From: Acidobacteriota bacterium
GTDB lineage: Bacteria; Acidobacteriota; Holophagae; Acanthopleuribacterales; Acanthopleuribacteraceae
DNA length: 64,000 nt
Direction: 5' to 3'
NCBI GenBank assembly: GCA_020439745.1
Contig: JAGQSC010000036.1
Span: 186,001-250,000, forward strand
Shown here: piece by piece, positions 1 to 64,000 of the stretch
Layout of the letters: every line of letters begins with the position of its first letter
Numbering within the stretch: the stretch's first letter is position 1
Notes under the pieces: model-generated
The model's input: only the letters and a program-made list of their open reading frames with translations
The model's database searches: none
What the model was told of the DNA's origin: nothing
Translations under genes and position numbers: made by a program

Positions 1-2548
1 CGCGTTCTGATTGCTGCACCGTGCGTGTCAGAAGGATCTGATTAGCTTCTCGATCATCGTGTTCGCTGGACCAGTCGTTGGTGTTGAGATCGAGTTGACG
101 GGGGGTCAGCCGGAAACTGAGACTGGCTGAGTCTCTTGCTGCAAGGATTCCAGAGACCGTGACGTCGTGTACACCCTCTGTCAGCGGAATCCAAATCCAA
201 CCTTCCTGCTTGAGAGCGCCTTTGATGTCTTTCCCGTCGATGGAAATAGCCTGAACCAGCCATAGCCCGTCGGGGCCGGGTAAGGGAACAGCCACGTCGC
301 TGCTGGCATGGTATTCGAGCTGCCAGCTGAATCGCTGTTCCCGTAAGGAAATTTGGGCCCGATTGAGCGATGCGCAACTTGGGAGGCAGGGGTCTGGTTT
401 TAACAGGTGCGCTTTCAACTGTTCCAGTAGTGCTTCGTCAGGTATTTGTGCCTGAACAGCAGGGGTGATCAGAAATATGAGGCATGGAATTAACATGGCG
501 GTTGCCTTTTTTGGGATGGGGATTCGCTTAAGTCCCAAGAGAATTGCAATCATCACAAGCACCAACGCACAGCGTAGGAACGCGAGAACGGCATTCCAAA
601 AAGGAGAAATCAGTACCAGTCGATGCCCTTCGTCGGCGCCTACAGGGCCATTCCATGTCATGTAAATTGAATTCCAGTTCCAATCTGGGATGCCTGGTCC
701 TGTCTGTACCACGGCATTGGGGTCAATATTCACCTGCTTCATTGGTTCTTGACTGCGATACTCGAAGCGGTCGGCCATCTGTGCGACCTCTTCTTCAACC
801 ATGGCCATTTTTGATTCTGGGGGTACGCTTGGTGCGTATTGATCGTATCGACCTGTTCCGGAGTCGTAGTAGTTCAGATGGGGATAGATGGCGTTCTTGA
901 TGTTCCTGACTGAGAAGAAGAAGGCGACAAAGATCAGTAGGCCGAGGCTGGTCCACTTCCAGAGTCCCGTCAGTTTCTTGAGTTTGCCGTCAGGCAACGC
1001 ACGAAACAGTGCTATGGCAACAAGTGTGCTAACCCATAGCCACAGCGGAGCCCCCGACTCATGGTACGTAAGCGCCAATGTCGCGCACATGATAACGCCA
1101 GCGCGCCGCCTGAAAAGATGGCTCGTGGCAAATGAGAGGACCAACACCAAGAAGAGATCGTAAAGCGTCCAGTGGTCTATCCACGAATTGGAGGCGCGGT
1201 CCACGCCAAAGGCATGAACGAGGGTCCATCCGGGTGGCAAATTGAGGGTGGTTGTTAAGTGGGTGGCCCCGGTATTCCAACCCACAGAAGGAAGAGAGGA
1301 CGTACCTTCCTCAACTCGCAAGTCACACACCGCATCCAGCGCACCGTATCTCACTTCAAACCCCGGCATGTTGGATGCGTCCACAGTGATTAGTTGATCG
1401 GTCTGATCCAGTGAGGCACGTCCCAATTGATAGGGTGGGGCCACTTGCATGCGCCATGTCTGCATGAGCTGACCGCTGAGATGATCCTGCACGGTATAGC
1501 CGTGGCCGTCAAAATCCAGCCAAATGGTTCTGTTTACAGAGATCTGGTCAGGTTCCAGTTGCGAGGCACCACGGGCGTGTTCCGTGAAACCCAAAAGCTG
1601 TCCTGGTTTGGCGAGGATTGTTTGCAGTGATTTCCATGCATCGGGCATGAGTGTTTGAGTGGGGTCGATGACCGGCGCGTCGATGGAAATTTGGCGGATT
1701 TCACTGGCCATTTCAAAAGACCACGTTTCTTCATTGACCCAGAGTTTGGTCGCTTGGGGAACCTCAATGCCCATCAGGTGATCCCGAGCCAAGGCTTTGA
1801 GTGTGACCGTCCATGAGCCTGGACGGACCTGTAAATGAATAAGCCCTTGTTCGTCGAAGAAACTGGGCAAACGGCTATCGATCTCGGCGACTTGAAATGG
1901 ATCGGGAAGTACGGGGCCAAGCACTTCTTCGCGATGTTTGCCAGCAATATCCAACTCAATCTGCGTAATCAACTCAGCGGGTACACGGTCACTGTATTTG
2001 CGATAGACGCGCATGGCGATGGCGTCTTGTTCCTCTTTGACCGTACTTTGGGCTTGGAGCCAAAGACGATATTCGTTGTCGATGTTTGGCGTGGTTTGTG
2101 CCGTACCGGGCCGAACAAGTCTAGTCCAAGAGTTTATGGGTGGGAGCTGGAGAAATGGTGGAGGGACTTTCCAATTGAATCGACCGGAAATTCTGTGAGT
2201 ACCCGGCTTGAGCTTGACGCCGGGATTCGGCCCTAATTCGGCTATCACCAGTGGCTTACCTTCACTTTGAAGACTCAGGGGCCAATTGGTGGTGTTTCCT
2301 GGCAGGGGGATCGTGGTTTCCGCTGCAATCCACCATGTCTGTGTGAAGCTCGCGCCCTGTGCGTCAAGGGTGATCTCCAAGGGGCCAGCCCAGGCGCATG
2401 CGCGCTTGCTACCGTCGTCGTATGGTCCTGGGCACAATCGATCGGGATGATCACGTAAAACCCAGTCGACCCAAGGTACCAGCGGCTCCGGTACGCCGTC
2501 CTGAGCGTTTACCTGACAAATCACCAACAGCAACAGTGCATGACGCAT
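1..2548 (-). CDS. Large exported/membrane protein of unknown function (3' end beyond window)
   Basis: This is an uninterrupted minus-strand frame of 849 codons that runs off the left edge, so the C-terminus is missing. It opens with ATG at 2548 behind a GGGGG Shine-Dalgarno-like run, followed by a signal peptide (MRHALLLLVICQVNAQ). Residues up to about 450 look like extracytoplasmic beta-rich sequence. Hydrophobic segments cluster at about residues 460-560 and again near 670-710 (for example AMLIPCLIFLITPAVQAQ), the latter followed by another soluble part. I recognise no family. The architecture suggests an inner-membrane protein with large periplasmic domains. The frame and the hydrophobic segments are read directly; location is inferred. 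Confidence 0.75.
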   Translation of the reverse strand, partial: MRHALLLLVICQVNAQDGVPEPLVPWVDWVLRDHPDRLCPGPYDDGSKRACAWAGPLEITLDAQGASFTQTWWIAAETTIPLPGNTTNWPLSLQSEGKPLVIAELGPNPGVKLKPGTHRISGRFNWKVPPPFLQLPPINSWTRLVRPGTAQTTPNIDNEYRLWLQAQSTVKEEQDAIAMRVYRKYSDRVPAELITQIELDIAGKHREEVLGPVLPDPFQVAEIDSRLPSFFDEQGLIHLQVRPGSWTVTLKALARDHLMGIEVPQATKLWVNEETWSFEMASEIRQISIDAPVIDPTQTLMPDAWKSLQTILAKPGQLLGFTEHARGASQLEPDQISVNRTIWLDFDGHGYTVQDHLSGQLMQTWRMQVAPPYQLGRASLDQTDQLITVDASNMPGFEVRYGALDAVCDLRVEEGTSSLPSVGWNTGATHLTTTLNLPPGWTLVHAFGVDRASNSWIDHWTLYDLFLVLVLSFATSHLFRRRAGVIMCATLALTYHESGAPLWLWVSTLVAIALFRALPDGKLKKLTGLWKWTSLGLLIFVAFFFSVRNIKNAIYPHLNYYDSGTGRYDQYAPSVPPESKMAMVEEEVAQMADRFEYRSQEPMKQVNIDPNAVVQTGPGIPDWNWNSIYMTWNGPVGADEGHRLVLISPFWNAVLAFLRCALVLVMIAILLGLKRIPIPKKATAMLIPCLIFLITPAVQAQIPDEALLEQLKAHLLKPDPCLPSCASLNRAQISLREQRFSWQLEYHASSDVAVPLPGPDGLWLVQAISIDGKDIKGALKQEGWIWIPLTEGVHDVTVSGILAARDSASLSFRLTPRQLDLNTNDWSSEHDDREANQILLTRTVQQSER

Positions 2549-2739
2549 ATGTACCCCCGAATAGTTATGGACAACATAATCACGTTCATTGGGGTGAGGC
2601 AAGACACATGCCCGGAATAGGGTGGTATTTCTGTGAGGTTATGAGCCACGGTTGAACGTGTCATGCGCAAAATGCGCTTATCGGGAGATCTTATCCACGG
2701 TTTTTTGGGCGACGCCAAAGCGGAAGTTCTTGCGGTTTG

Positions 2740-3534
2740 TCAGGTACCAGCGAGCTCACACTGGACGATAGGTACGTGCCAGACAAGGTATTGATGGGGG
2801 TCATTGCAGATGTCGATGTGCTGATTGAAGTGTGCCAATGCGCGTTCCAAGGGGACTTCGTTGATTTCAGCAAGAAAGGCTGCATAACCGTCTCGCCATG
2901 CCTTGAACATCTCGATCAGATACTCGCGAGGGGTGTTAATGGTGTCGATAGACAGGTATTGAACATTGGGTTTCAAACCGAGCTCGATGAGGAGCTGAGG
3001 TAGCCTTCGTCCTATGAGCAGGTCTGTGTGCTTAGTTTGAGCGGATACGGCGCTATCGAGCCAGAACTTGCATGAGGGGAGGTGCATGTGATGCAGCATG
3101 CCGTAGTCTTCGGCCAGGAAGTATAAACCCTTACTCGAGACCCGCACCATTTCCATGATCATGGCGGCCGGGTCGGGTATCACTTGCAGGACGTGTCGGT
3201 TGATCACCAGATCAAAGTGCTTGTCCGGAAAGGGGAGCGGCCCCTCGTCAACAAGCTCAAATTGCAAGCCTGGCTGGTCGTGCCATCGTTGTTGGGCCTG
3301 GTGGATTCGGTCCTCAATCACGTCCACACCCGTCACGTCGTTGAAACCACACTCTTGGCCTAGTCTCGATGTGATGATTCCCGTACCACATCCCAAGTCT
3401 AGGACTCTTCGGGCACCTCGTTGAGGCCAAGCGGCCAGGATGTTGCGTTCCAGTGGCCAGATACAGGCGGCTTGGAAATGGAGGGACCGGCTCATGGATT
3501 CGTCGCGCATCATGGCGTCGTGTTGGTAGGTCAT
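2740..3534 (-). CDS. Class I SAM-dependent methyltransferase
   Basis: The protein has 264 residues. The Rossmann motif I, VLDLGCGTGIITSRLG, lies at about residues 44-59, followed by the acidic strand-2 motif (GVDVIEDRI) and a motif IV-like DLVINRHVLQVIPD near 108-121. This is the layout of small-molecule methyltransferases of the Methyltransf_11/25 type. The C-terminal third is helical and probably forms the substrate cap. The substrate cannot be told from the sequence. The gene stands alone, 191 bases upstream of the minus-strand membrane protein gene at the window start, and is divergent from the secreted-protein gene at 3660. Confidence 0.85.
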   Translation of the reverse strand: MTYQHDAMMRDESMSRSLHFQAACIWPLERNILAAWPQRGARRVLDLGCGTGIITSRLGQECGFNDVTGVDVIEDRIHQAQQRWHDQPGLQFELVDEGPLPFPDKHFDLVINRHVLQVIPDPAAMIMEMVRVSSKGLYFLAEDYGMLHHMHLPSCKFWLDSAVSAQTKHTDLLIGRRLPQLLIELGLKPNVQYLSIDTINTPREYLIEMFKAWRDGYAAFLAEINEVPLERALAHFNQHIDICNDPHQYLVWHVPIVQCELAGT

Positions 3535-3659
3535 GCGCCATCATAGAACGAGCTGGTAGACAAATGCAGCCCTGTTGTGCTCGGATGGTTTGGTTAATGA
3601 AATGTCTGTCGACGGCCGAAATGAATCTTGTTCGACTCAATGGTCATGTGGAGGGTTTG

Positions 3660-5693
3660 ATGCGTAAGCTTTTGTTGGTGTGGGTTATGTCAGTACCTGT
3701 TTTTGCTCAGCTCACGATTACCGCGGATGATTTTTGGCAGATTGGCGATGTCTACGAGATGCAGGGTGTGAACGCCACCAATTTGTCTGAGGGTCCCAAG
3801 GGCTCAGGTCAACACTGGACGTTTAACAATCTTGATTTCGATCCTTCCACGGACCGCCGGGTCGAGATGATCAACCCATCGTTAACCCTTCCTGGGTCTT
3901 CTTTCCCCACCGCTACTCATGCCGAATTCGAAGACGTCAACGGCCAACCGAGTTATGTTTACTATCGGGTGACACAACAAGAAGCGACCTTATTGGGTGT
4001 GTACGGCGCAAGTGCGAACGCAGTCTACCAAGACGGAGCCACATTTTTCCCCTTTCCCATGTCGTTTGGGGTGGAGGCAACGGACACATTTGCGGCTGAA
4101 TTCATGGCCAACAACGTACTGGTACAGCGTACAGGTACCATTGAAACCAAATGCGACGCTGCGGGCTCGATGACGCTTCAGGGGGTCACCTACAACAACG
4201 TTCTCCGCATCGAGTCAGAGCAACATATTGAAGATATGTTTGCCGGATTCAGCACGCGAACGGATACCAAGTCGTATAGCTACTTCGTGGCTGAAGATAC
4301 CCGCTGGCCTGTTTTCATCATCAATTACGTCGAGGTGGATGCCGGTGGCTTTTCTACGAGTACCAAGAATGCCTTTTATCGCAACGTTGGCACCACACCG
4401 CCTCCACCGACCAATGTGTTCACGCGGATGGTGCCTCATATGACCAGTCCCACTGGCGGCTTTGAGGCTGAGTTGATCTTTTGGAATGCTTCTGCTGCGC
4501 AAGGCGCGTTGGGCATCCGCGCACTCAGCAACACGGGCGCGAACCTGGGCGATGCAAACCTGACCCTTGCCCCCCGAGAGATCCGAAGGATCAACGTGTC
4601 GATGTTGTTCCCGGGAACCAATCCCACCCATTTTGGGTTGTCGGGTAGTGATGACATTCGTACGGTAATTGCCTACCGCGCTGCCGCTGGCGATGCTGCC
4701 ACGGCACATATTGCTGAGGACGGTACGCACAGTAAGGAGTTATGGGTCTATCCCGGCGAGTGGGATTTGATATTCGATGGTATGGCTTTGGTCAATACGG
4801 GCAGCAGTTCGGCTCGAGTGACTGCCGAACTATTGGGCGGGAGCAGTGTGATGAGTACTGTGTTAGCGGATTCGCTGCCGGTCAACGGAAAGTTCATTTC
4901 CACATTCGATGCACTGTTTGCCAATGCCAGTGACCGAATCATGCGAGTAGCTTCGGATCAAAATTTGGCCGCTACCTTTTTGAAGGGTACCTACTTGGGG
5001 GCGCCACAGAGTTTTCTCTATGCCAATGAGGCTTACCCCGAAGTGGATAGCACGGTTGTGGATCGGTGGCTACCACACATCACGCGCGCGGGCGGAGGAT
5101 TCACAACAGAGATCTTGATGTATAACGCTTCCGCAAGTACGCAAACGGCCATTGTTACAGGATACGATGCCAGTGGCACTCCGACATTTGGGCAAGGCGT
5201 ACCGCTGATGCCGGGTGAGTTGCGGCGAACCGCAGCAAATGACCTGTTTGGTGGTGCCGATGTCTCTCATGTAGTGGTGCGTGGAAACGGCCGAATCATC
5301 ACCACTGCTTCCTACCGTGCTGCAAGTGGTCAAGCAGCAGCTGCATTTGTGCATCAGTCACCCGAGACACCGAATGATGTGGTCGTGTTCCTGGGCGAGG
5401 AAGCATTGGTATTTGACGGCATGGCGTTGGTCAACGTGGGGAACTCAAACGCCAACGTGCAGGGGCAGCTCTTGGATGAACAGGGTAATGTTTTGGAAAC
5501 AAAGACGTTTGATGGCTCATTGGTATCTCGTGGCAAGACGCTGGCGGTGTTTGCGGACGTGTTTACCAACAGCAACGGGTTTGCTGTTCGGGTGATTAGT
5601 TCACAACCCTTTAGTGCCATGTTCTTGAGAGGTACCTACCCCGGCGCAGATCCTGCCTTCCTGTTTGCAAACCCCTATCTAACCGCACCCTAA
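3660..5693 (+). CDS. Secreted protein with two ~210-residue tandem repeats
   Basis: I start this gene at ATG 3660. A GGAGGG lies four bases upstream and a clear signal peptide follows (MRKLLLVWVMSVPVFA, then Q). The longer in-frame extension back to 3453 lacks such features. The mature protein has an N-terminal domain (about residues 17-250) and two homologous units, about 253-465 and 467-677. Each unit starts RMVPHMTS.. or RWLPHITR.., contains DGMALVN and ends in F(L/M)KGTY/FLRGTY..FLYAN/FLFAN. It looks like an exported or surface beta protein. No catalytic motif is visible and the function is unknown. A GGCTCA/TGAGCC hairpin follows the stop. Confidence 0.8.
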   Translation: MRKLLLVWVMSVPVFAQLTITADDFWQIGDVYEMQGVNATNLSEGPKGSGQHWTFNNLDFDPSTDRRVEMINPSLTLPGSSFPTATHAEFEDVNGQPSYVYYRVTQQEATLLGVYGASANAVYQDGATFFPFPMSFGVEATDTFAAEFMANNVLVQRTGTIETKCDAAGSMTLQGVTYNNVLRIESEQHIEDMFAGFSTRTDTKSYSYFVAEDTRWPVFIINYVEVDAGGFSTSTKNAFYRNVGTTPPPPTNVFTRMVPHMTSPTGGFEAELIFWNASAAQGALGIRALSNTGANLGDANLTLAPREIRRINVSMLFPGTNPTHFGLSGSDDIRTVIAYRAAAGDAATAHIAEDGTHSKELWVYPGEWDLIFDGMALVNTGSSSARVTAELLGGSSVMSTVLADSLPVNGKFISTFDALFANASDRIMRVASDQNLAATFLKGTYLGAPQSFLYANEAYPEVDSTVVDRWLPHITRAGGGFTTEILMYNASASTQTAIVTGYDASGTPTFGQGVPLMPGELRRTAANDLFGGADVSHVVVRGNGRIITTASYRAASGQAAAAFVHQSPETPNDVVVFLGEEALVFDGMALVNVGNSNANVQGQLLDEQGNVLETKTFDGSLVSRGKTLAVFADVFTNSNGFAVRVISSQPFSAMFLRGTYPGADPAFLFANPYLTAP

Positions 5694-5809
5694 CCAACAT
5701 TCAGGCTCACTATTTGAGCCATTTGCATGCATTTTTGTATTCGTAAAGATAACAAAAAACTGTAGACAGCGCGGTTGTCCGGATTTATGTTGTTATTGGG
5801 AGGGATAGG

Positions 5810-6166
5810 GTGCCAGATCTCGTCGCGTTCAATGACGTTGTTGGTTACATCGAAGTGGTTTCATTTGACCGCGTGACCGAGGCCGACATTCAAGGGTCCA
5901 TAGTCAGGATTGTTGAATTGAGTCATGAACATGGATGTAATCGGGTTTTTGTCGACGCGACCGGACAAAGTACAATGCCCTCTACCCTTGAGATCTTGAG
6001 AGTTTTTTCAGATTTTCCATTACACATCAAGGTCGCCATCTTTTTTCAAAAAGGCCAGGTCACTCAATCGGATCTCCAATTTGTGGAGACCGTTTCACTG
6101 AACCGAGACCGAATGATTCGCATCTTCTCAACCCGTCAAGCAGCGATTTCATGGCTTGTGAAGTAG
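5810..6166 (+). CDS. STAS/SpoIIAA-like domain protein
   Basis: The protein has 118 residues and begins at GTG 5810 behind GGGAGGG. The pattern fits the STAS/SpoIIAA-like family: an initial beta strand, the central CNRVFVDATGQ strand-loop, and the C-terminal FVETVSLNRDRMIRIFSTRQAAISWL, which resembles the conserved end of these stand-alone domains. Members act as small regulatory or lipid/nucleotide-binding modules; a partner is not evident here. It is monocistronic between the duplicated secreted protein and the PAP2 enzyme. The family call rests on pattern, not on a search. Confidence 0.6.
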   Translation: MPDLVAFNDVVGYIEVVSFDRVTEADIQGSIVRIVELSHEHGCNRVFVDATGQSTMPSTLEILRVFSDFPLHIKVAIFFQKGQVTQSDLQFVETVSLNRDRMIRIFSTRQAAISWLVK

Positions 6167-6223
6167 TGCCGCGCTTGCCGTTGGTTATGCTAGTCTTGGG
6201 GCCCTGCGAACATTAACCAACTG

Positions 6224-7330
6224 ATGGGTGGCATGACCAGTACGCGCAAACCATGGCTCCTGAAAGATTCGTTGATTTATGTCCTTTTTCTGTTGCTGCC
6301 AATGTGTGTGTACTACGCATGTGCGTCTCATGTTCTAGGCCGGCATGGATTAGGGGTCAAGATCTATTGGGCCGATTGGATTCAAAGTTACGGAACAATG
6401 ATGGTCATTTTTGGAATTGGAGCCGGTGTTTCCGGCGTCTGGGCTATCAAGTTACGCCTCACCGAAAAAGAACGATTGGACAAAATCTGGCTTCGAATTG
6501 TGAGGCCGTATGCAACGCCAAGACTGTTTCTTCGGGCAATGGTGATCATGGTTGTCGATACTTTTTTGATTGTTGTCTACCTGTCTCTGAAACAATTCAC
6601 GCCTATCCTCAATGACATGCTCTTTGATGATGCCCTAATTGCGATGGACCGTGCCATCCATTTTGGTATCGATCCCTATCCGGCTTGGATCTTGCCGTTC
6701 CCCCCCATGGTCGGCTTGATTCAAACCCTATACATTGGCTGGTTTGGATTGAAGATCCCAATATTCGCCTACTACCTGTTCAAGCCCACGGCAAAATCGG
6801 TCCATTTCTTTGCGAGCTACTTCTTACTCTTCGTTCTTGCGGGTTCGTTAGCTGTGGTTTTTCCTTCGTTGGGTCCGGTTTACGTGATTCCACACGAGCA
6901 AGTCGATGCCATTCGAGCCGATACAACTACCGAAGTCACTCAGAAGGCCGCGCTTCAATGGTATTGGAAGGCCATTCAGGACCCTTACAACTACGAGCGA
7001 AACCCCATTGGTGGATTGGCTGCATTTCCCAGTTTGCATGTGGGCATGGTGGCCTTAATGACAATCTTCTTTTGTCGCATGAGACGGCTTCGTTGGGTAT
7101 CTTTGGTTTATTTGGTGATCATTGAATTTGGGTCCGTGTATTTGGGCTGGCATTATGCATTGGATGGGTACTTCACCATCTTATTCACGTTAATCCTCGT
7201 TTGGGCATTGGGGTTGGCCTTGGAGAAAGTCAGTGGCGAGCGCATGTTGAATCCCATTCAAGAGTTGATTCGCATGGTGAGAAAGATGTTTGGCAGGGAA
7301 CACAAAGCTGCGGACGAACATTCCCGATGA
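6224..7330 (+). CDS. PAP2-superfamily membrane phosphatase/phosphotransferase
   Basis: The 368-residue polytopic membrane protein has at least six hydrophobic segments. The phosphatase signature is split as AAFPSLHVGMV (about residue 266, the S-x-H motif) and YLGWHYALDGYF (about 306, the H-x3-D motif). That is the arrangement of the PAP2_3 subgroup, which includes inositolphosphorylceramide synthase-like enzymes. A lipid phosphate or phospho-alcohol transfer reaction at the outer face of the inner membrane is likely; the substrate is open. A second ATG at 6233 preceded by GGGTGG is an equally good start. The neighbouring nfeD operon begins 33 bases downstream. Confidence 0.8.
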   Translation: MGGMTSTRKPWLLKDSLIYVLFLLLPMCVYYACASHVLGRHGLGVKIYWADWIQSYGTMMVIFGIGAGVSGVWAIKLRLTEKERLDKIWLRIVRPYATPRLFLRAMVIMVVDTFLIVVYLSLKQFTPILNDMLFDDALIAMDRAIHFGIDPYPAWILPFPPMVGLIQTLYIGWFGLKIPIFAYYLFKPTAKSVHFFASYFLLFVLAGSLAVVFPSLGPVYVIPHEQVDAIRADTTTEVTQKAALQWYWKAIQDPYNYERNPIGGLAAFPSLHVGMVALMTIFFCRMRRLRWVSLVYLVIIEFGSVYLGWHYALDGYFTILFTLILVWALGLALEKVSGERMLNPIQELIRMVRKMFGREHKAADEHSR

Positions 7331-7363
7331 TAGAATCAAGGCACTATCCACAGCGGAGTTGAA

Positions 7364-7819
7364 ATGAACTCGGTCCTGATCTGGATCCTCGTCGGCTTGG
7401 TTCTGGTGATCCTGGAATTCTTTTTGCCCGGCATGGTTACCGTATTTTTTGGGCTCTCTGCCTTTGTGGTGGCTGGTTTGGTATGGCTTGGCCTTGTGGA
7501 CTCCTGGATGGGCATGATTGGGTCGTGGGTTCTTGTGTCTGCCGTCATGATCTTAGGCTTACGCCGACTATTGGCTCGGTTTATTGCAGGCGATCAAGAG
7601 ACAGGCAGCGTGGATGAGGACGAAGACGCCTATGGACAAGTGGTCGAAGTCGTTTCAATCAACGATGCTGATGGCTCTTCGGGCCGAATCAGGTTTAGAG
7701 GTGCTGATTGGGATGCTGAGTCCATGAATGGATCTCTACGTGAAGGTGGATTCGCCCGAATCGTGTCGCGTGCCAATTTGAAATGGATGGTGGAACCCTA
7801 TCAGGAATTGGAGGAATAG
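7364..7819 (+). CDS. NfeD-family membrane protein
   Basis: The protein has 151 residues. Three closely spaced hydrophobic segments (about 1-75) are followed by a C-terminal OB-fold-like beta domain (about 90-145; GRIRFRGADWDAESMNGSLREGG is typical of NfeD1b/YbbK partners). NfeD proteins are encoded with stomatin/SPFH proteins and are thought to modulate their membrane assemblies. Here the next gene, an SPFH protein, begins directly after the stop codon with no gap, so translational coupling is likely. This is the first gene of a six-gene run to 12100. Confidence 0.9.
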   Translation: MNSVLIWILVGLVLVILEFFLPGMVTVFFGLSAFVVAGLVWLGLVDSWMGMIGSWVLVSAVMILGLRRLLARFIAGDQETGSVDEDEDAYGQVVEVVSINDADGSSGRIRFRGADWDAESMNGSLREGGFARIVSRANLKWMVEPYQELEE

Positions 7820-8737
7820 ATGTTCTTTACGCTTGTCATCATTATTGGTGTGATTTGGTTTTTCTTGTCCAAAACGGCGGTGATTGTGCCCACCCGTTTG
7901 GCATGCGTCAAAGAGCGACTGGGCAAGTTTAACGCGGTGCTGGAGCCTGGTTTCCACGTTTTGATCCCTTTTGTTGATCGCATACATTACCGCCACGAGA
8001 TGAGAGAACAAGTTTTTGATGTGCCGCCTCAGAGCTGCATCACTAGAGACAACATTCAGGTTAAGGTGGACGGACTTGTCTACATTAAGGTCATGGACCC
8101 GGTGAAAGCATCGTATGGCATTGAAAACTACGCCTTGGCTGCGATTAACCTCGCCCAAACCACCATGCGTTCTGAAATAGGCAAATTGACGTTGGATAAC
8201 TCATTTCATCAACGCGAGGCATTGAATCAATCCGTGGTCGCCGAAATTGACAAGGCGGCCGACCCATGGGGCATCAAGGTGTTGCGTTACGAAATCATGA
8301 ATATTACACCCTCAGACCATGTGATCCATACCTTGGAGAAGCAGATGGAAGCCGAACGGGAGCGCCGTGCCGATGTCACCATTGCGACGGCCCAAAAAGA
8401 GGCTGTGTCTACGATTTCGGAAGGTGAGCGCTTGGAGATGATTAACGTATCGCAGGGCGAACGTCAGCGGCGTATCAATGAAGCAGAAGGTAAAGCCATG
8501 GCCATTACCATAGTGGCTGAAGCGACTGCGGAAGGCGTGGCGCGAGTCGGCCAGGCTATCCAGCAGCCGGGCGGTGCTGAAGCCGTCAAGATGCGGATTG
8601 TGGATCAGTACCTGCAAGAGATGGGACGGGTGATTCAAAGCGCCAATGTAGATGTGGTGCCTGTCGAACTGGCCAACATCAAAGGCTTTTTCGAAGGTGT
8701 TGGACGTGTGTCCACGAACATTGCGGGTCAGGGTTAA
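7820..8737 (+). CDS. SPFH/Band 7 (stomatin-like) protein, paralogue 1
   Basis: The protein has 305 residues. An N-terminal membrane anchor (residues 1-20) is followed by the SPFH domain (about 22-180: VPTRLACVKERLGKFNAVLEPG, VPPQSCITRDNIQVKVDG) and a coiled-coil rich in Glu/Ala/Arg (about 185-240). This matches the QmcA/stomatin family that pairs with NfeD. Such proteins form oligomeric membrane microdomain scaffolds and often partner with proteases. It abuts nfeD and is followed 11 bases later by a second SPFH gene of nearly identical length. Confidence 0.92.
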   Translation: MFFTLVIIIGVIWFFLSKTAVIVPTRLACVKERLGKFNAVLEPGFHVLIPFVDRIHYRHEMREQVFDVPPQSCITRDNIQVKVDGLVYIKVMDPVKASYGIENYALAAINLAQTTMRSEIGKLTLDNSFHQREALNQSVVAEIDKAADPWGIKVLRYEIMNITPSDHVIHTLEKQMEAERERRADVTIATAQKEAVSTISEGERLEMINVSQGERQRRINEAEGKAMAITIVAEATAEGVARVGQAIQQPGGAEAVKMRIVDQYLQEMGRVIQSANVDVVPVELANIKGFFEGVGRVSTNIAGQG

Positions 8738-8748
8738 GGGAGGCGGAG

Positions 8749-9672
8749 ATGGGTGTTATTGACAATATTTCCGCGTTTGTTCTCGCGCTCATGGCGCTAT
8801 GGATCATGGTTAAGTTGATCAAATCGGTACGAATCGTGCCACAAAGGTATGCTTATGTCGTGGAACGTTTGGGCAGGTACCATGCCACCTTGAATTCCGG
8901 CTTTCACATCCTAATTCCGTTTCTGGACAAGGTCGCTTTTCATTTGGACCTTAAAGAAGAAACATTGGAGGTGCCACCTCAAGAATGCTTCACGGCCGAC
9001 GAAGTTCAGGTGATGGTGGATGGCGTCATATACATCAGTGTGACTGACCCCGTTCGTGCATCGTATGGCATCGTGAACTACCGTCAGGCGGCGATGTTGC
9101 TCGCCCAGACTACAACCCGCAGTGTCATGGGCCAAATACCTCTGGATCAATCCTTCGAAGAGCGCGAGTTCATTAGCGCAAAAGTGGTTGAGACATTGGA
9201 GCAAACGGGTCTGGAATGGGGCATTCGGGTTCACCGTTATGAGATCAAGAACATTGAACCGCCTGTCTCGGTGCACCGATCCATGGAGAAACAAGTTACG
9301 GCAGAACGGGACCGCAAAGCGATTGTGGCGAAAGCTCAGGGCGATGCTCAGTCGAGAGTGAATCGCTCAGAGGGCTTGCGCAATGAGTTGGTCAACCGAT
9401 CGCTGGGTGACAAACAGAAACGAATCAATGAGGCACAGGGGCTCGCCAGTGAGATACGAGCCATTGCGGATGCAACGGCCAGTTCGATTGAGGTTTTGGC
9501 TCGAGCATTGAGTACGCCCGGAGGGATGGAAGCGATGAAACTCCAATTGACCGAACAGGCGATAGAGAACGTGGGTAAACTGGCCGATAGCGAAACACGT
9601 GTCTTGTTGCCAGCAGATCTGTTGGCCATTGACGAGTTGCTCAGTCGAATCGGATTGCCATTGCCGCGCTGA
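8749..9672 (+). CDS. SPFH/Band 7 (stomatin-like) protein, paralogue 2
   Basis: The protein has 307 residues with the same layout as its upstream neighbour: an anchor, an SPFH domain (VPQRYAYVVERLGRYHATLNSG; VPPQECFTADEVQVMVDG) and a coiled-coil (RNELVNRSLGDKQKRINEAQG). The two are clear tandem paralogues that have diverged along their length, so they may form hetero-oligomers. The stop codon overlaps the start of the sigma-54 activator by one base (TGATG), which suggests translational coupling between a membrane scaffold and a transcription activator. Ribosome binding site: GGGAGGCGGAG before 8749. Confidence 0.92.
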   Translation: MGVIDNISAFVLALMALWIMVKLIKSVRIVPQRYAYVVERLGRYHATLNSGFHILIPFLDKVAFHLDLKEETLEVPPQECFTADEVQVMVDGVIYISVTDPVRASYGIVNYRQAAMLLAQTTTRSVMGQIPLDQSFEEREFISAKVVETLEQTGLEWGIRVHRYEIKNIEPPVSVHRSMEKQVTAERDRKAIVAKAQGDAQSRVNRSEGLRNELVNRSLGDKQKRINEAQGLASEIRAIADATASSIEVLARALSTPGGMEAMKLQLTEQAIENVGKLADSETRVLLPADLLAIDELLSRIGLPLPR

Positions 9673-11120
9673 TGGCAGAACTATCCTCACAAGAACGCGA
9701 GTTGCTGGCTCTGGTTGGCCGGGCTGCATTCGCCAACCCGTTTAGTGGGGAACGCCAGGACTTGGATACCCGCATTGCTTCTGCCAAGGTGCGCCGAGCT
9801 GAAAAACCCATCGTGGGTGCGATACATGAGTTGCGTCGTCAATACGAACTGATGGACCAACAAAAGCGTGCTCATCGAAACGCCTACAGCTTGGCGAAAG
9901 ATAAAAAGTTGTTTGAGAATTTTGCCTTGTTCTTGGTGTTTCATGAACATATTGAGGACTTGGACCAATTGATCAAAAGACAAATGGCTCAACCCGACCG
10001 ACCGCACACTGTGGGATTTGCGGCTCGTATGTTGGACCGCTTGAAGTCCCTGGGATTCAATCCCGACGAGTCGGCTCGATTCCTGGGCGTTTTTTATCAA
10101 CTGAGGCGTGCGTACTTCTTTATCAACCACGCGTTAGTAGGGGCGAGCAAGTGCATGATTGCACTGCGTTGTCAGTTATGGAACAGCGTCTTTACTCACG
10201 ACATGGACCTTTACAACACTTGGTTTTGGAACAAGATGGAAGATTTTTCCACTTTGATTGTGGGCGAAACCGGGACCGGTAAAGGCACGGCTGCTGCAGC
10301 GATCGGGCGATCTGCGTTTATCCCCTACGACGCAAGCATTGACCGTTTCAAAGAGAGTTTTGCCAGTGCGTTTACGGCCGTCAACTTAACCCAATATCCC
10401 GAGAGCCTTTTGGAGGCCGAACTGTTTGGATACAGGAAAGGTGCATTTACTGGCGCTGTTGAGTCTCACACGGGTTTGCTAGCCCGATGTAGCGCCTATG
10501 GGGCGGTCTTGCTGGATGAAATTGGGGACGTGTCCCGCGATGTCCAAGTGAAGTTGTTAAAGGTGCTTGAGGAGCGCAGCTTTACGCCGGTAGGTAGTCA
10601 CGAAATCCAACAGTTTCGGGGTCGCATCATCGCGGCCACCCATCAAGACCTCCAGCAGCTGCGTGCGGAAGGGCGGTTTAGAGAGGATTTTTATTACCGC
10701 CTCAGTTCGGACGTCATTCAAATACCGCCTCTACGGCAACGCATTTCGGAAGACAAGAACGAGCTTGAGCTCTTGCTATCTCATATTGTGACCAGATTAG
10801 CGGGCGAGCCCAGCCCACACTTGGTGGATCTGTGCATGTCGACGTTGAAGCGCGATGTGGGAATGACCTATGAGTGGCCCGGAAACGTACGTGAAGTGGC
10901 TCAAGCTGTTCGACGCATTGTGCTCACATGTGAATACATGCCATCACGTGTCCATCCTGAATCGCCATCTGTGGTTCCAGACATGAACGCAACAGCCGTG
11001 TTGGGCTCTTATGCAGCGGCCCTTTATGAGCGCTACGGTTCTTATCAAAAAGTGGCACATGTGATGGAATTAGATCGCCGCACGGTGAAACGATACATCG
11101 ATATCTATAAGAAAAAATGA
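9672..11120 (+). CDS. Sigma-54-dependent transcriptional activator (AAA+), novel N-terminal domain
   Basis: The protein has 482 residues. The N-terminal ~185 residues are helical with no receiver, GAF or FHA signature that I can see. The AAA+ domain follows: Walker A GETGTGKG at 198-205, the sigma-54-contacting GAFTGA loop at 257-262, Walker B VLLDEIGD at about 279-286 and the Arg-finger region FREDFYYRL at 337-344. A FIS-type helix-turn-helix closes the protein (about 455-480, KVAHVMELDRRTVKRYI). It should activate sigma-54 promoters in response to a signal read by the N-terminal region. Co-transcription with NfeD and SPFH genes suggests an envelope signal, reminiscent of PspF logic. Confidence 0.9.
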   Translation: MAELSSQERELLALVGRAAFANPFSGERQDLDTRIASAKVRRAEKPIVGAIHELRRQYELMDQQKRAHRNAYSLAKDKKLFENFALFLVFHEHIEDLDQLIKRQMAQPDRPHTVGFAARMLDRLKSLGFNPDESARFLGVFYQLRRAYFFINHALVGASKCMIALRCQLWNSVFTHDMDLYNTWFWNKMEDFSTLIVGETGTGKGTAAAAIGRSAFIPYDASIDRFKESFASAFTAVNLTQYPESLLEAELFGYRKGAFTGAVESHTGLLARCSAYGAVLLDEIGDVSRDVQVKLLKVLEERSFTPVGSHEIQQFRGRIIAATHQDLQQLRAEGRFREDFYYRLSSDVIQIPPLRQRISEDKNELELLLSHIVTRLAGEPSPHLVDLCMSTLKRDVGMTYEWPGNVREVAQAVRRIVLTCEYMPSRVHPESPSVVPDMNATAVLGSYAAALYERYGSYQKVAHVMELDRRTVKRYIDIYKKK

Positions 11121-11129
11121 GGAGAAGAG

Positions 11130-11429
11130 ATGAGTAAACCCAGTGTGATATGCAAGATTCCCGGTGACTGGAACCTGACCGAGTTCATCTGGCTCTTAGA
11201 CGCTCAGCCACCTGCTTTGACCCTGCGATTTCGTGGCGACGATGGGGTGCTTGGTCTCAAATTCATGCGTCCTCATGGCCTGGACAGTGCCTTTGAGTTG
11301 AGGGACTTTCATAGCGATGTCACGGTATTTGATATGACCGATTGTGGTGGGCATGCCAATGTGAAGGTTCATTTTTGGACTGAAGACTGTGAACAGGAAT
11401 TCTGGGCCGAACGTGTGGATGAAGTCTGA
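11130..11429 (+). CDS. Conserved-looking 99-residue protein of unknown function
   Basis: This 99-residue soluble acidic protein has a strong Shine-Dalgarno (GAGGAGAAG) just before ATG 11130. There is no signal peptide or membrane segment. It sits 9 bases after the sigma-54 activator, and its last base is the first base of the GST start codon, so it is embedded in the operon. The sequence has beta-rich stretches (ALTLRFRGDD, NVKVHFWTEDC) and two cysteines in the C-terminal half. I do not recognise a family. Its position suggests an accessory role in the NfeD/SPFH/activator system. Confidence 0.75.
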   Translation: MSKPSVICKIPGDWNLTEFIWLLDAQPPALTLRFRGDDGVLGLKFMRPHGLDSAFELRDFHSDVTVFDMTDCGGHANVKVHFWTEDCEQEFWAERVDEV

Positions 11430-12100
11430 TGGGTATTGTCGTACACCATCTGGAACGGTCGCGATCCCATCGGGTGCTTTGGCTGCTGGAAGAACTGAAT
11501 GTTCCTTATGAACTGAAGACGTATCAACGCCACCCAGAGACCATGTTGGCGCCGCCGGAACTGCGCCATATTCACCCTTTGGGCAAGTCTCCGATTGTGG
11601 TGGATGGCGATGATGTGCTTGCCGAATCGGGCGCCATTATCAGTTATCTGGTGGATCGACATGGTCGTGCGCTGAAGCCAGCTGACAACACGCCACAGGC
11701 CCTACAATTCAACTATTGGTTGCACTATGCCGAAGGGTCCTTGATGCCTGTGCTCCTTGTAAAGCTCATCTTTACGCGGCTGGAGCAAGCGCCAGCTCCC
11801 TTTTTCATCAAACCAATCATGAAGGGCATTTCGAGGAAAGTTCATGGTGCATACATCGATCCGCAAACCGTGCTTCACCTGGATCACATCGAGAGCCATC
11901 TGCAGAGAAACAAGTGGTTTGCGGGTGAAATGTTTAGTGCGGCTGATATCCAAATGAGTTACCCCTTGTTGGCGGCGACCGACCGGCTAGATTTATCGGC
12001 GCGCGCTTCGATAGCTGAATTTCTGCGGCGTATCAAAGATCGGCCGGCATTCAAACGAGCCATTGAAGTGGGTGGTCCCGTATCACTTTCTGGAGACTGA
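11429..12100 (+). CDS. Glutathione S-transferase family protein
   Basis: The protein has 223 residues. The N-terminal thioredoxin-like half contains HHLERSRSHRVLWLLEELNVPYEL, then HPLGKSPIVVDGDDVLAESGAIISYL, the glutathione-binding cis-Pro and ESGAI motifs of GSTs. The C-terminal half is all-helical, with the FSAADIQMSYPL capping box. It starts with one-base overlap on the upstream gene. GSTs of this type conjugate or reduce electrophiles in the cytoplasm. Here it closes the six-gene run, which is consistent with a stress-related operon. Confidence 0.9.
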   Translation: MGIVVHHLERSRSHRVLWLLEELNVPYELKTYQRHPETMLAPPELRHIHPLGKSPIVVDGDDVLAESGAIISYLVDRHGRALKPADNTPQALQFNYWLHYAEGSLMPVLLVKLIFTRLEQAPAPFFIKPIMKGISRKVHGAYIDPQTVLHLDHIESHLQRNKWFAGEMFSAADIQMSYPLLAATDRLDLSARASIAEFLRRIKDRPAFKRAIEVGGPVSLSGD

Positions 12101-12179
12101 TGCATGACCAAATGGTAATGCGTCATTTCAGCCGCGGTCGCGTATTGTTTTCATGACCACTGCCTGATTGGGAGGTTTC

Positions 12180-12971
12180 ATGTCGCGTTGGCCGATATTG
12201 GTTTTTGTGTTTACCGCAAGCGTTCATTTGTGGGCTGGTGCCTGGGTACCCCGGCCCAAACAGATATACTTCAAGATTGCGTACAATGATTTGTCAGCCG
12301 ATGAGCAATTCAATGCAGGTGGCGACAAAGTCAAGCAAGATGAGTTCATTGACCGAAATGTGCAGGGTTATCTGGAACTGGGCCTGCCGCACAACATCGG
12401 ATTAACGGCGTCTTTGGCCTACAAGAACATTGAACGCGTCGCAAATCCTCGATTGGACAATAGTGGATTTGGAGATCTTGAGTTGGGCTTGCGCAAGTTA
12501 ATCTGGCAGGGGAGCGGGGTGTTTTCAGCCGGTCTCACCGTTAAGCTGCCTTTTCTCTATGACCGTGACGACGCATTTCCTTTAGGCAACGGCCAGGAGG
12601 ATTTTGAGCTCAAGGTCTTATATGGTCGAGGGTTCTCCAATTTTTATTATGGTTTGGAGGGTGGCTATCGATGGCGTACGGATGAGCCCTCTGATGAATG
12701 GCGGTACTTACTTGAGCTAGGGGGCTCTTGGGAAGCATGGTCTTGGCGTTCCAAGTTGGATGGCATAGAAAGCGCGAAAAATGGGGAACTGGGCGAGGAT
12801 CCCACGAATCCGGCTCTGTTCCGTGAATTCGATTCGCTGAAAGTCGAGTTGACAGCGGCCTATCATCCCACCGCGAGACTGGGTATGGAATTCACCTACA
12901 CCCATCCGCTGAGCGGTCGCAATACTTTAGCTGCAGATCAATTTCAACTGGGCTTCGTCTTCCAACACTGA
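12180..12971 (+). CDS. Outer-membrane beta-barrel-like protein
   Basis: I start at ATG 12180 because GGGAGG lies five bases upstream; the in-frame TTG at 12168 would place that Shine-Dalgarno inside the coding sequence. The 263-residue product has a signal peptide (MSRWPILVFVFTASVHLWAGA). The rest is alternating amphipathic strands (IGLTASLAYKNIE, GLTVKLPFLY, LGMEFTYTHPLSG) ending in FQLGFVFQH, with the aromatic last residues usual for barrel proteins. It resembles transporter/MetA-pathway type outer-membrane proteins, but no exact family was recognised. Confidence 0.75.
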   Translation: MSRWPILVFVFTASVHLWAGAWVPRPKQIYFKIAYNDLSADEQFNAGGDKVKQDEFIDRNVQGYLELGLPHNIGLTASLAYKNIERVANPRLDNSGFGDLELGLRKLIWQGSGVFSAGLTVKLPFLYDRDDAFPLGNGQEDFELKVLYGRGFSNFYYGLEGGYRWRTDEPSDEWRYLLELGGSWEAWSWRSKLDGIESAKNGELGEDPTNPALFREFDSLKVELTAAYHPTARLGMEFTYTHPLSGRNTLAADQFQLGFVFQH

Positions 12972-12972
12972 T

Positions 12973-14691
12973 TTACAGCCACAACCCCGTCAGCCCGGGC
13001 CATGATTCCCACCTGGCTTGTTGTTGGGCCCTTTCATATTCTCGGTCTGCTAGGTCTTGTTCGCCGATGGCACGGTACCACTCCGCTAACTCAAAGCGGA
13101 TTCTGGATTGATCATTTAGGTCAATGGCCCTTTTCAGGCAGGTGACAACTTTAGGGTCATAAAGTTCTTTGAACACCCTTGCACGGAGAATCCAAGCCTC
13201 GGGATCGCGTGGCGACAACTCGACGGCTCGCTCACTGGCCGCAATTGCCTCGTCAATCCGGTCGTCCTGCCAAGCCAACCAGGCTTTCAGGTACCATGCC
13301 TCGGCATGGTCATGGTGGTCTTTGAGAACACTTGTAAGGACGTTCTCGGCGTCTTTTGTTCGATTCAGATCTGCATAGATATGGGCTTTCAAGATCAATG
13401 CTCGGGATTGTCTTGGCTGCAATCTAAGCACTTCGTTTAGGTGGCGTAGGGACCTGTTCACTTGTCCTTTCCCCAGCCAATAGTTGGCGCTGTACAGATG
13501 GATGGGCCAGTTGTCTTTTGTGTGATTGAGTGCGTGTTGGTATAGCGTCTCGGTGTTACGCCACACCTTGGCTTGAAAGTGGGTCAGGAGACCCAAAACA
13601 CAGGCGATAAAAACCAAAAGCGTCTGCAAATTCTTGCTGGGCTTGTTTAAGGACATACCCATCATCACAAACCCCATCAATGGCAGATAGAGATAACGGT
13701 CTGCGTGCTGTTGGTGGCCAGCCTGAACGAAACCGACCACTGGAACCAGCGTGCCCAAAAACCACAACCAGCCCACCGAAAGCCAGGGATGCTTGAAGAG
13801 CTTGAGAAGAGCCCAGGCTGAGGAAGCCGCAAGCAAGAGTCCAGTCGATACCAACACCCACGCACCGCTTTGGCTTGCCGGATAAAAAACCGTAAGCGGG
13901 AAGGGGTAGAGGATCTGAGATGTGTAAATGCCGTAATTGGTAAGTACAAACAAAAGGCGATCTCTAAGGGAACTGCTGACCACAGCATCCACATGTTCTT
14001 GCAGTAGGTATGTCGTGAGCGAAACAGTGAAACTTACGGCAAAAAAGGGCAAGAGTTGGACTAGGGTTTTCTTGAGTTTCTGCCAAACCTCGATGCCAGA
14101 GGCATGAACCAGTTCCAACAACAGCAAGATGAACGGAGTGGTCACAACCATGGCCTTGCTCGCAGCAGCAAGCACAAAAAGCACCCACGACAGAGCGTAC
14201 GATTTCCTAGAATGGGTGGATGTGAATCGAAGCCAACTCAGAACTGCTAAGAGCATGAAGAAAGTACTGAGCAGGTTTTTGCGTTCTGCAAGCCAGGCAA
14301 CAGATTCCACATGGACAGGGTGCAGGCACCACAATAGTGTTAATAACAACACCCATACGTCACGGCGCCAATGAGCCATGAGCTGAAAGAAGAGGCAACT
14401 ATTCGCGATGTGCCAACAAAGACTGCTGAAGTGGTGCAGTGTGGGGTTGGTACCAAAGAGCCAGCGCTCGACGTAAAGGTCCATCATGGTGACCGGGTGC
14501 CAGTTACCGGCTTGGTTCTCGAAGAAGAAGTAATGCAGTAGAGACCATCCCTTGCGTGACCAGCCCGCATGATCCAACAAATAGTAGGGATCATCCAAAT
14601 TGACAAAACCATTGGTTATGATGGGCAGGTATGCGATGAAACAGGAGCCGGCAATAACTGCGTAGGCCTGTATGGGCCGCCGAGGATTCAT
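12973..14691 (-). CDS. TMTC-like polytopic glycosyltransferase with C-terminal TPRs
   Basis: The protein has 572 residues. About ten membrane segments occupy the first ~390 residues, and three to four TPR-like helical hairpins follow (about 400-560, for example HAEAWYLKAWLAWQDDRIDEAIAASERAVELSPRDPEAW). Early motifs FVNLDDPYY, NWHPVTMMDLY and HPVHVESVAWLAERKNLLS are hallmarks of the TMTC/Dpm-dependent GT-C family, where the Asp pair contributes to catalysis. It probably transfers a sugar from a polyprenyl phosphate to an exported acceptor. It converges almost end to end on the outer-membrane protein gene. Confidence 0.85.
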   Translation of the reverse strand: MNPRRPIQAYAVIAGSCFIAYLPIITNGFVNLDDPYYLLDHAGWSRKGWSLLHYFFFENQAGNWHPVTMMDLYVERWLFGTNPTLHHFSSLCWHIANSCLFFQLMAHWRRDVWVLLLTLLWCLHPVHVESVAWLAERKNLLSTFFMLLAVLSWLRFTSTHSRKSYALSWVLFVLAAASKAMVVTTPFILLLLELVHASGIEVWQKLKKTLVQLLPFFAVSFTVSLTTYLLQEHVDAVVSSSLRDRLLFVLTNYGIYTSQILYPFPLTVFYPASQSGAWVLVSTGLLLAASSAWALLKLFKHPWLSVGWLWFLGTLVPVVGFVQAGHQQHADRYLYLPLMGFVMMGMSLNKPSKNLQTLLVFIACVLGLLTHFQAKVWRNTETLYQHALNHTKDNWPIHLYSANYWLGKGQVNRSLRHLNEVLRLQPRQSRALILKAHIYADLNRTKDAENVLTSVLKDHHDHAEAWYLKAWLAWQDDRIDEAIAASERAVELSPRDPEAWILRARVFKELYDPKVVTCLKRAIDLNDQSRIRFELAEWYRAIGEQDLADREYERAQQQARWESWPGLTGLWL

Positions 14692-14781
14692 GGCGCCATT
14701 ATGTCGTTGCTCAATGATGGTGGCAACGTGAAAAAATGACGATCCTAAGGGAATTCTATGGGATACCTTATCAAGTTCACA

Positions 14782-14810
14782 TTGAAGACAAACAAAAAAT
14801 ACATTACACT
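14782..14810 (+). promoter_or_regulatory. Sigma-70-type promoter for the RRM protein gene
   Basis: A -35 box TTGAAG (14782-14787), a 17-base spacer and a -10 box TACACT (14805-14810) lie in AT-rich DNA. Transcription would start near 14817, giving a leader of about 195 bases before the coding sequence. This is read from the sequence; promoter activity is inferred. Confidence 0.55.
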
Positions 14811-14816
14811 GTTGTC

Positions 14817-15011
14817 GCGAGTTAGGGCTGCTTGTGGGCCCAAAGGCAGAATGTAGAAGCTCCGTAAAAGATCTGGAAGACTGAGAAAGGTGCCTCGCAC
14901 CTCTGATTGTTCCGTCCTGTTCCTTTCGAGTTTTTAGTCTTCCGTTGGATTCCTGATAGTGACTTGTCTCGTAAAGAGCATCATGCTCTCATTACGATTT
15001 GGAGACTTATT
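14817..15011 (+). promoter_or_regulatory. Structured 5' leader of the RRM gene with sequestered Shine-Dalgarno
   Basis: Several perfect pairings are visible. GGAAGACT (14875-14882) pairs with AGTCTTCC (14936-14943), enclosing the hairpin AGGTGC/GCACCT (14888-14893 with 14897-14902). A second structure at 14966-15006 nests AGAGCA/TGCTCT (loop TCA), GTAA/TTAC and GTCTC/GAGAC. The last arm covers the Shine-Dalgarno GGAGA at 15001-15005, so translation should be blocked when it forms. The length and layout recall the long cold-shock leaders of cspA-type genes. The pairing is seen; the temperature or protein response is inferred. Confidence 0.6.
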
Positions 15012-15275
15012 TTGAAGAAGATTTTTGTAGGTAACTTACCATTTTCAGCGCAGGATCATGAGATCGAAGCGCTGTTCGCCGGTATTGGCAACGTTCACAA
15101 TGTAAACCTGATCTATGATCGCGAAACTGGTCGCGCCCGTGGATTTGGTTTCGTAACCATGGATGCGGAAGCCGCAGATCAAGCTATCCAGAAACTGGAC
15201 GGCACTCTATTCGGCGGTCGCAACCTGCGCGTGAACGAGGCTGCCGAGCGCAAGCCCCGTCAAAACCGCTGGTAA
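15012..15275 (+). CDS. RNA recognition motif (RRM) RNA-binding protein
   Basis: The 87-residue product is essentially one RRM: RNP2 is KIFVGNLPF (about 3-11) and RNP1 is RGFGFVTM (about 43-50), ending in a basic tail RKPRQNRW. I start at TTG 15012, six bases after GGAGA, because the RRM begins at once (MKKIFVGNL). Such single-RRM proteins occur in cyanobacteria, Acidobacteria and some Proteobacteria and bind RNA, often as cold-inducible chaperones. Regulation is probably post-transcriptional through the leader described above; an intrinsic terminator follows. Confidence 0.92.
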   Translation: MKKIFVGNLPFSAQDHEIEALFAGIGNVHNVNLIYDRETGRARGFGFVTMDAEAADQAIQKLDGTLFGGRNLRVNEAAERKPRQNRW

Positions 15276-15296
15276 CTATCGCATAATCACCAACGA

Positions 15297-15330
15297 AAAA
15301 AGGGGCTCCAAACGGGGCCCCTTTTTGTTA
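15297..15330 (+). terminator. Intrinsic terminator after the RRM gene
   Basis: The perfect stem AAAAAGGGGC (15297-15306) with GCCCCTTTTT (15317-15326) has a 10-base loop and a U-run in the transcript. It lies 21 bases after the RRM stop codon. Confidence 0.9.
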
Positions 15331-15450
15331 GAAAAAGAGTAAGAAACCAGCCTAGGCATACGGATAAATCGTGTCTAGGCAGCAGTATTTTTGACGCTAT
15401 TGATTTTGTCTCTCATTTAGGCATAAGATGGCCGCCGTTTGGAGGTCGTT

Positions 15451-15546
15451 ATGGATCCGAGACTAATCAGATTAACGGTTTATGGTCTGGTTGCTGCCTT
15501 AATGGTGATCGCTCATTTTAGACAGCGTTCGAACAGGGATAAATAG
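15451..15546 (+). CDS. Small (31-residue) single-pass membrane protein candidate
   Basis: ATG 15451 is preceded by GGAGG at 15441-15445, an ideal distance. The product, which begins MDPRLIRLTVYGLVAALMV, has one hydrophobic segment (about residues 7-22) flanked by Arg/Lys on both sides and ends in a charged tail. It stops two bases before the convergent gamma-glutamyltransferase stop. Three copies of TAGGCA (15353, 15376, 15418) precede it. Coding is supported by the ribosome site and composition only; no family is known to me. Confidence 0.45.
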   Translation: MDPRLIRLTVYGLVAALMVIAHFRQRSNRDK

Positions 15547-15548
15547 AA

Positions 15549-17225
15549 CTAATAGCCGCCAGCACACCCGTCCTTGCGTGATTCGCTGGCCGCCGTGTAG
15601 CAGCCCGAAACAGGGTCGCGCATGATGGCTTGGTAACCACCGAAGCCACCGCGCCCAGGCCTCACTTGATGGCCTCGCTCCATCAAGGCGCGTTGCGTGG
15701 ACCAAGGTATGGACGACTCGAGTTCCACAATGCCGCCATCGTTCATTCGATCACCCGTAGGCGAAGATGAGCCCATGTGCTGCCAACGGGCCAAGTCACC
15801 AGCTTCCTGCAGGTTCATATCGAAATCGATCAGATTGGTGAGTATTTGCACGTGACCTTGGGGCTGCATGTCGCCACCCATCACACCAAATGCCAGCCAG
15901 GGCTGGCCGTTCTTCATGGCAAAGGCGGGGATAATGGTGTGGAACGGTCGTTTGCCGGGCGCGTACGAATTGGCGTGACCTTCTTCCAGCGTAAACAATT
16001 CACCCCGATCCTGTAGGCCAAAGCCGAGGCCTGGCACCACCAAGCCGGAACCCATGCCACGAAAATTACTTTGAATCCACGACACCATCATGCCGTTCTT
16101 GTCAGCCGTTGTCAGGTATATGGTGTCTCCATGCGCCATAGCGGGCTGTCCCGCATCATAGGTTCGGCCTGCGCGATTCATGTCAATCAATGCTCGGCGG
16201 TCGTTGGCGTAACGTTTGTCCAACAAGCCCTGAAGAGGAATGTCCGTGAAGGCGGGGTCGGCATAAAATCGGGCGCGATCTTCAAACGCCAGTTTCTTGG
16301 CCTCAATCATCACGTGCAGCGTATCCGGCGCTAAGGGACCCCATGTTCTGAGGTCGTAGGATTCCAGAATGTTCAACATTTGCAGGGCAGCGATGCCCTG
16401 ACCGTTGGGTGGCAGCTCGTAGACGTCTACACCGCGGTAATTGACCGAGACGGGCGTGACCCATTCACTGCGGTGACTGGCCAGATCTTCTGCCCTCAAA
16501 TAGCCACCAATCTCGCGAAAAAAGGCGTCGATCCTATGCGCAATCTCACCCCGATAAAACCCGTCGCGACCCTCTTTGGCGAGTATCCTGTAGGTGCTGG
16601 CCAGATCGGGATTTCGGAATAACTCGCCTTTCTGCGGTGCGCGACCAGCAATGGAAAAGGTCTTGCCAAAATCACCCGGCCGATCCTTGTGAATACGTAG
16701 GCCGATGGCCCAGTAATGAGCAATCAACTCGGTGAGTGGGAACCCCTTTTCGGCGTAGTGAATGGCTGGGGCCAGCACCTGATCCATCGGCAAGGACCCG
16801 AATTTTTTGTGCAACTCAAACCAACCGTCCACGGCACCGGGTACCGAGACCGGCAAATGACCGTAGGGCGGTATTCGGTCCGCACCCTTGAGTTCCTGGA
16901 GCAGCAACTCTCGGGTCAGTTCCTGAGGCGATCGACCGCTGCCATTCAAGCCATAGAGTTTCTGAGTCTTCGGGTCCCACACCATGGCAAACAAATCGCC
17001 CCCAACGCCACAGCCTGTGGGTTCCATCAGACCTAATGCGGCGTTGGCGGCAATCGCGGCATCAACCGCAGACCCGCCCTGACGCATGATATCCAGTGCG
17101 ATCTGGGTAGCTAGCGGATGGCTTGTAGCGGCTGCCGCTTCCGGAGCAATCACCTCGGATCGCGTGGCAAATGACTGTCCCGTTACGCGATCAATCTGAA
17201 ACATAAACAAGCAAAGCATCAGCAT
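15549..17225 (-). CDS. Gamma-glutamyltransferase family protein
   Basis: I start at ATG 17225, preceded by AAGGGG; an in-frame ATG at 17303 would add 26 residues. The short hydrophobic N-terminus (MLMLCLFMF) may be an export signal. The family core is complete: PLATQIALDIMRQGGSAVDAAIAANAALGLMEPTGCGVGGDLFA near the N-terminus and, about two thirds along, HGDTIYLTTADKNGMMVSWIQ, whose Thr is the autoprocessing and catalytic nucleophile. It transfers or hydrolyses gamma-glutamyl groups from glutathione or related peptides, probably in the periplasm. Confidence 0.92.
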   Translation of the reverse strand: MLMLCLFMFQIDRVTGQSFATRSEVIAPEAAAATSHPLATQIALDIMRQGGSAVDAAIAANAALGLMEPTGCGVGGDLFAMVWDPKTQKLYGLNGSGRSPQELTRELLLQELKGADRIPPYGHLPVSVPGAVDGWFELHKKFGSLPMDQVLAPAIHYAEKGFPLTELIAHYWAIGLRIHKDRPGDFGKTFSIAGRAPQKGELFRNPDLASTYRILAKEGRDGFYRGEIAHRIDAFFREIGGYLRAEDLASHRSEWVTPVSVNYRGVDVYELPPNGQGIAALQMLNILESYDLRTWGPLAPDTLHVMIEAKKLAFEDRARFYADPAFTDIPLQGLLDKRYANDRRALIDMNRAGRTYDAGQPAMAHGDTIYLTTADKNGMMVSWIQSNFRGMGSGLVVPGLGFGLQDRGELFTLEEGHANSYAPGKRPFHTIIPAFAMKNGQPWLAFGVMGGDMQPQGHVQILTNLIDFDMNLQEAGDLARWQHMGSSSPTGDRMNDGGIVELESSIPWSTQRALMERGHQVRPGRGGFGGYQAIMRDPVSGCYTAASESRKDGCAGGY

Positions 17226-17385
17226 GGCGCACCCCTTTTTGAGCCACCATAGCAGGTTTAATGACACAAATACCGGATCATCGATCTGAACCCTAGCCGT
17301 CATTTATAACCGCAATGTGTTTAGGTGGGCGAAGATGTCAGTGATTCTGGTGCTATGGTTTCAGAGAATGAAGCTGAGGTGTCTC

Positions 17386-17769
17386 ATGAAACATGATCTG
17401 GCAGCCAATAAGCAACGCGCCATAGATTTTTACCGAACGGCCTATTTGGGTGAGCCTGCCAAAGCCGTGGCTACCTACGTGGGTGCAGAATACATCCAGC
17501 ACAATCCACTGGTAGAGGACGGAAAACAAGGCTTTATCGATTACTTTGAAGAGATGGCCCGCGACTATCCTGGCAAGAGCATCGAGTTCGTGAGGGCGGT
17601 CGCCGAAGATGATCTGGTGGCACTTCACACCCACCAAATATGGCCCGGTAACGAGGCGTATGTGACCATGGACTTCTTCCGCTTTGATGGGGATGGGAAG
17701 ATCGTTGAGCATTGGGACTCCATACAGAAGGTCCCAAACGAGTCCAGAAATGGGAACAAGATGTACTGA
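17386..17769 (+). CDS. SnoaL-like/NTF2-fold protein
   Basis: I start at ATG 17386, five bases after GAGGT. The 127-residue product has the SnoaL-like polyketide-cyclase/ester-cyclase pattern: NKQRAIDFYRTAYLGEPAKAVATYVGAEYIQHNPLVEDGKQGF, then VAEDDLVALHTHQIWPG and FFRFDGDGKIVEHWDSIQ. The fold is a cone-shaped alpha+beta barrel with a pocket. Family members act on small hydrophobic molecules or have lost activity, and the substrate is unknown. It lies 56 bases before the ABM protein and may share its mRNA. Confidence 0.85.
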   Translation: MKHDLAANKQRAIDFYRTAYLGEPAKAVATYVGAEYIQHNPLVEDGKQGFIDYFEEMARDYPGKSIEFVRAVAEDDLVALHTHQIWPGNEAYVTMDFFRFDGDGKIVEHWDSIQKVPNESRNGNKMY

Positions 17770-17825
17770 ACATGTACTTGCTGTCGGAAGCGTGGGCGGC
17801 AGGGATGTGAGAAGGGAATGGTTCA

Positions 17826-18122
17826 ATGATTATCGTATTGGGACATGTGGTGGTTCAAGATGGACGCATGTCGGAGGCGCTTGAGTTAAGTCAGTCGCAT
17901 GTTCAACGCTCCAGAGTGGAGCCCGGTTGCATCACGCATCACGTGTATCTGGATCCAGAAAACCCGTGTCGACTCGTGTTTGTGGAGCAGTGGGCCGACC
18001 GGGCAGCGCTCGACCAACATTTCAAGGTACCTGCATCGCGAGACTTCGTGATGTCACTCAGCGCTATGGCGGCCGAACCGCCGTCGATGTCCCTATTTGA
18101 TGCGGAACAGCTATTGATGTGA
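17826..18122 (+). CDS. Antibiotic biosynthesis monooxygenase (ABM) domain protein
   Basis: The protein has 98 residues. The ABM ferredoxin-like fold is recognisable from MIIVLGHVVVQDGRMSEALELSQSHVQRSRVEPGCITHHVYLDPENP, then FVEQWADRAALDQHFKVPASRDF. Members include quinol monooxygenases and heme-degrading enzymes that work without classical cofactors. The central His-Val-Tyr strand and the DQHF helix are typical. It probably detoxifies a small aromatic, but the substrate cannot be assigned. Confidence 0.85.
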   Translation: MIIVLGHVVVQDGRMSEALELSQSHVQRSRVEPGCITHHVYLDPENPCRLVFVEQWADRAALDQHFKVPASRDFVMSLSAMAAEPPSMSLFDAEQLLM

Positions 18123-18267
18123 TCGCGATCTGATTGTGGGTATTGTCACGAACAGCACATCTCGTTTCGTGAGGAAATCATTCAATCCAAGACTCCTCAC
18201 AACGCTACCATCACTTTGGTAGATAACCACCGAATCATCGCCGTAACACCCTTCACTCGATACGGGA

Positions 18268-18313
18268 TTGCGTGGCTTCTTTTCTGGTTGTACAATTTAA
18301 ATGCGTACAAATT
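18268..18313 (+). promoter_or_regulatory. Promoter and candidate operator of the TacA/TacT-like module
   Basis: A -35 box TTGCGT (18268-18273), a 17-base spacer and a -10 box TACAAT (18291-18296) are present. The palindrome TTGTACAA (18288-18295) covers the -10, and a second GTACAA (18305-18310) follows 15 bases later, in phase for side-by-side ribbon-helix-helix dimers. Autorepression by the antitoxin is the expected mechanism. The sites are visible; binding is inferred. Confidence 0.5.
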
Positions 18314-18322
18314 GGAGGACCT

Positions 18323-19122
<800 letters not shown>

Positions 19123-19328
19123 TTGCGGAACCTCGACGGGGTTCTGGCTCTTGGGTGGTCGGAACCAGTGGTAGGCCCGCCTCGCGGTCCAACCGCTGGC
19201 TATATTCCGCAAATCCCTATGGGATTGAATGCGACCGCTCCCAACTGATTAATACAAGCATCTGATTCTCAACTGAATATTGCTAGAGCTACGTCGCCTC
19301 ATCAAAGCTGTCTTGAAGCCGCTAGATA

Positions 19329-20117
19329 TCAGTTACCCTTGTCGTCTAAGTAGGATAGGCCTCTGTCCCAGAGCTCTTTGGTTTCTTCTTTCGTCCACAA
19401 CATGCCCCGTATCAACACGTGTTTGCGTTGGGCGAAATGAGATAGTGTTCCACTTAACGAAAGCTCAAAGACATTAGTCTCTTCGCATTGGTCACAAGTC
19501 CGCATTTTGGCTTCCAGCACATGGCTATCTAAACCTTTGGCCGGAGTCAATGCAAGAATCGTTGCCTTGAAGTGATTCTCAAGACCTTCGGATGGAATGC
19601 CGAAGAGGCCGAGTTGACGAGGATCACTGAGCCATCTTTGGCAGTCCTCGCAAAAATAGTGCTGGCGAACACTCATGATTACGCAAATGAGACCGACACC
19701 AATAATTGTGACACATTCAATGATCCATGCCATCCAAACGGATGTACCACCGATTACTGGCGCGTCGATTCCCCAGCCCTCGCGCCATACACCTTCTCCA
19801 GCGGCTTGCGAGGCGATATTAGCCATTTCGAGTGGCGAAAAAACCCAATAATTAAAACCTGAACTGCGGTACATCCAGGCGACCCAAGTCATGTAGACCA
19901 GGTAGGCAAGTAACAAAAAGGCAAGTGTGTACACAAGAGCTGGTGCGCGTATTTTGAACCATTTGGTTAGCATGCTGATCAAGAAACCAGCACCGCTGCC
20001 AAGTGCAACGACGATCATGATTTTGAAATAAACCCTGGTATTGATCTGGATTAACACGTCGTATATTTCACCGATCACGTTTGATCTTTTCCTTACCTGT
20101 TTATCGATTTCTTTCAA
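19329..20117 (-). CDS. Membrane protein with C-terminal double-CxxC motif, unknown function
   Basis: Three hydrophobic segments (FKIMIVVALGSGAGFLISML, APALVYTLAFLLLAYLVY, VWMAWIIECVTIIGVGLICV) precede a cytosol-like tail with CEDC and, 60 or so residues on, CDQC, a possible zinc site. The frame continues upstream into dnaE2 but there reads out of frame, so the real start must lie after the dnaE2 stop. I place it at TTG 20117; GTG 20078 behind AAGGA is an alternative. Family unknown. It lies directly behind the mutagenesis cassette on the same strand, without obvious functional link. Confidence 0.6.
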   Translation of the reverse strand: MKEIDKQVRKRSNVIGEIYDVLIQINTRVYFKIMIVVALGSGAGFLISMLTKWFKIRAPALVYTLAFLLLAYLVYMTWVAWMYRSSGFNYWVFSPLEMANIASQAAGEGVWREGWGIDAPVIGGTSVWMAWIIECVTIIGVGLICVIMSVRQHYFCEDCQRWLSDPRQLGLFGIPSEGLENHFKATILALTPAKGLDSHVLEAKMRTCDQCEETNVFELSLSGTLSHFAQRKHVLIRGMLWTKEETKELWDRGLSYLDDKGN

Positions 20118-20130
20118 GCAGACTTGTAGG

Positions 20131-23100
20131 CTAGCGGTAGTTGCGTTCCTTGACGAAACCGGCAGCGGGGACTTCGCCAGCGTGGCCGGCCTGTTGCTGG
20201 GTGCGGTCCAATGTGACCACTTCGGCTTGCATGGCATCGGGTTGGTAGAAGTGCCGCACCATCACCGAGAAGGCGTCCTGTTCGCGTTGCAACACACCGG
20301 CCGCACATAAGAAACCGTGCTGTTCGATCACTTGTCGATAAATGCGATAGATGGCCGGTGTGATCACCAGGTTGTGGATACCGGTCTCATCTTCAATGGA
20401 GGCGAACAACATGCCGTTGGCTGTGGGTGGTGACTGCTTCACGATCACCATGCCAAACACCACCACGCTCTGGTTCTTCTTGCAGCGACCCGTGTCGGCC
20501 GCCAACACAATCTGAGATACCGGTACCGCGTAATGCCACAAATCCTCACGCACAACTTTTGCTGGATGGTCGCGCAATGATGTGGTGGTGGCATTGAAAT
20601 CGGCCTGGATGGACTCCAGCCGTTCTTCGGCCGCAAAGCGGACTGCCCGTCCCTCATCATGGACATCCAGTAAGGTGCTGTAGGGTGCTGCCTCGGCCAG
20701 CCACAAGGCGGCCCGTCTGGGAATGCCAAACACGGCGAAGGCATCCGCAGCCGCCAAAGCGGTCAAATCGGTACGGCCCAGTGGACAGGTGCGCAGCAAC
20801 ATTTCCAGCTGTCGCCAGTTACCGTGCTTCGCCCGTTGGGCTAATAACCGCTGGGCACCTGTCTTGCTCAGGCAACGCACCAAGCGCAAGCCCAATCGCA
20901 GGGCGTATACCGGCCGGCCGCGCGCTACATCCACTTGCTCCAACGTGGTATCCCAATCCGAGTGATGAACACAGATCGGTAGGATGGGAATGCCACCGGT
21001 GCGCGCGGTTTGAATCAGCGTGTGAGGTTGATAGAATCCCATGGGCTGCGCATTCAGAACCGAAGCAAAAAAAGCGGCGGGGTAGTGGCGTTTCAGGTAG
21101 CAGGAGGCATAGGCAATATGCGCAAAACTGGCAGAATGACTTTCGGGGAAACCATACGAGGCAAAGCCGCGTAACTGGGTGACCGTAGCCTCAATGAACG
21201 CTTCGTCAATGCCGTTATGGCGCATGCCTTCGATCAGCTTGGGGATCCATAAATCCACATCGCCGCGAATGGCGAAACTGCCGATGTTGCGGCGCAACTC
21301 GTTGGCTTCGCCGGGCGTGAACCCGCCCACCGCCATGGCGATACGCATCACCTGTTCCTGGAAGATGGGCACACCCATGGTGCGCTTGAGGATGGGTTCC
21401 AAACGCGGGTCGGGAAACGTGACCGGTTCCTTGCCATAACGCCGCCGCAAAAAGGGATGGATCATTTTTCCCTGAATGGGACCTGGCCGGATGATGGCAA
21501 TCTCAATCACCAGGTCATAAAAGTTGCGGGGCTTGAGTCTGGGAAGCATGGACATCTGGGCGCGAGACTCAATCTGAAAGGTCCCCACCGTATCTGCCCG
21601 TTGAATCATGGCATAGGTGTCGGGATCACCTTGAGGGATCTGCGCCAAGCTCAAGTCTTCGTTGTAATGCTCATGGATCAGAGTGAAACATTTGCGTAAG
21701 GCCGTCAACATACCCAGGCCCAGCACGTCCACCTTGAAAAAGCCAAGCGCTTCGATATCGTCCTTGCACCACTGGATGACACTGCGGCCCTCCATGGTGG
21801 CAGGCTCCTGAGCGGTCAACCAGTTGATGGGTTTGTCGGACAACACAAAACCACCAGAATGAATGCCCAGGTGGCGGGGAAAGCCCACCAAGCGGTCGGC
21901 CAAACGGGCCCACTGTTCCCAGGGCACCTCTTCCGGGGTCAAGTCACCGCGCACCTCAGCTAGGGTCTTTTCGGCACTTTGACCGCGGTAAGCCCGTGTG
22001 CCCAACAACTTGGCGGCGTGGTCCAAATGGCTGTCCGGCACACCCAATGCCTTGCCCACAGCGCGAATGGCGCCGCGCCGTCTGAAGGTGATGACATTGG
22101 CCACCATGGCGGCCTTGTCACGACCATAGCGGCGGTAGATGTACTGGATTACCTCTTCCCGCCGCTCGTGTTCAAAATCCACGTCAATATCCGGCGGATC
22201 GCCCCGTTCCACACTGATGAATCGCTCGAACAACAGGTCAAACAGCGAGGGATCCACAGCTGTAACCCCCAAGACAAAACAAACGGCTGAGTTAGCGGCC
22301 GACCCACGACCCTGGCATAGGATCTTCTGCTGACGAGCCCAATGGACAATATCCCATACGGTCAGGAAGTAATCGGCAAATTGGAGATGGGCGATCAGGC
22401 TCAATTCGTGGCGCAGCACATCGGCTATCTTTTCAGGGACGGGATCACCATAGGTGACGGCGGCCCCTTCCCAGGTCAATTTTTCCAAGTACGTCTGGGC
22501 GTTATAACCTTCGGGAATCATTTCCTTGGGGTAGTGGTAACGCAAGCTAGCCAGGTCGAAGTCACAAGCTGTATCCAATTCATGGGCGCACTGGACCGCT
22601 TTGCTGAAGGCCGGCAAATCACCATAGCGCTGCACCAGGGTTTGTTGTGGGTGCAAACAGCGCTCGTCGTTGACGAACATGTGCGGTACGGCTTCTTCCA
22701 TGGTGAGGTTTGTGCGGATAGCGTGCACTAGATCGCTCATTTCCACCTGCGCGCGGTCGTGAAAAAATGCGTCTTGTGCCATCAGGAAACGGGCGCTGAT
22801 TTGTTGACCCAAAGCCAGAGTGGCCTCCAGCCAACGATCTTCGCTGGGGTGCATATGACGACTGATGGCCAAGTAAAAACGGCCCTTGAAATGGTCACGC
22901 AGGAGTCCGCTTTGATGGGTCAGATCGGTGTGTTTACCCAGGCGGATGAGTCCACGCATGGGCTGAATGGCTGCCAATCCGGTCACGTCGGAAGCCAGCA
23001 ACTGGTCCAATGAGAGCCATGCATTGTGTTTCCCGCCGCGATGGGCTTCGGTCAGGAGACGGCACATGTTGTGGTAACCCTCATGGTTCATGGCCACTAG

Positions 23101-23397
23101 GGCCAAGGTACGTCTGAGGCACACGGGCAAATCATGGTCCTGGCTCAAATGCAGTTCGGCGCCGTAATGCAGGCGCAACTGGCAATCATGCCGCTTGGTT
23201 AGCCACTGACGCGCGCGCCAGGTGCGTGCCAAGCCATATACGCCGTCAAAGTCATTGATAGCGAGTGACCTGTAGCCCAACTGATGGGCCCGCGCCACCA
23301 TTTGGAAGGCATGTGATGCGCCGGTGAGGAAGCTGAAGTTAGTTTTGGCCAGCCACTCACACCATGGGCGCTGGTCAGGAGAATAAACCGTGTTCAT
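20131..23397 (-). CDS. dnaE2: Error-prone DNA polymerase III alpha subunit (DnaE2/ImuC)
   Basis: The 1088-residue protein carries an N-terminal PHP domain (FSFLTGASHAFQMVARAHQLGYRSLAINDFDGVYG) and the C-family polymerase palm with catalytic acidic residues in PPDIDVDFEHERREEV. A helix-hairpin-helix/OB region lies in the last third. It performs translesion synthesis in the ImuA-ImuB-DnaE2 mutasome. ATG 23397 follows AGGGTG and lies inside the end of imuB (23-base overlap). Length is normal for DnaE2 and shorter than replicative DnaE1. Confidence 0.97.
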   Translation of the reverse strand: MNTVYSPDQRPWCEWLAKTNFSFLTGASHAFQMVARAHQLGYRSLAINDFDGVYGLARTWRARQWLTKRHDCQLRLHYGAELHLSQDHDLPVCLRRTLALVAMNHEGYHNMCRLLTEAHRGGKHNAWLSLDQLLASDVTGLAAIQPMRGLIRLGKHTDLTHQSGLLRDHFKGRFYLAISRHMHPSEDRWLEATLALGQQISARFLMAQDAFFHDRAQVEMSDLVHAIRTNLTMEEAVPHMFVNDERCLHPQQTLVQRYGDLPAFSKAVQCAHELDTACDFDLASLRYHYPKEMIPEGYNAQTYLEKLTWEGAAVTYGDPVPEKIADVLRHELSLIAHLQFADYFLTVWDIVHWARQQKILCQGRGSAANSAVCFVLGVTAVDPSLFDLLFERFISVERGDPPDIDVDFEHERREEVIQYIYRRYGRDKAAMVANVITFRRRGAIRAVGKALGVPDSHLDHAAKLLGTRAYRGQSAEKTLAEVRGDLTPEEVPWEQWARLADRLVGFPRHLGIHSGGFVLSDKPINWLTAQEPATMEGRSVIQWCKDDIEALGFFKVDVLGLGMLTALRKCFTLIHEHYNEDLSLAQIPQGDPDTYAMIQRADTVGTFQIESRAQMSMLPRLKPRNFYDLVIEIAIIRPGPIQGKMIHPFLRRRYGKEPVTFPDPRLEPILKRTMGVPIFQEQVMRIAMAVGGFTPGEANELRRNIGSFAIRGDVDLWIPKLIEGMRHNGIDEAFIEATVTQLRGFASYGFPESHSASFAHIAYASCYLKRHYPAAFFASVLNAQPMGFYQPHTLIQTARTGGIPILPICVHHSDWDTTLEQVDVARGRPVYALRLGLRLVRCLSKTGAQRLLAQRAKHGNWRQLEMLLRTCPLGRTDLTALAAADAFAVFGIPRRAALWLAEAAPYSTLLDVHDEGRAVRFAAEERLESIQADFNATTTSLRDHPAKVVREDLWHYAVPVSQIVLAADTGRCKKNQSVVVFGMVIVKQSPPTANGMLFASIEDETGIHNLVITPAIYRIYRQVIEQHGFLCAAGVLQREQDAFSVMVRHFYQPDAMQAEVVTLDRTQQQAGHAGEVPAAGFVKERNYR

Positions 23398-24760
23398 ACC
23401 AGTCACCCTGTTGGTCGCGATAAAGCCAAGATCGGCTCATGCCCTCGCGCAGGCTGTAATAGTCCCGACTCATGGGTTGGCCTTCACTTTGGCGCCACCA
23501 CTTCACCTGGATGCGTTCCAGGAACTGACCATGGCGTCGCGGCTGTTGGCGAGGTCGGGCGGTGCGGTAGACGTAGATCGGTCGTAACTGCGCACACAGC
23601 TGTCGTGAAGATTTCATGGGATCATCCTGGCTGGGTTCACCCTCACAAAAACTCTCTTCCGGTAGGAAGTCGGCGGTACAGGCGTAGCGCTTTAAGGGGA
23701 CATGCAGTCTGTTTTCCAGGTTATGGACGCGGTTCTGGTCAGCCCGACCGAGGCTGATAAACAGTTCGTTCTGACGTTCGGGGATACGGAACCAGGAAGC
23801 CACTGACAGACGCCAGGATATGACGGCGAGCGTGCGGTCATCGCCTTGTTGGGTGCGGTGCGCGATGGTGGCAAAATAGCGTTCGCGCATGCGGGTGAGG
23901 GTGGTCTTGTGGTGTCCCTGCTCGCCGTGAAGATGGTGGGGATGACGGAATCCAATCGGCACGGTCAACTCCTGCAGATCATCAAACACCAACTCCCAAT
24001 TCAGTTGAGTCAGATGGTCGCTGCGGTCCCAGGCGGGGTCCAGGCAGAGTCGGTCCAGATCCTGACCGATGAGTGGCGATAGCTGATCCCACTCCCAGCA
24101 GGCGTAATCCAGCACGCGCTGATGGGTAGGCCGTTGTAGCGGTTGCCAGGCGACCCAGGGGAACCCGTCAATGGATGTTCCGGCATGGGTCCAGCGCCAC
24201 ATGGCGGCGATCATGGGGCCATAGCGCCGTTGCATGGCACCTCCGGTTACCGATGTGAACCCCTTGAGTTGCGTTACGTTCATGCGTGACACCGCGCGTT
24301 TGAGTTGGGCCAGTTCGCAGGTGATGTCGTGTTTGCGGTGCCGCGGCAACGCATCCAGGTGGATGCGCAGTTGGTCGGCGGCCGCAAACCAAGTCTGCCA
24401 GGGAACCTGGTCGAACAAACGTTGACCAAAGGAGCTGGCCTTGAGCACCAGACCCTTAAGGCCGCGTTCGCGTAAGGCACCCAACATCAGAACAGCTTGC
24501 CAGGGGTGGTCCGCCCCCGCTGCGGTGTCCAGGCCCTGGGCAGTGAGGTGGCGTTGGATCAGGGAGAGGGGGGTGATGCCCTCGCTCTGGGCGCGCCGCC
24601 TCCAGAAATCGCAGCAACTACGTAAATCAAAGAGCCACAAGTCCGGTGCCCACTTCATAGCGTGGGGTGTCAGTAAAGAGGCGTTAACTGGACCTGTTGG
24701 GACCAGTGCCAGATAGGCGGGTAGCGTTTGGGTGCTGTGGTTGTGGAGATCAATGATCAT
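23375..24760 (-). CDS. imuB: ImuB-like Y-family polymerase homologue
   Basis: The protein has 461 residues between imuA and dnaE2, overlapping both (11 bases with imuA). The C-terminal half fits ImuB, ending RDYYSLREGMSRSWLYRDQQGDWYEHGLFS, and GFRHPHHLHGEQ lies in the middle. The N-terminal half is unusually divergent: I find neither the conserved opening strand of Y-family polymerases nor a catalytic DE pair, in keeping with ImuB being catalytically inactive. Known ImuB proteins bridge the beta clamp, ImuA and DnaE2. Confidence 0.85.
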   Translation of the reverse strand: MIIDLHNHSTQTLPAYLALVPTGPVNASLLTPHAMKWAPDLWLFDLRSCCDFWRRRAQSEGITPLSLIQRHLTAQGLDTAAGADHPWQAVLMLGALRERGLKGLVLKASSFGQRLFDQVPWQTWFAAADQLRIHLDALPRHRKHDITCELAQLKRAVSRMNVTQLKGFTSVTGGAMQRRYGPMIAAMWRWTHAGTSIDGFPWVAWQPLQRPTHQRVLDYACWEWDQLSPLIGQDLDRLCLDPAWDRSDHLTQLNWELVFDDLQELTVPIGFRHPHHLHGEQGHHKTTLTRMRERYFATIAHRTQQGDDRTLAVISWRLSVASWFRIPERQNELFISLGRADQNRVHNLENRLHVPLKRYACTADFLPEESFCEGEPSQDDPMKSSRQLCAQLRPIYVYRTARPRQQPRRHGQFLERIQVKWWRQSEGQPMSRDYYSLREGMSRSWLYRDQQGDWYEHGLFS

Positions 24761-25364
24761 GGGTGCGGATCCGGACGCGGCAGGGTGGTGCGCCGCGCAA
24801 TAGGTGGACCTGATGCTCTTGGCGGGTTTCGTCGTACCAACAGTTCAGGCGCAATTTGGCCCAGACGTTGCCCTTCTCGGAACGCAGCAGGTAGGGTCGC
24901 AAGACCAACGTGAGGTTATGGTTATCGCGGGCGCGACCGGCCATGTAGGCGAGATCATCTTGAGTGATCTTTGGGGTGTCGAGCACAATGGCATCAAACA
25001 CGGGTTCGGTGAAGGCCGGTTTCAGGTCGTGCATCACATGGGAGGTGGTGGCGAAAAAGATGCGGGCAAGGTCCAGACCGCGGGCTTCCCAGGCGGGTGG
25101 GTACACAGTCAGTTCGTTGTCGGGCAGGACCCACAACAACAGGCCCAATTCACTGCGGTGCTGGGCATGCGCCAACAATCGCAGAATCAGTTCCCGTCCG
25201 CCACGTCCGGCCGGTAATCCCCACTCACTGAGTTCACCCGGTCGTAAGCCACCTCCGGTGGCCCGATCCAAGGTGTCCCAACCCGTGGCGATGGGACTGG
25301 TTCTCGAACGGCGCATGAAGGTATCTCCGGAGACAATCAGGTTGGGATCGAACACGGTTTGCAT
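24750..25364 (-). CDS. imuA: ImuA, RecA-like mutasome component
   Basis: The protein has 204 residues. The start region SPIATGWDTLDRATGGGLRPGELSEWGLPAGRGGRELILRLLAHA follows the RecA/SulA-like ImuA pattern, with the P-loop degenerated to GLPAGRGGRE. A later LDTPKITQDDLAYMAGRARD resembles the second core strand. ImuA binds ImuB and RecA during damage-induced mutagenesis. The gene starts 8 bases after lexA, so it belongs to the same transcript. Confidence 0.9.
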   Translation of the reverse strand: MQTVFDPNLIVSGDTFMRRSRTSPIATGWDTLDRATGGGLRPGELSEWGLPAGRGGRELILRLLAHAQHRSELGLLLWVLPDNELTVYPPAWEARGLDLARIFFATTSHVMHDLKPAFTEPVFDAIVLDTPKITQDDLAYMAGRARDNHNLTLVLRPYLLRSEKGNVWAKLRLNCWYDETRQEHQVHLLRGAPPCRVRIRTHDH

Positions 25365-25372
25365 GGCAACAC

Positions 25373-25969
25373 TCAGGTACGGCGGATGATGCCGCGTAGG
25401 ATACCGATGATGGAAACCTGGTCGGCGGGTTCCAGACGAACGGGGTAGTTGGGGTTGGAGGGGATCAGTTCCACCCAGGTGCCACGCAGGCGGACCCGTT
25501 TCAGGGTGACCTCGTCGGTGCCTACGCGTACGGCGGCTATTTCGTGGGGTGCGGCTTCAGATTTGGGCTGGATGATGGCGATATCGCCATCGGCGATGGC
25601 ATCGCCAGCCATGCTCTCACCACTCACCTGGACCGCCACCAGATCGCCCTGCCCGAAATAATGGGTATCCAGGTTCAGAAACTGATCGCTTTGTGGGTAG
25701 GTGGTATGGGGGGTACCTGCGGGGATGGTGCCTAGCAGTGGTAAACCACGGGGCGAAAGGGGCGGTAGCTGGAAACTGCTGGTTTGTGGATCCTGCCGGT
25801 GCAGGTAGCCTTTTCGTTCCAAGGCGCGCAGGTGACCCATCACCCCGTTGGGACTTTTGATGTTCAGCCATTGGGCCAACTGGCGTACGGAAGGCATGCT
25901 GCCCTGTTCGCGCATAGCCCGTTGAATACGGCGCAATACCTGTTGTTGTCGTGGTGTCAGATCGTCCAT
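25373..25969 (-). CDS. lexA: LexA-type SOS repressor
   Basis: The protein has 198 residues. The N-terminal winged helix (LTPRQQQVLRRIQRAMREQGSMPSVRQLAQWLNIKSPNGVMGHLRALERKGYL) is followed by an S24 peptidase domain with GTIPAGTP (cleavage region around the Ala-Gly), SGESMAGDAIADGDIA containing the catalytic Ser, and the catalytic Lys in the AAVRVGTDEVTLKR strand. It is the first gene of lexA-imuA-imuB-dnaE2, the layout seen with dedicated LexA2 repressors. Its own start codon overlaps a perfect palindrome that should be its operator. No second lexA is present in the window. Confidence 0.96.
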   Translation of the reverse strand: MDDLTPRQQQVLRRIQRAMREQGSMPSVRQLAQWLNIKSPNGVMGHLRALERKGYLHRQDPQTSSFQLPPLSPRGLPLLGTIPAGTPHTTYPQSDQFLNLDTHYFGQGDLVAVQVSGESMAGDAIADGDIAIIQPKSEAAPHEIAAVRVGTDEVTLKRVRLRGTWVELIPSNPNYPVRLEPADQVSIIGILRGIIRRT

Positions 25970-26015
25970 AGTGTACCCTGTACACTAATATACGGTGTTC
26001 ACTCTTCAAAAGCAA
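25969..26015 (-). promoter_or_regulatory. lexA promoter with palindromic LexA box
   Basis: Read on the minus strand: -35 TTGCTT (26015-26010), a 17-base spacer, -10 TATATT (25992-25987). The 19-bp perfect inverted repeat TAGTGTACCCTGTACACTA (plus strand, 25969-25987; 8-bp arms, 3-bp centre) runs from the -10 to the first base of the lexA ATG, so bound repressor would block initiation. The mRNA leader would be only about ten bases. Confidence 0.8.
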
Positions 26016-26036
26016 GTAGTGTGGCGCCGTTTTCTA

Positions 26037-26980
26037 TTAAGTCTGATGGGTCAGCAAATGGATGGTGTAGAAGACATAACAGGCCAGCAGGAATGCGCCT
26101 TCATAGCGGTTGATGCGACCCGGTCCGCGGAACCCATAACCGACGATGAAGAGCGACAGGGTTAACGCGGACATCACCAACACATCCTGCGCGATGAGGT
26201 CCCAGCCGATCTGCAAAGGCTGGATGAGTCCGGCGACACCTACCACGGCCAGTGTGTTGAAGAGATTAGAGCCGATGATGTTACCCAATGCGATATCGTG
26301 CTCCTTCCTGAATGCGGCCAGGACCGATGAAGCCAGTTCAGGTAGCGATGTGCCGACTGCCACGATACTCAGGCCAATCACCAAGTCACTGACACCAAAA
26401 GCCTTGGCAAGCTCAACTGCACCCCAGATGAGGATGCGTGGCCGACTAAGCCGATCACAAGCCACAGCATGGCTGTTTTCACGGAGGTCGGCTTATCGAT
26501 GGCATGTGCCATCTCATCGCCTAATGCGTCTGCTCTTTGACGGGTGCCTTCCCAGGTGGCCCAGGCCAATAGCGCCAAAAAAACGGCGATGAGTACGATT
26601 GCATCCATCAGGGAAATGGCACCATCCCGGATTTGCCACATGGCCAAGGCGGTGACGGCTGCAAGAACAGGTAACTCCTTGCGTATGACTTGTGATTGAA
26701 CGGTGATGGGTTTGATCAACGCGGTCAACCCAAGGATCAAGGCGATGTTGGTGATGTTGGAGCCATAGGCGTTTCCCAGGGCGAGGCCTGGATGTCCTTG
26801 ATGGGCCGCCAGTGCCGAGACCAACATCTCTGGCGCAGAGGTACCAAAGCCAACGATCACCATGCCAATCAGCAAGGGAGGAACGCCGTAATAACGAGCT
26901 ACCGCAGCTGAATTGCCAACAAACCGATCCGCGCTCCATACCAATGCAGCCAACCCGAACAACACCGCTAACCACGCCAT
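26037..26980 (-). pseudogene. Na+/Ca2+ antiporter (CaCA/YrbG family), frameshifted
   Basis: Two adjacent frames together make one YrbG-like exchanger. The first half starts at ATG 26980 behind GAGG and holds the first alpha repeat (GMVIVGFGTSAPEMLVSALAAHQG and GNAYGSNITNIALILG). The second half is in another frame and holds the second repeat (GLSIVAVGTSLPELASSVLAAFRKEHD and GNIIGSNLFNTLAVVG). The break lies at about 26420-26445. Aligning the two repeats suggests loss of several residues between GLVG and ILIWGAVELA, so a small deletion is more likely than a one-base error. The product would be non-functional unless the frame is restored. Confidence 0.8.
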
Positions 26981-27032
26981 GACGCACCTCAGCGCATCAT
27001 CATAGAGGCGAACCACCCAAGGCGGATAGATG

Positions 27033-27509
27033 TCAGTCGTGGTCGTATATGAGACCGGGCTGGCTGTAAGCCTGGGCGGCGCCGTGGCGGTAGGTGAGTT
27101 CGGCGCCGGAATGACCGGTTTGAATACCTATGACGAGCAGGGCGAGGCTAGAAACCAGCAACAATAGGGCACCTGCCTGCTTGCGGCGTAGGAACAGCGG
27201 TAGAAGTGAGGCGAGAAATACAATGCCCGCTGCCACCGTGAATCGCTCGCCCCATTCCTCGTGCAGCTCTAAGGCTGATTCCTGGATGACCTGTTCCACG
27301 CGTTCCTCGTCTTGCTCGCCCAGTTGTTTGGAGGCGATTGATGATCCCAGCAACAGGCCGTGAAAGGCAAGGATCCAAATCCAGGAGCGATGGGGCCATT
27401 TGTGGCGGCTGGAACCCCATATGAAAATCGAGATGATGCATGGCGAAAGACAGGCGAGTGCGATGGGGAAGTGGACGGCGAGTGGATGTAAAGGCAATCC
27501 GTTGAACAT
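27033..27509 (-). CDS. DUF2231-type membrane protein
   Basis: The protein has 158 residues with four hydrophobic segments. It begins with LHPLAVHFPIALACLSPC and ends with TGHSGAELTYRHGAA, the His-rich signatures of the DUF2231 family; LHEEWGERFT in the middle also fits. Some family members occur near heme or copper proteins, but the role is unknown. GGAGG precedes ATG 27509. It is divergent from the LuxR-type membrane regulator at 27604, with a 94-base shared promoter region. Confidence 0.85.
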   Translation of the reverse strand: MFNGLPLHPLAVHFPIALACLSPCIISIFIWGSSRHKWPHRSWIWILAFHGLLLGSSIASKQLGEQDEERVEQVIQESALELHEEWGERFTVAAGIVFLASLLPLFLRRKQAGALLLLVSSLALLVIGIQTGHSGAELTYRHGAAQAYSQPGLIYDHD

Positions 27510-27603
27510 GGTACCTCCGATCAGTGACTGGGGTTAACATAGGGGGTACCTGCGACAGGGGCATCCGACATATGTCCCATAGACGGTCTTTTTTGGTGCT
27601 GTT

Positions 27604-28113
27604 TTGCGATTCCATGTCTTTTTGGTGTTTTTGACCTTGGCTTTGGCCAGTCTTAGCTTGTGGGATCTGGTTGCGGATTTCACGGAGGGCCGTTCTTGGC
27701 CACATTTGTTGACCGAAGCGCTTTTGTTTTTTGTGTCCATTGTGGGCTTTATTTGGGTACTCAGGCACCTGGTGTCTGTGCGAAGAAGTCATCGTAAATT
27801 GTTGATTGACGTAGCGGATAAAGAATCAGAGTTGCGGCAATGGAAGGTGTCTTACCAAGAATTGTTACGTGGCGTGGGTGCGCAAATCGACGAGGCATTT
27901 GGACGCTGGCAACTGACGGGTGCTGAGAAAGAAGTGGGGTTGTTGTTGCTCAAGGGCTTGAGCTTCAAAGAAATGGCTCAGGTTAGGGGGACATCTGAGA
28001 AGACAGTGCGTCAGCAGGCGGCTTCTATTTACCTGAAATCCGACCTGCCGAACCGCTCGGAATTTGCGGCGTATTTTTTGGAAGATCTGCTACTGCCCTC
28101 ACAACCTATTTAA
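27604..28113 (+). CDS. Membrane-anchored LuxR-type transcriptional regulator
   Basis: The protein has 169 residues. Two hydrophobic segments (about 3-20 and 38-54) precede a coiled-coil (about 60-95) and a C-terminal LuxR/GerE helix-turn-helix (LTGAEKEVGLLLLKGLSFKEMAQVRGTSEKTVRQQAASIYLKSDLPNRSEFAAYFLEDLL). TTG 27604 is the only start between the upstream in-frame stop and the first hydrophobic segment. It would sense something at the membrane and act on nearby DNA. The divergent DUF2231 gene is a natural target; this is inferred from position. Confidence 0.8.
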   Translation: MRFHVFLVFLTLALASLSLWDLVADFTEGRSWPHLLTEALLFFVSIVGFIWVLRHLVSVRRSHRKLLIDVADKESELRQWKVSYQELLRGVGAQIDEAFGRWQLTGAEKEVGLLLLKGLSFKEMAQVRGTSEKTVRQQAASIYLKSDLPNRSEFAAYFLEDLLLPSQPI

Positions 28114-28152
28114 GGCGTGCGGTCTTCAGCGATTGCCTTGTAGAATGTCGGC

Positions 28153-29208
28153 ATGGATCCCAATAGAGTGAATGTGCCCGCCATGGCGCCCCAGGCCTTG
28201 GAACGGGCATTGACGTTACCTGCCATTGTGTACAGCGATCCCTCATGGTTTGAATGGGAGTTGGGACACGTTTTGGGCAGGCATTGGCAGTTGGCTGGCC
28301 ATATGGGTCAGCTTCCTAGACCGCAATCCTTCGCATCGGTTCAAGTGAATCGCAAATCGGTGCTGTTGACGCGTGACGGCCATGACCAAGTACGCGCCTT
28401 CCACAATGTGTGTCGTCACCGAGGTGGGCCCCTTGTTCTTGAGCATGGCTGTGGCAAGACGCTTCAGTGTAAGTACCACGGTTGGACCTATGACTTGACC
28501 GGTCAGTGCAAAAAAGCCGGTGAGATGCGCGAGGCCGAGGATTTTGATCCTTCCCAGATGAAGCTTTTTGAATTGCCCTGCGCGGTGTGGCACGAACTGA
28601 TTTTTGTGGCGTCATCGACGCCACCTCCCTTTGAAGAATGGCTCGGTGGGATGGCTGATCTCTTGAAACCCAATCCGCTGCCCATGCCTTATGTCCGCAC
28701 GGTCAGCTACGAGGTGGCCTGTAATTGGAAGGTGTACGTGGAGAATTACTTGGAGGGATACCATCTACCGTTTGTACATCCGGGACTGAACCAGTTGCTT
28801 TCCTACAACCAATACAAAACCCAACTGTTTCGCTGGTACTCTCATCAGTCTAGTCCCATCCAATCCGATCTGTATGGGGACGGTCAGGCTCATTACATTT
28901 TCATGTACCCCAACATGATGCTCAACATCTTGCCCAACCGCCTGCAATCCAATTTGGTGATTCCGCTGTCGCCCACTACATGTCGTGTGGTGTTTGATTA
29001 CTACACGCACCAAACTTCTGTCCTGGATCGCGATATCGCCTTCAGTGACGAGGTACAAGGTGAGGATATCCACATCTGCGAGCGGGTTCAGCAGGGCCTT
29101 ATGTCCGGTGCCTACCAGGCGGGTCGCATCAGTCCCAGCCAGGAAAAAGGTGTTTGGCACTTTCAAGAGTTGATTCGAGCTGCCTGGGATGCCCATGTCA
29201 CTTCGTAA
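28153..29208 (+). CDS. Rieske non-heme iron oxygenase, alpha subunit type
   Basis: The protein has 351 residues. The Rieske cluster ligands are C87-x-H89 and C106-x2-H109 (CRHRG and CKYHGW). The mononuclear iron site is H204 and H209 in NYLEGYHLPFVHPGL, with a late Asp probably in the GEDIHICERVQ region. The overall length and order resemble choline/carnitine/stachydrine monooxygenase-like enzymes that demethylate or hydroxylate quaternary amines. A reductase is not encoded next to it. The 3' end overlaps an amino-acid permease gene by 20 bases, so the substrate is probably imported by it. Confidence 0.92.
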   Translation: MDPNRVNVPAMAPQALERALTLPAIVYSDPSWFEWELGHVLGRHWQLAGHMGQLPRPQSFASVQVNRKSVLLTRDGHDQVRAFHNVCRHRGGPLVLEHGCGKTLQCKYHGWTYDLTGQCKKAGEMREAEDFDPSQMKLFELPCAVWHELIFVASSTPPPFEEWLGGMADLLKPNPLPMPYVRTVSYEVACNWKVYVENYLEGYHLPFVHPGLNQLLSYNQYKTQLFRWYSHQSSPIQSDLYGDGQAHYIFMYPNMMLNILPNRLQSNLVIPLSPTTCRVVFDYYTHQTSVLDRDIAFSDEVQGEDIHICERVQQGLMSGAYQAGRISPSQEKGVWHFQELIRAAWDAHVTS

Positions 29209-30583
29209 GACGCTCAAGCTTCGAGATTTGGTGTACTTGAATATTGCCAGTGTGGTGGGTTTGTCCAGCCTTGCCCAGGTGGCCCAGTTCGGGTACGGGA
29301 GCTTGCTGCTGTTTGCGGTGGCGGCAGTTACGTTTTTGGTGCCCTGTGGTGTCATGGTGGCGGAACTCAATGCACGTATGCCCGAGGAGGGCGGTTTTTA
29401 TCATTGGACCAAGGCTGTGTTGGGTGATGGGCACGCTTACGTGTCGGCCTGGTCCTATTGGTTGAGTAACATTGTGTGGTTACCGTCGGTGCTGTTCCTG
29501 ATCTCGATCTCGTCGCTTTACGTGGTGGGTGAATCGTCGTTGGGCTTGGCTGACCATGTTTGGTTCAATGCCCCGGTGGGTTTGGCCGTATTGTGGCTGG
29601 TGACCATCCTTAACATGGTGGGGTTACAAAGAGCCAAATGGGTGGTGAACCTGGGTGCCATGGGTACCTGGCTGGCGGTTACGTTCCTTGTGATCGTGGG
29701 TGGTTATTACGCTTGGCACCATGGCAGCGCTCATGTCTTTGAGATGGGCAAGCTCCTACCAGACTTGAGTGACTTATCTATCCTGCCCTTTTTTGCCATC
29801 GTGGCATTTGGGTTTGGTGGATTGGAAGCGGCTCCGGTCATGGCTGGTGAGATTGAACGTCCTGAGCGTGACGTACCACGCGCGATCTGGATCGCGTCGT
29901 TGGCCGTGACCGCGCTGTATATGCTTGGCACCTTGATGTTGATTTTGGTCGTACCCGAGCGGGAAGTGGGCGTGATTGAAGGTGTAGCGCAGGCATTTTA
30001 TGAAGTGGGGGGCGGCCTCAACCTACCTTGGATCCGCGTGTTGGGTGCCAGCCTGGTCGCTTTGGGTACGCTGGGTTTATTTGGCGCCTGGATGACTTGC
30101 ACGGCGCGATTGCCTTTCGTGATGGGGTTGGCGCGCTATCTGCCGTCTGTGTTAGCACGCGTGCACCCCAAATGGGGTTCCCCGCATGTGGCGCTGTTGC
30201 TGCAAGCGGTGGTGCTGTCGCTTCTGCTTTTTGCGTCATTGGCAGGCGCCACGGTGAAGGAAGCTTTTTTGGTGTTGGTGGACATGTCGGTGATCTTGTA
30301 TTTCATCCCATTCATGTACCTGTTCGCCATTTTGCCCATGCATGTACTCAGGGACCCGGAAGGTGGCCTGTTTTTTCGCCGACGGCCCTGGCTTGTGTGG
30401 CCAGTTTCGGTCTCTGGTTTTTCAATAACCTTGTTCAGCGTGGTGATTTCTTGTGTCCCCAGTGGCGAGGTGGAAAACAAGGGTCTATTTGTGCTGAAAG
30501 TTGTGGGTGGTGCTGGCTTCTTGATCCTAGCTGGTTTGGTGGTTTACTGGATCCGTAAGGCTCAATTCGCCCGCGGCAAATAG
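29189..30583 (+). CDS. APC-superfamily amino-acid permease
   Basis: The 464-residue protein has about twelve hydrophobic segments. The start (LKLRDLVYLNIASVVGLSSLAQVAQFG) and the segment VPCGVMVAELNARMPEEGGFYHWTKAVLG are typical of the APC family, with the unwound TM1 glycine motif modified to VVGLSS. FFAIVAFGFGGLEAAPVMAGEIERPERDVPRAIW is the TM6 region. It should import an amino acid or amine, probably the Rieske enzyme's substrate. A second ATG two codons downstream (29195) may be the actual start. Confidence 0.92.
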   Translation: MPMSLRKTLKLRDLVYLNIASVVGLSSLAQVAQFGYGSLLLFAVAAVTFLVPCGVMVAELNARMPEEGGFYHWTKAVLGDGHAYVSAWSYWLSNIVWLPSVLFLISISSLYVVGESSLGLADHVWFNAPVGLAVLWLVTILNMVGLQRAKWVVNLGAMGTWLAVTFLVIVGGYYAWHHGSAHVFEMGKLLPDLSDLSILPFFAIVAFGFGGLEAAPVMAGEIERPERDVPRAIWIASLAVTALYMLGTLMLILVVPEREVGVIEGVAQAFYEVGGGLNLPWIRVLGASLVALGTLGLFGAWMTCTARLPFVMGLARYLPSVLARVHPKWGSPHVALLLQAVVLSLLLFASLAGATVKEAFLVLVDMSVILYFIPFMYLFAILPMHVLRDPEGGLFFRRRPWLVWPVSVSGFSITLFSVVISCVPSGEVENKGLFVLKVVGGAGFLILAGLVVYWIRKAQFARGK

Positions 30584-30605
30584 TATCTTCGAATCACAGA
30601 ACATC

Positions 30606-31328
30606 TCATAAGATAATGGCGACAACCACCACGACAGCGATCAATGTAATGCTTGCAAAATAGGCGGCCAGGGCCAGGATACTTTTGATGACCGTGGCAA
30701 ACATGGATTGCTGGAAGAATTTTCGGAAGGCCCATACGTAGAAAATGGCCTGGAGTGCTGAGCGTGCCGCGACGTAACCCGATATGTGGGTTCTGAATAT
30801 GAGTACAAGCACCATGTTCAATAGAAATAGATGGCCCATCACGTATAGGACGCATGCCATTACTTCTGCGTAAGTGTGACCACTGCGTCGGAAAAAGATC
30901 CAGACACATGCTGCGAAGAATGGTAATGCAGCTGCAATAAGCAGGTTTTGATAGCTCGAAAGAAATCGCACCATCTCGGTTTGAATGGCCTGGTGTCCCA
31001 AAGAATCGGTCCACTCTTGGCTGATTGATTCTACGCCGAGTCCTATGCTTCTCTGCAGTAGGATCAGGAGCGCAAGATTCACCAGGAAATAGCGAAATGG
31101 AGGCACATAGGAAACCCGCTGTCCAGTGATATAGCTCAAACTCGTGCCGCCCGGATTCAGGGTAAGCTGTTTGACGGTGCGAAACACCTGAGAATCGAAA
31201 TTGAACCAGTGCGCAAAGGCGTCTGATAAGAGCTGTGGGGTCGTCAGGCGACCTACGTTTCCGGATTGGCCACAGTTGGCGCAGTATTTGCCCGTTAAGG
31301 GTTGATTGCAGTTGAGACAAGCTCCCAT
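30606..31328 (-). CDS. DUF3667 zinc-ribbon membrane protein (short paralogue)
   Basis: The protein has 240 residues. An N-terminal zinc ribbon (CLNCNQPLTGKYCANCGQ) is followed by the DUF3667 box FNFDSQVFRTVKQLTLNPGGTSLSYITGQRVSYVPPFRYFLVNL and several hydrophobic segments. A longer relative lies at 61667-62698, with the same ribbon and box but an extended charged insert. The function of the family is unknown. It faces the ceramidase-like gene head to head across 29 bases. Confidence 0.9.
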   Translation of the reverse strand: MGACLNCNQPLTGKYCANCGQSGNVGRLTTPQLLSDAFAHWFNFDSQVFRTVKQLTLNPGGTSLSYITGQRVSYVPPFRYFLVNLALLILLQRSIGLGVESISQEWTDSLGHQAIQTEMVRFLSSYQNLLIAAALPFFAACVWIFFRRSGHTYAEVMACVLYVMGHLFLLNMVLVLIFRTHISGYVAARSALQAIFYVWAFRKFFQQSMFATVIKSILALAAYFASITLIAVVVVVAIIL

Positions 31329-31357
31329 GCGTGGGAAGTTAACACAGGAGAGGCATT

Positions 31358-32071
31358 TTGGCTCGTTGGAAAATCGTTTCGCTGGTCATGCTGGCTATCG
31401 GCCTGTCGACCTGGATCTTTACGTTGGAGCCAATAGCCCAGGACGCCAGCTATCATTTTTTTGCCGATCAGCGAATCTGGCTGGGTGTGCCCAATGCCTG
31501 GAATGTCATCAGCAACCTTCCTTTTGTGTTCATTGGTTGTCTTGGTCTGAGACACCGTGTGAACACAGGCTCGTTTGTATTCTCTATGGCAGTGGTCTTG
31601 GTAGGACTGGGTTCATCCTATTATCATTGGGATCCGACGACAGATCGCCTGGTATGGGATCGTTTACCGATGACGATTGCCTTCATGGCTTTATTTGCCA
31701 TGATCCTAACTGACCGGTTGCAGGTCAAGATTTTTTGGCTCTGGCCTTTGGTTATCGCTGGATTGGCCTCGGTGACTTATTGGTGGTGGACAGAACAGCT
31801 TGGGCGCGGTGATCTGCGGCCTTATGTTGTGGTTCAGTATGTGCCCTTGGTGTTGATGCCTTTTCTCTTGATGATGAAAGGTAATTTGAAGACCCGCTGG
31901 CTGTGGGGGTCGTTCCTGGGATATGCCCTGGCTAAATATGCCGAATGGTATGATCTTGCGATTTTCGAGCTGGTTGGGGTTTCAGGGCACACCCTCAAAC
32001 ATTTAGTCTCGGCTATGGCAGTAGCGTTCGTGGCGCGTACATTCAAGGAATCGAGGCGGGCGATCGGTTAG
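31358..32071 (+). CDS. Ceramidase/CREST-superfamily membrane protein
   Basis: The 237-residue protein has seven hydrophobic segments. Conserved polar residues follow the CREST hydrolase pattern: SYHFFADQRIWLGVPNAWNVISNLPF, then GSSYYHWDPTTDRLVWDRLP, and C-terminal AKYAEWYDLAIF..SGHTLKHLVSAM. These supply the Ser, Asp and three His residues expected for a zinc-dependent amide hydrolase such as alkaline ceramidase. The substrate could be a ceramide or another N-acyl lipid. It converges on radC with a four-base tail overlap. Confidence 0.85.
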   Translation: MARWKIVSLVMLAIGLSTWIFTLEPIAQDASYHFFADQRIWLGVPNAWNVISNLPFVFIGCLGLRHRVNTGSFVFSMAVVLVGLGSSYYHWDPTTDRLVWDRLPMTIAFMALFAMILTDRLQVKIFWLWPLVIAGLASVTYWWWTEQLGRGDLRPYVVVQYVPLVLMPFLLMMKGNLKTRWLWGSFLGYALAKYAEWYDLAIFELVGVSGHTLKHLVSAMAVAFVARTFKESRRAIG

Positions 32072-32757
32072 CGCCATAGGTGACCGTGGGTTTGGCGTAG
32101 ACTCACGCTACCTTCGCGGCCAATAATCAGGTGGTCGTGGAATAGAATATCCACTGTCGCTAACGTTTCCATCAGTTGTTGGGTCAATGCCAGATCGGCG
32201 GCACTGGGTTCGGGATTTCCGCTGGGGTGGTTGTGTGCGCAGATGATGGCTCGTGCATTGTGGGCGAGGCCCAGTTTGGCAATTTCTCGTGGAAAGACGG
32301 CGCTGCGATCTATGGTTCCGCGAAAGACTCGCTCACTTCTAATCAGTCGATTTTTTGCGTCGACCATCAGCACCATGAATATTTCTGATTCGTCTTCCGC
32401 GATCTCGTGAGTTAAGAAACGGGTGACCAGATCCGGGTGATTCATAAGGTCGCGTTGTTGCAAGGCGGCTTCGCTCATGCTTTGCACCAATTCGCCCAGC
32501 ATTCTTAGAAAATGAGCAGACTTCAACCCTATGCCGGGTGTTTCGGCCAGAGCGTGAGGTGAGGCGTGAAAGACGGCTGTTAATGTGCCGAAACGCTGCA
32601 GGAGGTCTTTGGCGGTTTGCTTGGTGTCCCTACGAGGGATGACCAAGGTCAGCAGGAACTCAAGTTTTTCGTAGGGCTGCAGGAAGGCTTTGCGGAAGCC
32701 CAATTCCTGCATGCGAGTCCATAACCGCTGGCGGTGTTGCGCGTGACTCGCTGTCAG
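32068..32757 (-). CDS. radC: RadC-family JAB1/MPN (JAMM) protein, probable CTG start
   Basis: The HhH region (FGTLTAVFHASPHALAETPGIGLKSAHFLRMLGEL) precedes a JAMM domain with the metal-binding AHNHPSGNPEPSAADLALT. The first ATG is at 32712, yet the fifteen codons before it encode LTASHAQHRQRLWTR, matching the HRQRL..R opening of RadC proteins. No ATG, GTG or TTG exists there. CTG 32757, seven bases after GGAG, overlaps the upstream stop as CTGA and is my preferred start (229 residues). RadC's cellular role is unsettled. Confidence 0.85.
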   Translation of the reverse strand: MTASHAQHRQRLWTRMQELGFRKAFLQPYEKLEFLLTLVIPRRDTKQTAKDLLQRFGTLTAVFHASPHALAETPGIGLKSAHFLRMLGELVQSMSEAALQQRDLMNHPDLVTRFLTHEIAEDESEIFMVLMVDAKNRLIRSERVFRGTIDRSAVFPREIAKLGLAHNARAIICAHNHPSGNPEPSAADLALTQQLMETLATVDILFHDHLIIGREGSVSLRQTHGHLWR

Positions 32758-35700
32758 GGCAATACTCCGCTTGCCTGGTAAATGCGTGCATAGACTTCTT
32801 GCATGAATTGGTCTGCAATGCCCGCGTCGTGAATGATCAACAGGTTCTCATCGTTCACGTCGTTGCCGTTGCCGGACCAGTTGGTCGAACCCACGATGAC
32901 AATCGGATTACTCATGGTGTGGCCGTCGATCACGGCATATTTGTGATGAAGGAATGCATCTTCATTGTCACGATAGACCGGTGCGGGATTGGCCCAGCGC
33001 GTGTTAGGGTTCCCACCCGAGGAGGTCGATCCGGTTCGTCCGGTCATGTCGATGGAAGCGGACCACCACTGGTTCCAAAATGTACTGTCAAAGACTCCTG
33101 AGACTTGGAAACCGGTCAAGGTACCCATCAAATCCAATACGGAACCTTCCCATTTCAATTTCAGGGTGTCCACGATGGTCTGATCAGACCATGTGAACAT
33201 GCAGAAATGTGTGCTGAATTGGGCTTCGTTGATGATGGTTTGGTTGACCTTGTCCAGGGCATCATCGCCAGGCGAGAAATAGACTTCCACGAGACGTCCA
33301 CCCACCATGGCGGAATGGGCGGTATTGTCCGATTTTCTGCTGTGGAAGTTGGAAACCATGCCGTTGGGTGTGGTGGTCGCAGAACCCCACATCTCTTCAA
33401 ACTCGGTGCGGTAGATGAGCGCCAGGTCGGTTGAATTGAGTTCAATGGCGCTGTTGGAGTTGCCACCTAGTAGGCCCTGATCGCGGTTCTCGGTGGAGCC
33501 AAATACGCCATTGATCGTGTAGTTGAAGCTACCGGACCAAACCCAGGTCCCATCGATAATGGCGAACTTGTTGTGCATCTGGTTGCCGGGTGAGTAGAAA
33601 TCGGTGCCGTTGGCCTTTAGTTCGCCGTAGCAAAGTGTGTAACCAGTTTTGCTTCCGCTTCCTATGTTCAGAGATTCGAAGGGGAAGTCAGACGGGATGG
33701 GTGGTAGACCCCATTCGGCTCTGAGTCCGGGGTCAGTGGTCGCGAACAGAGGTGCATCTCCAAAGGCGTGAACATCGTCTGATGTACCGACCATGCCGTC
33801 GTTACCGCGAATGAGCCGCTCTAAGTGGATTCGGAACAGATCGTAGAGGTAGCTTTCGCCATCGTCATCATCTTTGGCATCCGCAATCAAGCGAACATCT
33901 ATGCCACTGGCTGCGGCGTCGATCAGCGCCTGCACGACGCCGGGAAGATTGATCTCGTAAGTGGCCACATCAATACTTGTCGTCGCATTGGTGATGCGGT
34001 TGATCATCCGTGCTTCCAGGTCCACGTTGTGGTTGGCCATCACGCTGTCTGCATATCCGGTCATGGCTGATTTGTTGAAATAGACATTGATCGCGCCATT
34101 ACCAATTTCGATGGTATTCAACTGTTCCGGCGCGCCTTCGTCGGTGAGTCCGTCATGATCGTTGTCGATGAAATCGTAAAGGGACCCCGTCGAATCCGCC
34201 GATTCAGCGCCCGGGTCGGCCGTGAGCCATGCGTTGTCGATGCTTGCCCAAGCCAAATCGTAGTCCGCCTTGGCCGCAACAGCGAGCACGGTGTTTTCGA
34301 TGAACAGTGTATTCTCGTCGCTTGAGAAATTTCCTGATCCGGTCCAGTTTTGTGAGCCAATGATCACCAGCCGCTGATCGGCAATCAGTGATTTGTGGTG
34401 TTCCTTGCCACCCCAATCCTCAACCTTTACCTGAATGCCGGCGTCCCTCATCACTTGATGTTGAGAGAAGCTATTTTCAGCCGATGACGCATCTGTAAGT
34501 ATGCGTACGGTCACGCCGCGGTTGTGCGCGTCGAGGATTGCTTGTGCGATATCGCCATCGGTAAAAAAGAAGATCCGGCAATCCAGTGTGTTGGTTGCCT
34601 GATTAATCGCGCGAACGATGGCGTGCGTTTCGGCATCGTCTGTGGGTGCAAAGTAACATTCCATGACGGTCCCATCGGCCAATCGAGGGAAATGGTGGGT
34701 GGTGTTGTCGGTTTTGGTCGTGTGGAACGAACCGCCATACATCTCGTTGAATTCAGTTGTATAGGTGCTGGCCAGTTCTGGATGATCAATGAGAATGGAC
34801 CAGTTACTGTTGTATTCCAGATAAATGCCCGTGTCAGCCCAATTCCCCGAGCCTGTCCAGACCCGTGTCCCATCAATGACTGCGAACTTGTTGTGCATGA
34901 TACGATCGTCCAGATCCGCAATGGTTTGACCCATGGGAATGGTATTCACCAACAATTCTGAGTCACGCCACGAATAGAATCCGTCATCGTAGGTATCAAT
35001 GACCGCCCTCACGTTAACGCCGCGTCCCACGGCGTCAGAAATGGCGTCCCGTATTTCGGAGCCACCGGTCATGCCGTACACAGCCAGATCTAGGGACGTG
35101 GTAGATGCATCAATCGCATCGATTAGGGCTTGTGCTGTAGCACTGGGACCCACAGCGCCCGGTAGCACCACAGGGATGTGGTTGGAAAAGTAGACGTCGT
35201 ACCATGTCTCGTCGTATGTGGCCATGCTACTGCTTGCGCAAGGAGAACCCAACCCGGGGCCATAGCTGTGAATAGAAGTCTGCCACGCGCGAACATCTGT
35301 TCCGGGAAGTGCATCCGATACGCGGTCCTGGCTCGCAAAACCTGGAATTTGGCCGGCATGCCAAAGATCAAGGATGTCGATCAGGTTACCCATGTTGTCG
35401 CGTAACTCGAGGACTTCGCCCAAGTCATTGAGTTCACCTGAGTACAAGAGATCGGCCGGTACGCCAGGCACGGATCCATCATCATCTCTTTCGAGGAGAA
35501 ACCAGCCGAATGCGGGAATGCTGCCTGACAATGCAATGCTCGGTGTACCGTCCAGGGCGTTCAGGGTCCAGCCCGTCAATGAAATGGGGCTTGAGCTGGG
35601 ATTGTGGAGTTCAATCCATTCGTCATCTGCAGTCGAAGATGTGCCCATCCAGGCAATCTCGCTGATGGTGGGGCCGACATTTTGTACGTTGATTGAAGCG

Positions 35701-36137
35701 GTTGCTGTGTCGATGATGTTGGCACCTGATGAACCAATCAGCTCCATCTGTATGGTCACCGAGCCGGGCTGATTGGGGGTGTAGGCATAAAACCATTCGG
35801 TCCCATCCAAGTAAGGGGCGGTGCTTCCCAATATGACGGTTCCATCCGAGGGCACCATGTTGAGGATGTTGGACGGGCACGTACCGCCATAAGTTCTGAT
35901 GCTAAAAAGGCGGGAGGTATCTTCGCGCACCTGACTCATCCATGGACTACCATCCCAAAGATCCACAATGTAACCATTGGTCACCATTTCCCAGCGGGTC
36001 ACTTCATCCTGGGTTGAGATGAGGTCTAGAATCGTTATGCTGGTGGGCCAAGTGACGAATTGACTGCGATGATCGGCAAGGGTTGTGCAATCACCCCCAT
36101 GTACGAGCAGCGATAGCAGAACGAATGCAGGTGTCAT
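32754..36137 (-). CDS. Giant secreted lamin-tail / phospholipase D-like protein with four HKD motifs
   Basis: The protein has 1127 residues with a short signal peptide (MTPAFVLLSLLVHGGDC). A lamin-tail-like beta domain occupies about 155-265. Four HxKxxxxD motifs follow: H415/K417/D422, H580/K582/D587, H855/K857/D862 and H1064/K1066/D1071, each with the downstream (G)SxNW/Y box. Two HKDs make one phospholipase D-type active site, so the chain should hold two complete catalytic cores. A calcium-loop-like DNDHDGLTDEG lies between them at about 658-668. An exported phosphodiesterase acting on lipid or nucleic acid is inferred. Confidence 0.9.
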   Translation of the reverse strand: MTPAFVLLSLLVHGGDCTTLADHRSQFVTWPTSITILDLISTQDEVTRWEMVTNGYIVDLWDGSPWMSQVREDTSRLFSIRTYGGTCPSNILNMVPSDGTVILGSTAPYLDGTEWFYAYTPNQPGSVTIQMELIGSSGANIIDTATASINVQNVGPTISEIAWMGTSSTADDEWIELHNPSSSPISLTGWTLNALDGTPSIALSGSIPAFGWFLLERDDDGSVPGVPADLLYSGELNDLGEVLELRDNMGNLIDILDLWHAGQIPGFASQDRVSDALPGTDVRAWQTSIHSYGPGLGSPCASSSMATYDETWYDVYFSNHIPVVLPGAVGPSATAQALIDAIDASTTSLDLAVYGMTGGSEIRDAISDAVGRGVNVRAVIDTYDDGFYSWRDSELLVNTIPMGQTIADLDDRIMHNKFAVIDGTRVWTGSGNWADTGIYLEYNSNWSILIDHPELASTYTTEFNEMYGGSFHTTKTDNTTHHFPRLADGTVMECYFAPTDDAETHAIVRAINQATNTLDCRIFFFTDGDIAQAILDAHNRGVTVRILTDASSAENSFSQHQVMRDAGIQVKVEDWGGKEHHKSLIADQRLVIIGSQNWTGSGNFSSDENTLFIENTVLAVAAKADYDLAWASIDNAWLTADPGAESADSTGSLYDFIDNDHDGLTDEGAPEQLNTIEIGNGAINVYFNKSAMTGYADSVMANHNVDLEARMINRITNATTSIDVATYEINLPGVVQALIDAAASGIDVRLIADAKDDDDGESYLYDLFRIHLERLIRGNDGMVGTSDDVHAFGDAPLFATTDPGLRAEWGLPPIPSDFPFESLNIGSGSKTGYTLCYGELKANGTDFYSPGNQMHNKFAIIDGTWVWSGSFNYTINGVFGSTENRDQGLLGGNSNSAIELNSTDLALIYRTEFEEMWGSATTTPNGMVSNFHSRKSDNTAHSAMVGGRLVEVYFSPGDDALDKVNQTIINEAQFSTHFCMFTWSDQTIVDTLKLKWEGSVLDLMGTLTGFQVSGVFDSTFWNQWWSASIDMTGRTGSTSSGGNPNTRWANPAPVYRDNEDAFLHHKYAVIDGHTMSNPIVIVGSTNWSGNGNDVNDENLLIIHDAGIADQFMQEVYARIYQASGVLP

Positions 36138-36235
36138 GGTTTACTCTTAATAAGGACTTTGGGTCGCCGTTAAAAATCGAGATGTGTGGGCGAATCGTAC
36201 GAGGATTATAAACTGGATTAACCAGCTCAGATGTC

Positions 36236-37468
36236 TTATTTACGTGTGACGCTCCATCCCTCGTAGGTGGCGTTGAATCTGCGTTCGATTTGTTTGGTTA
36301 TTTTGGTGTAGCCAAAGACCATGCCCAAATTATCCAACCTTATTTGGCGATGGGCAGTGATCAGAAAGAAACCAATGCCTTCAGCGTCCTGACGCGACTC
36401 GATGTGTCCGACCGAAAAACCGGAGGACTCCAATGAGCTTGCTGCTTGCTTGAGTTGATCGGCTTCTCTGGACCAAATGTAGAAGACTGCATCTTGGGGT
36501 ACAGAAAAATCGACCTCGTTGTGACGTAATGCCGATAAAGTGCTCAGATCGTCAGACTCCCTGATGGCATCCTGGTGACGGTCGAATGCTGATTGAACCT
36601 CGTTTTGAGTGAGCACGAATTCGTTTTGATTGGATGTGGCAATCTTATTGGCAATCAGTCTGCTCACCGGGAAAAGCAGGTCAAAATGATTGGCACCGTT
36701 TACAGGAATGAAATGGATCATGGGATTGGTGCTCTTTGCCTGCATGGCCTGCAATTCCGATAAATTCCCACCCAGAACACCTTCCAGGATGTAGGTGGGT
36801 GTTTGGATGGTACTCAAGAAATGGATCGGAGCGCGAAGTTGGTTTTCCCGGTCGTTTTCCGTGTCGTGAAAGGCTACTTCGGAACCGTATAAAAGTGGAT
36901 CCGAAACCGGGCCAAAACAGAAAACCCCGCGAATCTGTGGCTGAGCTGCTGCGGCTAGAAGCGCCAAAGTAGCGCCTGTACTGTGGCCACCAAGATAGAC
37001 GCGGTCAGGATCGACATTCTTTCGTGTCTTGAGGTACGAAATGGCTGAAAGCACATCTTGAACCTCACCGTAAAACCCTTCTTGATGGCCTGGATTGCCC
37101 TTGTCGCCGCGAAACGCAGGGTACATGACGATGATATTGTTCAATCTGAAGATTTTGGCTGATTGATCGTTTTCCGTGGGCATAGGTTCCCAGGCGCCCG
37201 AATCCATACCACCGGGCGGGAATCCACCCGTCACCCAGACGATGGCGGGTTTGGGTGTGTCATCAGATACGGTTAGATAGGCAGACATCATCCCCAATTC
37301 CGTGGGGTAGGCCACAATTTCCAGGACCGACTCCGGCGGGGCCGTGAACCCTTGTTCGTCGCGTACCTGCCGTGTGAGCTGGGTCTTGAAACCCTTCCTT
37401 GCCGAATTCAAATTGTCTGAAGCTTGGATCAAAGGGAATAGAAGACAGATGATGAATGAAAATCGCAA
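36236..37468 (-). CDS. Exported alpha/beta hydrolase (prolyl oligopeptidase/esterase-like)
   Basis: I start at TTG 37468, which follows AGGA and begins a signal peptide (LRFSFIICLLFPLIQA). Earlier in-frame codons to 37588 lack this. The 410-residue product holds the oxyanion region PAIVWVTGGFPPGG, the nucleophile elbow LGGHSTGATLALL (Ser in G-H-S-T-G), and later GANHFDLLFPVS with the probable catalytic His. The C-terminal ~130 residues are an extra domain not found in simple hydrolases, with repeated short strands. Substrate unknown; a peptidase or esterase in the periplasm is likely. Confidence 0.85.
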   Translation of the reverse strand: MRFSFIICLLFPLIQASDNLNSARKGFKTQLTRQVRDEQGFTAPPESVLEIVAYPTELGMMSAYLTVSDDTPKPAIVWVTGGFPPGGMDSGAWEPMPTENDQSAKIFRLNNIIVMYPAFRGDKGNPGHQEGFYGEVQDVLSAISYLKTRKNVDPDRVYLGGHSTGATLALLAAAAQPQIRGVFCFGPVSDPLLYGSEVAFHDTENDRENQLRAPIHFLSTIQTPTYILEGVLGGNLSELQAMQAKSTNPMIHFIPVNGANHFDLLFPVSRLIANKIATSNQNEFVLTQNEVQSAFDRHQDAIRESDDLSTLSALRHNEVDFSVPQDAVFYIWSREADQLKQAASSLESSGFSVGHIESRQDAEGIGFFLITAHRQIRLDNLGMVFGYTKITKQIERRFNATYEGWSVTRK

Positions 37469-37664
37469 GATGTTTCCTAACTCGCCCGTAAGCGCCTTGT
37501 CTTTTTGTCCGGGCGAGTATAGCGAGCACTGGCTCATCTGAAAAGTGACTGGACACGACTCCCAGGTGGAAATTCTCTTGTAATCCATTTCCAGGTCTGC
37601 TGAAGTTCGCGCAGCACTACCACTTTGGGGTCATCTAAGTAAGTTGGGGATGAGGAGACGAATC

Positions 37665-37887
37665 GTGAGAAAGTCGTATGGTCGAATTGTGATGTTAATG
37701 CTCACATCGCTGTGTCTGGCTGCAATCGGCCAACATTCGACATAAATGGTGATGTGCAAGTTAATGTCCGTGAATTCATGTCGTAGGTGGGCTTGACGGG
37801 AGCCTCTCCTTAGCTGCAAAAGGTTATGATTGATCTGGTCTTTCGAGACAAAAATGGATGGATTGAGTCGACTCAAACGGGGGACGT
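37665..37887 (+). pseudogene. Decayed remnant of a signal-peptide gene
   Basis: GTG 37665 lies six bases after GAGGAGA and opens a signal-peptide-like start (MRKSYGRIVMLMLTSLCLAA, then IGQHST) that stops at 37745 after 26 codons. In shifted frames the DNA continues protein-like, for example DINGDVQVNVREFMS and VMIDLVFRDKNGWIESTQTG, up to the next gene. It is best read as a secreted-protein gene broken by indels; an intact 26-residue peptide is the alternative. The stretch 37469-37664 upstream holds nothing else that I can identify. Confidence 0.4.
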
Positions 37888-39483
37888 GTGATCTGTGTGG
37901 TGATGTTGAGTGTGCTGCTCACTGGCGATGATTATTGGAAGCCAGCTGAAGTGGTTGGCACGGTGGAGCTGGCACTTGGTGAAAAAGGCTATGTATTTTG
38001 GCAATCGTACAACTTGGCTGACTCATCGCTCAATTCCGTTTTGGTTGATGATGATGGTTCATTTCGATTTGAGGTACCCACTGGCGAAAATATTCGATTA
38101 ATTTTCGCGGCGCCTGGTTATCAACCACGCAATTTCATTTACATCTTTCTGCCTGGCAAACATTATGGGGTGAAAGTGTATCTGAAACCAGAAACCGATC
38201 TCGACTGGAACCGACCAAATGTCATGGTCACTGATGGTGCCGAAAAGCGATATTTTCAGTTAGACAAGATAGATGACCAGTGGCGTGTCTTGATTCCATG
38301 GGACCAGCAGCAATTACGTTTCACGCTTCGCTTTGGTGAACGCCCAGTCTCATTGCCATCCGGTCAAGCTCCCGATGAAAACGGCTACTTTCAAGGCCAG
38401 GTGACTGTGAAGGAAGGCATTGCAAACATCTCATTGAAGCCATTTGAAGAGCGCACAGCGGTGGATCGAACATGGTTTACAAATCTGCGGGGCTTCGAAA
38501 GCGAAGTGGTTAAACAAACATTGAACGATCTGTTCCTTCGTTATCGAGAACTTTACGATGATGCCGAAGATAAGCCACTGTTTCTTGATCAAATGCAGAA
38601 AGAGCAAGCAGCGCTGTTACGATCAGTTTCGATGGAGTCAAGTAGTCCTCTGATGCTTGCATTGGTTCATTATCACCAGATTTATTACAAGGTGGGTCAG
38701 GAAGCCATCAGGCCGAAAGATCTCTATCAATTGATGGAAGGCGAGTTAGCCTTATGTGAAACAGCCCCAGAACGCTGCCTAGATCGATTCATCCTGGGCT
38801 ACTGGTTTAGTTATGCTACGGCGAAGCAAGATGGAAATAAGGCCAGTCTGGAAGAGCTTGCTCGGCTCAAAGCTAAGATGATGTCTTTCGCTCCTCGTAA
38901 CCAGCAAGCCGTGGTTTTGGAGGCGGTTATGATGACTGAGCCTGAATCCGAAATAGCCCAAGAGGCCAATCGACAATTGATGCATGAATTTGGAGATAGC
39001 GTTTTTGCGCAGTACTTCAAAAAAAGAGGCCAGAAGAACGAGTTGATCGGCCAACTTGCGCCTGCCTTAATTCTGGTGGATGAACATGGTGAGAAAGTAG
39101 ACTTGCGGGATTATTCAGGACGCTACGTCTTTTTAGAGTTTTGGGTTAGTACCTGTACGGGATGTCGTCAACTCATGCCGGGTATGGTGTCACTGGCGCA
39201 ACAACTGAGTGAACTGGTTACGACGATTGGTGTGGTGGGTGATTTGGAAGGCGAGGCATTAAGCGCATTTGCCAAGAAACACAACATGACTTGGCCCCAG
39301 TGGGCAGCGGGCGGTTTTCACGAAGGTGCTTTTCGCGACTATCGCGTTGCGGGATGGCCTTCCTTGTACCTGGTGAATCCAGATGGGCAAATCATCGGTG
39401 CTTGGGATGGCACCCAGTTGGCGGATCCTGATCGTCTCATCTCGGAAGTGAAGGGTATCATCTTGTCAAAAACGACCCAGTAA
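37888..39483 (+). CDS. Exported protein with TlpA-like thioredoxin domain
   Basis: The protein has 531 residues, starting at GTG 37888 after a G-rich ribosome site. A short hydrophobic start (MICVVMLSVLLTG) is followed by a beta domain resembling carboxypeptidase-regulatory/peptidase-associated folds (about 20-190) and a helical middle (about 200-390). The C-terminal thioredoxin-like domain has YVFLEFWVSTCTGCRQLMPG, redox motif C-T-G-C, and the cis-Pro in GWPSLYLVNPDG. Similar multi-domain TlpA proteins reduce disulfides or deliver reductant outside the cytoplasm. Confidence 0.85.
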   Translation: MICVVMLSVLLTGDDYWKPAEVVGTVELALGEKGYVFWQSYNLADSSLNSVLVDDDGSFRFEVPTGENIRLIFAAPGYQPRNFIYIFLPGKHYGVKVYLKPETDLDWNRPNVMVTDGAEKRYFQLDKIDDQWRVLIPWDQQQLRFTLRFGERPVSLPSGQAPDENGYFQGQVTVKEGIANISLKPFEERTAVDRTWFTNLRGFESEVVKQTLNDLFLRYRELYDDAEDKPLFLDQMQKEQAALLRSVSMESSSPLMLALVHYHQIYYKVGQEAIRPKDLYQLMEGELALCETAPERCLDRFILGYWFSYATAKQDGNKASLEELARLKAKMMSFAPRNQQAVVLEAVMMTEPESEIAQEANRQLMHEFGDSVFAQYFKKRGQKNELIGQLAPALILVDEHGEKVDLRDYSGRYVFLEFWVSTCTGCRQLMPGMVSLAQQLSELVTTIGVVGDLEGEALSAFAKKHNMTWPQWAAGGFHEGAFRDYRVAGWPSLYLVNPDGQIIGAWDGTQLADPDRLISEVKGIILSKTTQ

Positions 39484-39556
39484 AGATTTTTTTTTGTAAC
39501 GAATGGGTTTGTACTTCGCCATTGTGGGTAACTTGCACAATGGAAGGAGTCTTTCG

Positions 39557-40768
39557 ATGAAATGGTTTTGGATGGCTGTGGGATTGAGTGCCTACGCTCA
39601 GATTGGTTATTTAGGTTCTGCATTTGACGGCGTAGCAGGAGTCTCAGGGATTGATGGCTGCGAATGGATAGCAAGGGCACCCAACGACAAACACGTGTAT
39701 GCCACAGGCTCAAGCGCCGGCTCTTTGGCCGTTTTTGAACGGCTCGCCAGTGGGGACCTGGCCTTTGTCGCATCGTATTTTGACGGCATGGGCGGTGTGG
39801 ATGGATTGGCTGGCGCTCAGGGAGTCGTGGTTTCTCCCGACGACCTAGACGTCTATGTAACAGGGAGTGCCGAAGACAAGGTGGCCCATTTCATGCGCGA
39901 CACTTTTACGGGTGAACTTACTTTCGTCGCAGCCTATGGCAACGAACTTTCTGGACCTACATCCATGATAGGGCCAGTTCGGGTGGCGTTGGAACCAGGC
40001 GGAAAGCATTTATACGTTTCTTGCGTGACCTCGGGTGCCGTGGTTGTTTACCGACGCGACACCGTGACCGGTGACCTGACCTACGCTAGCACCGTCATTG
40101 ACAATGTGGGTGGATTCGATGGACTTGAGGGCGCGACAGGTTTGGCGTTCGAATCATCTGGGCGTTTTCTGCATGTCTGCGGTAGCAGCGAAAGTGCCAT
40201 TGCCGTTTTGGAACGAGACAGCATGACCGGTGCGCTGAGTATGGTAGCGGTCTATAGGGATGGCCTAGGTGGTGTCGACGGTATTGGCGGCGCCAGCGAT
40301 GTGGCTGTCTCAGGACGATACCTTTATGCTACGGGATTTGGTGACTCGGGACTTGCCATGTTTCGCCGTACTCTGGCCACCGGACTACTCTCCTTTATTG
40401 AAGCGGAATTTGATGGCGTGGGCGGTGTGGATGGACTCGGTGGCGCCATAGGCGTGGCTGTTTCGCCAGACGGGCTACAAATTGTCGCGTCGGGCTTCAG
40501 CGATAATGCGTTGGCTGTGTTCGAGCGTTTGGGCGAAAGTCTCACGTTTCGTCAACTTCGACGCGATGGTGAAAGCGGTGTGGATGGACTCGAAGGGGTT
40601 GTTGGCGTCGTGGCGAGTGCCGACGGCGACCATGTCTACGCCACTGGTTTCACCGATGACTCGGTTGCCCAGTTTGAGACCTTGCCCACCTTGGGCAGCA
40701 TCATCGCAACTTGGGCCGATCTTGCGTCCATCTTGGACCTGGTTTCATTTGTGTCTACCTACCCGTGA
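39557..40768 (+). CDS. Secreted seven-repeat beta-propeller (lactonase-like fold)
   Basis: I start at ATG 39557 behind AAGGAG; a signal peptide (MKWFWMAVGLSAYA) follows. Seven copies of an approximately 50-residue unit with the loop [FY]DG.GGVDGL.GA and [VL]Y[AV][TS]G..[DS]..[LV]A.F.R predict a seven-bladed propeller, and the Asp/Gly loops suggest metal binding. The last ~28 residues (LPTLGSIIATWADLASILDL...) are not a blade and resemble the tail of the BNR-like protein at 48755. A terminator follows at 40788. Confidence 0.85.
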   Translation: MKWFWMAVGLSAYAQIGYLGSAFDGVAGVSGIDGCEWIARAPNDKHVYATGSSAGSLAVFERLASGDLAFVASYFDGMGGVDGLAGAQGVVVSPDDLDVYVTGSAEDKVAHFMRDTFTGELTFVAAYGNELSGPTSMIGPVRVALEPGGKHLYVSCVTSGAVVVYRRDTVTGDLTYASTVIDNVGGFDGLEGATGLAFESSGRFLHVCGSSESAIAVLERDSMTGALSMVAVYRDGLGGVDGIGGASDVAVSGRYLYATGFGDSGLAMFRRTLATGLLSFIEAEFDGVGGVDGLGGAIGVAVSPDGLQIVASGFSDNALAVFERLGESLTFRQLRRDGESGVDGLEGVVGVVASADGDHVYATGFTDDSVAQFETLPTLGSIIATWADLASILDLVSFVSTYP

Positions 40769-40787
40769 TTGCTCACGCTTGATCTGC

Positions 40788-40818
40788 GGAAAGGGCCCTG
40801 AACAGGCCCTTTCCTTCT
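40788..40818 (+). terminator. Intrinsic terminator after the propeller gene
   Basis: The perfect stem GGAAAGGGCC (40788-40797) with GGCCCTTTCC (40805-40814) has a 7-base loop followed by TTCTT. It separates the propeller gene from the kinase gene. Confidence 0.85.
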
Positions 40819-40863
40819 TAATCTGGTCACCGATGTACAATAGGGTTTTCTTATTGGTGACAC

Positions 40864-43221
40864 ATGCTTTCGGACAGTTCGGACAAGCTCAAGGCCGGAG
40901 ATCGAATTGGCAAATATGAACTCCTCAGTCCTGCAGGACAAGGCGGGATGGGTGAAGTTTGGAAGGCCAAAGATCACGAATTGGATCGAATCATTGCCTT
41001 GAAGTTTCTTCCCGAGACAGCGTCCCTAGATGACGAACGGATTCAGCGGTTCGAACTAGAAGTGAAAGCGCTTGCATCTTTGAACCATCCCAATATTGCG
41101 ACCATATATGCCATGGAACGCATCCAGTCTAGATTGGCATACGCCATGGAATACGTGCCAGGCGAGGACCTCTCGCATTATTGTGGTGGAAACAAACTAG
41201 CGCTGAAGCTGAAGCTTGACCTCATGAGGCAGGTCGCGTGTGCGTTGGAAGAGGCTCATGAACGCGGTATCGTCCATCGGGATATCAAACCATCAAATAT
41301 CCGCGTTTCTGATCAGCATGTGGTCAAGGTCATTGACTTTGGCTTAGCCAAATTCAAGCCTATGTCTGAGTCGCAAGTAATCTCTGATGCTACCACTCAA
41401 ACACAACTTGCCACTGCGGCGGGTACGGTGCTTGGCACGGTTGCCTACATGTCTCCCGAGCAAGTGAGAGGTGAGCCGGTTGACAAGCGGTGTGATATCT
41501 GGGCGTTCGGCTGCGTGCTTTATGAACTGTTTTCCGGTGTTAGACCTTTTAAAGGAGTCAGCATAGGCGAAACCATGGCAACCATCCTTACTCAAGATCC
41601 CGAGTGGTCTTTGGTTCAAGCGCCTCAAGCGATATGCTCCTTAATGAAGCGATGTCTTGAACGTGATCCGAAAATGAGACTGAGGGATATGGGCGAAGCT
41701 CGTGTTCTGCTGTTACGTTTCGCGCTGGAAGAGGAACCAAAAGAACAGATTCAACGCAGGTTGAGCAATCCATTCTGGCGTTGGGCTTGGGTGCCTCTGC
41801 TGCTGGTGGCGTTTGTGTTGGGCTGGGTCTTTAGGCCGTCTTCAACACCCGCTAAGGAAGGCGTGCGGATGCTTGAAGTGGCTTTGCCCGTGGATACCAC
41901 CTTGTCATTTGATACACGACCCGGTGTGGCGCTCAGTCCGGATGGAACCCGACTGGCATTTGTGAGCGTCAAGAACAATCAGGCCTGGCTCTATTGGCAT
42001 TCACAAGAAACTGGTGAAACTAAGATTGTCAAGAATTCTCAAGGTGCCACGGGTCCTTTTTTTGGCCCAGAAAATGACAAAGTCTACTTTCAAATTGATA
42101 ATGGCACGTTGTTTTGTGCTGATTTGGATTTGGATTTGTCAACTCAGGTTGGTGTATTGAGCCCTGCAACACGTGGAGTCTGTGTCACGGGAACAGGAAT
42201 TGTATTTGCCATGAGCAAGGCGAGTGGTCTTTCGCAATTGGTTCCTGGCGAAATCACCTCCAAACAGCTGGTACCACTTGATAATCAGCAAGGAGAGATT
42301 GGGCTCAGTTGGCCATCGTTCATTTTTGACGACCATGTGTTGGTGACTGTGCGACACAAGGATGACGACAATTTCGAGCAGGCGCATCTTGCGGTTGTCA
42401 GTTTGAAGACTGGGCGTCGGCAAACCGTCATCAACAATGCCTATCACGGTAGGTACTTAGAGGCGGGATACATCCTATTTATTCGCAGTAACAAATTGTT
42501 TGCGGTGCCTTTTGACGAACGACGATGCGAGGTCCGTGGACCAGAAGTGCTAGTCGTTGACAACGTTGCCTGCGATCCGATTTCAGGCGATGCACAGTAT
42601 TCGCTATCCAAGGGTTCAACGCTTGCCTACGTAGCTGGAAATCCGGAATCCTCCTGTTCTCTTGTCGAGATCGATCGATCTGGTTCGACGAGATTGATTC
42701 TCGCTTCACGTCAGACGCTTGCTTGGCCGAGAGTTTCGTTGGACGGGACATCGATCGCATTTTCAGCCTTCAAGTTCGATGATGATATCTGGACCTATGA
42801 TTTGAAACGCCGCGTCCAAAAACGCTTGACGTTTGGCGGACGAAATGTCAATCCATGTTGGTTTTTTGATGGCCATACGCTCGCTTACTCAATTGTTGAT
42901 CCCATTCCCAAAGTCATGAAGTTAGATATCTCAAGTCTTGAATCTGAATCGGTGCCTGGTTTGCGCGGACCCGCATTTCCTCTGTGCTTCCTCAAAGATC
43001 AAACGCTATTGGCTCAAGTTTGGGACCCTTATTCGTCAACCGACCTAATTGCTATCGGCGGAAGCGACCTAAAGGTGCGTCCAATCGTACAAGGTCGGTT
43101 TGACGAATCAAATGGTCGCATTTCTCCCAACGAAAAATGGCTGGCATTTGATTCTGACCAGAGTGGCGAAAAGGAAGTGTTCCTGCGAGGTCTCGGATTC
43201 AGGAGAACCTGGTCAACCTGA
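40864..43221 (+). CDS. Membrane Ser/Thr protein kinase with extracytoplasmic TolB-like propeller
   Basis: The protein has 785 residues. The kinase domain (about 17-285) has the glycine loop GQGGMGEV at 25-32, Lys47, HRDIKPSN at 138-145 and DFG at 158-160. One transmembrane helix (about 308-323) leads to a WD40/TolB-like propeller (about 340-780; LSPDGTRLAFVS-type repeats). Such kinases are frequent in Acidobacteriota and phosphorylate cytoplasmic targets on an outside cue. The last residues come from a frameshift: the expected C-terminal blade continues in the +1 frame to 43390. The kinase part is intact. Confidence 0.9.
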   Translation: MLSDSSDKLKAGDRIGKYELLSPAGQGGMGEVWKAKDHELDRIIALKFLPETASLDDERIQRFELEVKALASLNHPNIATIYAMERIQSRLAYAMEYVPGEDLSHYCGGNKLALKLKLDLMRQVACALEEAHERGIVHRDIKPSNIRVSDQHVVKVIDFGLAKFKPMSESQVISDATTQTQLATAAGTVLGTVAYMSPEQVRGEPVDKRCDIWAFGCVLYELFSGVRPFKGVSIGETMATILTQDPEWSLVQAPQAICSLMKRCLERDPKMRLRDMGEARVLLLRFALEEEPKEQIQRRLSNPFWRWAWVPLLLVAFVLGWVFRPSSTPAKEGVRMLEVALPVDTTLSFDTRPGVALSPDGTRLAFVSVKNNQAWLYWHSQETGETKIVKNSQGATGPFFGPENDKVYFQIDNGTLFCADLDLDLSTQVGVLSPATRGVCVTGTGIVFAMSKASGLSQLVPGEITSKQLVPLDNQQGEIGLSWPSFIFDDHVLVTVRHKDDDNFEQAHLAVVSLKTGRRQTVINNAYHGRYLEAGYILFIRSNKLFAVPFDERRCEVRGPEVLVVDNVACDPISGDAQYSLSKGSTLAYVAGNPESSCSLVEIDRSGSTRLILASRQTLAWPRVSLDGTSIAFSAFKFDDDIWTYDLKRRVQKRLTFGGRNVNPCWFFDGHTLAYSIVDPIPKVMKLDISSLESESVPGLRGPAFPLCFLKDQTLLAQVWDPYSSTDLIAIGGSDLKVRPIVQGRFDESNGRISPNEKWLAFDSDQSGEKEVFLRGLGFRRTWST

Positions 43222-43390
43222 ATGGATGTTCCGTAAGCAAACACTGGCGTCAATCCTGAACATCACCAATTACGATGTGACCCCAACTGGTACTTTTGTC
43301 GCAATCCAAAGATCAACCGAAGGGCTTCCCCATAACATTCGCGTCATTGTTGGTCTGGAATCACGCCTGAGCAGCCATATTAGACCATGA
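43196..43390 (+). pseudogene. Out-of-frame 3' end of the kinase gene
   Basis: In the +1 frame the DNA encodes DSGEPGQPEWMFRKQT, then ILNITNYDVTPTGTFVAIQRS..NIRVIVGLESRL, which matches the usual C-terminal end of kinase/TolB fusions (..YDVSPDGQRFL..ITVVLNW). Between the two frames several tens of residues of the last propeller blade also seem missing. The coding remnant therefore reflects a deletion plus frameshift in the kinase 3' end rather than a separate gene. Confidence 0.6.
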
Positions 43391-43462
43391 TAGAGTGGAA
43401 GAACTTTTCGATGGTTCTGTGAATGACAAGCCTTTGAGAGGCACCTTTGTTACAGGGATGAT

Positions 43463-46400
43463 GTGATGATTAGTGTTTTGCTGATCTTGATCCAGGAACC
43501 TCTGGTGGTTGGACGATCGGTCACATTTTCTGAGTCTACAGAACTGATTTTATTGAGTGAACCTGGACATGCTTTGAAGTTGACGGTCACGCAACTTGGG
43601 TGTGACGTGTTGACACAACTGAAACATGATACGGATGTCCTGGCGGAGTGGGACAGCTCACGGGGCTCTCGGGGTGTCGAAACCATCATTTACCCAAATA
43701 CACAATATCGACAGCTCCAGTTGGTGTTCAACGTAAAAGACCGCGAAGAAGGGGGCCAATACGGCGTTCATTGGGTATCGCAGGAAGCCTTGCTACCTTT
43801 TCACAGGCGTGCATTTGAGGTGTCCCAGTTGTTGCTTGATGGCGAAAGATTTCATCAGCTGGACACTAAGGAATCGTTAGAACAAGCCGAGTTGCTTTAT
43901 CGCAAGGTGATCCAGATGTGCACAGGCCATGATTCATTGAAAGAATACCTAGCAACGGCCCATTCACATTTGGGTCATGTGCGGATGGTGCTGGGCGACT
44001 ACGATGAGGCCCAAACTCTGTATAGCATGGCGCTGGAACAATTTTCGTCGTTGAACGACGCCTGGGGCATAGGCAGGGCTCATAACAACTTGGGCCATCT
44101 GACCCAACAGTTAGGTCGCATGGACGAGGCGCTCGGTCATTATCAGCAAGCACTCGAGTTTCGCCAAAAGGCCGGCGATATGGAGGGTGTCCTGAACACG
44201 CGCAATAACCTGGCTACGGCATACGCAGTCCGTGGCGATTTGCGTCTGTCCTTGTCCATGTTTCAAGATGCCGCTGCATCGCCGGGCGTCGAACCGAAGT
44301 TAAGGGCGAATATGTTGGCCAACATCGGCTATATTCACCAGGTCTTGGGCAATTTGGCTAAGGCGGTAGGGCCACTTCGCGAAGCGGTCAAGATTCAGGC
44401 TGAACTGAATGATCAGCGAGGATTGAGTATCACCCGCAATAACCTCGCTGCCGTGTACCAAAACTTGGGACAGACCCAGCGTTCGGAGTCGCTGTTTCAT
44501 GAGGCGCTTGAGGGCTTTTTGTCGGTTGGTGATGTTCGGGGTGAAGCACATGCGTTGATGAATTTGGGTGTCCTTCGATCGCGTGAAGGGGATTGGAATC
44601 AAGCCTACACCTATCAGTCCCGGGCCGTGAAACGATTGACGGACCTGGGCGAACAGACAGCCTGTGTTGACGCGATGTGCAATTTGGCGCGTGTGCTGTT
44701 CAAACAAGGTCACAAGACAGAAGCCACGGCCACATTTACGAAAGCCGTGGAGATGGCAGATAGTGCAAGCTACCCAATGGGCCGCGTGAAAGCTGCGCTG
44801 CAGCAGGCGCACTGTGCCTTGGATGCAAATGATTTTGGAGCGGCCAGTCAGCTCTACAACGAGTGCAAAAAACGCGCCCGTGATCTGGGGTCTCCGGCAT
44901 TTGAGTTGGAAGCTGTTTTTGGGCTGAGTCTTCTCCACGTAGCCCAAAACCAGTGGCCTCAAGCATTGACAGAAGCGATGGCGGCTGTTGACCTGGTTGA
45001 CAACATGCGGGTTCAAGTGGAACAGGGCCGCCACAGAACCTGGTTTCTCGCCAACAGGGCTTCAGTCTTTGATCATGCTATTCGCATGATGGACCATAGC
45101 TCTGAGGAAGACCGTGTTCGCAAACGATTGTTGTTAGTGGAGCGGACACGGTCCAGAACACTCCTCGATTTGTTATCGCTGAGTGAAGCCAAATACCGGG
45201 AGGTACCGGCACCGCTACACCTAGAAGAACAATCCATGGGTGACAAGATAAGGTTGGTTCAGACCCAACTCAGTAAGTCCCATGAAGACCAGCGAAAGAG
45301 CCTGATTGAAATGTTGGATGAATTGACCGAGATGCATGAACGCAAGTTGCTGGAAATGCGTGATATTTCCTCTCAATTCGCCCGCTCTCATGGCCCTTTG
45401 CCTACGACATTACTGGACGAGAAGACGGCTGTGGTAGTGACCTACGTCAGTGAACCGGACTCGTTCCTGTTCATCTGGCGTAAGGAAGGCGTGTTTGAAC
45501 ATAGGATCCCCGGACGTCGTGACCTGCAGGATCGTACGGATGTCCTAGTGGAATTGTTGAAGAAACCTATCCATCGCCAGTTGAATCGACTGGATGCGGA
45601 GTTGCACGGGTTATGGACGGACGTATTAGGCGCAGGCGCGCGACATCTTGAGGGAATCACAGACCTTGTCTTTGTTCTGGATGGGCCTCTGCTTCAGGTT
45701 CCGCCTGTATGTTGGGTTTCTGACTTGACCAATAGGGTCTATTTGATCGATCAATTCGATGTTCAGGCTGTGCCTTCGATACGTAGTTGGGCCATGATTC
45801 ATGCCAATAGGCCAAATCATCTAAGACGAGTTTTGGCGTACGCACATCCATTTGAAAATGGAGTACCGCCCAGTAGCGCAAATCGAGATTTCGGTCCTCT
45901 TCCATACAGCACGATGGAAGTCGCTGAAATTGCGGCTCTTTATGGTGAGAATGCCCTTGTTTTGTCGGGACATCAAGCCAGCGAAACCTCGCTCAAGTTG
46001 CTATGCTCAAATGCTGATACCATTCACATCGCCAGTCATGCGTTTGTCAACGACGATTCCATGGAACTTTCCGGTATTCTAATGGCCCAAGACGACGAGA
46101 ATGATGGGATGCTGCAACTGTTTGAGATCATGCAGCTGAAACTGGATTCGGCATGCGTGGTGTTGTCGGCCTGCAACACATCAAAAGGGTCATCGTTTTG
46201 GGGCGAAGGCATGGTGGGGTTTGCGCACGCGTTCTTTTTTGCGGGTGCCCGTTCGTTGGTACTTTCGTGGTGGCCTGTACAAGACCGTTCAACCGCAGAG
46301 TTGATGCGCCAATTTCACCGCGAATACGCATCCACCTTCGACGCCGCCCACGCGCTTCGACAGGCAGCATGCTCTTTGAAAGGTGATCCCAAAACCGCTC

Positions 46401-46465
46401 ATCCCTACTATTGGGCACCGTTTATGGTTCTTGGAGATGCCATGCCACCTGAATCACCTCCCTAA
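43463..46465 (+). CDS. TPR-CHAT protein (caspase-like peptidase domain)
   Basis: The protein has 1000 residues. A hydrophobic N-terminus and a beta domain (about 1-120) precede 9-11 TPRs (about 120-510, for example AHNNLGHLTQQLGRMDEALGHYQQALEFRQKAGD) and a linker. The CHAT domain lies at about 660-990, with the catalytic pair His859 (IHIASHA) and Cys904 (VVLSACNTS). CHAT proteases are the bacterial relatives of caspases and separases. Here the TPRs probably bind a partner or substrate. The 3' end overlaps the convergent anti-sigma gene by 44 bases. Confidence 0.92.
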   Translation: MMISVLLILIQEPLVVGRSVTFSESTELILLSEPGHALKLTVTQLGCDVLTQLKHDTDVLAEWDSSRGSRGVETIIYPNTQYRQLQLVFNVKDREEGGQYGVHWVSQEALLPFHRRAFEVSQLLLDGERFHQLDTKESLEQAELLYRKVIQMCTGHDSLKEYLATAHSHLGHVRMVLGDYDEAQTLYSMALEQFSSLNDAWGIGRAHNNLGHLTQQLGRMDEALGHYQQALEFRQKAGDMEGVLNTRNNLATAYAVRGDLRLSLSMFQDAAASPGVEPKLRANMLANIGYIHQVLGNLAKAVGPLREAVKIQAELNDQRGLSITRNNLAAVYQNLGQTQRSESLFHEALEGFLSVGDVRGEAHALMNLGVLRSREGDWNQAYTYQSRAVKRLTDLGEQTACVDAMCNLARVLFKQGHKTEATATFTKAVEMADSASYPMGRVKAALQQAHCALDANDFGAASQLYNECKKRARDLGSPAFELEAVFGLSLLHVAQNQWPQALTEAMAAVDLVDNMRVQVEQGRHRTWFLANRASVFDHAIRMMDHSSEEDRVRKRLLLVERTRSRTLLDLLSLSEAKYREVPAPLHLEEQSMGDKIRLVQTQLSKSHEDQRKSLIEMLDELTEMHERKLLEMRDISSQFARSHGPLPTTLLDEKTAVVVTYVSEPDSFLFIWRKEGVFEHRIPGRRDLQDRTDVLVELLKKPIHRQLNRLDAELHGLWTDVLGAGARHLEGITDLVFVLDGPLLQVPPVCWVSDLTNRVYLIDQFDVQAVPSIRSWAMIHANRPNHLRRVLAYAHPFENGVPPSSANRDFGPLPYSTMEVAEIAALYGENALVLSGHQASETSLKLLCSNADTIHIASHAFVNDDSMELSGILMAQDDENDGMLQLFEIMQLKLDSACVVLSACNTSKGSSFWGEGMVGFAHAFFFAGARSLVLSWWPVQDRSTAELMRQFHREYASTFDAAHALRQAACSLKGDPKTAHPYYWAPFMVLGDAMPPESPP

Positions 46466-47129
46466 CATTGCCTGAACGCAGCTGGATGGGGTAGGTGCCT
46501 GGACGTATGCGACCGGCATCCAAGGTCATACTGATGGATCCGTCGTCTAGACGTTGGAGTTGGCTAAATGCGAACGTTTGATCGCCCATGTGAATAATAG
46601 CGTCCCAGCGTTCGGCTTCGTGTTGTGGGTACAGTATGACAAGCACGCGTTTTGCCCGACGTGAGACGCTAACCTGTTGTGGTTCGACTGCCCGGGTTTC
46701 GGCAGACATTAGATCAATGGCTTGGATATCAATCATGTCATCGACCGAGAACCATGACCCAATTGCAATTCCCACGATAAGTGCTGCTGCCAACGCAATG
46801 CCCTGCCGCCAAGGCACACGAAAAGTCCTGAAGCGTCGCGCGCCTAATCGCGCACTCGATAACTCATCACGGCATGTGGTGCAGGTGGATAAGTGTGCGT
46901 CGAGCCACATCTGGACGTCGCTTTCAATCGGGTCATTCCACGCAAGGGCATTGATCAACTCAGTCGGGGGATGAGGCTGCATCGAACGCCATGTCAATAA
47001 AGTGGCATCCCATGCTGTTTGACAGGTTGCACATTCCGCCAGGTGGCTTCGAAATGACTCGAGGGTTTCACGCGCTTCGGTTCCATTGAGCAGCCAAGGC
47101 ATCCGTTCTGACCAGCTTTCACAACTCAT
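46422..47129 (-). CDS. Anti-sigma factor with two zinc-finger (zf-HC2-like) motifs
   Basis: I start at ATG 47129, eight bases after AAGGA; it lies inside the end of the sigma gene (11-base overlap). The 235-residue protein has two H-x3-C-x2-C motifs (HLAECATC and HLSTCTTC) in the cytoplasmic half. A membrane helix (GIALAAALIVGIAIGSWF) and an extracytoplasmic beta domain of about 110 residues follow. It should hold the co-transcribed ECF sigma factor inactive until an envelope signal arrives. The duplicated zinc motif is less common than a single one. Confidence 0.88.
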   Translation of the reverse strand: MSCESWSERMPWLLNGTEARETLESFRSHLAECATCQTAWDATLLTWRSMQPHPPTELINALAWNDPIESDVQMWLDAHLSTCTTCRDELSSARLGARRFRTFRVPWRQGIALAAALIVGIAIGSWFSVDDMIDIQAIDLMSAETRAVEPQQVSVSRRAKRVLVILYPQHEAERWDAIIHMGDQTFAFSQLQRLDDGSISMTLDAGRIRPGTYPIQLRSGNVREVIQVAWHLQEP

Positions 47130-47691
47130 GTCCACCATCCTTGTTGTTATGGCGCGACACACCGGTCTTTGTTACATCTTTTTTCTCGAGTTGTAGCCGT
47201 AGTGTGTGCGCTTGATGGCGACAGCGGAGCATTTTGACGCGCAATGCACCTTCTGAAAAACCCATGGCCTCGCTCATTTGCTGATAAGATTCGCCTGCAA
47301 TCGCTCTTTGCCACAGTTCTTTGCAATGCGCCTTCACTTTTGCCATGATACGGGCGACTAGGTGGCTCTGCTCGAGAGAAAGAATGCGTCCCAAAGCGAG
47401 TGGCGCATGATCGATCAAATCATTAGTTATGGGTGCTCCACTACGCTGCAGACGTCGACAAGCGTCTATCGCACGGTGGGTGGCCATTCGCCATACCAGC
47501 GCCTTAAAGCTGGTATGGATGGATATGCCCGCCAACTGTGAGATCAATTCCTGATGGACGGATTGAACCACGTCGTCCAGTTCAGCGCCTAGTTTGACGC
47601 GAAACCCATAGGTTGCTTGTCGAATCCATTGTTCAACCGCGTCAATAGAATTGCGATCGCCATTGAGATAATTGGTCGGCGTGATTTCCAT
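47119..47691 (-). CDS. ECF-type RNA polymerase sigma factor
   Basis: I start at ATG 47691; the longer frame up to 47976 has no sigma homology before it. The 190-residue product has a sigma region 2 (AELDDVVQSVHQELISQL..SFKALVWRMATHRAIDACRRLQR) and a region 4 helix-turn-helix (ELWQRAIAGESYQQMSEAMGFSEGALRVKMLRCRHQA). Together with the overlapping anti-sigma gene it forms a typical two-gene signalling unit. Its targets are unknown; the TPR-CHAT gene that faces it is a candidate. Confidence 0.88.
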   Translation of the reverse strand: MEITPTNYLNGDRNSIDAVEQWIRQATYGFRVKLGAELDDVVQSVHQELISQLAGISIHTSFKALVWRMATHRAIDACRRLQRSGAPITNDLIDHAPLALGRILSLEQSHLVARIMAKVKAHCKELWQRAIAGESYQQMSEAMGFSEGALRVKMLRCRHQAHTLRLQLEKKDVTKTGVSRHNNKDGGHEL

Positions 47692-48002
47692 GAATCTCAA
47701 ACCTATCGTGTAGCTTGTAATCAGTCTAGCTGAACTTGTTGATTCGGTTGAGGTTAATGCACAGCAAGGTATGCGTTTCGCGCGAAATTCTGTAAAAAAC
47801 CGGGTTATTCCTTGCATTTGTCCCGTTAGAACAACAGATTGATAGGAGGGGGTGGGCGCGTACCACGCGACGGTGTGGTCGGTCTTTGCGACCGTGGCTG
47901 ACGTTTTGAGTCGGCCCCTTTCAGTGCGACACCCCCGTTGCCTGGCTAAGAACGATGCGGAATTGAAGTGGCCCAATGGACACCGCAGGATGCCTCGGGG
48001 TA
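47692..48002. other. 311-base gap between sigma factor and acyltransferase genes
   Basis: This stretch lies upstream of the sigma gene and downstream of the plsC-like gene, both on the minus strand. Open frames exist on both strands, but none has a ribosome site or a recognisable product. It should contain the sigma promoter; I could not settle a -35/-10 pair. No repeat or terminator-like hairpin stands out. Confidence 0.4.
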
Positions 48003-48575
48003 TTAGATGGTTGTTTCGTCTCTTAGGCGAATGGGCGCTGCGTTCTGTGGACGCTTTCCGCGCTTGCCCTCGTAAAAGGCTCTGATCTGGTTCATATCGT
48101 CTTTCAAAGCGCCTGAGAGGTGGATGAGTGGGCTGAACCCCACAGACTTACTGGGATAGTCCATGTAGCCCAGGCATAGCGGTACTTGGGCCGCTCGGGC
48201 AATTCTGTAGAAGCCCGAACGCCAGTGTGGCGCGTGCCTGCGCCGACCTTCCGGCGCAAGCGTCAACATGAGGTTTGATGTTTCGCTAAACCTTGCCGTC
48301 ATCACCGATACGGTATTTTGGCTTGCCGTACGATCAATGGGAATGCCCCCGGTCCATCTAAAGAAGCAACCCAGGATGGGTATGTTGAAGAGCGTGTGTT
48401 TGCCCATCCAGGCGGCCTTGAACCCTTGTGATTCCTTAAGCAGGTAAAGCACCACGAAATCCCAATTGGAGGTATGTGGCGCGATCAACAAGATAAATTT
48501 TCCCGATCTAGGTGGCAGGCTTTCAATGTGCCAACCGGAGAGTTTCCAAAGTAGTCGTGTCAACAGACGCAGCAT
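48003..48575 (-). CDS. PlsC-like acyltransferase
   Basis: The 190-residue protein has block I H-x4-D as APHTSNWDFVVLY (His about 33), block II-like IPIDRT and block III LTLAPEGRRRH (EG-R/T), the motifs of 1-acylglycerol-3-phosphate acyltransferases. It is shorter than canonical PlsC (about 240) and lacks a clear second membrane segment. The family member that transfers acyl groups to alternative acceptors is therefore possible. It is a single gene on the minus strand, divergent from the BNR-like protein. Confidence 0.88.
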   Translation of the reverse strand: MLRLLTRLLWKLSGWHIESLPPRSGKFILLIAPHTSNWDFVVLYLLKESQGFKAAWMGKHTLFNIPILGCFFRWTGGIPIDRTASQNTVSVMTARFSETSNLMLTLAPEGRRRHAPHWRSGFYRIARAAQVPLCLGYMDYPSKSVGFSPLIHLSGALKDDMNQIRAFYEGKRGKRPQNAAPIRLRDETTI

Positions 48576-48754
48576 GCATTCCTCAGATGTAGATATGCCA
48601 ACCTTACGAGGCTACTTGCTGAAGCATGTTAGGGCAAGATCCAAAGTGTATTGCTCCATTTGAAAGCGCTGTTTCGCTCATGAAATAGCAGTGAGGGGTG
48701 TTCGCATTTGCCACAACTGCCCTTTTACTAAGTGCTATTGACTTGGAAGGTTCT

Positions 48755-50536
48755 ATGTTGGCTGGAATGATTTCGTGGGGCTGGGCATGGGTTTTGGCCC
48801 AGAACTGTCCGCAAATGGAATGGCGCAATCCGCTGCCCCATGGTTTGGTTTACCACAGTTTAGTGAAGTTTCAGGGTCGGTATTTTGCCGGTAGTGCAGA
48901 CGGAACTGTCTTAGTCAGTTTGGACTTTATGGATTGGACACGACTGGAGGTTGGGTTCTCGAACTGGCACAAAATCATCGAGGCAGAAAACCAGCTTGTA
49001 ATGGTGGGTGAAAGTAGTCGAATTGCAACGTCGACCGATGGTATCAGCTGGGACATACACGTTGCGATGGGAGGCCCTGCGATTACATTCAGTAACGTCG
49101 CCTTTGGCGGCGGCAAATACGTCGCTGTGGGAACTGGAGGATTTGTGGCCACCTCGACAGACGCAATTGCTTGGACCGTGCACACCACTCCGGCGCCTAA
49201 CTGGCTCACAGACGTCGGCTTTTATGAGGGGATGTTCTATGCCACAGGTTATCCTGGTATCTTGATGGAAAGTCCCGATGGTATTTCGTGGACGACTATT
49301 CCTACGGGAACCATGCAACAACTGAACACCGTTTGCGGAGATAACGCCGGCACAATCGTCGCCGCCGGTTACGGGGGCGTGGTGTTGGTAAACCAAGGAA
49401 TGGGATGGAATACCGTCATGGGTTTGTCTTCGAGTTTGGGTATTGAGGAGCTCATATTCGATGGTACGCAGTATGTGGGCATCACCCAAACCATTGGTGT
49501 CGTTCGTTCCAGTGATTTTGTGAATTGGCCCGGGGTTACGATGGTCCACAATCGAGATTTCGAGGATATTTCATTTGACGGTATAGAGTATCTGATCGGT
49601 GGTTTTGGCGGCCAACATTATCGCAGCGTCGATGCAATCAATTGGGAGGCTGGCTCTGAAGGTTGGAAAAACAATATTGACTGTATGGTGAGTGATGGCC
49701 AAAAACTGATTTTGGGTTCTCGCCTTGGAAGTATCTTAGTTACAGATAACGGAACCGATTTCACAACCCAAAATGTTCCCGGAGTGGACGCGATCATCTC
49801 AGGTCATTGGGCCGAAGGTCTATGGGTCATGGGGTCATCATCGGGTAAGATCGTAACGTCCGAGGATGGCGTAAATTGGAGCGCGCCGGTCAACTTCGGT
49901 GCTGCCGTCAGAAATATCGCCAAAGGTCCCGATTGGATTGCAGTTGGCAATGGCGGTACGGTTCAACTGAGTTCTGACGGCCTAACCTGGAATCCAGTGA
50001 CGCCATTCACGAGTGATGTCATTTTTGGTTTAGCTGTCAATGGCTCGGCCTACCACGTAGGTACGAATACCGGGGCTATGTTTACCAGCGACGACGGCAC
50101 GAATTGGGTGCCCAGCGTGTCACCGACAACGGCCTCAATTTCGGGCATTCGCGTGATTGATGGAAACCTCTTTGTGTTTGGCCAACAGGGGTCGTGGCGA
50201 TCAAGTGACGGCGTCAACTGGTTCCCGACCGGGTTGGGTGGCCGGGTGCATGAATTGATCAAGGATGCGCACACTTATTATGCTGGGTCAGATTTCTATG
50301 TGGCTACCAGTAGCGATGGGTGGACGTGGAACCTGATTGACTATGAGCCGGATGTGCTAGCGCTGAATCTCGCTTCCTTCAACGAACACGGACTACTGAC
50401 TTCAGGTCTCTACGGCAGCGTGCTGCACGTGCCTACTGTAGGCCAGTTCGTGGCTAGTTGGGTCGTGGAAGAGGTAAATGTGTTACAGATGGTGGAGCTT
50501 GTGACTTGCTATCACCCTCCGTTTGTGGTCGATTGA
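48755..50536 (+). CDS. Secreted BNR/sialidase-like repeat protein
   Basis: I start at ATG 48755 behind GGAAGG; the signal peptide MLAGMISWGWAWVLA follows. About twelve short Asp-box-like units (TS.DG..W, for example TSTDGISW, TSEDGVNW, RSSDGVNW) recur every 40-45 residues, predicting one or two beta propellers. No sialidase catalytic Arg triad is visible, so it is more likely a binding or scaffold protein. The final ~30 residues (VPTVGQFVASWVVEEVNVLQ..) resemble the tail of the seven-repeat propeller at 39557. Confidence 0.82.
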   Translation: MLAGMISWGWAWVLAQNCPQMEWRNPLPHGLVYHSLVKFQGRYFAGSADGTVLVSLDFMDWTRLEVGFSNWHKIIEAENQLVMVGESSRIATSTDGISWDIHVAMGGPAITFSNVAFGGGKYVAVGTGGFVATSTDAIAWTVHTTPAPNWLTDVGFYEGMFYATGYPGILMESPDGISWTTIPTGTMQQLNTVCGDNAGTIVAAGYGGVVLVNQGMGWNTVMGLSSSLGIEELIFDGTQYVGITQTIGVVRSSDFVNWPGVTMVHNRDFEDISFDGIEYLIGGFGGQHYRSVDAINWEAGSEGWKNNIDCMVSDGQKLILGSRLGSILVTDNGTDFTTQNVPGVDAIISGHWAEGLWVMGSSSGKIVTSEDGVNWSAPVNFGAAVRNIAKGPDWIAVGNGGTVQLSSDGLTWNPVTPFTSDVIFGLAVNGSAYHVGTNTGAMFTSDDGTNWVPSVSPTTASISGIRVIDGNLFVFGQQGSWRSSDGVNWFPTGLGGRVHELIKDAHTYYAGSDFYVATSSDGWTWNLIDYEPDVLALNLASFNEHGLLTSGLYGSVLHVPTVGQFVASWVVEEVNVLQMVELVTCYHPPFVVD

Positions 50537-50661
50537 TTTGGATGCGTGGGAGGGACGAACAACCACTCCCTTCCGAGATTCTTGACCTGGAACTGGATAC
50601 ATATGATTTCGTCCTGAGATAATCTGTGTCGCATCAATGCACGGTTGAATAGGGAGTTGGC

Positions 50662-51195
50662 TTGAATACAAGATACGTGGCGCTGTGGCGCGGCATCAAT
50701 GTGGGTAAGGCGAAACGCATCGCTATGAGCGATTTGAAGCAGCTAATCGCTGCAAACGGATTTTCCGAAGTAGTGACAGTTCTTAACAGTGGTAATGCCT
50801 TATTCACAGGAAGTGATCAATCAACGGAAGTCGTCGCTGAGAAACTGCAGACATGGGTGGCACATCATCTGGATGTGACGGCACGAGTTTTCGTGATTAA
50901 GAGCGATGCTTTTCTAAAAGCAATGGGCGAGAACCCCTTGCTTGATCGTGCGGACAACCCATCGAGGTTGCTTGTTTCCTTTATGCACGAAAACCTGGAT
51001 CGAAGTCGGATCCAGGAACTACTTGAGCAATCATGGTCACCGGAAGCCGTCGCTATGGGTTCGTTGGCCGTGTATTCCTGGTGCCCAGGCGGTATCCTAG
51101 ACAGCGCGTTGTTAGCTCACCTGAATCGAAGGTTGGGCGATTCAGCGACAGCGCGGAATTGGGGCACTGTTCTAAAGATTGCCGCAAAGATATGA
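50662..51195 (+). CDS. DUF1697 family protein
   Basis: The protein has 177 residues, starting at TTG 50662 after AGGGAG. The family opening YVALWRGINVGKAKRIAMSDLKQLIAANGFSEVVTVLNSGNALFTG and the closing SATARNWGTVLKIAAK (usual T.RNW.TV.KL) are clear. The fold is a ferredoxin-like duplication of unknown role. It is monocistronic, 126 bases after the BNR-like protein gene. Confidence 0.93.
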   Translation: MNTRYVALWRGINVGKAKRIAMSDLKQLIAANGFSEVVTVLNSGNALFTGSDQSTEVVAEKLQTWVAHHLDVTARVFVIKSDAFLKAMGENPLLDRADNPSRLLVSFMHENLDRSRIQELLEQSWSPEAVAMGSLAVYSWCPGGILDSALLAHLNRRLGDSATARNWGTVLKIAAKI

Positions 51196-51214
51196 ATGAC
51201 GGATTTCTGACCGC

Positions 51215-51970
51215 TCAGTTGTCTTCAGCAACTAAATAGCCATGGAAAAAACAGGCTTGAATGGCGTGGAATAGAGAAAACACAGCCAATCCAGTGATTG
51301 CCAAAAACAGGTTCGAAATGATACTGGCAAAGGCTGGAGGGATGGAAACATAGGCTAGGTTGATAGCTCCCATAACGGGCAGACCCACGGCAATTGTGAA
51401 CAGCCAAATCGCCAGGCCTGTACGGTATTGGAATGAGAAGATACCCTGAGCATCCGATGTCAACCGCCAACTTCTTGCGATGGCCCTCCATGGCGGCGCG
51501 CCATCATGCAATGCGTATTCGTCAGCCCAAAAAAGCCGGAATGCAATGTAAATTCCGGGAAGAATTAACAACAAGTAACCCAGACAGACCAGAGCCCAGA
51601 CGCAAATCCATGTCATGGACCAAGGAATGAAGCGTCGTAGGGAACGCAACAAGTTGGATCCCAGCGTTTGTCTCCCTTCGCCGACCCAAAAAGAAAGAAG
51701 TGTGTTGTTGGCGCACATGGCAAACACAAAGCAAAGCGCATAGCCTATAACGGCTGTGTCAGATGGCTGAATGACCTCTGCGTCAAAACTGTAAAATGCA
51801 CTACCCTCACGGGCCAAATCAATGATCGCGATACTACTGAAGATTAGGGATTGACCGAGAAGTTTGGGCGCTGCGGCCCACCATAATTTGAAACCGGAAG
51901 TAATGGGCTGTTCCCGCCATGCTACGATTTCGTCAGCCTGAGTATTTGAATCATCGATGGTGAGATTAAT
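51215..51970 (-). CDS. Multi-pass membrane protein lacking a standard start codon
   Basis: Hydrophobic segments at VIGYALCFVFAMCANNTLLSF, MTWICVWALVCLGYLLLILPGIYIAFRLFWADEYALHDG, LAIWLFTIAVGLPVMGAINLAYV and ISNLFLAITGLAVFSLFHA resemble DUF975/YciC-like envelope proteins (PGIYIAFRLFWADEYAL fits these). The frame reads well upstream of the first TTG (51817) as far as the rapA stop, including TSGFKLWWAAAPKLLGQSLIFSSIAIID, but offers no ATG, GTG or TTG. ATT 51970 sits after AAGAGG, and I use it as a tentative start (251 residues). Confidence 0.65.
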   Translation of the reverse strand: MNLTIDDSNTQADEIVAWREQPITSGFKLWWAAAPKLLGQSLIFSSIAIIDLAREGSAFYSFDAEVIQPSDTAVIGYALCFVFAMCANNTLLSFWVGEGRQTLGSNLLRSLRRFIPWSMTWICVWALVCLGYLLLILPGIYIAFRLFWADEYALHDGAPPWRAIARSWRLTSDAQGIFSFQYRTGLAIWLFTIAVGLPVMGAINLAYVSIPPAFASIISNLFLAITGLAVFSLFHAIQACFFHGYLVAEDN

Positions 51971-51984
51971 AGGTACCTCTTGGG

Positions 51985-54840
51985 TCAGGGTTGCATCAGA
52001 ATTAGACGCACTGCATCCAAACGTAGAATGGCATTTTCAGCTTCATCTTGCAGGCCTTCAATCATCTCGTCAAAGGCTTCAACTTCTTCACGGCGAATAG
52101 ACCTGTTAACTCTCGCCAAGCTAGCTAGGCGGTCCCGTTCATCTTGAAGTTGCTCCAATGCCTGTTTCACGAATCCCAATTGGCGTTTCAATGCGCGGTC
52201 CTTGGCAGCTGCGCGACTCACGGGCAACAAGCGGACGAAGATATCATTGAGCGCGGAACGCTGTTGACGAATCAGGCTGGCGGGTCCTTTCTCTAACGTC
52301 ACGGATGCCAGGATTTCGGCGATGTCGTCGCGAACTCTCATATTCTGGTCGATGAGTAGATCGATGGCGATTGTGGGCAAAAAGCGTTCTAAGGGAGTTC
52401 CCTCTGAGCCCGGTACCTCGAGCGCAAATAACGTTTGGAGGATCAAGCCGGGCTCCGGAGCTGATTTCCAAACGCCCACTGAAGCAATACCACGGTCTTG
52501 TGAGAGCATCAGATCCATACCGCCCGAAACAATGGGATGGTCGATAGTGAGGTATTCCATGTCTTCCCTTGCAATGGCGACCTCTCGATCGTAGGTCACT
52601 TGCACGCCTTCGTGGGGCAGGTTCGGAAACGATTCGATGAACATGTGCGTTCCTGGCTGAACAAACTGGATGCGCTCATCCACATCCTGAACGTCGACAC
52701 CAAAGATCTCAAACAGCGCATCCATAAACGAACGCAAGTCAATATCCTGCTGTGATTGCTGAATCGCGTCGAGGATATGGGCTGCTACATCTGGGTCGAA
52801 TGAATTGCGTTCGAGCAATCGATCGCGCCCCTTTTCCATTTTCTGTCTCAGATCGACGATTTTTTGAGACGTTCTGCGGATCACTTGATCCAGAGCTTCG
52901 TCATCTTTCATCATGACCACTTCGGCCAATTCTTCCGCCAACAGTTCGTGCAGTTGATCGGCACAGGTAGATGGGGCTGAAAACACACCGAGCCCTTCGT
53001 TGAACCAACGAAAAAGCCGCTCGTGTAGGCCGCCCGGTACATGAGGAATGTGTATGTGAATTTCAGAATGTTGCCCAATTCTGTCCAACCGGCCGATGCG
53101 TTGTTCCAAAAGACCTGGATGTATGGGCAGGTCGTAGAGCACCAAATGATGGGCAAACTGAAAGTTCCGTCCTTCGCTGCCGATTTCAGAGCACAAAAGT
53201 ATCTGCGCGCCGCCTTCTTTTGCGAAATAGGCAGCTTGGCGATCTCGCTCAAGTAAGGCCATACCTTCGTGAAACACCGCCGTTTCGATTTGACGGTGAG
53301 GGAAAAGCGCCTCCTGTAACCACAACACGACATAAGCGCTCGAACAGATGAGGAGTACCTTTTCGGTCGGATGGTCCTTCAAAAACGAAATCAACCATTT
53401 AAGACGAGGGTCATTGGGTAACGCGTCTTTGACCTTGACGCCTTTCTTGATATCGCCGCCAATGACGGCCGCAGGGCCTGCCAGTTGTCTTTGGGCCTGT
53501 CCCGTATTCTGGATAGGCGAGCATGATTGCACGTATTTGTCCCAGGCAGCATTGCTCTTTAGCGCAACCGGATTCGGCCGTCTTTGGGGCAACATAGCCG
53601 CTAAAACCTCGCGCCTGTTTCGAAACACCATTCGACCCGTGCCGTGTCGGTCGACAAGCGAGCGGATGATGTGCTGGCGTGCGATCGGAGTGGGTCTTGC
53701 CAATGCTTCGGTCAAGTCGGAGTCACCAGGGAACATGCGTTCCAGTTCGCCCTGGATCGCCCTCAGGTCACCTTTTTCGATACGGTCCACGAGCGCTGCT
53801 AATTCGGCGTAGTGCCGCGTTTCGTCTTCAAACGACGCAAGGCTCGGAAAACGGTCTGGATCCAACAGCCGGAGTAACCCGTAGTGCACTTCCACACCCA
53901 ATTGGCGCGGCGTCGCGGTGATCAAAATCATGCTGCCACATTGTTCGCTGAGTTCTTCCACTAATGCATAGGCGTCAGAGACGCCATCGGAATGCCAAGC
54001 AAGGTGGTGGGCTTCATCGACAATGACGAGATCCCATGGCACTTCCAACACGGCTTCCATGCGTTCGGGGTGTTCCAGCAAAGCATCTAAACTTTCAATC
54101 ACCCGTTGGTGGCCTTCGTAGGGATTCAGATCTCCTTGCGTTTCCTTCAAATCATTCCAGTGGGCCTCATCCATGATGTGAAACAGGTGGTTGAACTTGC
54201 GATACAACTCCACCAACCATTGGTGAATCAATGATTGCGGGGTCAAGACCAGGACGCGACGAACCTGACTGGTCACCCAGAGCTGGTGAAAAATCAAACC
54301 AGCTTCGATGGTTTTTCCCATCCCTACTTCATCCGACAAGAGGATTCTCGGTTGCACGCGCTGACCCACACTCCAGGCGATGTAAAGCTGGTGTGGGATG
54401 AGTTCGATACGCGCGCCAACCAGCCCGCGCATGGATGTCCCCAAGGCAGATAACTTCACGTCCCAGGCGCGCCTTCGAACGTCATAACTGCGTGGGGTTT
54501 GCAGTTGACCGGCCAGCAGAATTTGATCGGGATGGTCGTGACTTAGGTTCGCCGCCAATTCCGTCTCCGGAATGATGCGATCACCTTCTACGTAGTAGAG
54601 TAATCCGCCCTGCTCCTTCACCTCGGAAATCGTCATGGCAAGACCTTCGCGATCTGTAATGACTTCACCTGCTTGAAATGAGACGCGATGCAAAGGGGCA
54701 TGAGCGGTGGGATAGGTGCGTATCGCGTCCGCGGCTGGGAACATCACCCTCAGTTGCCGGCCGCCGATTTCTTTAATGATTCCCAAGCCCAAGCTGGGTT
54801 CGCCAAGGCTCATACAGCGTTGTCCAATGGACCAAGCCAT
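51985..54840 (-). CDS. rapA: RapA/HepA-type RNA polymerase-recycling SWI2/SNF2 ATPase
   Basis: The 951-residue protein is close to the usual RapA length. The N-terminal Tudor-like domains (about 1-110) are followed by Walker A ILLSDEVGMGKTIEAGLI (about 166-183), the DEAHHLAWHSDG box, and helicase lobe 2 with GSEGRNFQFAHHLVLYDLPIHPGLLEQRIGRLDRIGQ. The C-terminal part is RapA-specific. RapA rescues stalled or post-termination RNA polymerase. The gene lies 29 bases after a cupin gene on the same strand and is followed at once by a membrane protein. Confidence 0.95.
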   Translation of the reverse strand: MAWSIGQRCMSLGEPSLGLGIIKEIGGRQLRVMFPAADAIRTYPTAHAPLHRVSFQAGEVITDREGLAMTISEVKEQGGLLYYVEGDRIIPETELAANLSHDHPDQILLAGQLQTPRSYDVRRRAWDVKLSALGTSMRGLVGARIELIPHQLYIAWSVGQRVQPRILLSDEVGMGKTIEAGLIFHQLWVTSQVRRVLVLTPQSLIHQWLVELYRKFNHLFHIMDEAHWNDLKETQGDLNPYEGHQRVIESLDALLEHPERMEAVLEVPWDLVIVDEAHHLAWHSDGVSDAYALVEELSEQCGSMILITATPRQLGVEVHYGLLRLLDPDRFPSLASFEDETRHYAELAALVDRIEKGDLRAIQGELERMFPGDSDLTEALARPTPIARQHIIRSLVDRHGTGRMVFRNRREVLAAMLPQRRPNPVALKSNAAWDKYVQSCSPIQNTGQAQRQLAGPAAVIGGDIKKGVKVKDALPNDPRLKWLISFLKDHPTEKVLLICSSAYVVLWLQEALFPHRQIETAVFHEGMALLERDRQAAYFAKEGGAQILLCSEIGSEGRNFQFAHHLVLYDLPIHPGLLEQRIGRLDRIGQHSEIHIHIPHVPGGLHERLFRWFNEGLGVFSAPSTCADQLHELLAEELAEVVMMKDDEALDQVIRRTSQKIVDLRQKMEKGRDRLLERNSFDPDVAAHILDAIQQSQQDIDLRSFMDALFEIFGVDVQDVDERIQFVQPGTHMFIESFPNLPHEGVQVTYDREVAIAREDMEYLTIDHPIVSGGMDLMLSQDRGIASVGVWKSAPEPGLILQTLFALEVPGSEGTPLERFLPTIAIDLLIDQNMRVRDDIAEILASVTLEKGPASLIRQQRSALNDIFVRLLPVSRAAAKDRALKRQLGFVKQALEQLQDERDRLASLARVNRSIRREEVEAFDEMIEGLQDEAENAILRLDAVRLILMQP

Positions 54841-54869
54841 CGTATTCGTTTCCCCCTTTTATGGAGCGA

Positions 54870-55238
54870 CTATTGTGTGTCTCGATGGACCATGTCTGGC
54901 GAGAATGCCGGTAGGCAAATAGCCATGTACGTAGCGCCTCCAGCATGTGGTGAGCTATAACGCACCCATTCTCCGGGCTCCGTTATGACGGCTTGCCCAG
55001 ACGACACATCAATCACCTGGCCATGTTCATCTTCCACTCGCAAAGTACCCGATTGAACAACCGTGAACTCATAAAACTCCGGGCGCTGCCCAGGTTCAAC
55101 CCAACCTTCGGGGCTCTCCATGGCTGCGATACTCACTTGAGGGTGTTTGGTATTCACCCGGCCGATGTACTCTCGAATAACTTTGGGTTTGTTACCAGCT
55201 GCTGGGATGATTGTGGGTGATTGAATCAATCGTGGCAT
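54870..55238 (-). CDS. Small cupin-domain protein
   Basis: I start at ATG 55238 with GGAG just upstream; the longer frame overlaps rlmI. The 122-residue product is a single cupin barrel: RPEFYEFTVVQSGTLRVEDEHGQVIDVSSGQAVITEPGEWVRYSSP. It retains the glycine turns but has a Glu-rich first motif instead of the usual HxH, so metal binding is uncertain. The role is unknown. It lies between rlmI and rapA in one co-directional run. Confidence 0.85.
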   Translation of the reverse strand: MPRLIQSPTIIPAAGNKPKVIREYIGRVNTKHPQVSIAAMESPEGWVEPGQRPEFYEFTVVQSGTLRVEDEHGQVIDVSSGQAVITEPGEWVRYSSPHAGGATYMAICLPAFSPDMVHRDTQ

Positions 55239-55296
55239 GCTCACTCCGCGTAGCGCACGTGACATCATACACGACCAGACACCTTGTTGCACGTCA

Positions 55297-56466
55297 TCAG
55301 TCAAGATGCACGGCCATCCCTTTGAAGTAGTGCCCCTCCAGAAAATTGAGATGTTCCGGATGGTCCGGGCCCGGATGAAAATGGGCCACAATGCGACCCG
55401 ACCGGCCTACATCTCTGAGCCCCAGGAAGACGCTCTGATGAAACCTGTCTTTAGGGATCAAACCGCTGCAACAAAAGGTGAGTAGCAGGCCACCTGGTTG
55501 GACGCGGCGGCCAGCTGCTGCATTGAGCTTGCGATAGGCTTTTAGAGCTTGGTTCGTGGCATTTCGGTGCTTAGCCAAGGAAGGCGGATCCAGCACGACC
55601 AGTTCGAATGTCTCACGGACACGTGACTCAAGCCAACGGAACAAGTCCTGGCGTTGCGTCTCCACGTGAGATGGGTCGAAGCCATTGTGTAATACGTGCT
55701 GTTGAAGTCGGTCCAATGCATCAGCCGAGGAGTCAATAGCCAATACACGTGGGCAATGGCCACTCAATGCGGCCAGCGAGAATCCGCCTGTGTTACAGAA
55801 TAGGTCCAGCACCGATGTGAACGTTCTGGCCGCCACGAAAGCCCGTCCTTCTCGTTGGTCTAGGAAAAAGCCGGTCTTTTGATCCTTGGTGGGGTTTATC
55901 TGGTACTTGATGCCTGAGTCGTTGATAACAATCGGGAACTTCGGATTGCCCGACAATGGACCTTGGCTCAAGGTTAATCCCTCTTGTTGGCGGGCCGTCG
56001 AATCACTGCGCTCGTAGAGTCGCGTGAATCCGAGAGTACGAAGCGCTTCGATGATTGCTGGACGTTGCTGGTCCATTCCTGCCGCTGTGATTTGAATGAC
56101 GGCTGTTTCCCCAAACACATCAATGGTTAGCCCGGGAAGATGATCGTTTTCTCCGTGCACGAGTCGATAAGCTTCAGGCAAATCCACGAATGCCTTCTGA
56201 CGTATCTTGAAAGCGCTTTTTAGGGCTTCAAGAAGCCAGTCGTCGGACAGGGCGCTCTCTCCGAATTGAATCATTCGCACCGCTATACTGTTACGAGCGT
56301 GATATAGACCCCAACCTAAGACATTGCCGTCTTCACTGCATACGCGAACCACACTTCCTGTGTCTGTTTCGGGTTTGGATTTGATGCCTTGCGAAAAAAC
56401 CCATGGATGTCCAAATGCCATCATGGTTTTGGCTCGGTCACGTTTTAGATAAACTGTGGATTCCAC
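55297..56466 (-). CDS. rlmI: 23S rRNA m5C1962-type methyltransferase (RlmI-like)
   Basis: The protein has 389 residues. An N-terminal PUA domain (LKRDRAKTMMAFGHPWVFSQGI..) is followed by the central EEHD-like domain with NPTKDQKTGFFLDQRE and a Rossmann methyltransferase (VLDLFCNTGGFSLAAL; LVVLDPPSLAKH). The late TFCCSG carries the cysteine pair expected to include the m5C nucleophile. Length and order match RlmI/YccW, which methylates cytosine in 23S rRNA; the exact base is assumed from the family. It begins the co-directional run rlmI-cupin-rapA-membrane protein. Confidence 0.92.
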   Translation of the reverse strand: MESTVYLKRDRAKTMMAFGHPWVFSQGIKSKPETDTGSVVRVCSEDGNVLGWGLYHARNSIAVRMIQFGESALSDDWLLEALKSAFKIRQKAFVDLPEAYRLVHGENDHLPGLTIDVFGETAVIQITAAGMDQQRPAIIEALRTLGFTRLYERSDSTARQQEGLTLSQGPLSGNPKFPIVINDSGIKYQINPTKDQKTGFFLDQREGRAFVAARTFTSVLDLFCNTGGFSLAALSGHCPRVLAIDSSADALDRLQQHVLHNGFDPSHVETQRQDLFRWLESRVRETFELVVLDPPSLAKHRNATNQALKAYRKLNAAAGRRVQPGGLLLTFCCSGLIPKDRFHQSVFLGLRDVGRSGRIVAHFHPGPDHPEHLNFLEGHYFKGMAVHLD

Positions 56467-56552
56467 GACAGCTCCTTAAAAGGTTCTTATTCTACTGGAG
56501 ATTTACGCTAGATTTACCGCGACAGTGGCTGCACTTGTTCTAGGGTAGAGAA

Positions 56553-57233
56553 ATGATGGCATTGTTGGTCTTGTTAGGTGAACTCGCTACATCACAGCGG
56601 TCGATCAACGCTGTTCAACGAGTCGAACCTGGTTTGAAACATGTACTGAGTCAAAAGTCCTTGGTCTACGGTGCGCCGGTCTATTTGCGTATCTTCAAGG
56701 CGGAACGTCGCCTGGAAATTTGGCTCCAAAAGGACGATGGCCGGTTCGCATTCGTCGCTTCACATGAGATCTGTTCGATGTCAGGTGTACTGGGTCCCAA
56801 AGAAAAAGAGGGCGATTTGCAGGCCCCAGAAGGATTTTATGAATTTGAACCAGGTGCCATGAATCCCTGGAGCAGCTATCATTTGTCGTTCAACATTGGT
56901 TACCCCAATCGGCTTGACCGCAGCCTGAAGCGCACGGGTGGACTGATTATGGTTCATGGTCATTGTGTGTCCATAGGATGCTTCGCCATGCGTGATGGCC
57001 CCATCGAAGAGATCTATGCTTTGGTGCAAGCGGCCTTTTTGGCGGGCCAGAAATCGGTGCGTATAGACATTTTCCCTTTTGTCCCTGTGCCTGACCAGGT
57101 GACCCGCTTCCGTGATCATAAATGGTTTCATTTTTGGGAAGATCTATGGGTTGGATATCGCTATTTCGAGAATCAACGTAAGGTGCCGCCCTTCACGATT
57201 GCCGGGGGTAGGTATTTGGTGGCACCATTATGA
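56553..57233 (+). CDS. L,D-transpeptidase/YafK (DpaA)-like YkuD-domain protein
   Basis: The protein has 226 residues. A hydrophobic start is followed by the YkuD domain: VYLRIFKAERRLEIWLQ, then PEGFYEF and the active site VHGHCVSIGCFAMRDGPIEEIY with His135 and Cys143. This pattern (H-G-x-C-x-S-x-G-C-[FL]) matches the YafK/DpaA branch. Members of that branch release outer-membrane lipoprotein from peptidoglycan rather than cross-link it. The Cys in HGHC is an additional conserved residue. It opens a co-directional series to 60082. Confidence 0.9.
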   Translation: MMALLVLLGELATSQRSINAVQRVEPGLKHVLSQKSLVYGAPVYLRIFKAERRLEIWLQKDDGRFAFVASHEICSMSGVLGPKEKEGDLQAPEGFYEFEPGAMNPWSSYHLSFNIGYPNRLDRSLKRTGGLIMVHGHCVSIGCFAMRDGPIEEIYALVQAAFLAGQKSVRIDIFPFVPVPDQVTRFRDHKWFHFWEDLWVGYRYFENQRKVPPFTIAGGRYLVAPL

Positions 57234-57282
57234 TCGAGGGCAAAAACCATGCGATGATGGTGGAAAAGGTGAGGGGTTGATC

Positions 57283-57867
57283 ATGTTGCTTGCACTGCTT
57301 TTGTATTCGTATTTTTCCCAAGACGTGGCACAAGCAGCTGAATGGCTGACAGGGTCCTTTTCAAGTGCCAGCCAAGCGAGTAAGGACGCGTCTTATTTCG
57401 ATATTCGGTTACACGTAGCTCGCATTTGGTCGGACCGAAGTGACGGTATCTGGCTTTATGTGGAACAGGCAGAGGCAACAAAATTGGATGCGCCCTACCG
57501 ACAAAGGGTTTACCGCCTGAATGATGCTGAAGAGGGCTTTATCGTAAGCGATGTGTACACATTAATGGATGCCCAGGCGTTTATCGGTGGATGGCAAGAT
57601 CCCAGCCTATTCGATGCGATTAATCCCGATGACTTGGAACCTCGGGTGGGCTGTTCCGTTTATCTTAAGAAGACGCCCAATGGGACCTACCAGGGCGGAA
57701 CGCGTGGAAAGGAATGTGTGAGCTCACTTCGAGGTGCGTCTTATGCAACTTCAGAAATTGAACTTACCAGCAAGGTTCTTCGCAGTTGGGACCGAGGATT
57801 CGACCCACATGGCAATCAAGTCTGGGGTGCCGAAACTTCAGCGTATGAGTTCGAACGTCAGGAATAA
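57283..57867 (+). CDS. CpcT/CpeT-family protein
   Basis: I start at ATG 57283, after GAGGGG; upstream in-frame codons overlap the YkuD gene. The 194-residue product has a signal-like start (MLLALLLYSYFSQDVAQA) and family motifs AEWLTGSFSSASQASKDASYFDI, ARIWSDRSDGIWLYVEQA, PYRQRVY, GCSVYLKK and GASYATSEI. In cyanobacteria this family attaches phycocyanobilin to phycobiliproteins. No phycobilisome gene is near, so this is probably one of the non-photosynthetic relatives with an unknown, perhaps lipid- or tetrapyrrole-binding, role. Confidence 0.88.
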   Translation: MLLALLLYSYFSQDVAQAAEWLTGSFSSASQASKDASYFDIRLHVARIWSDRSDGIWLYVEQAEATKLDAPYRQRVYRLNDAEEGFIVSDVYTLMDAQAFIGGWQDPSLFDAINPDDLEPRVGCSVYLKKTPNGTYQGGTRGKECVSSLRGASYATSEIELTSKVLRSWDRGFDPHGNQVWGAETSAYEFERQE

Positions 57868-57877
57868 GAGGCCTTAA

Positions 57878-58864
57878 ATGAAGCGAATAGGTATGGTTTG
57901 GGATGCGGTTGGCAATACACCACTGGTGAAACTCAGGTCTTTGTCCGCATTAACTGGCTGCAATATTTTCGGAAAGGCCGAGTTCATGAACCCTGCCGGC
58001 AGTATCAAAGACAGAGCGGCAAAGGGCATCATTGCGCGCGCTGAAAAAGAAGGCCGGCTTCAACAGGGTGGCGTGATTGTCGAAGGGACCGCAGGCAACA
58101 CGGGTATTGGACTGGTCACTCTAGCTGCTGAACGCGGTTATCGTGTCATTATCACGATGCCCAACAACCAAGCCGAAGAGAAATACAAGATGTTGGAAGC
58201 ACTGGGTGCCGAGGTACGTGCGGTGCCCCCATGCCCGTTCGATTCACCGGATCATTTCTACCATTTGGCCAGGCGTATCGCGGAGGAAATTCCAGGCGCT
58301 ATTTGGGCGGACCAGTTCGAAAACACGGCCAATTCGGAAGCCCATCGCGAAACCACAGGCCCGGAAATATGGCGACAGCTCGACGGAAATGTAGATGTGC
58401 TTGTGGCGGCTTGTGGTACAGGCGGTACGCTAGGTGGGGTCAGTAGTTTCTTGAAGGAATGCAATCCCAATGTACATGTTGTGGCGGCCGATCCTATGGG
58501 TTCGGGCGTTTTTGATTACGTGACGAAAGGCGTATTTACCGGTGACGGCTCTAGTGTTACTGAGGGTGTTGGTATTAAACGGCTTACTGCGAATCTCAGG
58601 CGTGCGGTGATTGACGAAGCCCTAAGGGTAAGTGACCAGGAAATGATCGATATGCTGTTCCACGTAGCCAGGTTCGATGGGTTGTTTCTGGGGACTTCGT
58701 CTGCGTTGAATCTGTTTGCAGCCTACCAAATGGGCCTGCGACGAAAGGGAAGTGGCACCAATATCGTCACGTTTCTGTGTGATCACGGTTCTCGTTATGC
58801 CTCGAAACTACTGTCGAAAACATGGCGAGAAGAGAAGTCGTTAACACCCAGGCCGTTGAATTGA
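57878..58864 (+). CDS. Cysteine synthase-like PLP enzyme
   Basis: The protein has 328 residues of fold type II PLP-dependent enzymes. Lys44 in NPAGSIKDRAA should form the PLP Schiff base; EGTAGNTGIGLV is the substrate loop and AACGTGGTLGG the phosphate cup. GTAGNTG instead of the GTSGNTG typical of CysK marks a subfamily that may use O-acetylserine, O-phosphoserine or homologous substrates. It lies 10 bases after the CpeT gene and 9 before the next gene, in the same run. Assignment to CysK itself is not secure. Confidence 0.9.
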   Translation: MKRIGMVWDAVGNTPLVKLRSLSALTGCNIFGKAEFMNPAGSIKDRAAKGIIARAEKEGRLQQGGVIVEGTAGNTGIGLVTLAAERGYRVIITMPNNQAEEKYKMLEALGAEVRAVPPCPFDSPDHFYHLARRIAEEIPGAIWADQFENTANSEAHRETTGPEIWRQLDGNVDVLVAACGTGGTLGGVSSFLKECNPNVHVVAADPMGSGVFDYVTKGVFTGDGSSVTEGVGIKRLTANLRRAVIDEALRVSDQEMIDMLFHVARFDGLFLGTSSALNLFAAYQMGLRRKGSGTNIVTFLCDHGSRYASKLLSKTWREEKSLTPRPLN

Positions 58865-58873
58865 GGAGTTCTT

Positions 58874-59389
58874 ATGACACTGTGGATGCTGTTGATTTTT
58901 CAACTTCCGCCCCAAATGAATGTGATGGCGGAGGGCCATGCGCCCACACCCTACAGTGCAGATGAAATCAGGGAGGGTTGTCCGGATGGGCGTACCACCA
59001 AAACTCGACTCTGGTCGGCAGAGTCGGGAACGACGGTGATGACGACGCGTTTCCATTCGGGGACCCCAGAACAGGCCACCTTTGAGGTGATATCGGCCAA
59101 CGAGCAAGGTGACCGTATCGGCCAACCTCAAGAAGGCAAAGCGGCATGGAGTGAATTGCAGCGACATGCATCCTTTCCCCGGGAACACACGACGATTGAA
59201 GAAGTGACCTTGGATGCGGACCTGGGCCCGAAGGCATGCTGGAAGTACACGGTTACCCAACCCGACAGCGCTCAGGCAATCGTCACCGAGTACTGGTTTG
59301 CAAAGGATCTTCCCGGTCCACCGATCTTGATGGTTCAGCGGGTGAATAATCGCAAGACCATGACCATGACCATGATCGAATCCAACTAA
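58874..59389 (+). CDS. Putative exported protein of unknown function
   Basis: The protein has 171 residues, with a hydrophobic N-terminus (MTLWMLLIFQLPPQMNVMA) and a soluble beta-rich remainder containing two cysteines (about 37 and 123). The ribosome site GAGGAG precedes ATG 58874. The last third (CWKYTVTQPDSAQAIVTEYWFAKDLPGPPILMV) suggests a lipoprotein-like or lipocalin-like sheet, but I recognise no family. It sits inside the operon-like run between the cysteine synthase-like and SIMPL genes. Confidence 0.75.
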   Translation: MTLWMLLIFQLPPQMNVMAEGHAPTPYSADEIREGCPDGRTTKTRLWSAESGTTVMTTRFHSGTPEQATFEVISANEQGDRIGQPQEGKAAWSELQRHASFPREHTTIEEVTLDADLGPKACWKYTVTQPDSAQAIVTEYWFAKDLPGPPILMVQRVNNRKTMTMTMIESN

Positions 59390-59449
59390 CTACTGAGCCC
59401 GATTGGTCTTTTTGTTACTGACGCTATATCTTGTAGTCAGAGGTGACTT

Positions 59450-60082
59450 ATGTGGATTTGGATTGCGTGTGTTTGGGCGGGCGAGATCACAACGGTGGGT
59501 CATGGACAGGTATCGGTGGCACCCGATGCTGCACGAATTCAGATACAGTTGACGGCCGAAGATGAACAGGCGAGTAAAGCACTCGCCCAACTTTTTCGGA
59601 CCAGTGAGGCCCTAATCGCAGATCTCATGGCTATGGGCATTGATGAAGCTGATTTGCGCACCCAGAATTTGAGCCTGGTTCCCAGTGCGGAGTGGCGCGA
59701 TGGCCGCATTGTGCGTGAGTACTTCGTGGCAAGTCATAGCCTTTCGCTCATGCTGCGTCGACTTGACGATCTGGGCACCGTGGCCGATCGGCTGGTTGCC
59801 GGTAACCAGCGCCAATCCTTTTTTTTGCAACTTGTTATTAGTGATCCCGAACAGTGGCAACGCCTAGCACTGACGAGGGCCATGCAAAACGCGCGTATCA
59901 ATGCCGAAATCATGGTAGGCGCCGAAGAACGCGTGTTAGGCGACCCAGTGCAAATTGACGCGCGTGTCTCCCAGGTAACGCCCAACGATGAAGGCTACCG
60001 ATTGGATGACGTTGCTGCGCCACCGATTTCGCCTGGGGAACAGATCGTGAGTGCTCAGGTCACGGTGACGTATGCCTTTTGA
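59450..60082 (+). CDS. SIMPL-domain (DUF541) exported protein
   Basis: The protein has 210 residues. A short signal-like start (MWIWIACVWAGE) leads to ITTVGHGQVSVAPDAARIQIQLTAEDEQASKALAQLF, the classic SIMPL opening, then QNLSLVPSAEW..YFVASHSLSLML, and the tail AQVTVTYAF. Bacterial members form periplasmic or outer-membrane oligomers, and one (OMP28/BP26-like) builds rings. The function here is unknown. It ends the plus-strand run, and the stop converges with the carboxypeptidase gene. Confidence 0.9.
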   Translation: MWIWIACVWAGEITTVGHGQVSVAPDAARIQIQLTAEDEQASKALAQLFRTSEALIADLMAMGIDEADLRTQNLSLVPSAEWRDGRIVREYFVASHSLSLMLRRLDDLGTVADRLVAGNQRQSFFLQLVISDPEQWQRLALTRAMQNARINAEIMVGAEERVLGDPVQIDARVSQVTPNDEGYRLDDVAAPPISPGEQIVSAQVTVTYAF

Positions 60083-60090
60083 CCGAAGCA

Positions 60091-61641
60091 TTAAAGGCAG
60101 GGCCCCCACAGAGGTAAAACCAGCAACAGATCATCAAGGTTGACGAGTCCACTTCCATTGGTGTCGAAAATGCCTCCGGGTTGACCGAAATTATTGACGA
60201 GATTGACGTAGTCGAGCATGTCTACCCGTGTGGACGCGTTGAAATCGCCCATACAGAATTCACCCATGATCACCTCCAATTGCTGGGAGGTTGCATCAAG
60301 CGTTACCTGGTGCATGACAGGCGTATAGCCGTTGGCTGAAAACGCTAGATCATAGGTTCCCGGCGGTGCGAATAGGTGATATCGTCCAAATGCGCCACCG
60401 CTGGTGATTTGTTCACCGTTGGGAAAAGTCACGCCTTGGACGTCGATGATCGCTTCGATGGGGTCGCCCGTCTGAGCATCTCTCACATGACCCCACAACG
60501 GGATCGGTCTTTCAAGGAGATGCAAGGTGCCGGGCCACACCAAGGACGCTTCGGACTGGGCGCTGACGTATGTAGGTTGAAACGAAGTCGCTGTTTCCGT
60601 GAGGAATCCAAATGTACCCCGAGTTCCGAACTGCCACTGATAGTGCTCGCCATCTGCGCTTGGGGCCCGGATTTCACCTATGTAACCGGACTGCATAGAG
60701 AGCGTGATTGCTTCACTCTGCCAAAAACTCAGCCAGGGGTGAGTGAGACAAGCATAGCCGTACAGAACTTCTCGTCCAAAGGAATGAAAGTCGAGTAACT
60801 TGGCAAAATGGCGGTCCATTGACCATGCAATCATGGTTTGGGTCTCAGCTTCTGAATTGGCTGAGGGCCCTTTATAGGATTCGGACGATGGATTAGTGCT
60901 TCCTGAACAACCACTTGTCCAGCCAAATTCGTAGTTTCGGTTGAGGTCAACACCGATACCTCCGCCAAACACGCGACGGTTCTTGCGCCACAAGTTGTCC
61001 ACATTGAAGACATGAACGTAACCGTCAGGGTTCCACACGGGAGCGATCCAGATCTCATATTGATCCACCAATGCCGTGATCTGGGGGTCGATGCCGTAAA
61101 GTGTGGTCAGCTTTTCAAGGGCATCCAGAGCGATAACGGGTGTGACGATCTCTCGGGCATGGTGGTTCGAAACAAGGAGAAAGACGGGTTCATCTTCGTC
61201 TGAGTTCACGTTATCTGAAATCTTGATAGCATAGATGGACCGTCCTTCGACGGTGGTGGGAGCACTGTAGGTTGCAGTGAGGTTGACCACTTTAGCAATG
61301 TTGGGGAAGTTGGCTTCGGTCTGAGTCATGGAGTCCACGATTTGGCTTAAGTCCAGATAACCAGTGGGTATGGTGCCTCGTGAAACATCGGGATGAATGT
61401 CTCGAAGGGGTTGGCCTTGACCAACCAAATCCACCGCGTAACCGGCACTGCGTAACTGTGCGAGTTCTTCAGCACTCAACACAACATCTACAAATCGGTC
61501 GGCGACTTGCCAAATGTCAAAACCCATGAGATCAAGCTGGTCCGCCAAATACCTGGCATCGTCTGTGTTCACGCGGCCAAGACGCAACGTCTCAGCACCA
61601 AAGCTAGGCATAAGTGCCAAGAAGCCAATTAGGTACTTCAT
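60091..61641 (-). CDS. Secreted M14 zinc carboxypeptidase with dockerin-like tail
   Basis: I start at ATG 61641, behind GGAGG, with signal peptide MKYLIGFLALMPSFG. In the 516-residue product the zinc ligands are His161 and Glu164 (HHARE) and His286 (DFHSFG); Glu349 (FLTETATSF) is the catalytic base. A carboxypeptidase-regulatory-like sheet (GHVRDAQTGDPIEAIIDVQG) follows. The end, GDFNASTRVDMLDYVNLVNNFGQPG..FDTNGSGLVNLDDL, is dockerin-like with two calcium-loop repeats, a possible docking module. Confidence 0.93.
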   Translation of the reverse strand: MKYLIGFLALMPSFGAETLRLGRVNTDDARYLADQLDLMGFDIWQVADRFVDVVLSAEELAQLRSAGYAVDLVGQGQPLRDIHPDVSRGTIPTGYLDLSQIVDSMTQTEANFPNIAKVVNLTATYSAPTTVEGRSIYAIKISDNVNSDEDEPVFLLVSNHHAREIVTPVIALDALEKLTTLYGIDPQITALVDQYEIWIAPVWNPDGYVHVFNVDNLWRKNRRVFGGGIGVDLNRNYEFGWTSGCSGSTNPSSESYKGPSANSEAETQTMIAWSMDRHFAKLLDFHSFGREVLYGYACLTHPWLSFWQSEAITLSMQSGYIGEIRAPSADGEHYQWQFGTRGTFGFLTETATSFQPTYVSAQSEASLVWPGTLHLLERPIPLWGHVRDAQTGDPIEAIIDVQGVTFPNGEQITSGGAFGRYHLFAPPGTYDLAFSANGYTPVMHQVTLDATSQQLEVIMGEFCMGDFNASTRVDMLDYVNLVNNFGQPGGIFDTNGSGLVNLDDLLLVLPLWGPCL

Positions 61642-61666
61642 CGGAATCCTCCCCAAGGGTTGCTAC

Positions 61667-62698
61667 TTATGCGGTCAAGAATGCCAATAGGGCAATGATG
61701 CTGGCAAATGGGATCATAGTGCCGAAATAACAGGTCATAAGCAAGAAGTACTTGACCAGTGTTCTTATCCATCCCTGTTGGTAGACGCGTTTGAGCGACA
61801 AGTACATGTAGACTTGCGGGACGAAAATACAGCTCAACACCGTTGAAACGACCACCCACGTCCCGTCAAATATCAGATTGAAAATGATCACGCAAGTGAT
61901 GAAAACAAACAGAAATGCATGGTAGTGAAAGGCAAAGATCAAATGGTCCAGATAGAAAGGGTCCCGGCGAATGTAAAGCAGCTTCAGGAACAGGGCGAAA
62001 AGGGGCATGATCAAGAGCAGCGCTTTGGAGAGCACGCGAAATAACTGGTTTACGAATAGGCGCGCCGCTTCATCTTCATCTAAATGCTCAAACCGCGCTT
62101 CTTGCCGTTTCACAAGCTCATTGATTTTCCGGCCAAGAAACGTGTCGTTACCCTCTAATCCAGTATCAACGTTGAATTTGTGTTTCTTGTTCTTCGCTGG
62201 TGATGCTGGGTTGGGTTGTTCGGTATCTGGATCCTGATTATCAGTGGCTTGGTCTGTAGGTTTGTTTGGGTCATCGACACCCTGCTCGGTAGTCTCTGCG
62301 TCGGTCTTGATCACAATGTCGCGGTTAATGGGCATGGAATAGTGAATCGTGACGAAGAAGATCAAGCTGGAGAAAATGAAGAGTCTCAATGGAGGAACAA
62401 ATCGCACGCGATGACCCAACATGAAACTTTCCGTGAGTGCGCCTGGCTTGATAAACAATGGTTTCAGCGTGCGAAACAACTTGGAATCAAACGTAAAGAC
62501 ATCGCCCATAAAATCATGAGCTAGTGATTTGAATGAAATGCGCAGGTCTCGAGTGCTTTGGCCGCATTGCGGGCAAAACGCAGCCTCCACAGGATGTTCG
62601 CAGTTGAGACAGGTATCTCCTTGTACAGGCAAGTCCTCAGAACTTTGCGCCGGTTCCTTCAACGGCTCGGTTGGCATTGGTTCGGGTGCCTCACTCAT
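61667..62698 (-). CDS. DUF3667 zinc-ribbon membrane protein (long paralogue)
   Basis: The protein has 343 residues. After an acidic/proline N-terminus comes a zinc ribbon (CLNCEHPVEAAFCPQCGQ), then the DUF3667 box FTFDSKLFRTLKPLFIKPGALTESFMLGHRVRFVPPLRLFIF, about four hydrophobic segments and an acidic, proline-rich charged insert (about 135-185). It is homologous to the protein at 30606-31328 along its ribbon and box. It lies two bases after the fhs stop and 25 before the carboxypeptidase start, so it is probably co-transcribed with both. Function unknown. Confidence 0.9.
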   Translation of the reverse strand: MSEAPEPMPTEPLKEPAQSSEDLPVQGDTCLNCEHPVEAAFCPQCGQSTRDLRISFKSLAHDFMGDVFTFDSKLFRTLKPLFIKPGALTESFMLGHRVRFVPPLRLFIFSSLIFFVTIHYSMPINRDIVIKTDAETTEQGVDDPNKPTDQATDNQDPDTEQPNPASPAKNKKHKFNVDTGLEGNDTFLGRKINELVKRQEARFEHLDEDEAARLFVNQLFRVLSKALLLIMPLFALFLKLLYIRRDPFYLDHLIFAFHYHAFLFVFITCVIIFNLIFDGTWVVVSTVLSCIFVPQVYMYLSLKRVYQQGWIRTLVKYFLLMTCYFGTMIPFASIIALLAFLTA

Positions 62699-62700
62699 GC

Positions 62701-64000
62701 TCAGAACAATCCCCGAATGACCCCGGTTTCTGGATCCAAATCCACGTCCATAAACGCTGGCCGAGACGGTAGGCCTGGCATGGTTTGCATAGCGCCAAGC
62801 AGTGGGTAGATGAATCCAGCGCCCGCGCTCAGACGAACTTCACGAACGGGCAGAGTGAAGCCCTTGGGATCTCCTTTCAACTTGGGATCATGAGAAATAC
62901 TCAAATGACTTTTGGCCATACAAATGGGCAAGGTACCAAAACCCAGCTTTTCATACTTAGCGATTTGACGTTCCGCTGTCTGTTCGTAAATCACCTTGCC
63001 TGCAGAATAGACTTGCTTGGCGATCACTTCAATTTTGTCTTTGATGGTTCCCTCCAACGGATAGAGGAACTGAAAGTTGTTTGGTTTTTCACACGCAGCG
63101 ACCACAGCTTGCGCAAATTCGATCGCCCCTTCGCCACCTTTAGCCCAGTAGTCACCAACCACAGCCGTATCTGCTCCTGACTCAAGTGCCCGCTTCTTCA
63201 CCAGTTCAACTTCGCGGTCTGAATCGGAAGGGAATCGATTGATCACGACCACTGCGGGTACGCCAAACCTGGACACAATTCTCAAGTGTGCGTTCAGATT
63301 ACTGCATCCGGCTTCAACAAGTTCTAAGTTCTCCTCGGTATAGGCCTTGTCCAAAGTCCTACCGGGCACGGCCTTGGGGCCTCCACCGTGCATCTTCAAT
63401 GCCCGAACGGTGCACACCACGACGACTGCGTCTGGCTTCAGTCCCGAGTATCTGCACTTGATGTTGAAGAACTTCTCCATACCTATGTCGGCGCCGAATC
63501 CACTTTCTGTGACCACATAATCAGCCATGCGAAGCGCCATTTGATCGGCGATGATCGAACTGTTTCCCTGTGCGATGTTGGCAAAGGGGCCGGTGTGAAC
63601 GAACGCAGGTTGGCCTTCCAGTGTTTGCATGAGGTTGGGCAGGAGCGCGTCTTTGAGGAGAACCGTGACCGCCCCGGCTACACCAAGGTCTTCGCACGTG
63701 ATGGGCTGACCTTTTTTGGAAAACGCGACAATAACACGAGAAACTCTTTGTCTTAGGTCGGCAAGTCCTGTGCTGTTCGCGAGGATCGCCATCAGTTCAG
63801 AGGCGGCAGTAATGTCGAAGCCAGACTCCCTTGGGTAACCGTCTGCGCTTCCACCAAGACCCAAGACGATTTGACGCAGAGCACGGTCGTTTGCATCGAC
63901 TACACGCGTCCAATTGATGTTGTAGGGGTCGATGTCTAGCCGAGCTAATCCAAGTTGTTCCAACTTGGCATCGTTCAGTTTGTGTTCGTGGTAAAGGCGG
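62701..64000 (-). CDS. fhs: Formate-tetrahydrofolate ligase (5' end outside window)
   Basis: The last 433 codons are present. The frame continues past the right edge, so roughly 120 N-terminal residues, including the P-loop, lie outside. Family blocks are clear: INWTRVVDANDRALRQIVLGLGG..GFDITAASELMAIL, LVQTLEG-type NLMQTLEGQPAFVHTGPFANIAQGNSSIIAD, VTESGFGADIGMEKFFNIKCR. It makes 10-formyl-THF from formate, ATP and THF in C1 metabolism. A DUF3667 gene follows after two bases. Confidence 0.96.
   Translation of the reverse strand, partial: RLYHEHKLNDAKLEQLGLARLDIDPYNINWTRVVDANDRALRQIVLGLGGSADGYPRESGFDITAASELMAILANSTGLADLRQRVSRVIVAFSKKGQPITCEDLGVAGAVTVLLKDALLPNLMQTLEGQPAFVHTGPFANIAQGNSSIIADQMALRMADYVVTESGFGADIGMEKFFNIKCRYSGLKPDAVVVVCTVRALKMHGGGPKAVPGRTLDKAYTEENLELVEAGCSNLNAHLRIVSRFGVPAVVVINRFPSDSDREVELVKKRALESGADTAVVGDYWAKGGEGAIEFAQAVVAACEKPNNFQFLYPLEGTIKDKIEVIAKQVYSAGKVIYEQTAERQIAKYEKLGFGTLPICMAKSHLSISHDPKLKGDPKGFTLPVREVRLSAGAGFIYPLLGAMQTMPGLPSRPAFMDVDLDPETGVIRGLF

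Follow-up and report, generated by a model that had tools for sequence, protein, structure and literature searches.

The window analysed here, a 64,000-nucleotide stretch of acidobacterial DNA, contains between positions 7364 and 12100 six plus-strand genes identified by ORF calling. They are packed with intergenic gaps of 0, 11 and 9 bases and two TGATG overlaps (9670-9674 and 11427-11431), in exact agreement with the spacings given in a preliminary description of this DNA. The first gene encodes a short-form NfeD-like protein of 151 amino acids (7364-7819) with N-terminal membrane segments and a C-terminal OB-type NfeD domain (PF01957, 37.1 bits; cut-off 29.1). With a 0-base gap, it is followed by the gene for SPFH1, an SPFH/stomatin-type protein of 305 amino acids (7820-8737; Band_7, PF01145, 118.9 bits with a cut-off of 23.6; Band_7_C, 42.6 bits), the arrangement that characterises an NfeD-SPFH operon. 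The next gene encodes a second protein of this type, SPFH2 (307 amino acids, 8749-9672; Band_7, 112.6 bits), which shares 43% identity with SPFH1, and the fourth encodes a sigma-54 activator (bEBP) of 482 amino acids (9672-11120; Sigma54_activat, PF00158, 149.8 bits with a cut-off of 20.2). Pfam thus agrees with the names first given to all four. Two further genes complete the array, one for a 99-amino-acid protein (11130-11429), previously described as small and unknown and giving no match in Pfam, NCBIfam, PHROG or PADLOC, and one, left unnamed at that stage, for a glutathione S-transferase (GST)-like protein of 223 amino acids (11429-12100; GST_N, 56.1 bits).

NfeD and SPFH in conserved company

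NfeD-SPFH operons are common (PMC13086221), and the locus resembles those of the stomatin/QmcA kind in that a short NfeD directly precedes an SPFH gene and QmcA (8z5g) is the nearest solved protein to SPFH1 in the PDB (173.4 bits). It differs from them in carrying two SPFH paralogues together with a translationally overlapping sigma-54 activator. The proximity of an SPFH gene to a sigma-54 activator already has a precedent in the rtc locus of P. aeruginosa PA14, where the SPFH gene paFlo8 is found together with rtcA, rtcB and rtcR (PMC13086221).

The genus (Acidobacteriota, Holophagae-like; uncultured, so far as is known) is represented by two genomes only, G000, that of the window, and G001, and the order NfeD-SPFH-SPFH-activator is kept in the latter. 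Because this order persists at identities of 51% for NfeD, 79% for SPFH1, 76% for SPFH2 and 68% for the activator, the four-gene block represents more than a chance arrangement. The stop-start overlap between SPFH2 and the activator is present in both genomes, and everything downstream of the activator differs: the 99-amino-acid protein has no homologue in 40 relatives, G001 included, and the GST-like gene is not at the corresponding place in G001. These two genes are local additions, and the six-gene unit originally proposed reduces to its first four members. The activator was not found in five other genomes of the same taxonomic family, and none of its distant homologues has an SPFH neighbour. 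In the survey of gene order recommended in the preliminary description, the SPFH-activator linkage was limited to this one genus among the approximately 600 Acidobacteriota and Desulfobacterota genomes searched.

Motor and N-terminal domain of the activator

The AAA+ sigma-54 interaction domain spans residues ~155-421 (10134-10934) and comprises the Pfam match at residues 190-346 plus the lid at 362-421, its start being placed by a G-x-S-x-x-M-x-x-LR consensus. A short AAA+ insertion (residues ~172-190) lies ahead of Walker A (10263-10286). The Walker motifs (GETGTGKG and LDEIG) are intact, as is the GAFTGA motif of loop 1 read from the sequence at residues 257-262 (10440-10457), upholding the initial assignment as a sigma-54 activator; GxFTGA is retained in nearly all of 40 family members. 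Towards the C-terminus, residues ~451-478 (11022-11105) contain a putative helix-turn-helix, GSYQKVAHVMELDRRTVKRYI, with helices predicted at the conserved segment LDRRTVKRYI and a recognition helix, LDRRTVKxY, strongly conserved in the family; the Pfam HTH score is not significant. RpoN (PF04552) is encoded in both G000 and G001 (E 1.5e-67 and 5.2e-68, respectively). With its GAFTGA loop, Walker motifs, putative helix-turn-helix and a genomic RpoN, the activator is predicted to be a competent sigma-54 enhancer-binding protein.

The earlier label 'PspF-type' is not supported. The activator scores 151.5 with the NCBIfam PspF model, short of the equivalog cut-off of 443.55, and RtcR models score higher, at 183.7 bits in NCBIfam (cut-off 650, with a match to residues 193-421 only) and 213.7 for RtcR_PspF2 in PADLOC. 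PspF and the Psp response share with this locus a sigma-54 activator, a connection to membrane stress and membrane-associated effectors; PspF, however, has no N-terminal regulatory domain, whereas the window activator carries about 150 extra residues in a predicted domain, and no gene called in the vicinity of the operon belongs to the PspA family. RtcR is a CARF-AAA+-HTH sigma-54 activator of an RNA-repair operon. It has the same layout of sigma-54 motor and helix-turn-helix (the latter putative in the window activator) and is the best-scoring characterised relative of the AAA+ part, but the RtcR equivalog combines CARF and AAA+ parts, and the N-terminal domain in the window is predicted to be all helical and is unrelated to CARF by profile.

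This helical N-terminal domain comprises residues ~1-152 (9672-10127), as judged from an AlphaFold2 model and a 36-member alignment. The model shows nine helices over residues 1-194 (pLDDT 82.6, pTM 0.79); a model of the full-length activator was poor (pLDDT 58) and was set aside. The family signature consists of NPF (residues 22-24) and Q-x-R-R-A-[FY]-x-F (residues 143-150). The domain had been described as unrecognised, and it matched no known sensor by structure prediction or profile search: Pfam, NCBIfam, PHROGs, PADLOC and PDB sequences returned nothing significant, and Foldseek with the AlphaFold model returned nothing at E < 0.001 from the PDB and BFVD. Two resemblances were rejected, namely the Ras-GAP domain of neurofibromin, the best VIA-align 2 result (Z 4.4, rmsd 5.5), which is meaningless for a helical bundle, and the RelA/SpoT-like TIGR04562, weakly matched by two family members (E 0.0026) and given a probability of 1% over 26 columns by hhalign. 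We infer a sensor function for the domain from its position alone.

Profile searches revealed a patchy distribution of the domain, in 13 of 297 Acidobacteriota and 21 of 297 Desulfobacterota genomes, and matches with a complete open frame invariably combine it with AAA+ and HTH. The window activator belongs to this group, with a full-length match to the N-terminal profile and, behind it, AAA+ and the putative HTH (36-row alignment). Pseudomonadota were covered by one scan of genome contigs; the viral contigs scanned contained no relative, and a plasmid collection yielded AAA+ matches only, with no record reaching 80% coverage. The domain defines a new family of sigma-54 activators, and a literature search found no paper describing such proteins. 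The survey of Francke et al. (2011, PMC3162934) links sigma-54 activators generally to phospholipid and envelope synthesis; the searched portions of its text mention neither SPFH, stomatin nor acyltransferase genes, and do not include this domain family.

Promoters, sites and neighbours across the family

The relatives of the activator are often divergent from a neighbouring gene. Scored with a hand-weighted consensus (at least 17 of 20 points), sigma-54-like promoters face the divergent gene at 14 of 36 loci, where 2.1 would be expected; on the opposite strand the count is 1 of 36. A conserved palindromic motif, CATRCA-N5-TGTAYA, occurs upstream of the relatives near the regulator start, and in a leave-clade-out analysis the upstream site outscored at least 99% of control stretches in 14 of 24 groups. 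Such a site is predicted in the divergent region of the Desulfobacterota loci L110 and L109 (e.g., CATGCACAAAATGTACAT), and the majority of other clades combine the site with a sigma-54 promoter facing the divergent gene.

Gene context varies between clades of the family. LplT-PlsC(-Aas) lies next to the activator in 10 loci and PfaA-type or FabD/KASIII/SDR synthases adjoin it in 6; other neighbours include MGDG synthase, APP1 phosphatidate phosphatase, DUF212 PAP2-like and DUF5671 proteins, along with radical SAM, TPR, DUF362, amidohydrolase and VIT-VWA proteins that have no evident lipid role. For comparison, 36 sigma-54 activators from outside the family had none of the lipid and envelope neighbour types in their flanks, a control that is one-sided because the query set was drawn from the family loci. 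Since relatives with the same N-terminal domain adjoin lipid and envelope genes, a membrane role of the window activator is indirectly supported and appears plausible.

Within the genus, the search for -24/-12 promoters called for in the preliminary description found none ahead of the operon, either in the window or in G001. The best sigma-54-like scores within 420 bp upstream of nfeD were 16.0 and 15, respectively, compared to a median of 15 and a 90th percentile of 16 for typical stretches of that length, and CATRCA-N5-TGTAYA was absent upstream of both the activator and the operon in the two genomes. Genome-wide, the family site was no more frequent in G000 and G001 than its reversed control pattern, and a combined search for site and promoter identified no convincing promoter, scores of at least 17 occurring at 3 of 30 inspected loci, about the number estimated for chance. 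The LplT-like gene of G000 (C33:92299) likewise has neither site nor promoter upstream. The self-contained membrane-stress circuit envisaged earlier is therefore unsupported, and self-activation unproven.

Possible roles of the activator

We favour, with a probability of roughly one half, an explanation in which a stomatin-type scaffold operon took in an activator of a separate new family that acts as a switch responding to membrane or lipid state. The short NfeD and the two SPFH proteins would form a membrane-scaffold operon, and the activator would have been acquired in this genus. In the relatives, the activator would stand head to head with its target, bind the predicted palindromic site near its own start and drive the sigma-54 promoter facing the target, largely a membrane-lipid or envelope gene. 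The N-terminal domain may sense membrane or lipid state, directly or via a partner, and sensing would release or assemble the AAA+ hexamer to turn on repair or remodelling genes. As the activator is co-produced with NfeD and SPFH in this genus, their assembly is a candidate partner of the N-terminal domain, or may merely be a co-regulated effector. The family itself, the intact motor motifs, RpoN, the predicted promoters and sites of the relatives and the four-gene block are evident from sequence; the signal, the SPFH partnership and the targets in this genus are proposals. Together with the lipid-gene neighbours of the relatives, the placement in the operon suggests, without proving it, that the activator has a part in cellular responses to membrane state. 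Against this explanation weigh the lack of a promoter or family site ahead of the operon in both genomes, the absence of site enrichment in either, the confinement of the SPFH linkage to one genus and the family neighbours with no evident lipid role.

The activator could instead have come to lie behind nfeD-SPFH by chance, borrowing the promoter and acting on targets elsewhere that have nothing to do with SPFH. The clade-to-clade shifts in context, the linkage in a single genus and the lack of a local sigma-54 promoter would all fit; nevertheless, we consider this somewhat unlikely, given that the SPFH2-activator overlap persists in both genomes despite the changed downstream genes and that the membrane theme among the family's other neighbours fits SPFH. 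Doubtful, too, is the circuit in which membrane stress would prompt the activator to turn on, through sigma-54, the NfeD-SPFH operon that encodes it, with SPFH/NfeD feeding back on the activator in the manner of PspF-PspA. Gene overlap, co-directional packing and conservation within the genus are in keeping with such feedback, as is the Psp precedent, in which a membrane-associated effector holds the activator back (e.g., PMC6003685, PMC3128695), yet the scores upstream of nfeD are reached by a typical 420-bp stretch, no upstream activating site accompanies them, and PspF-type and other family activators are usually divergent from their target rather than its last conserved gene. An origin as an offshoot of rtc loci, suggested by the RtcR scores and by paFlo8, is highly improbable with a match so far below the cut-off and confined to the AAA+ part, an N-terminal domain predicted to lack the Rossmann-type fold of CARF, and neither rtcA, rtcB nor other RNA-repair genes around the operon.

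The membrane-state switch can be extended, more tentatively, from this operon to the family as a whole, which may constitute a cross-phylum switch for membrane state and lipid homeostasis whose sensor is coupled in this genus to the NfeD-SPFH scaffold of the same operon. Such a switch would drive lysophospholipid re-acylation, special fatty-acid synthesis and glycolipid synthesis. To our knowledge, membrane-lipid control in Desulfobacterota and Acidobacteriota is largely unexplored, and the role of SPFH/NfeD membrane scaffolds is still debated. If this reading of the family is true, lipid genes in both phyla would gain a defined regulator, with its DNA site and target promoters predicted, and there would be a testable molecular link from SPFH/NfeD scaffolds to transcription.

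Layout and conservation of the operon

The six open reading frames at 7364-12100 (plus strand) encode, by family, NfeD, two Band_7/SPFH proteins, a sigma-54 activator, a 99-residue orphan and a GST-like protein, and an ORF check confirmed the preliminary description of their packing, with gaps of 0, 11 and 9 bases and two TGATG overlaps. SPFH1 and SPFH2 share 43% identity, and QmcA is the nearest to SPFH1 among solved structures. A PAP2_3-type phosphatase gene (6224-7330; 80.3 bits) stops 33 bases short of nfeD and could be co-transcribed with the operon. In G001, the only other genome of the genus, this gene is absent upstream and a different one takes its position, separated from nfeD by ~390 bp.

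The order NfeD-SPFH-SPFH-activator is kept in G001 (51, 79, 76 and 68% identity, respectively), as is the overlap between SPFH2 and the activator, whereas the flanking genes differ on both sides. The 99-residue protein went unmatched in a search of 40 relatives, and in five other genomes of the family the activator yielded AAA+ matches only and no orthologue; one of these, G002, encodes an SPFH protein of 34% identity. Because G001 keeps four genes, the 99-residue protein is unmatched and the five genomes lack an activator orthologue, the operon unit is four genes rather than the six first described, and the SPFH-activator linkage is genus-specific on present sampling. Downstream of the block in G001, we read a membrane protein resembling DUF1295 and a small PAAR-like (DUF4150-type) protein, with possible secretion-system genes beyond the latter.

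NfeD-SPFH operons are common (PMC13086221). A precedent for an SPFH gene next to a sigma-54 activator gene comes from Pseudomonas aeruginosa, whose rtc locus contains paFlo8 (SPFH) alongside rtcR (PMC13086221).

The activator and its N-terminal domain

The AAA+ domain (residues 190-421) contains GETGTGKG, LDEIG and, as originally reported, an intact GAFTGA, and a predicted C-terminal HTH carries LDRRTVKRYI. The genome, a 5.1-Mb draft in which the window is contig 17, encodes RpoN and ~20 further strong sigma-54 activators. We are confident (probability roughly 0.93) that the operon's regulator is a sigma-54 activator. A PspF-type assignment is not supported, as the AAA+ part scores highest against RtcR among named families, ahead of PspF, with every score below the equivalog cut-offs.

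The N-terminal 190 residues, of which ~185 were first described as an unrecognised domain, indeed match nothing in Pfam, PDB and other profile or sequence searches. The domain border would lie near residue 152, because residues 155-190 (L-x-G-x-S-x-x-M-x-x-LR-x-x-LWN-x-VFT...) resemble an AAA+ start with a short insertion. An AlphaFold2 model from six aligned sequences has nine helices (pLDDT 82.6, pTM 0.79) and no convincing structural match among solved or viral structures, from which novelty of the fold does not follow. TIGR04562, a protein with RelA/SpoT-like sequence that numerous genomes of a sister family within the class encode (L166-L177), proved unrelated to the N-terminal domain on comparison and was rejected as its relative.

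A scan of species genomes identified full-length homologues (45-48% identity) in Desulfosarcina and relatives. The N-terminal profile is positive in 13 Acidobacteriota and 21 Desulfobacterota genomes (297 searched per phylum), nearly always as a single copy fused to AAA+ and HTH, and nearly all of 40 loci retain GxFTGA and the HTH. In the tree, the window and G001 activators form a well-supported, long-branched pair nested in a mixed clade. Five loci (L097-L100 and L122) form a divergent sister subfamily with a longer N-terminal domain. No description of the activator family was found in open-licence papers.

Predicted binding sites and control of the operon

When sigma-54 promoters were predicted with a weighted -24/-12 score (minimum 17 out of 20), the strand pointing at the divergent gene had one in 14 of the relatives' 36 upstream regions and the opposite strand in one of 36; control stretches gave an expectation of 2.1. 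A conserved palindrome sits between the divergent promoter and the start of the regulator, CATRCA-N5-TGTAYA (L109, L110, L111, L116, L118, L119 and others), often followed ~16 bases on by TGTCA. For this family site, 14 of 24 clades exceed at least 99% of control stretches, the clade of the test locus being omitted from the model. An upstream activating site would be expected to show this predicted arrangement.

The operon had been proposed to form a self-contained membrane-stress circuit. Upstream of nfeD, sigma-54-like scores peak at 16.0 in the window (at -220, within the PAP2 gene) and at 15 in G001. The best score of a typical 420-bp stretch is 15, and 10% of stretches reach 16. The family site was not found upstream of the window operon and, genome-wide, is not enriched over the reversed pattern in the two genomes of the genus (40 versus 43 and 53 versus 57), despite a recognition helix nearly unchanged from the family. 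With promoter scores ordinary and the site absent and unenriched, no evidence points to the activator switching on the operon that encodes it; such regulation is unlikely and the proposed circuit is unsupported. Elsewhere in the genome, a one-mismatch family site with TGGCATCTTTTCTGCA 61 bases on lies upstream of an 83-residue zinc-ribbon-like ORF (L186; G000:C2:368685), a candidate target of the activator, though the site is within chance expectation.

Lipid genes beside the activator family

An MFS-acyltransferase (LplT-PlsC, often with the AMP-binding Aas part) lies near the activator in 10 of 40 loci, often directly divergent. Three loci (L042, L101 and L106) have a divergent, very large PfaA-type synthase with ketoacyl synthase and nitronate monooxygenase-like domains, a possible PUFA or secondary-lipid synthase controlled through sigma-54. 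FabD/KASIII/SDR/KAS sets (3/40), MGDG synthase with an amidohydrolase (2/40), VIT-VWA or rhomboid proteins (3/40), DUF5671 (four or five of 40), DUF212, APP1 phosphatidate phosphatase and DUF2339 are among the other neighbours. The DUF5671 membrane protein recurs beside the activator in Acidobacteriota (L090, L093, L094, L095 and L098), in the main and divergent subfamilies alike. None of these neighbour families occurs in the flanks of 36 other same-phylum sigma-54 activators, a comparison biased by query proteins drawn from family loci; the lipid theme is therefore supported chiefly by its recurrence across separate clades.

Sigma-54 has been proposed to control the bacterial exterior, phospholipid synthesis included (PMC3162934). 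We consider the chances about even that the activator's signal concerns the membrane. More interesting than a stress circuit is an activator family with an unrecognised domain, a predicted site and lipid-gene neighbours.
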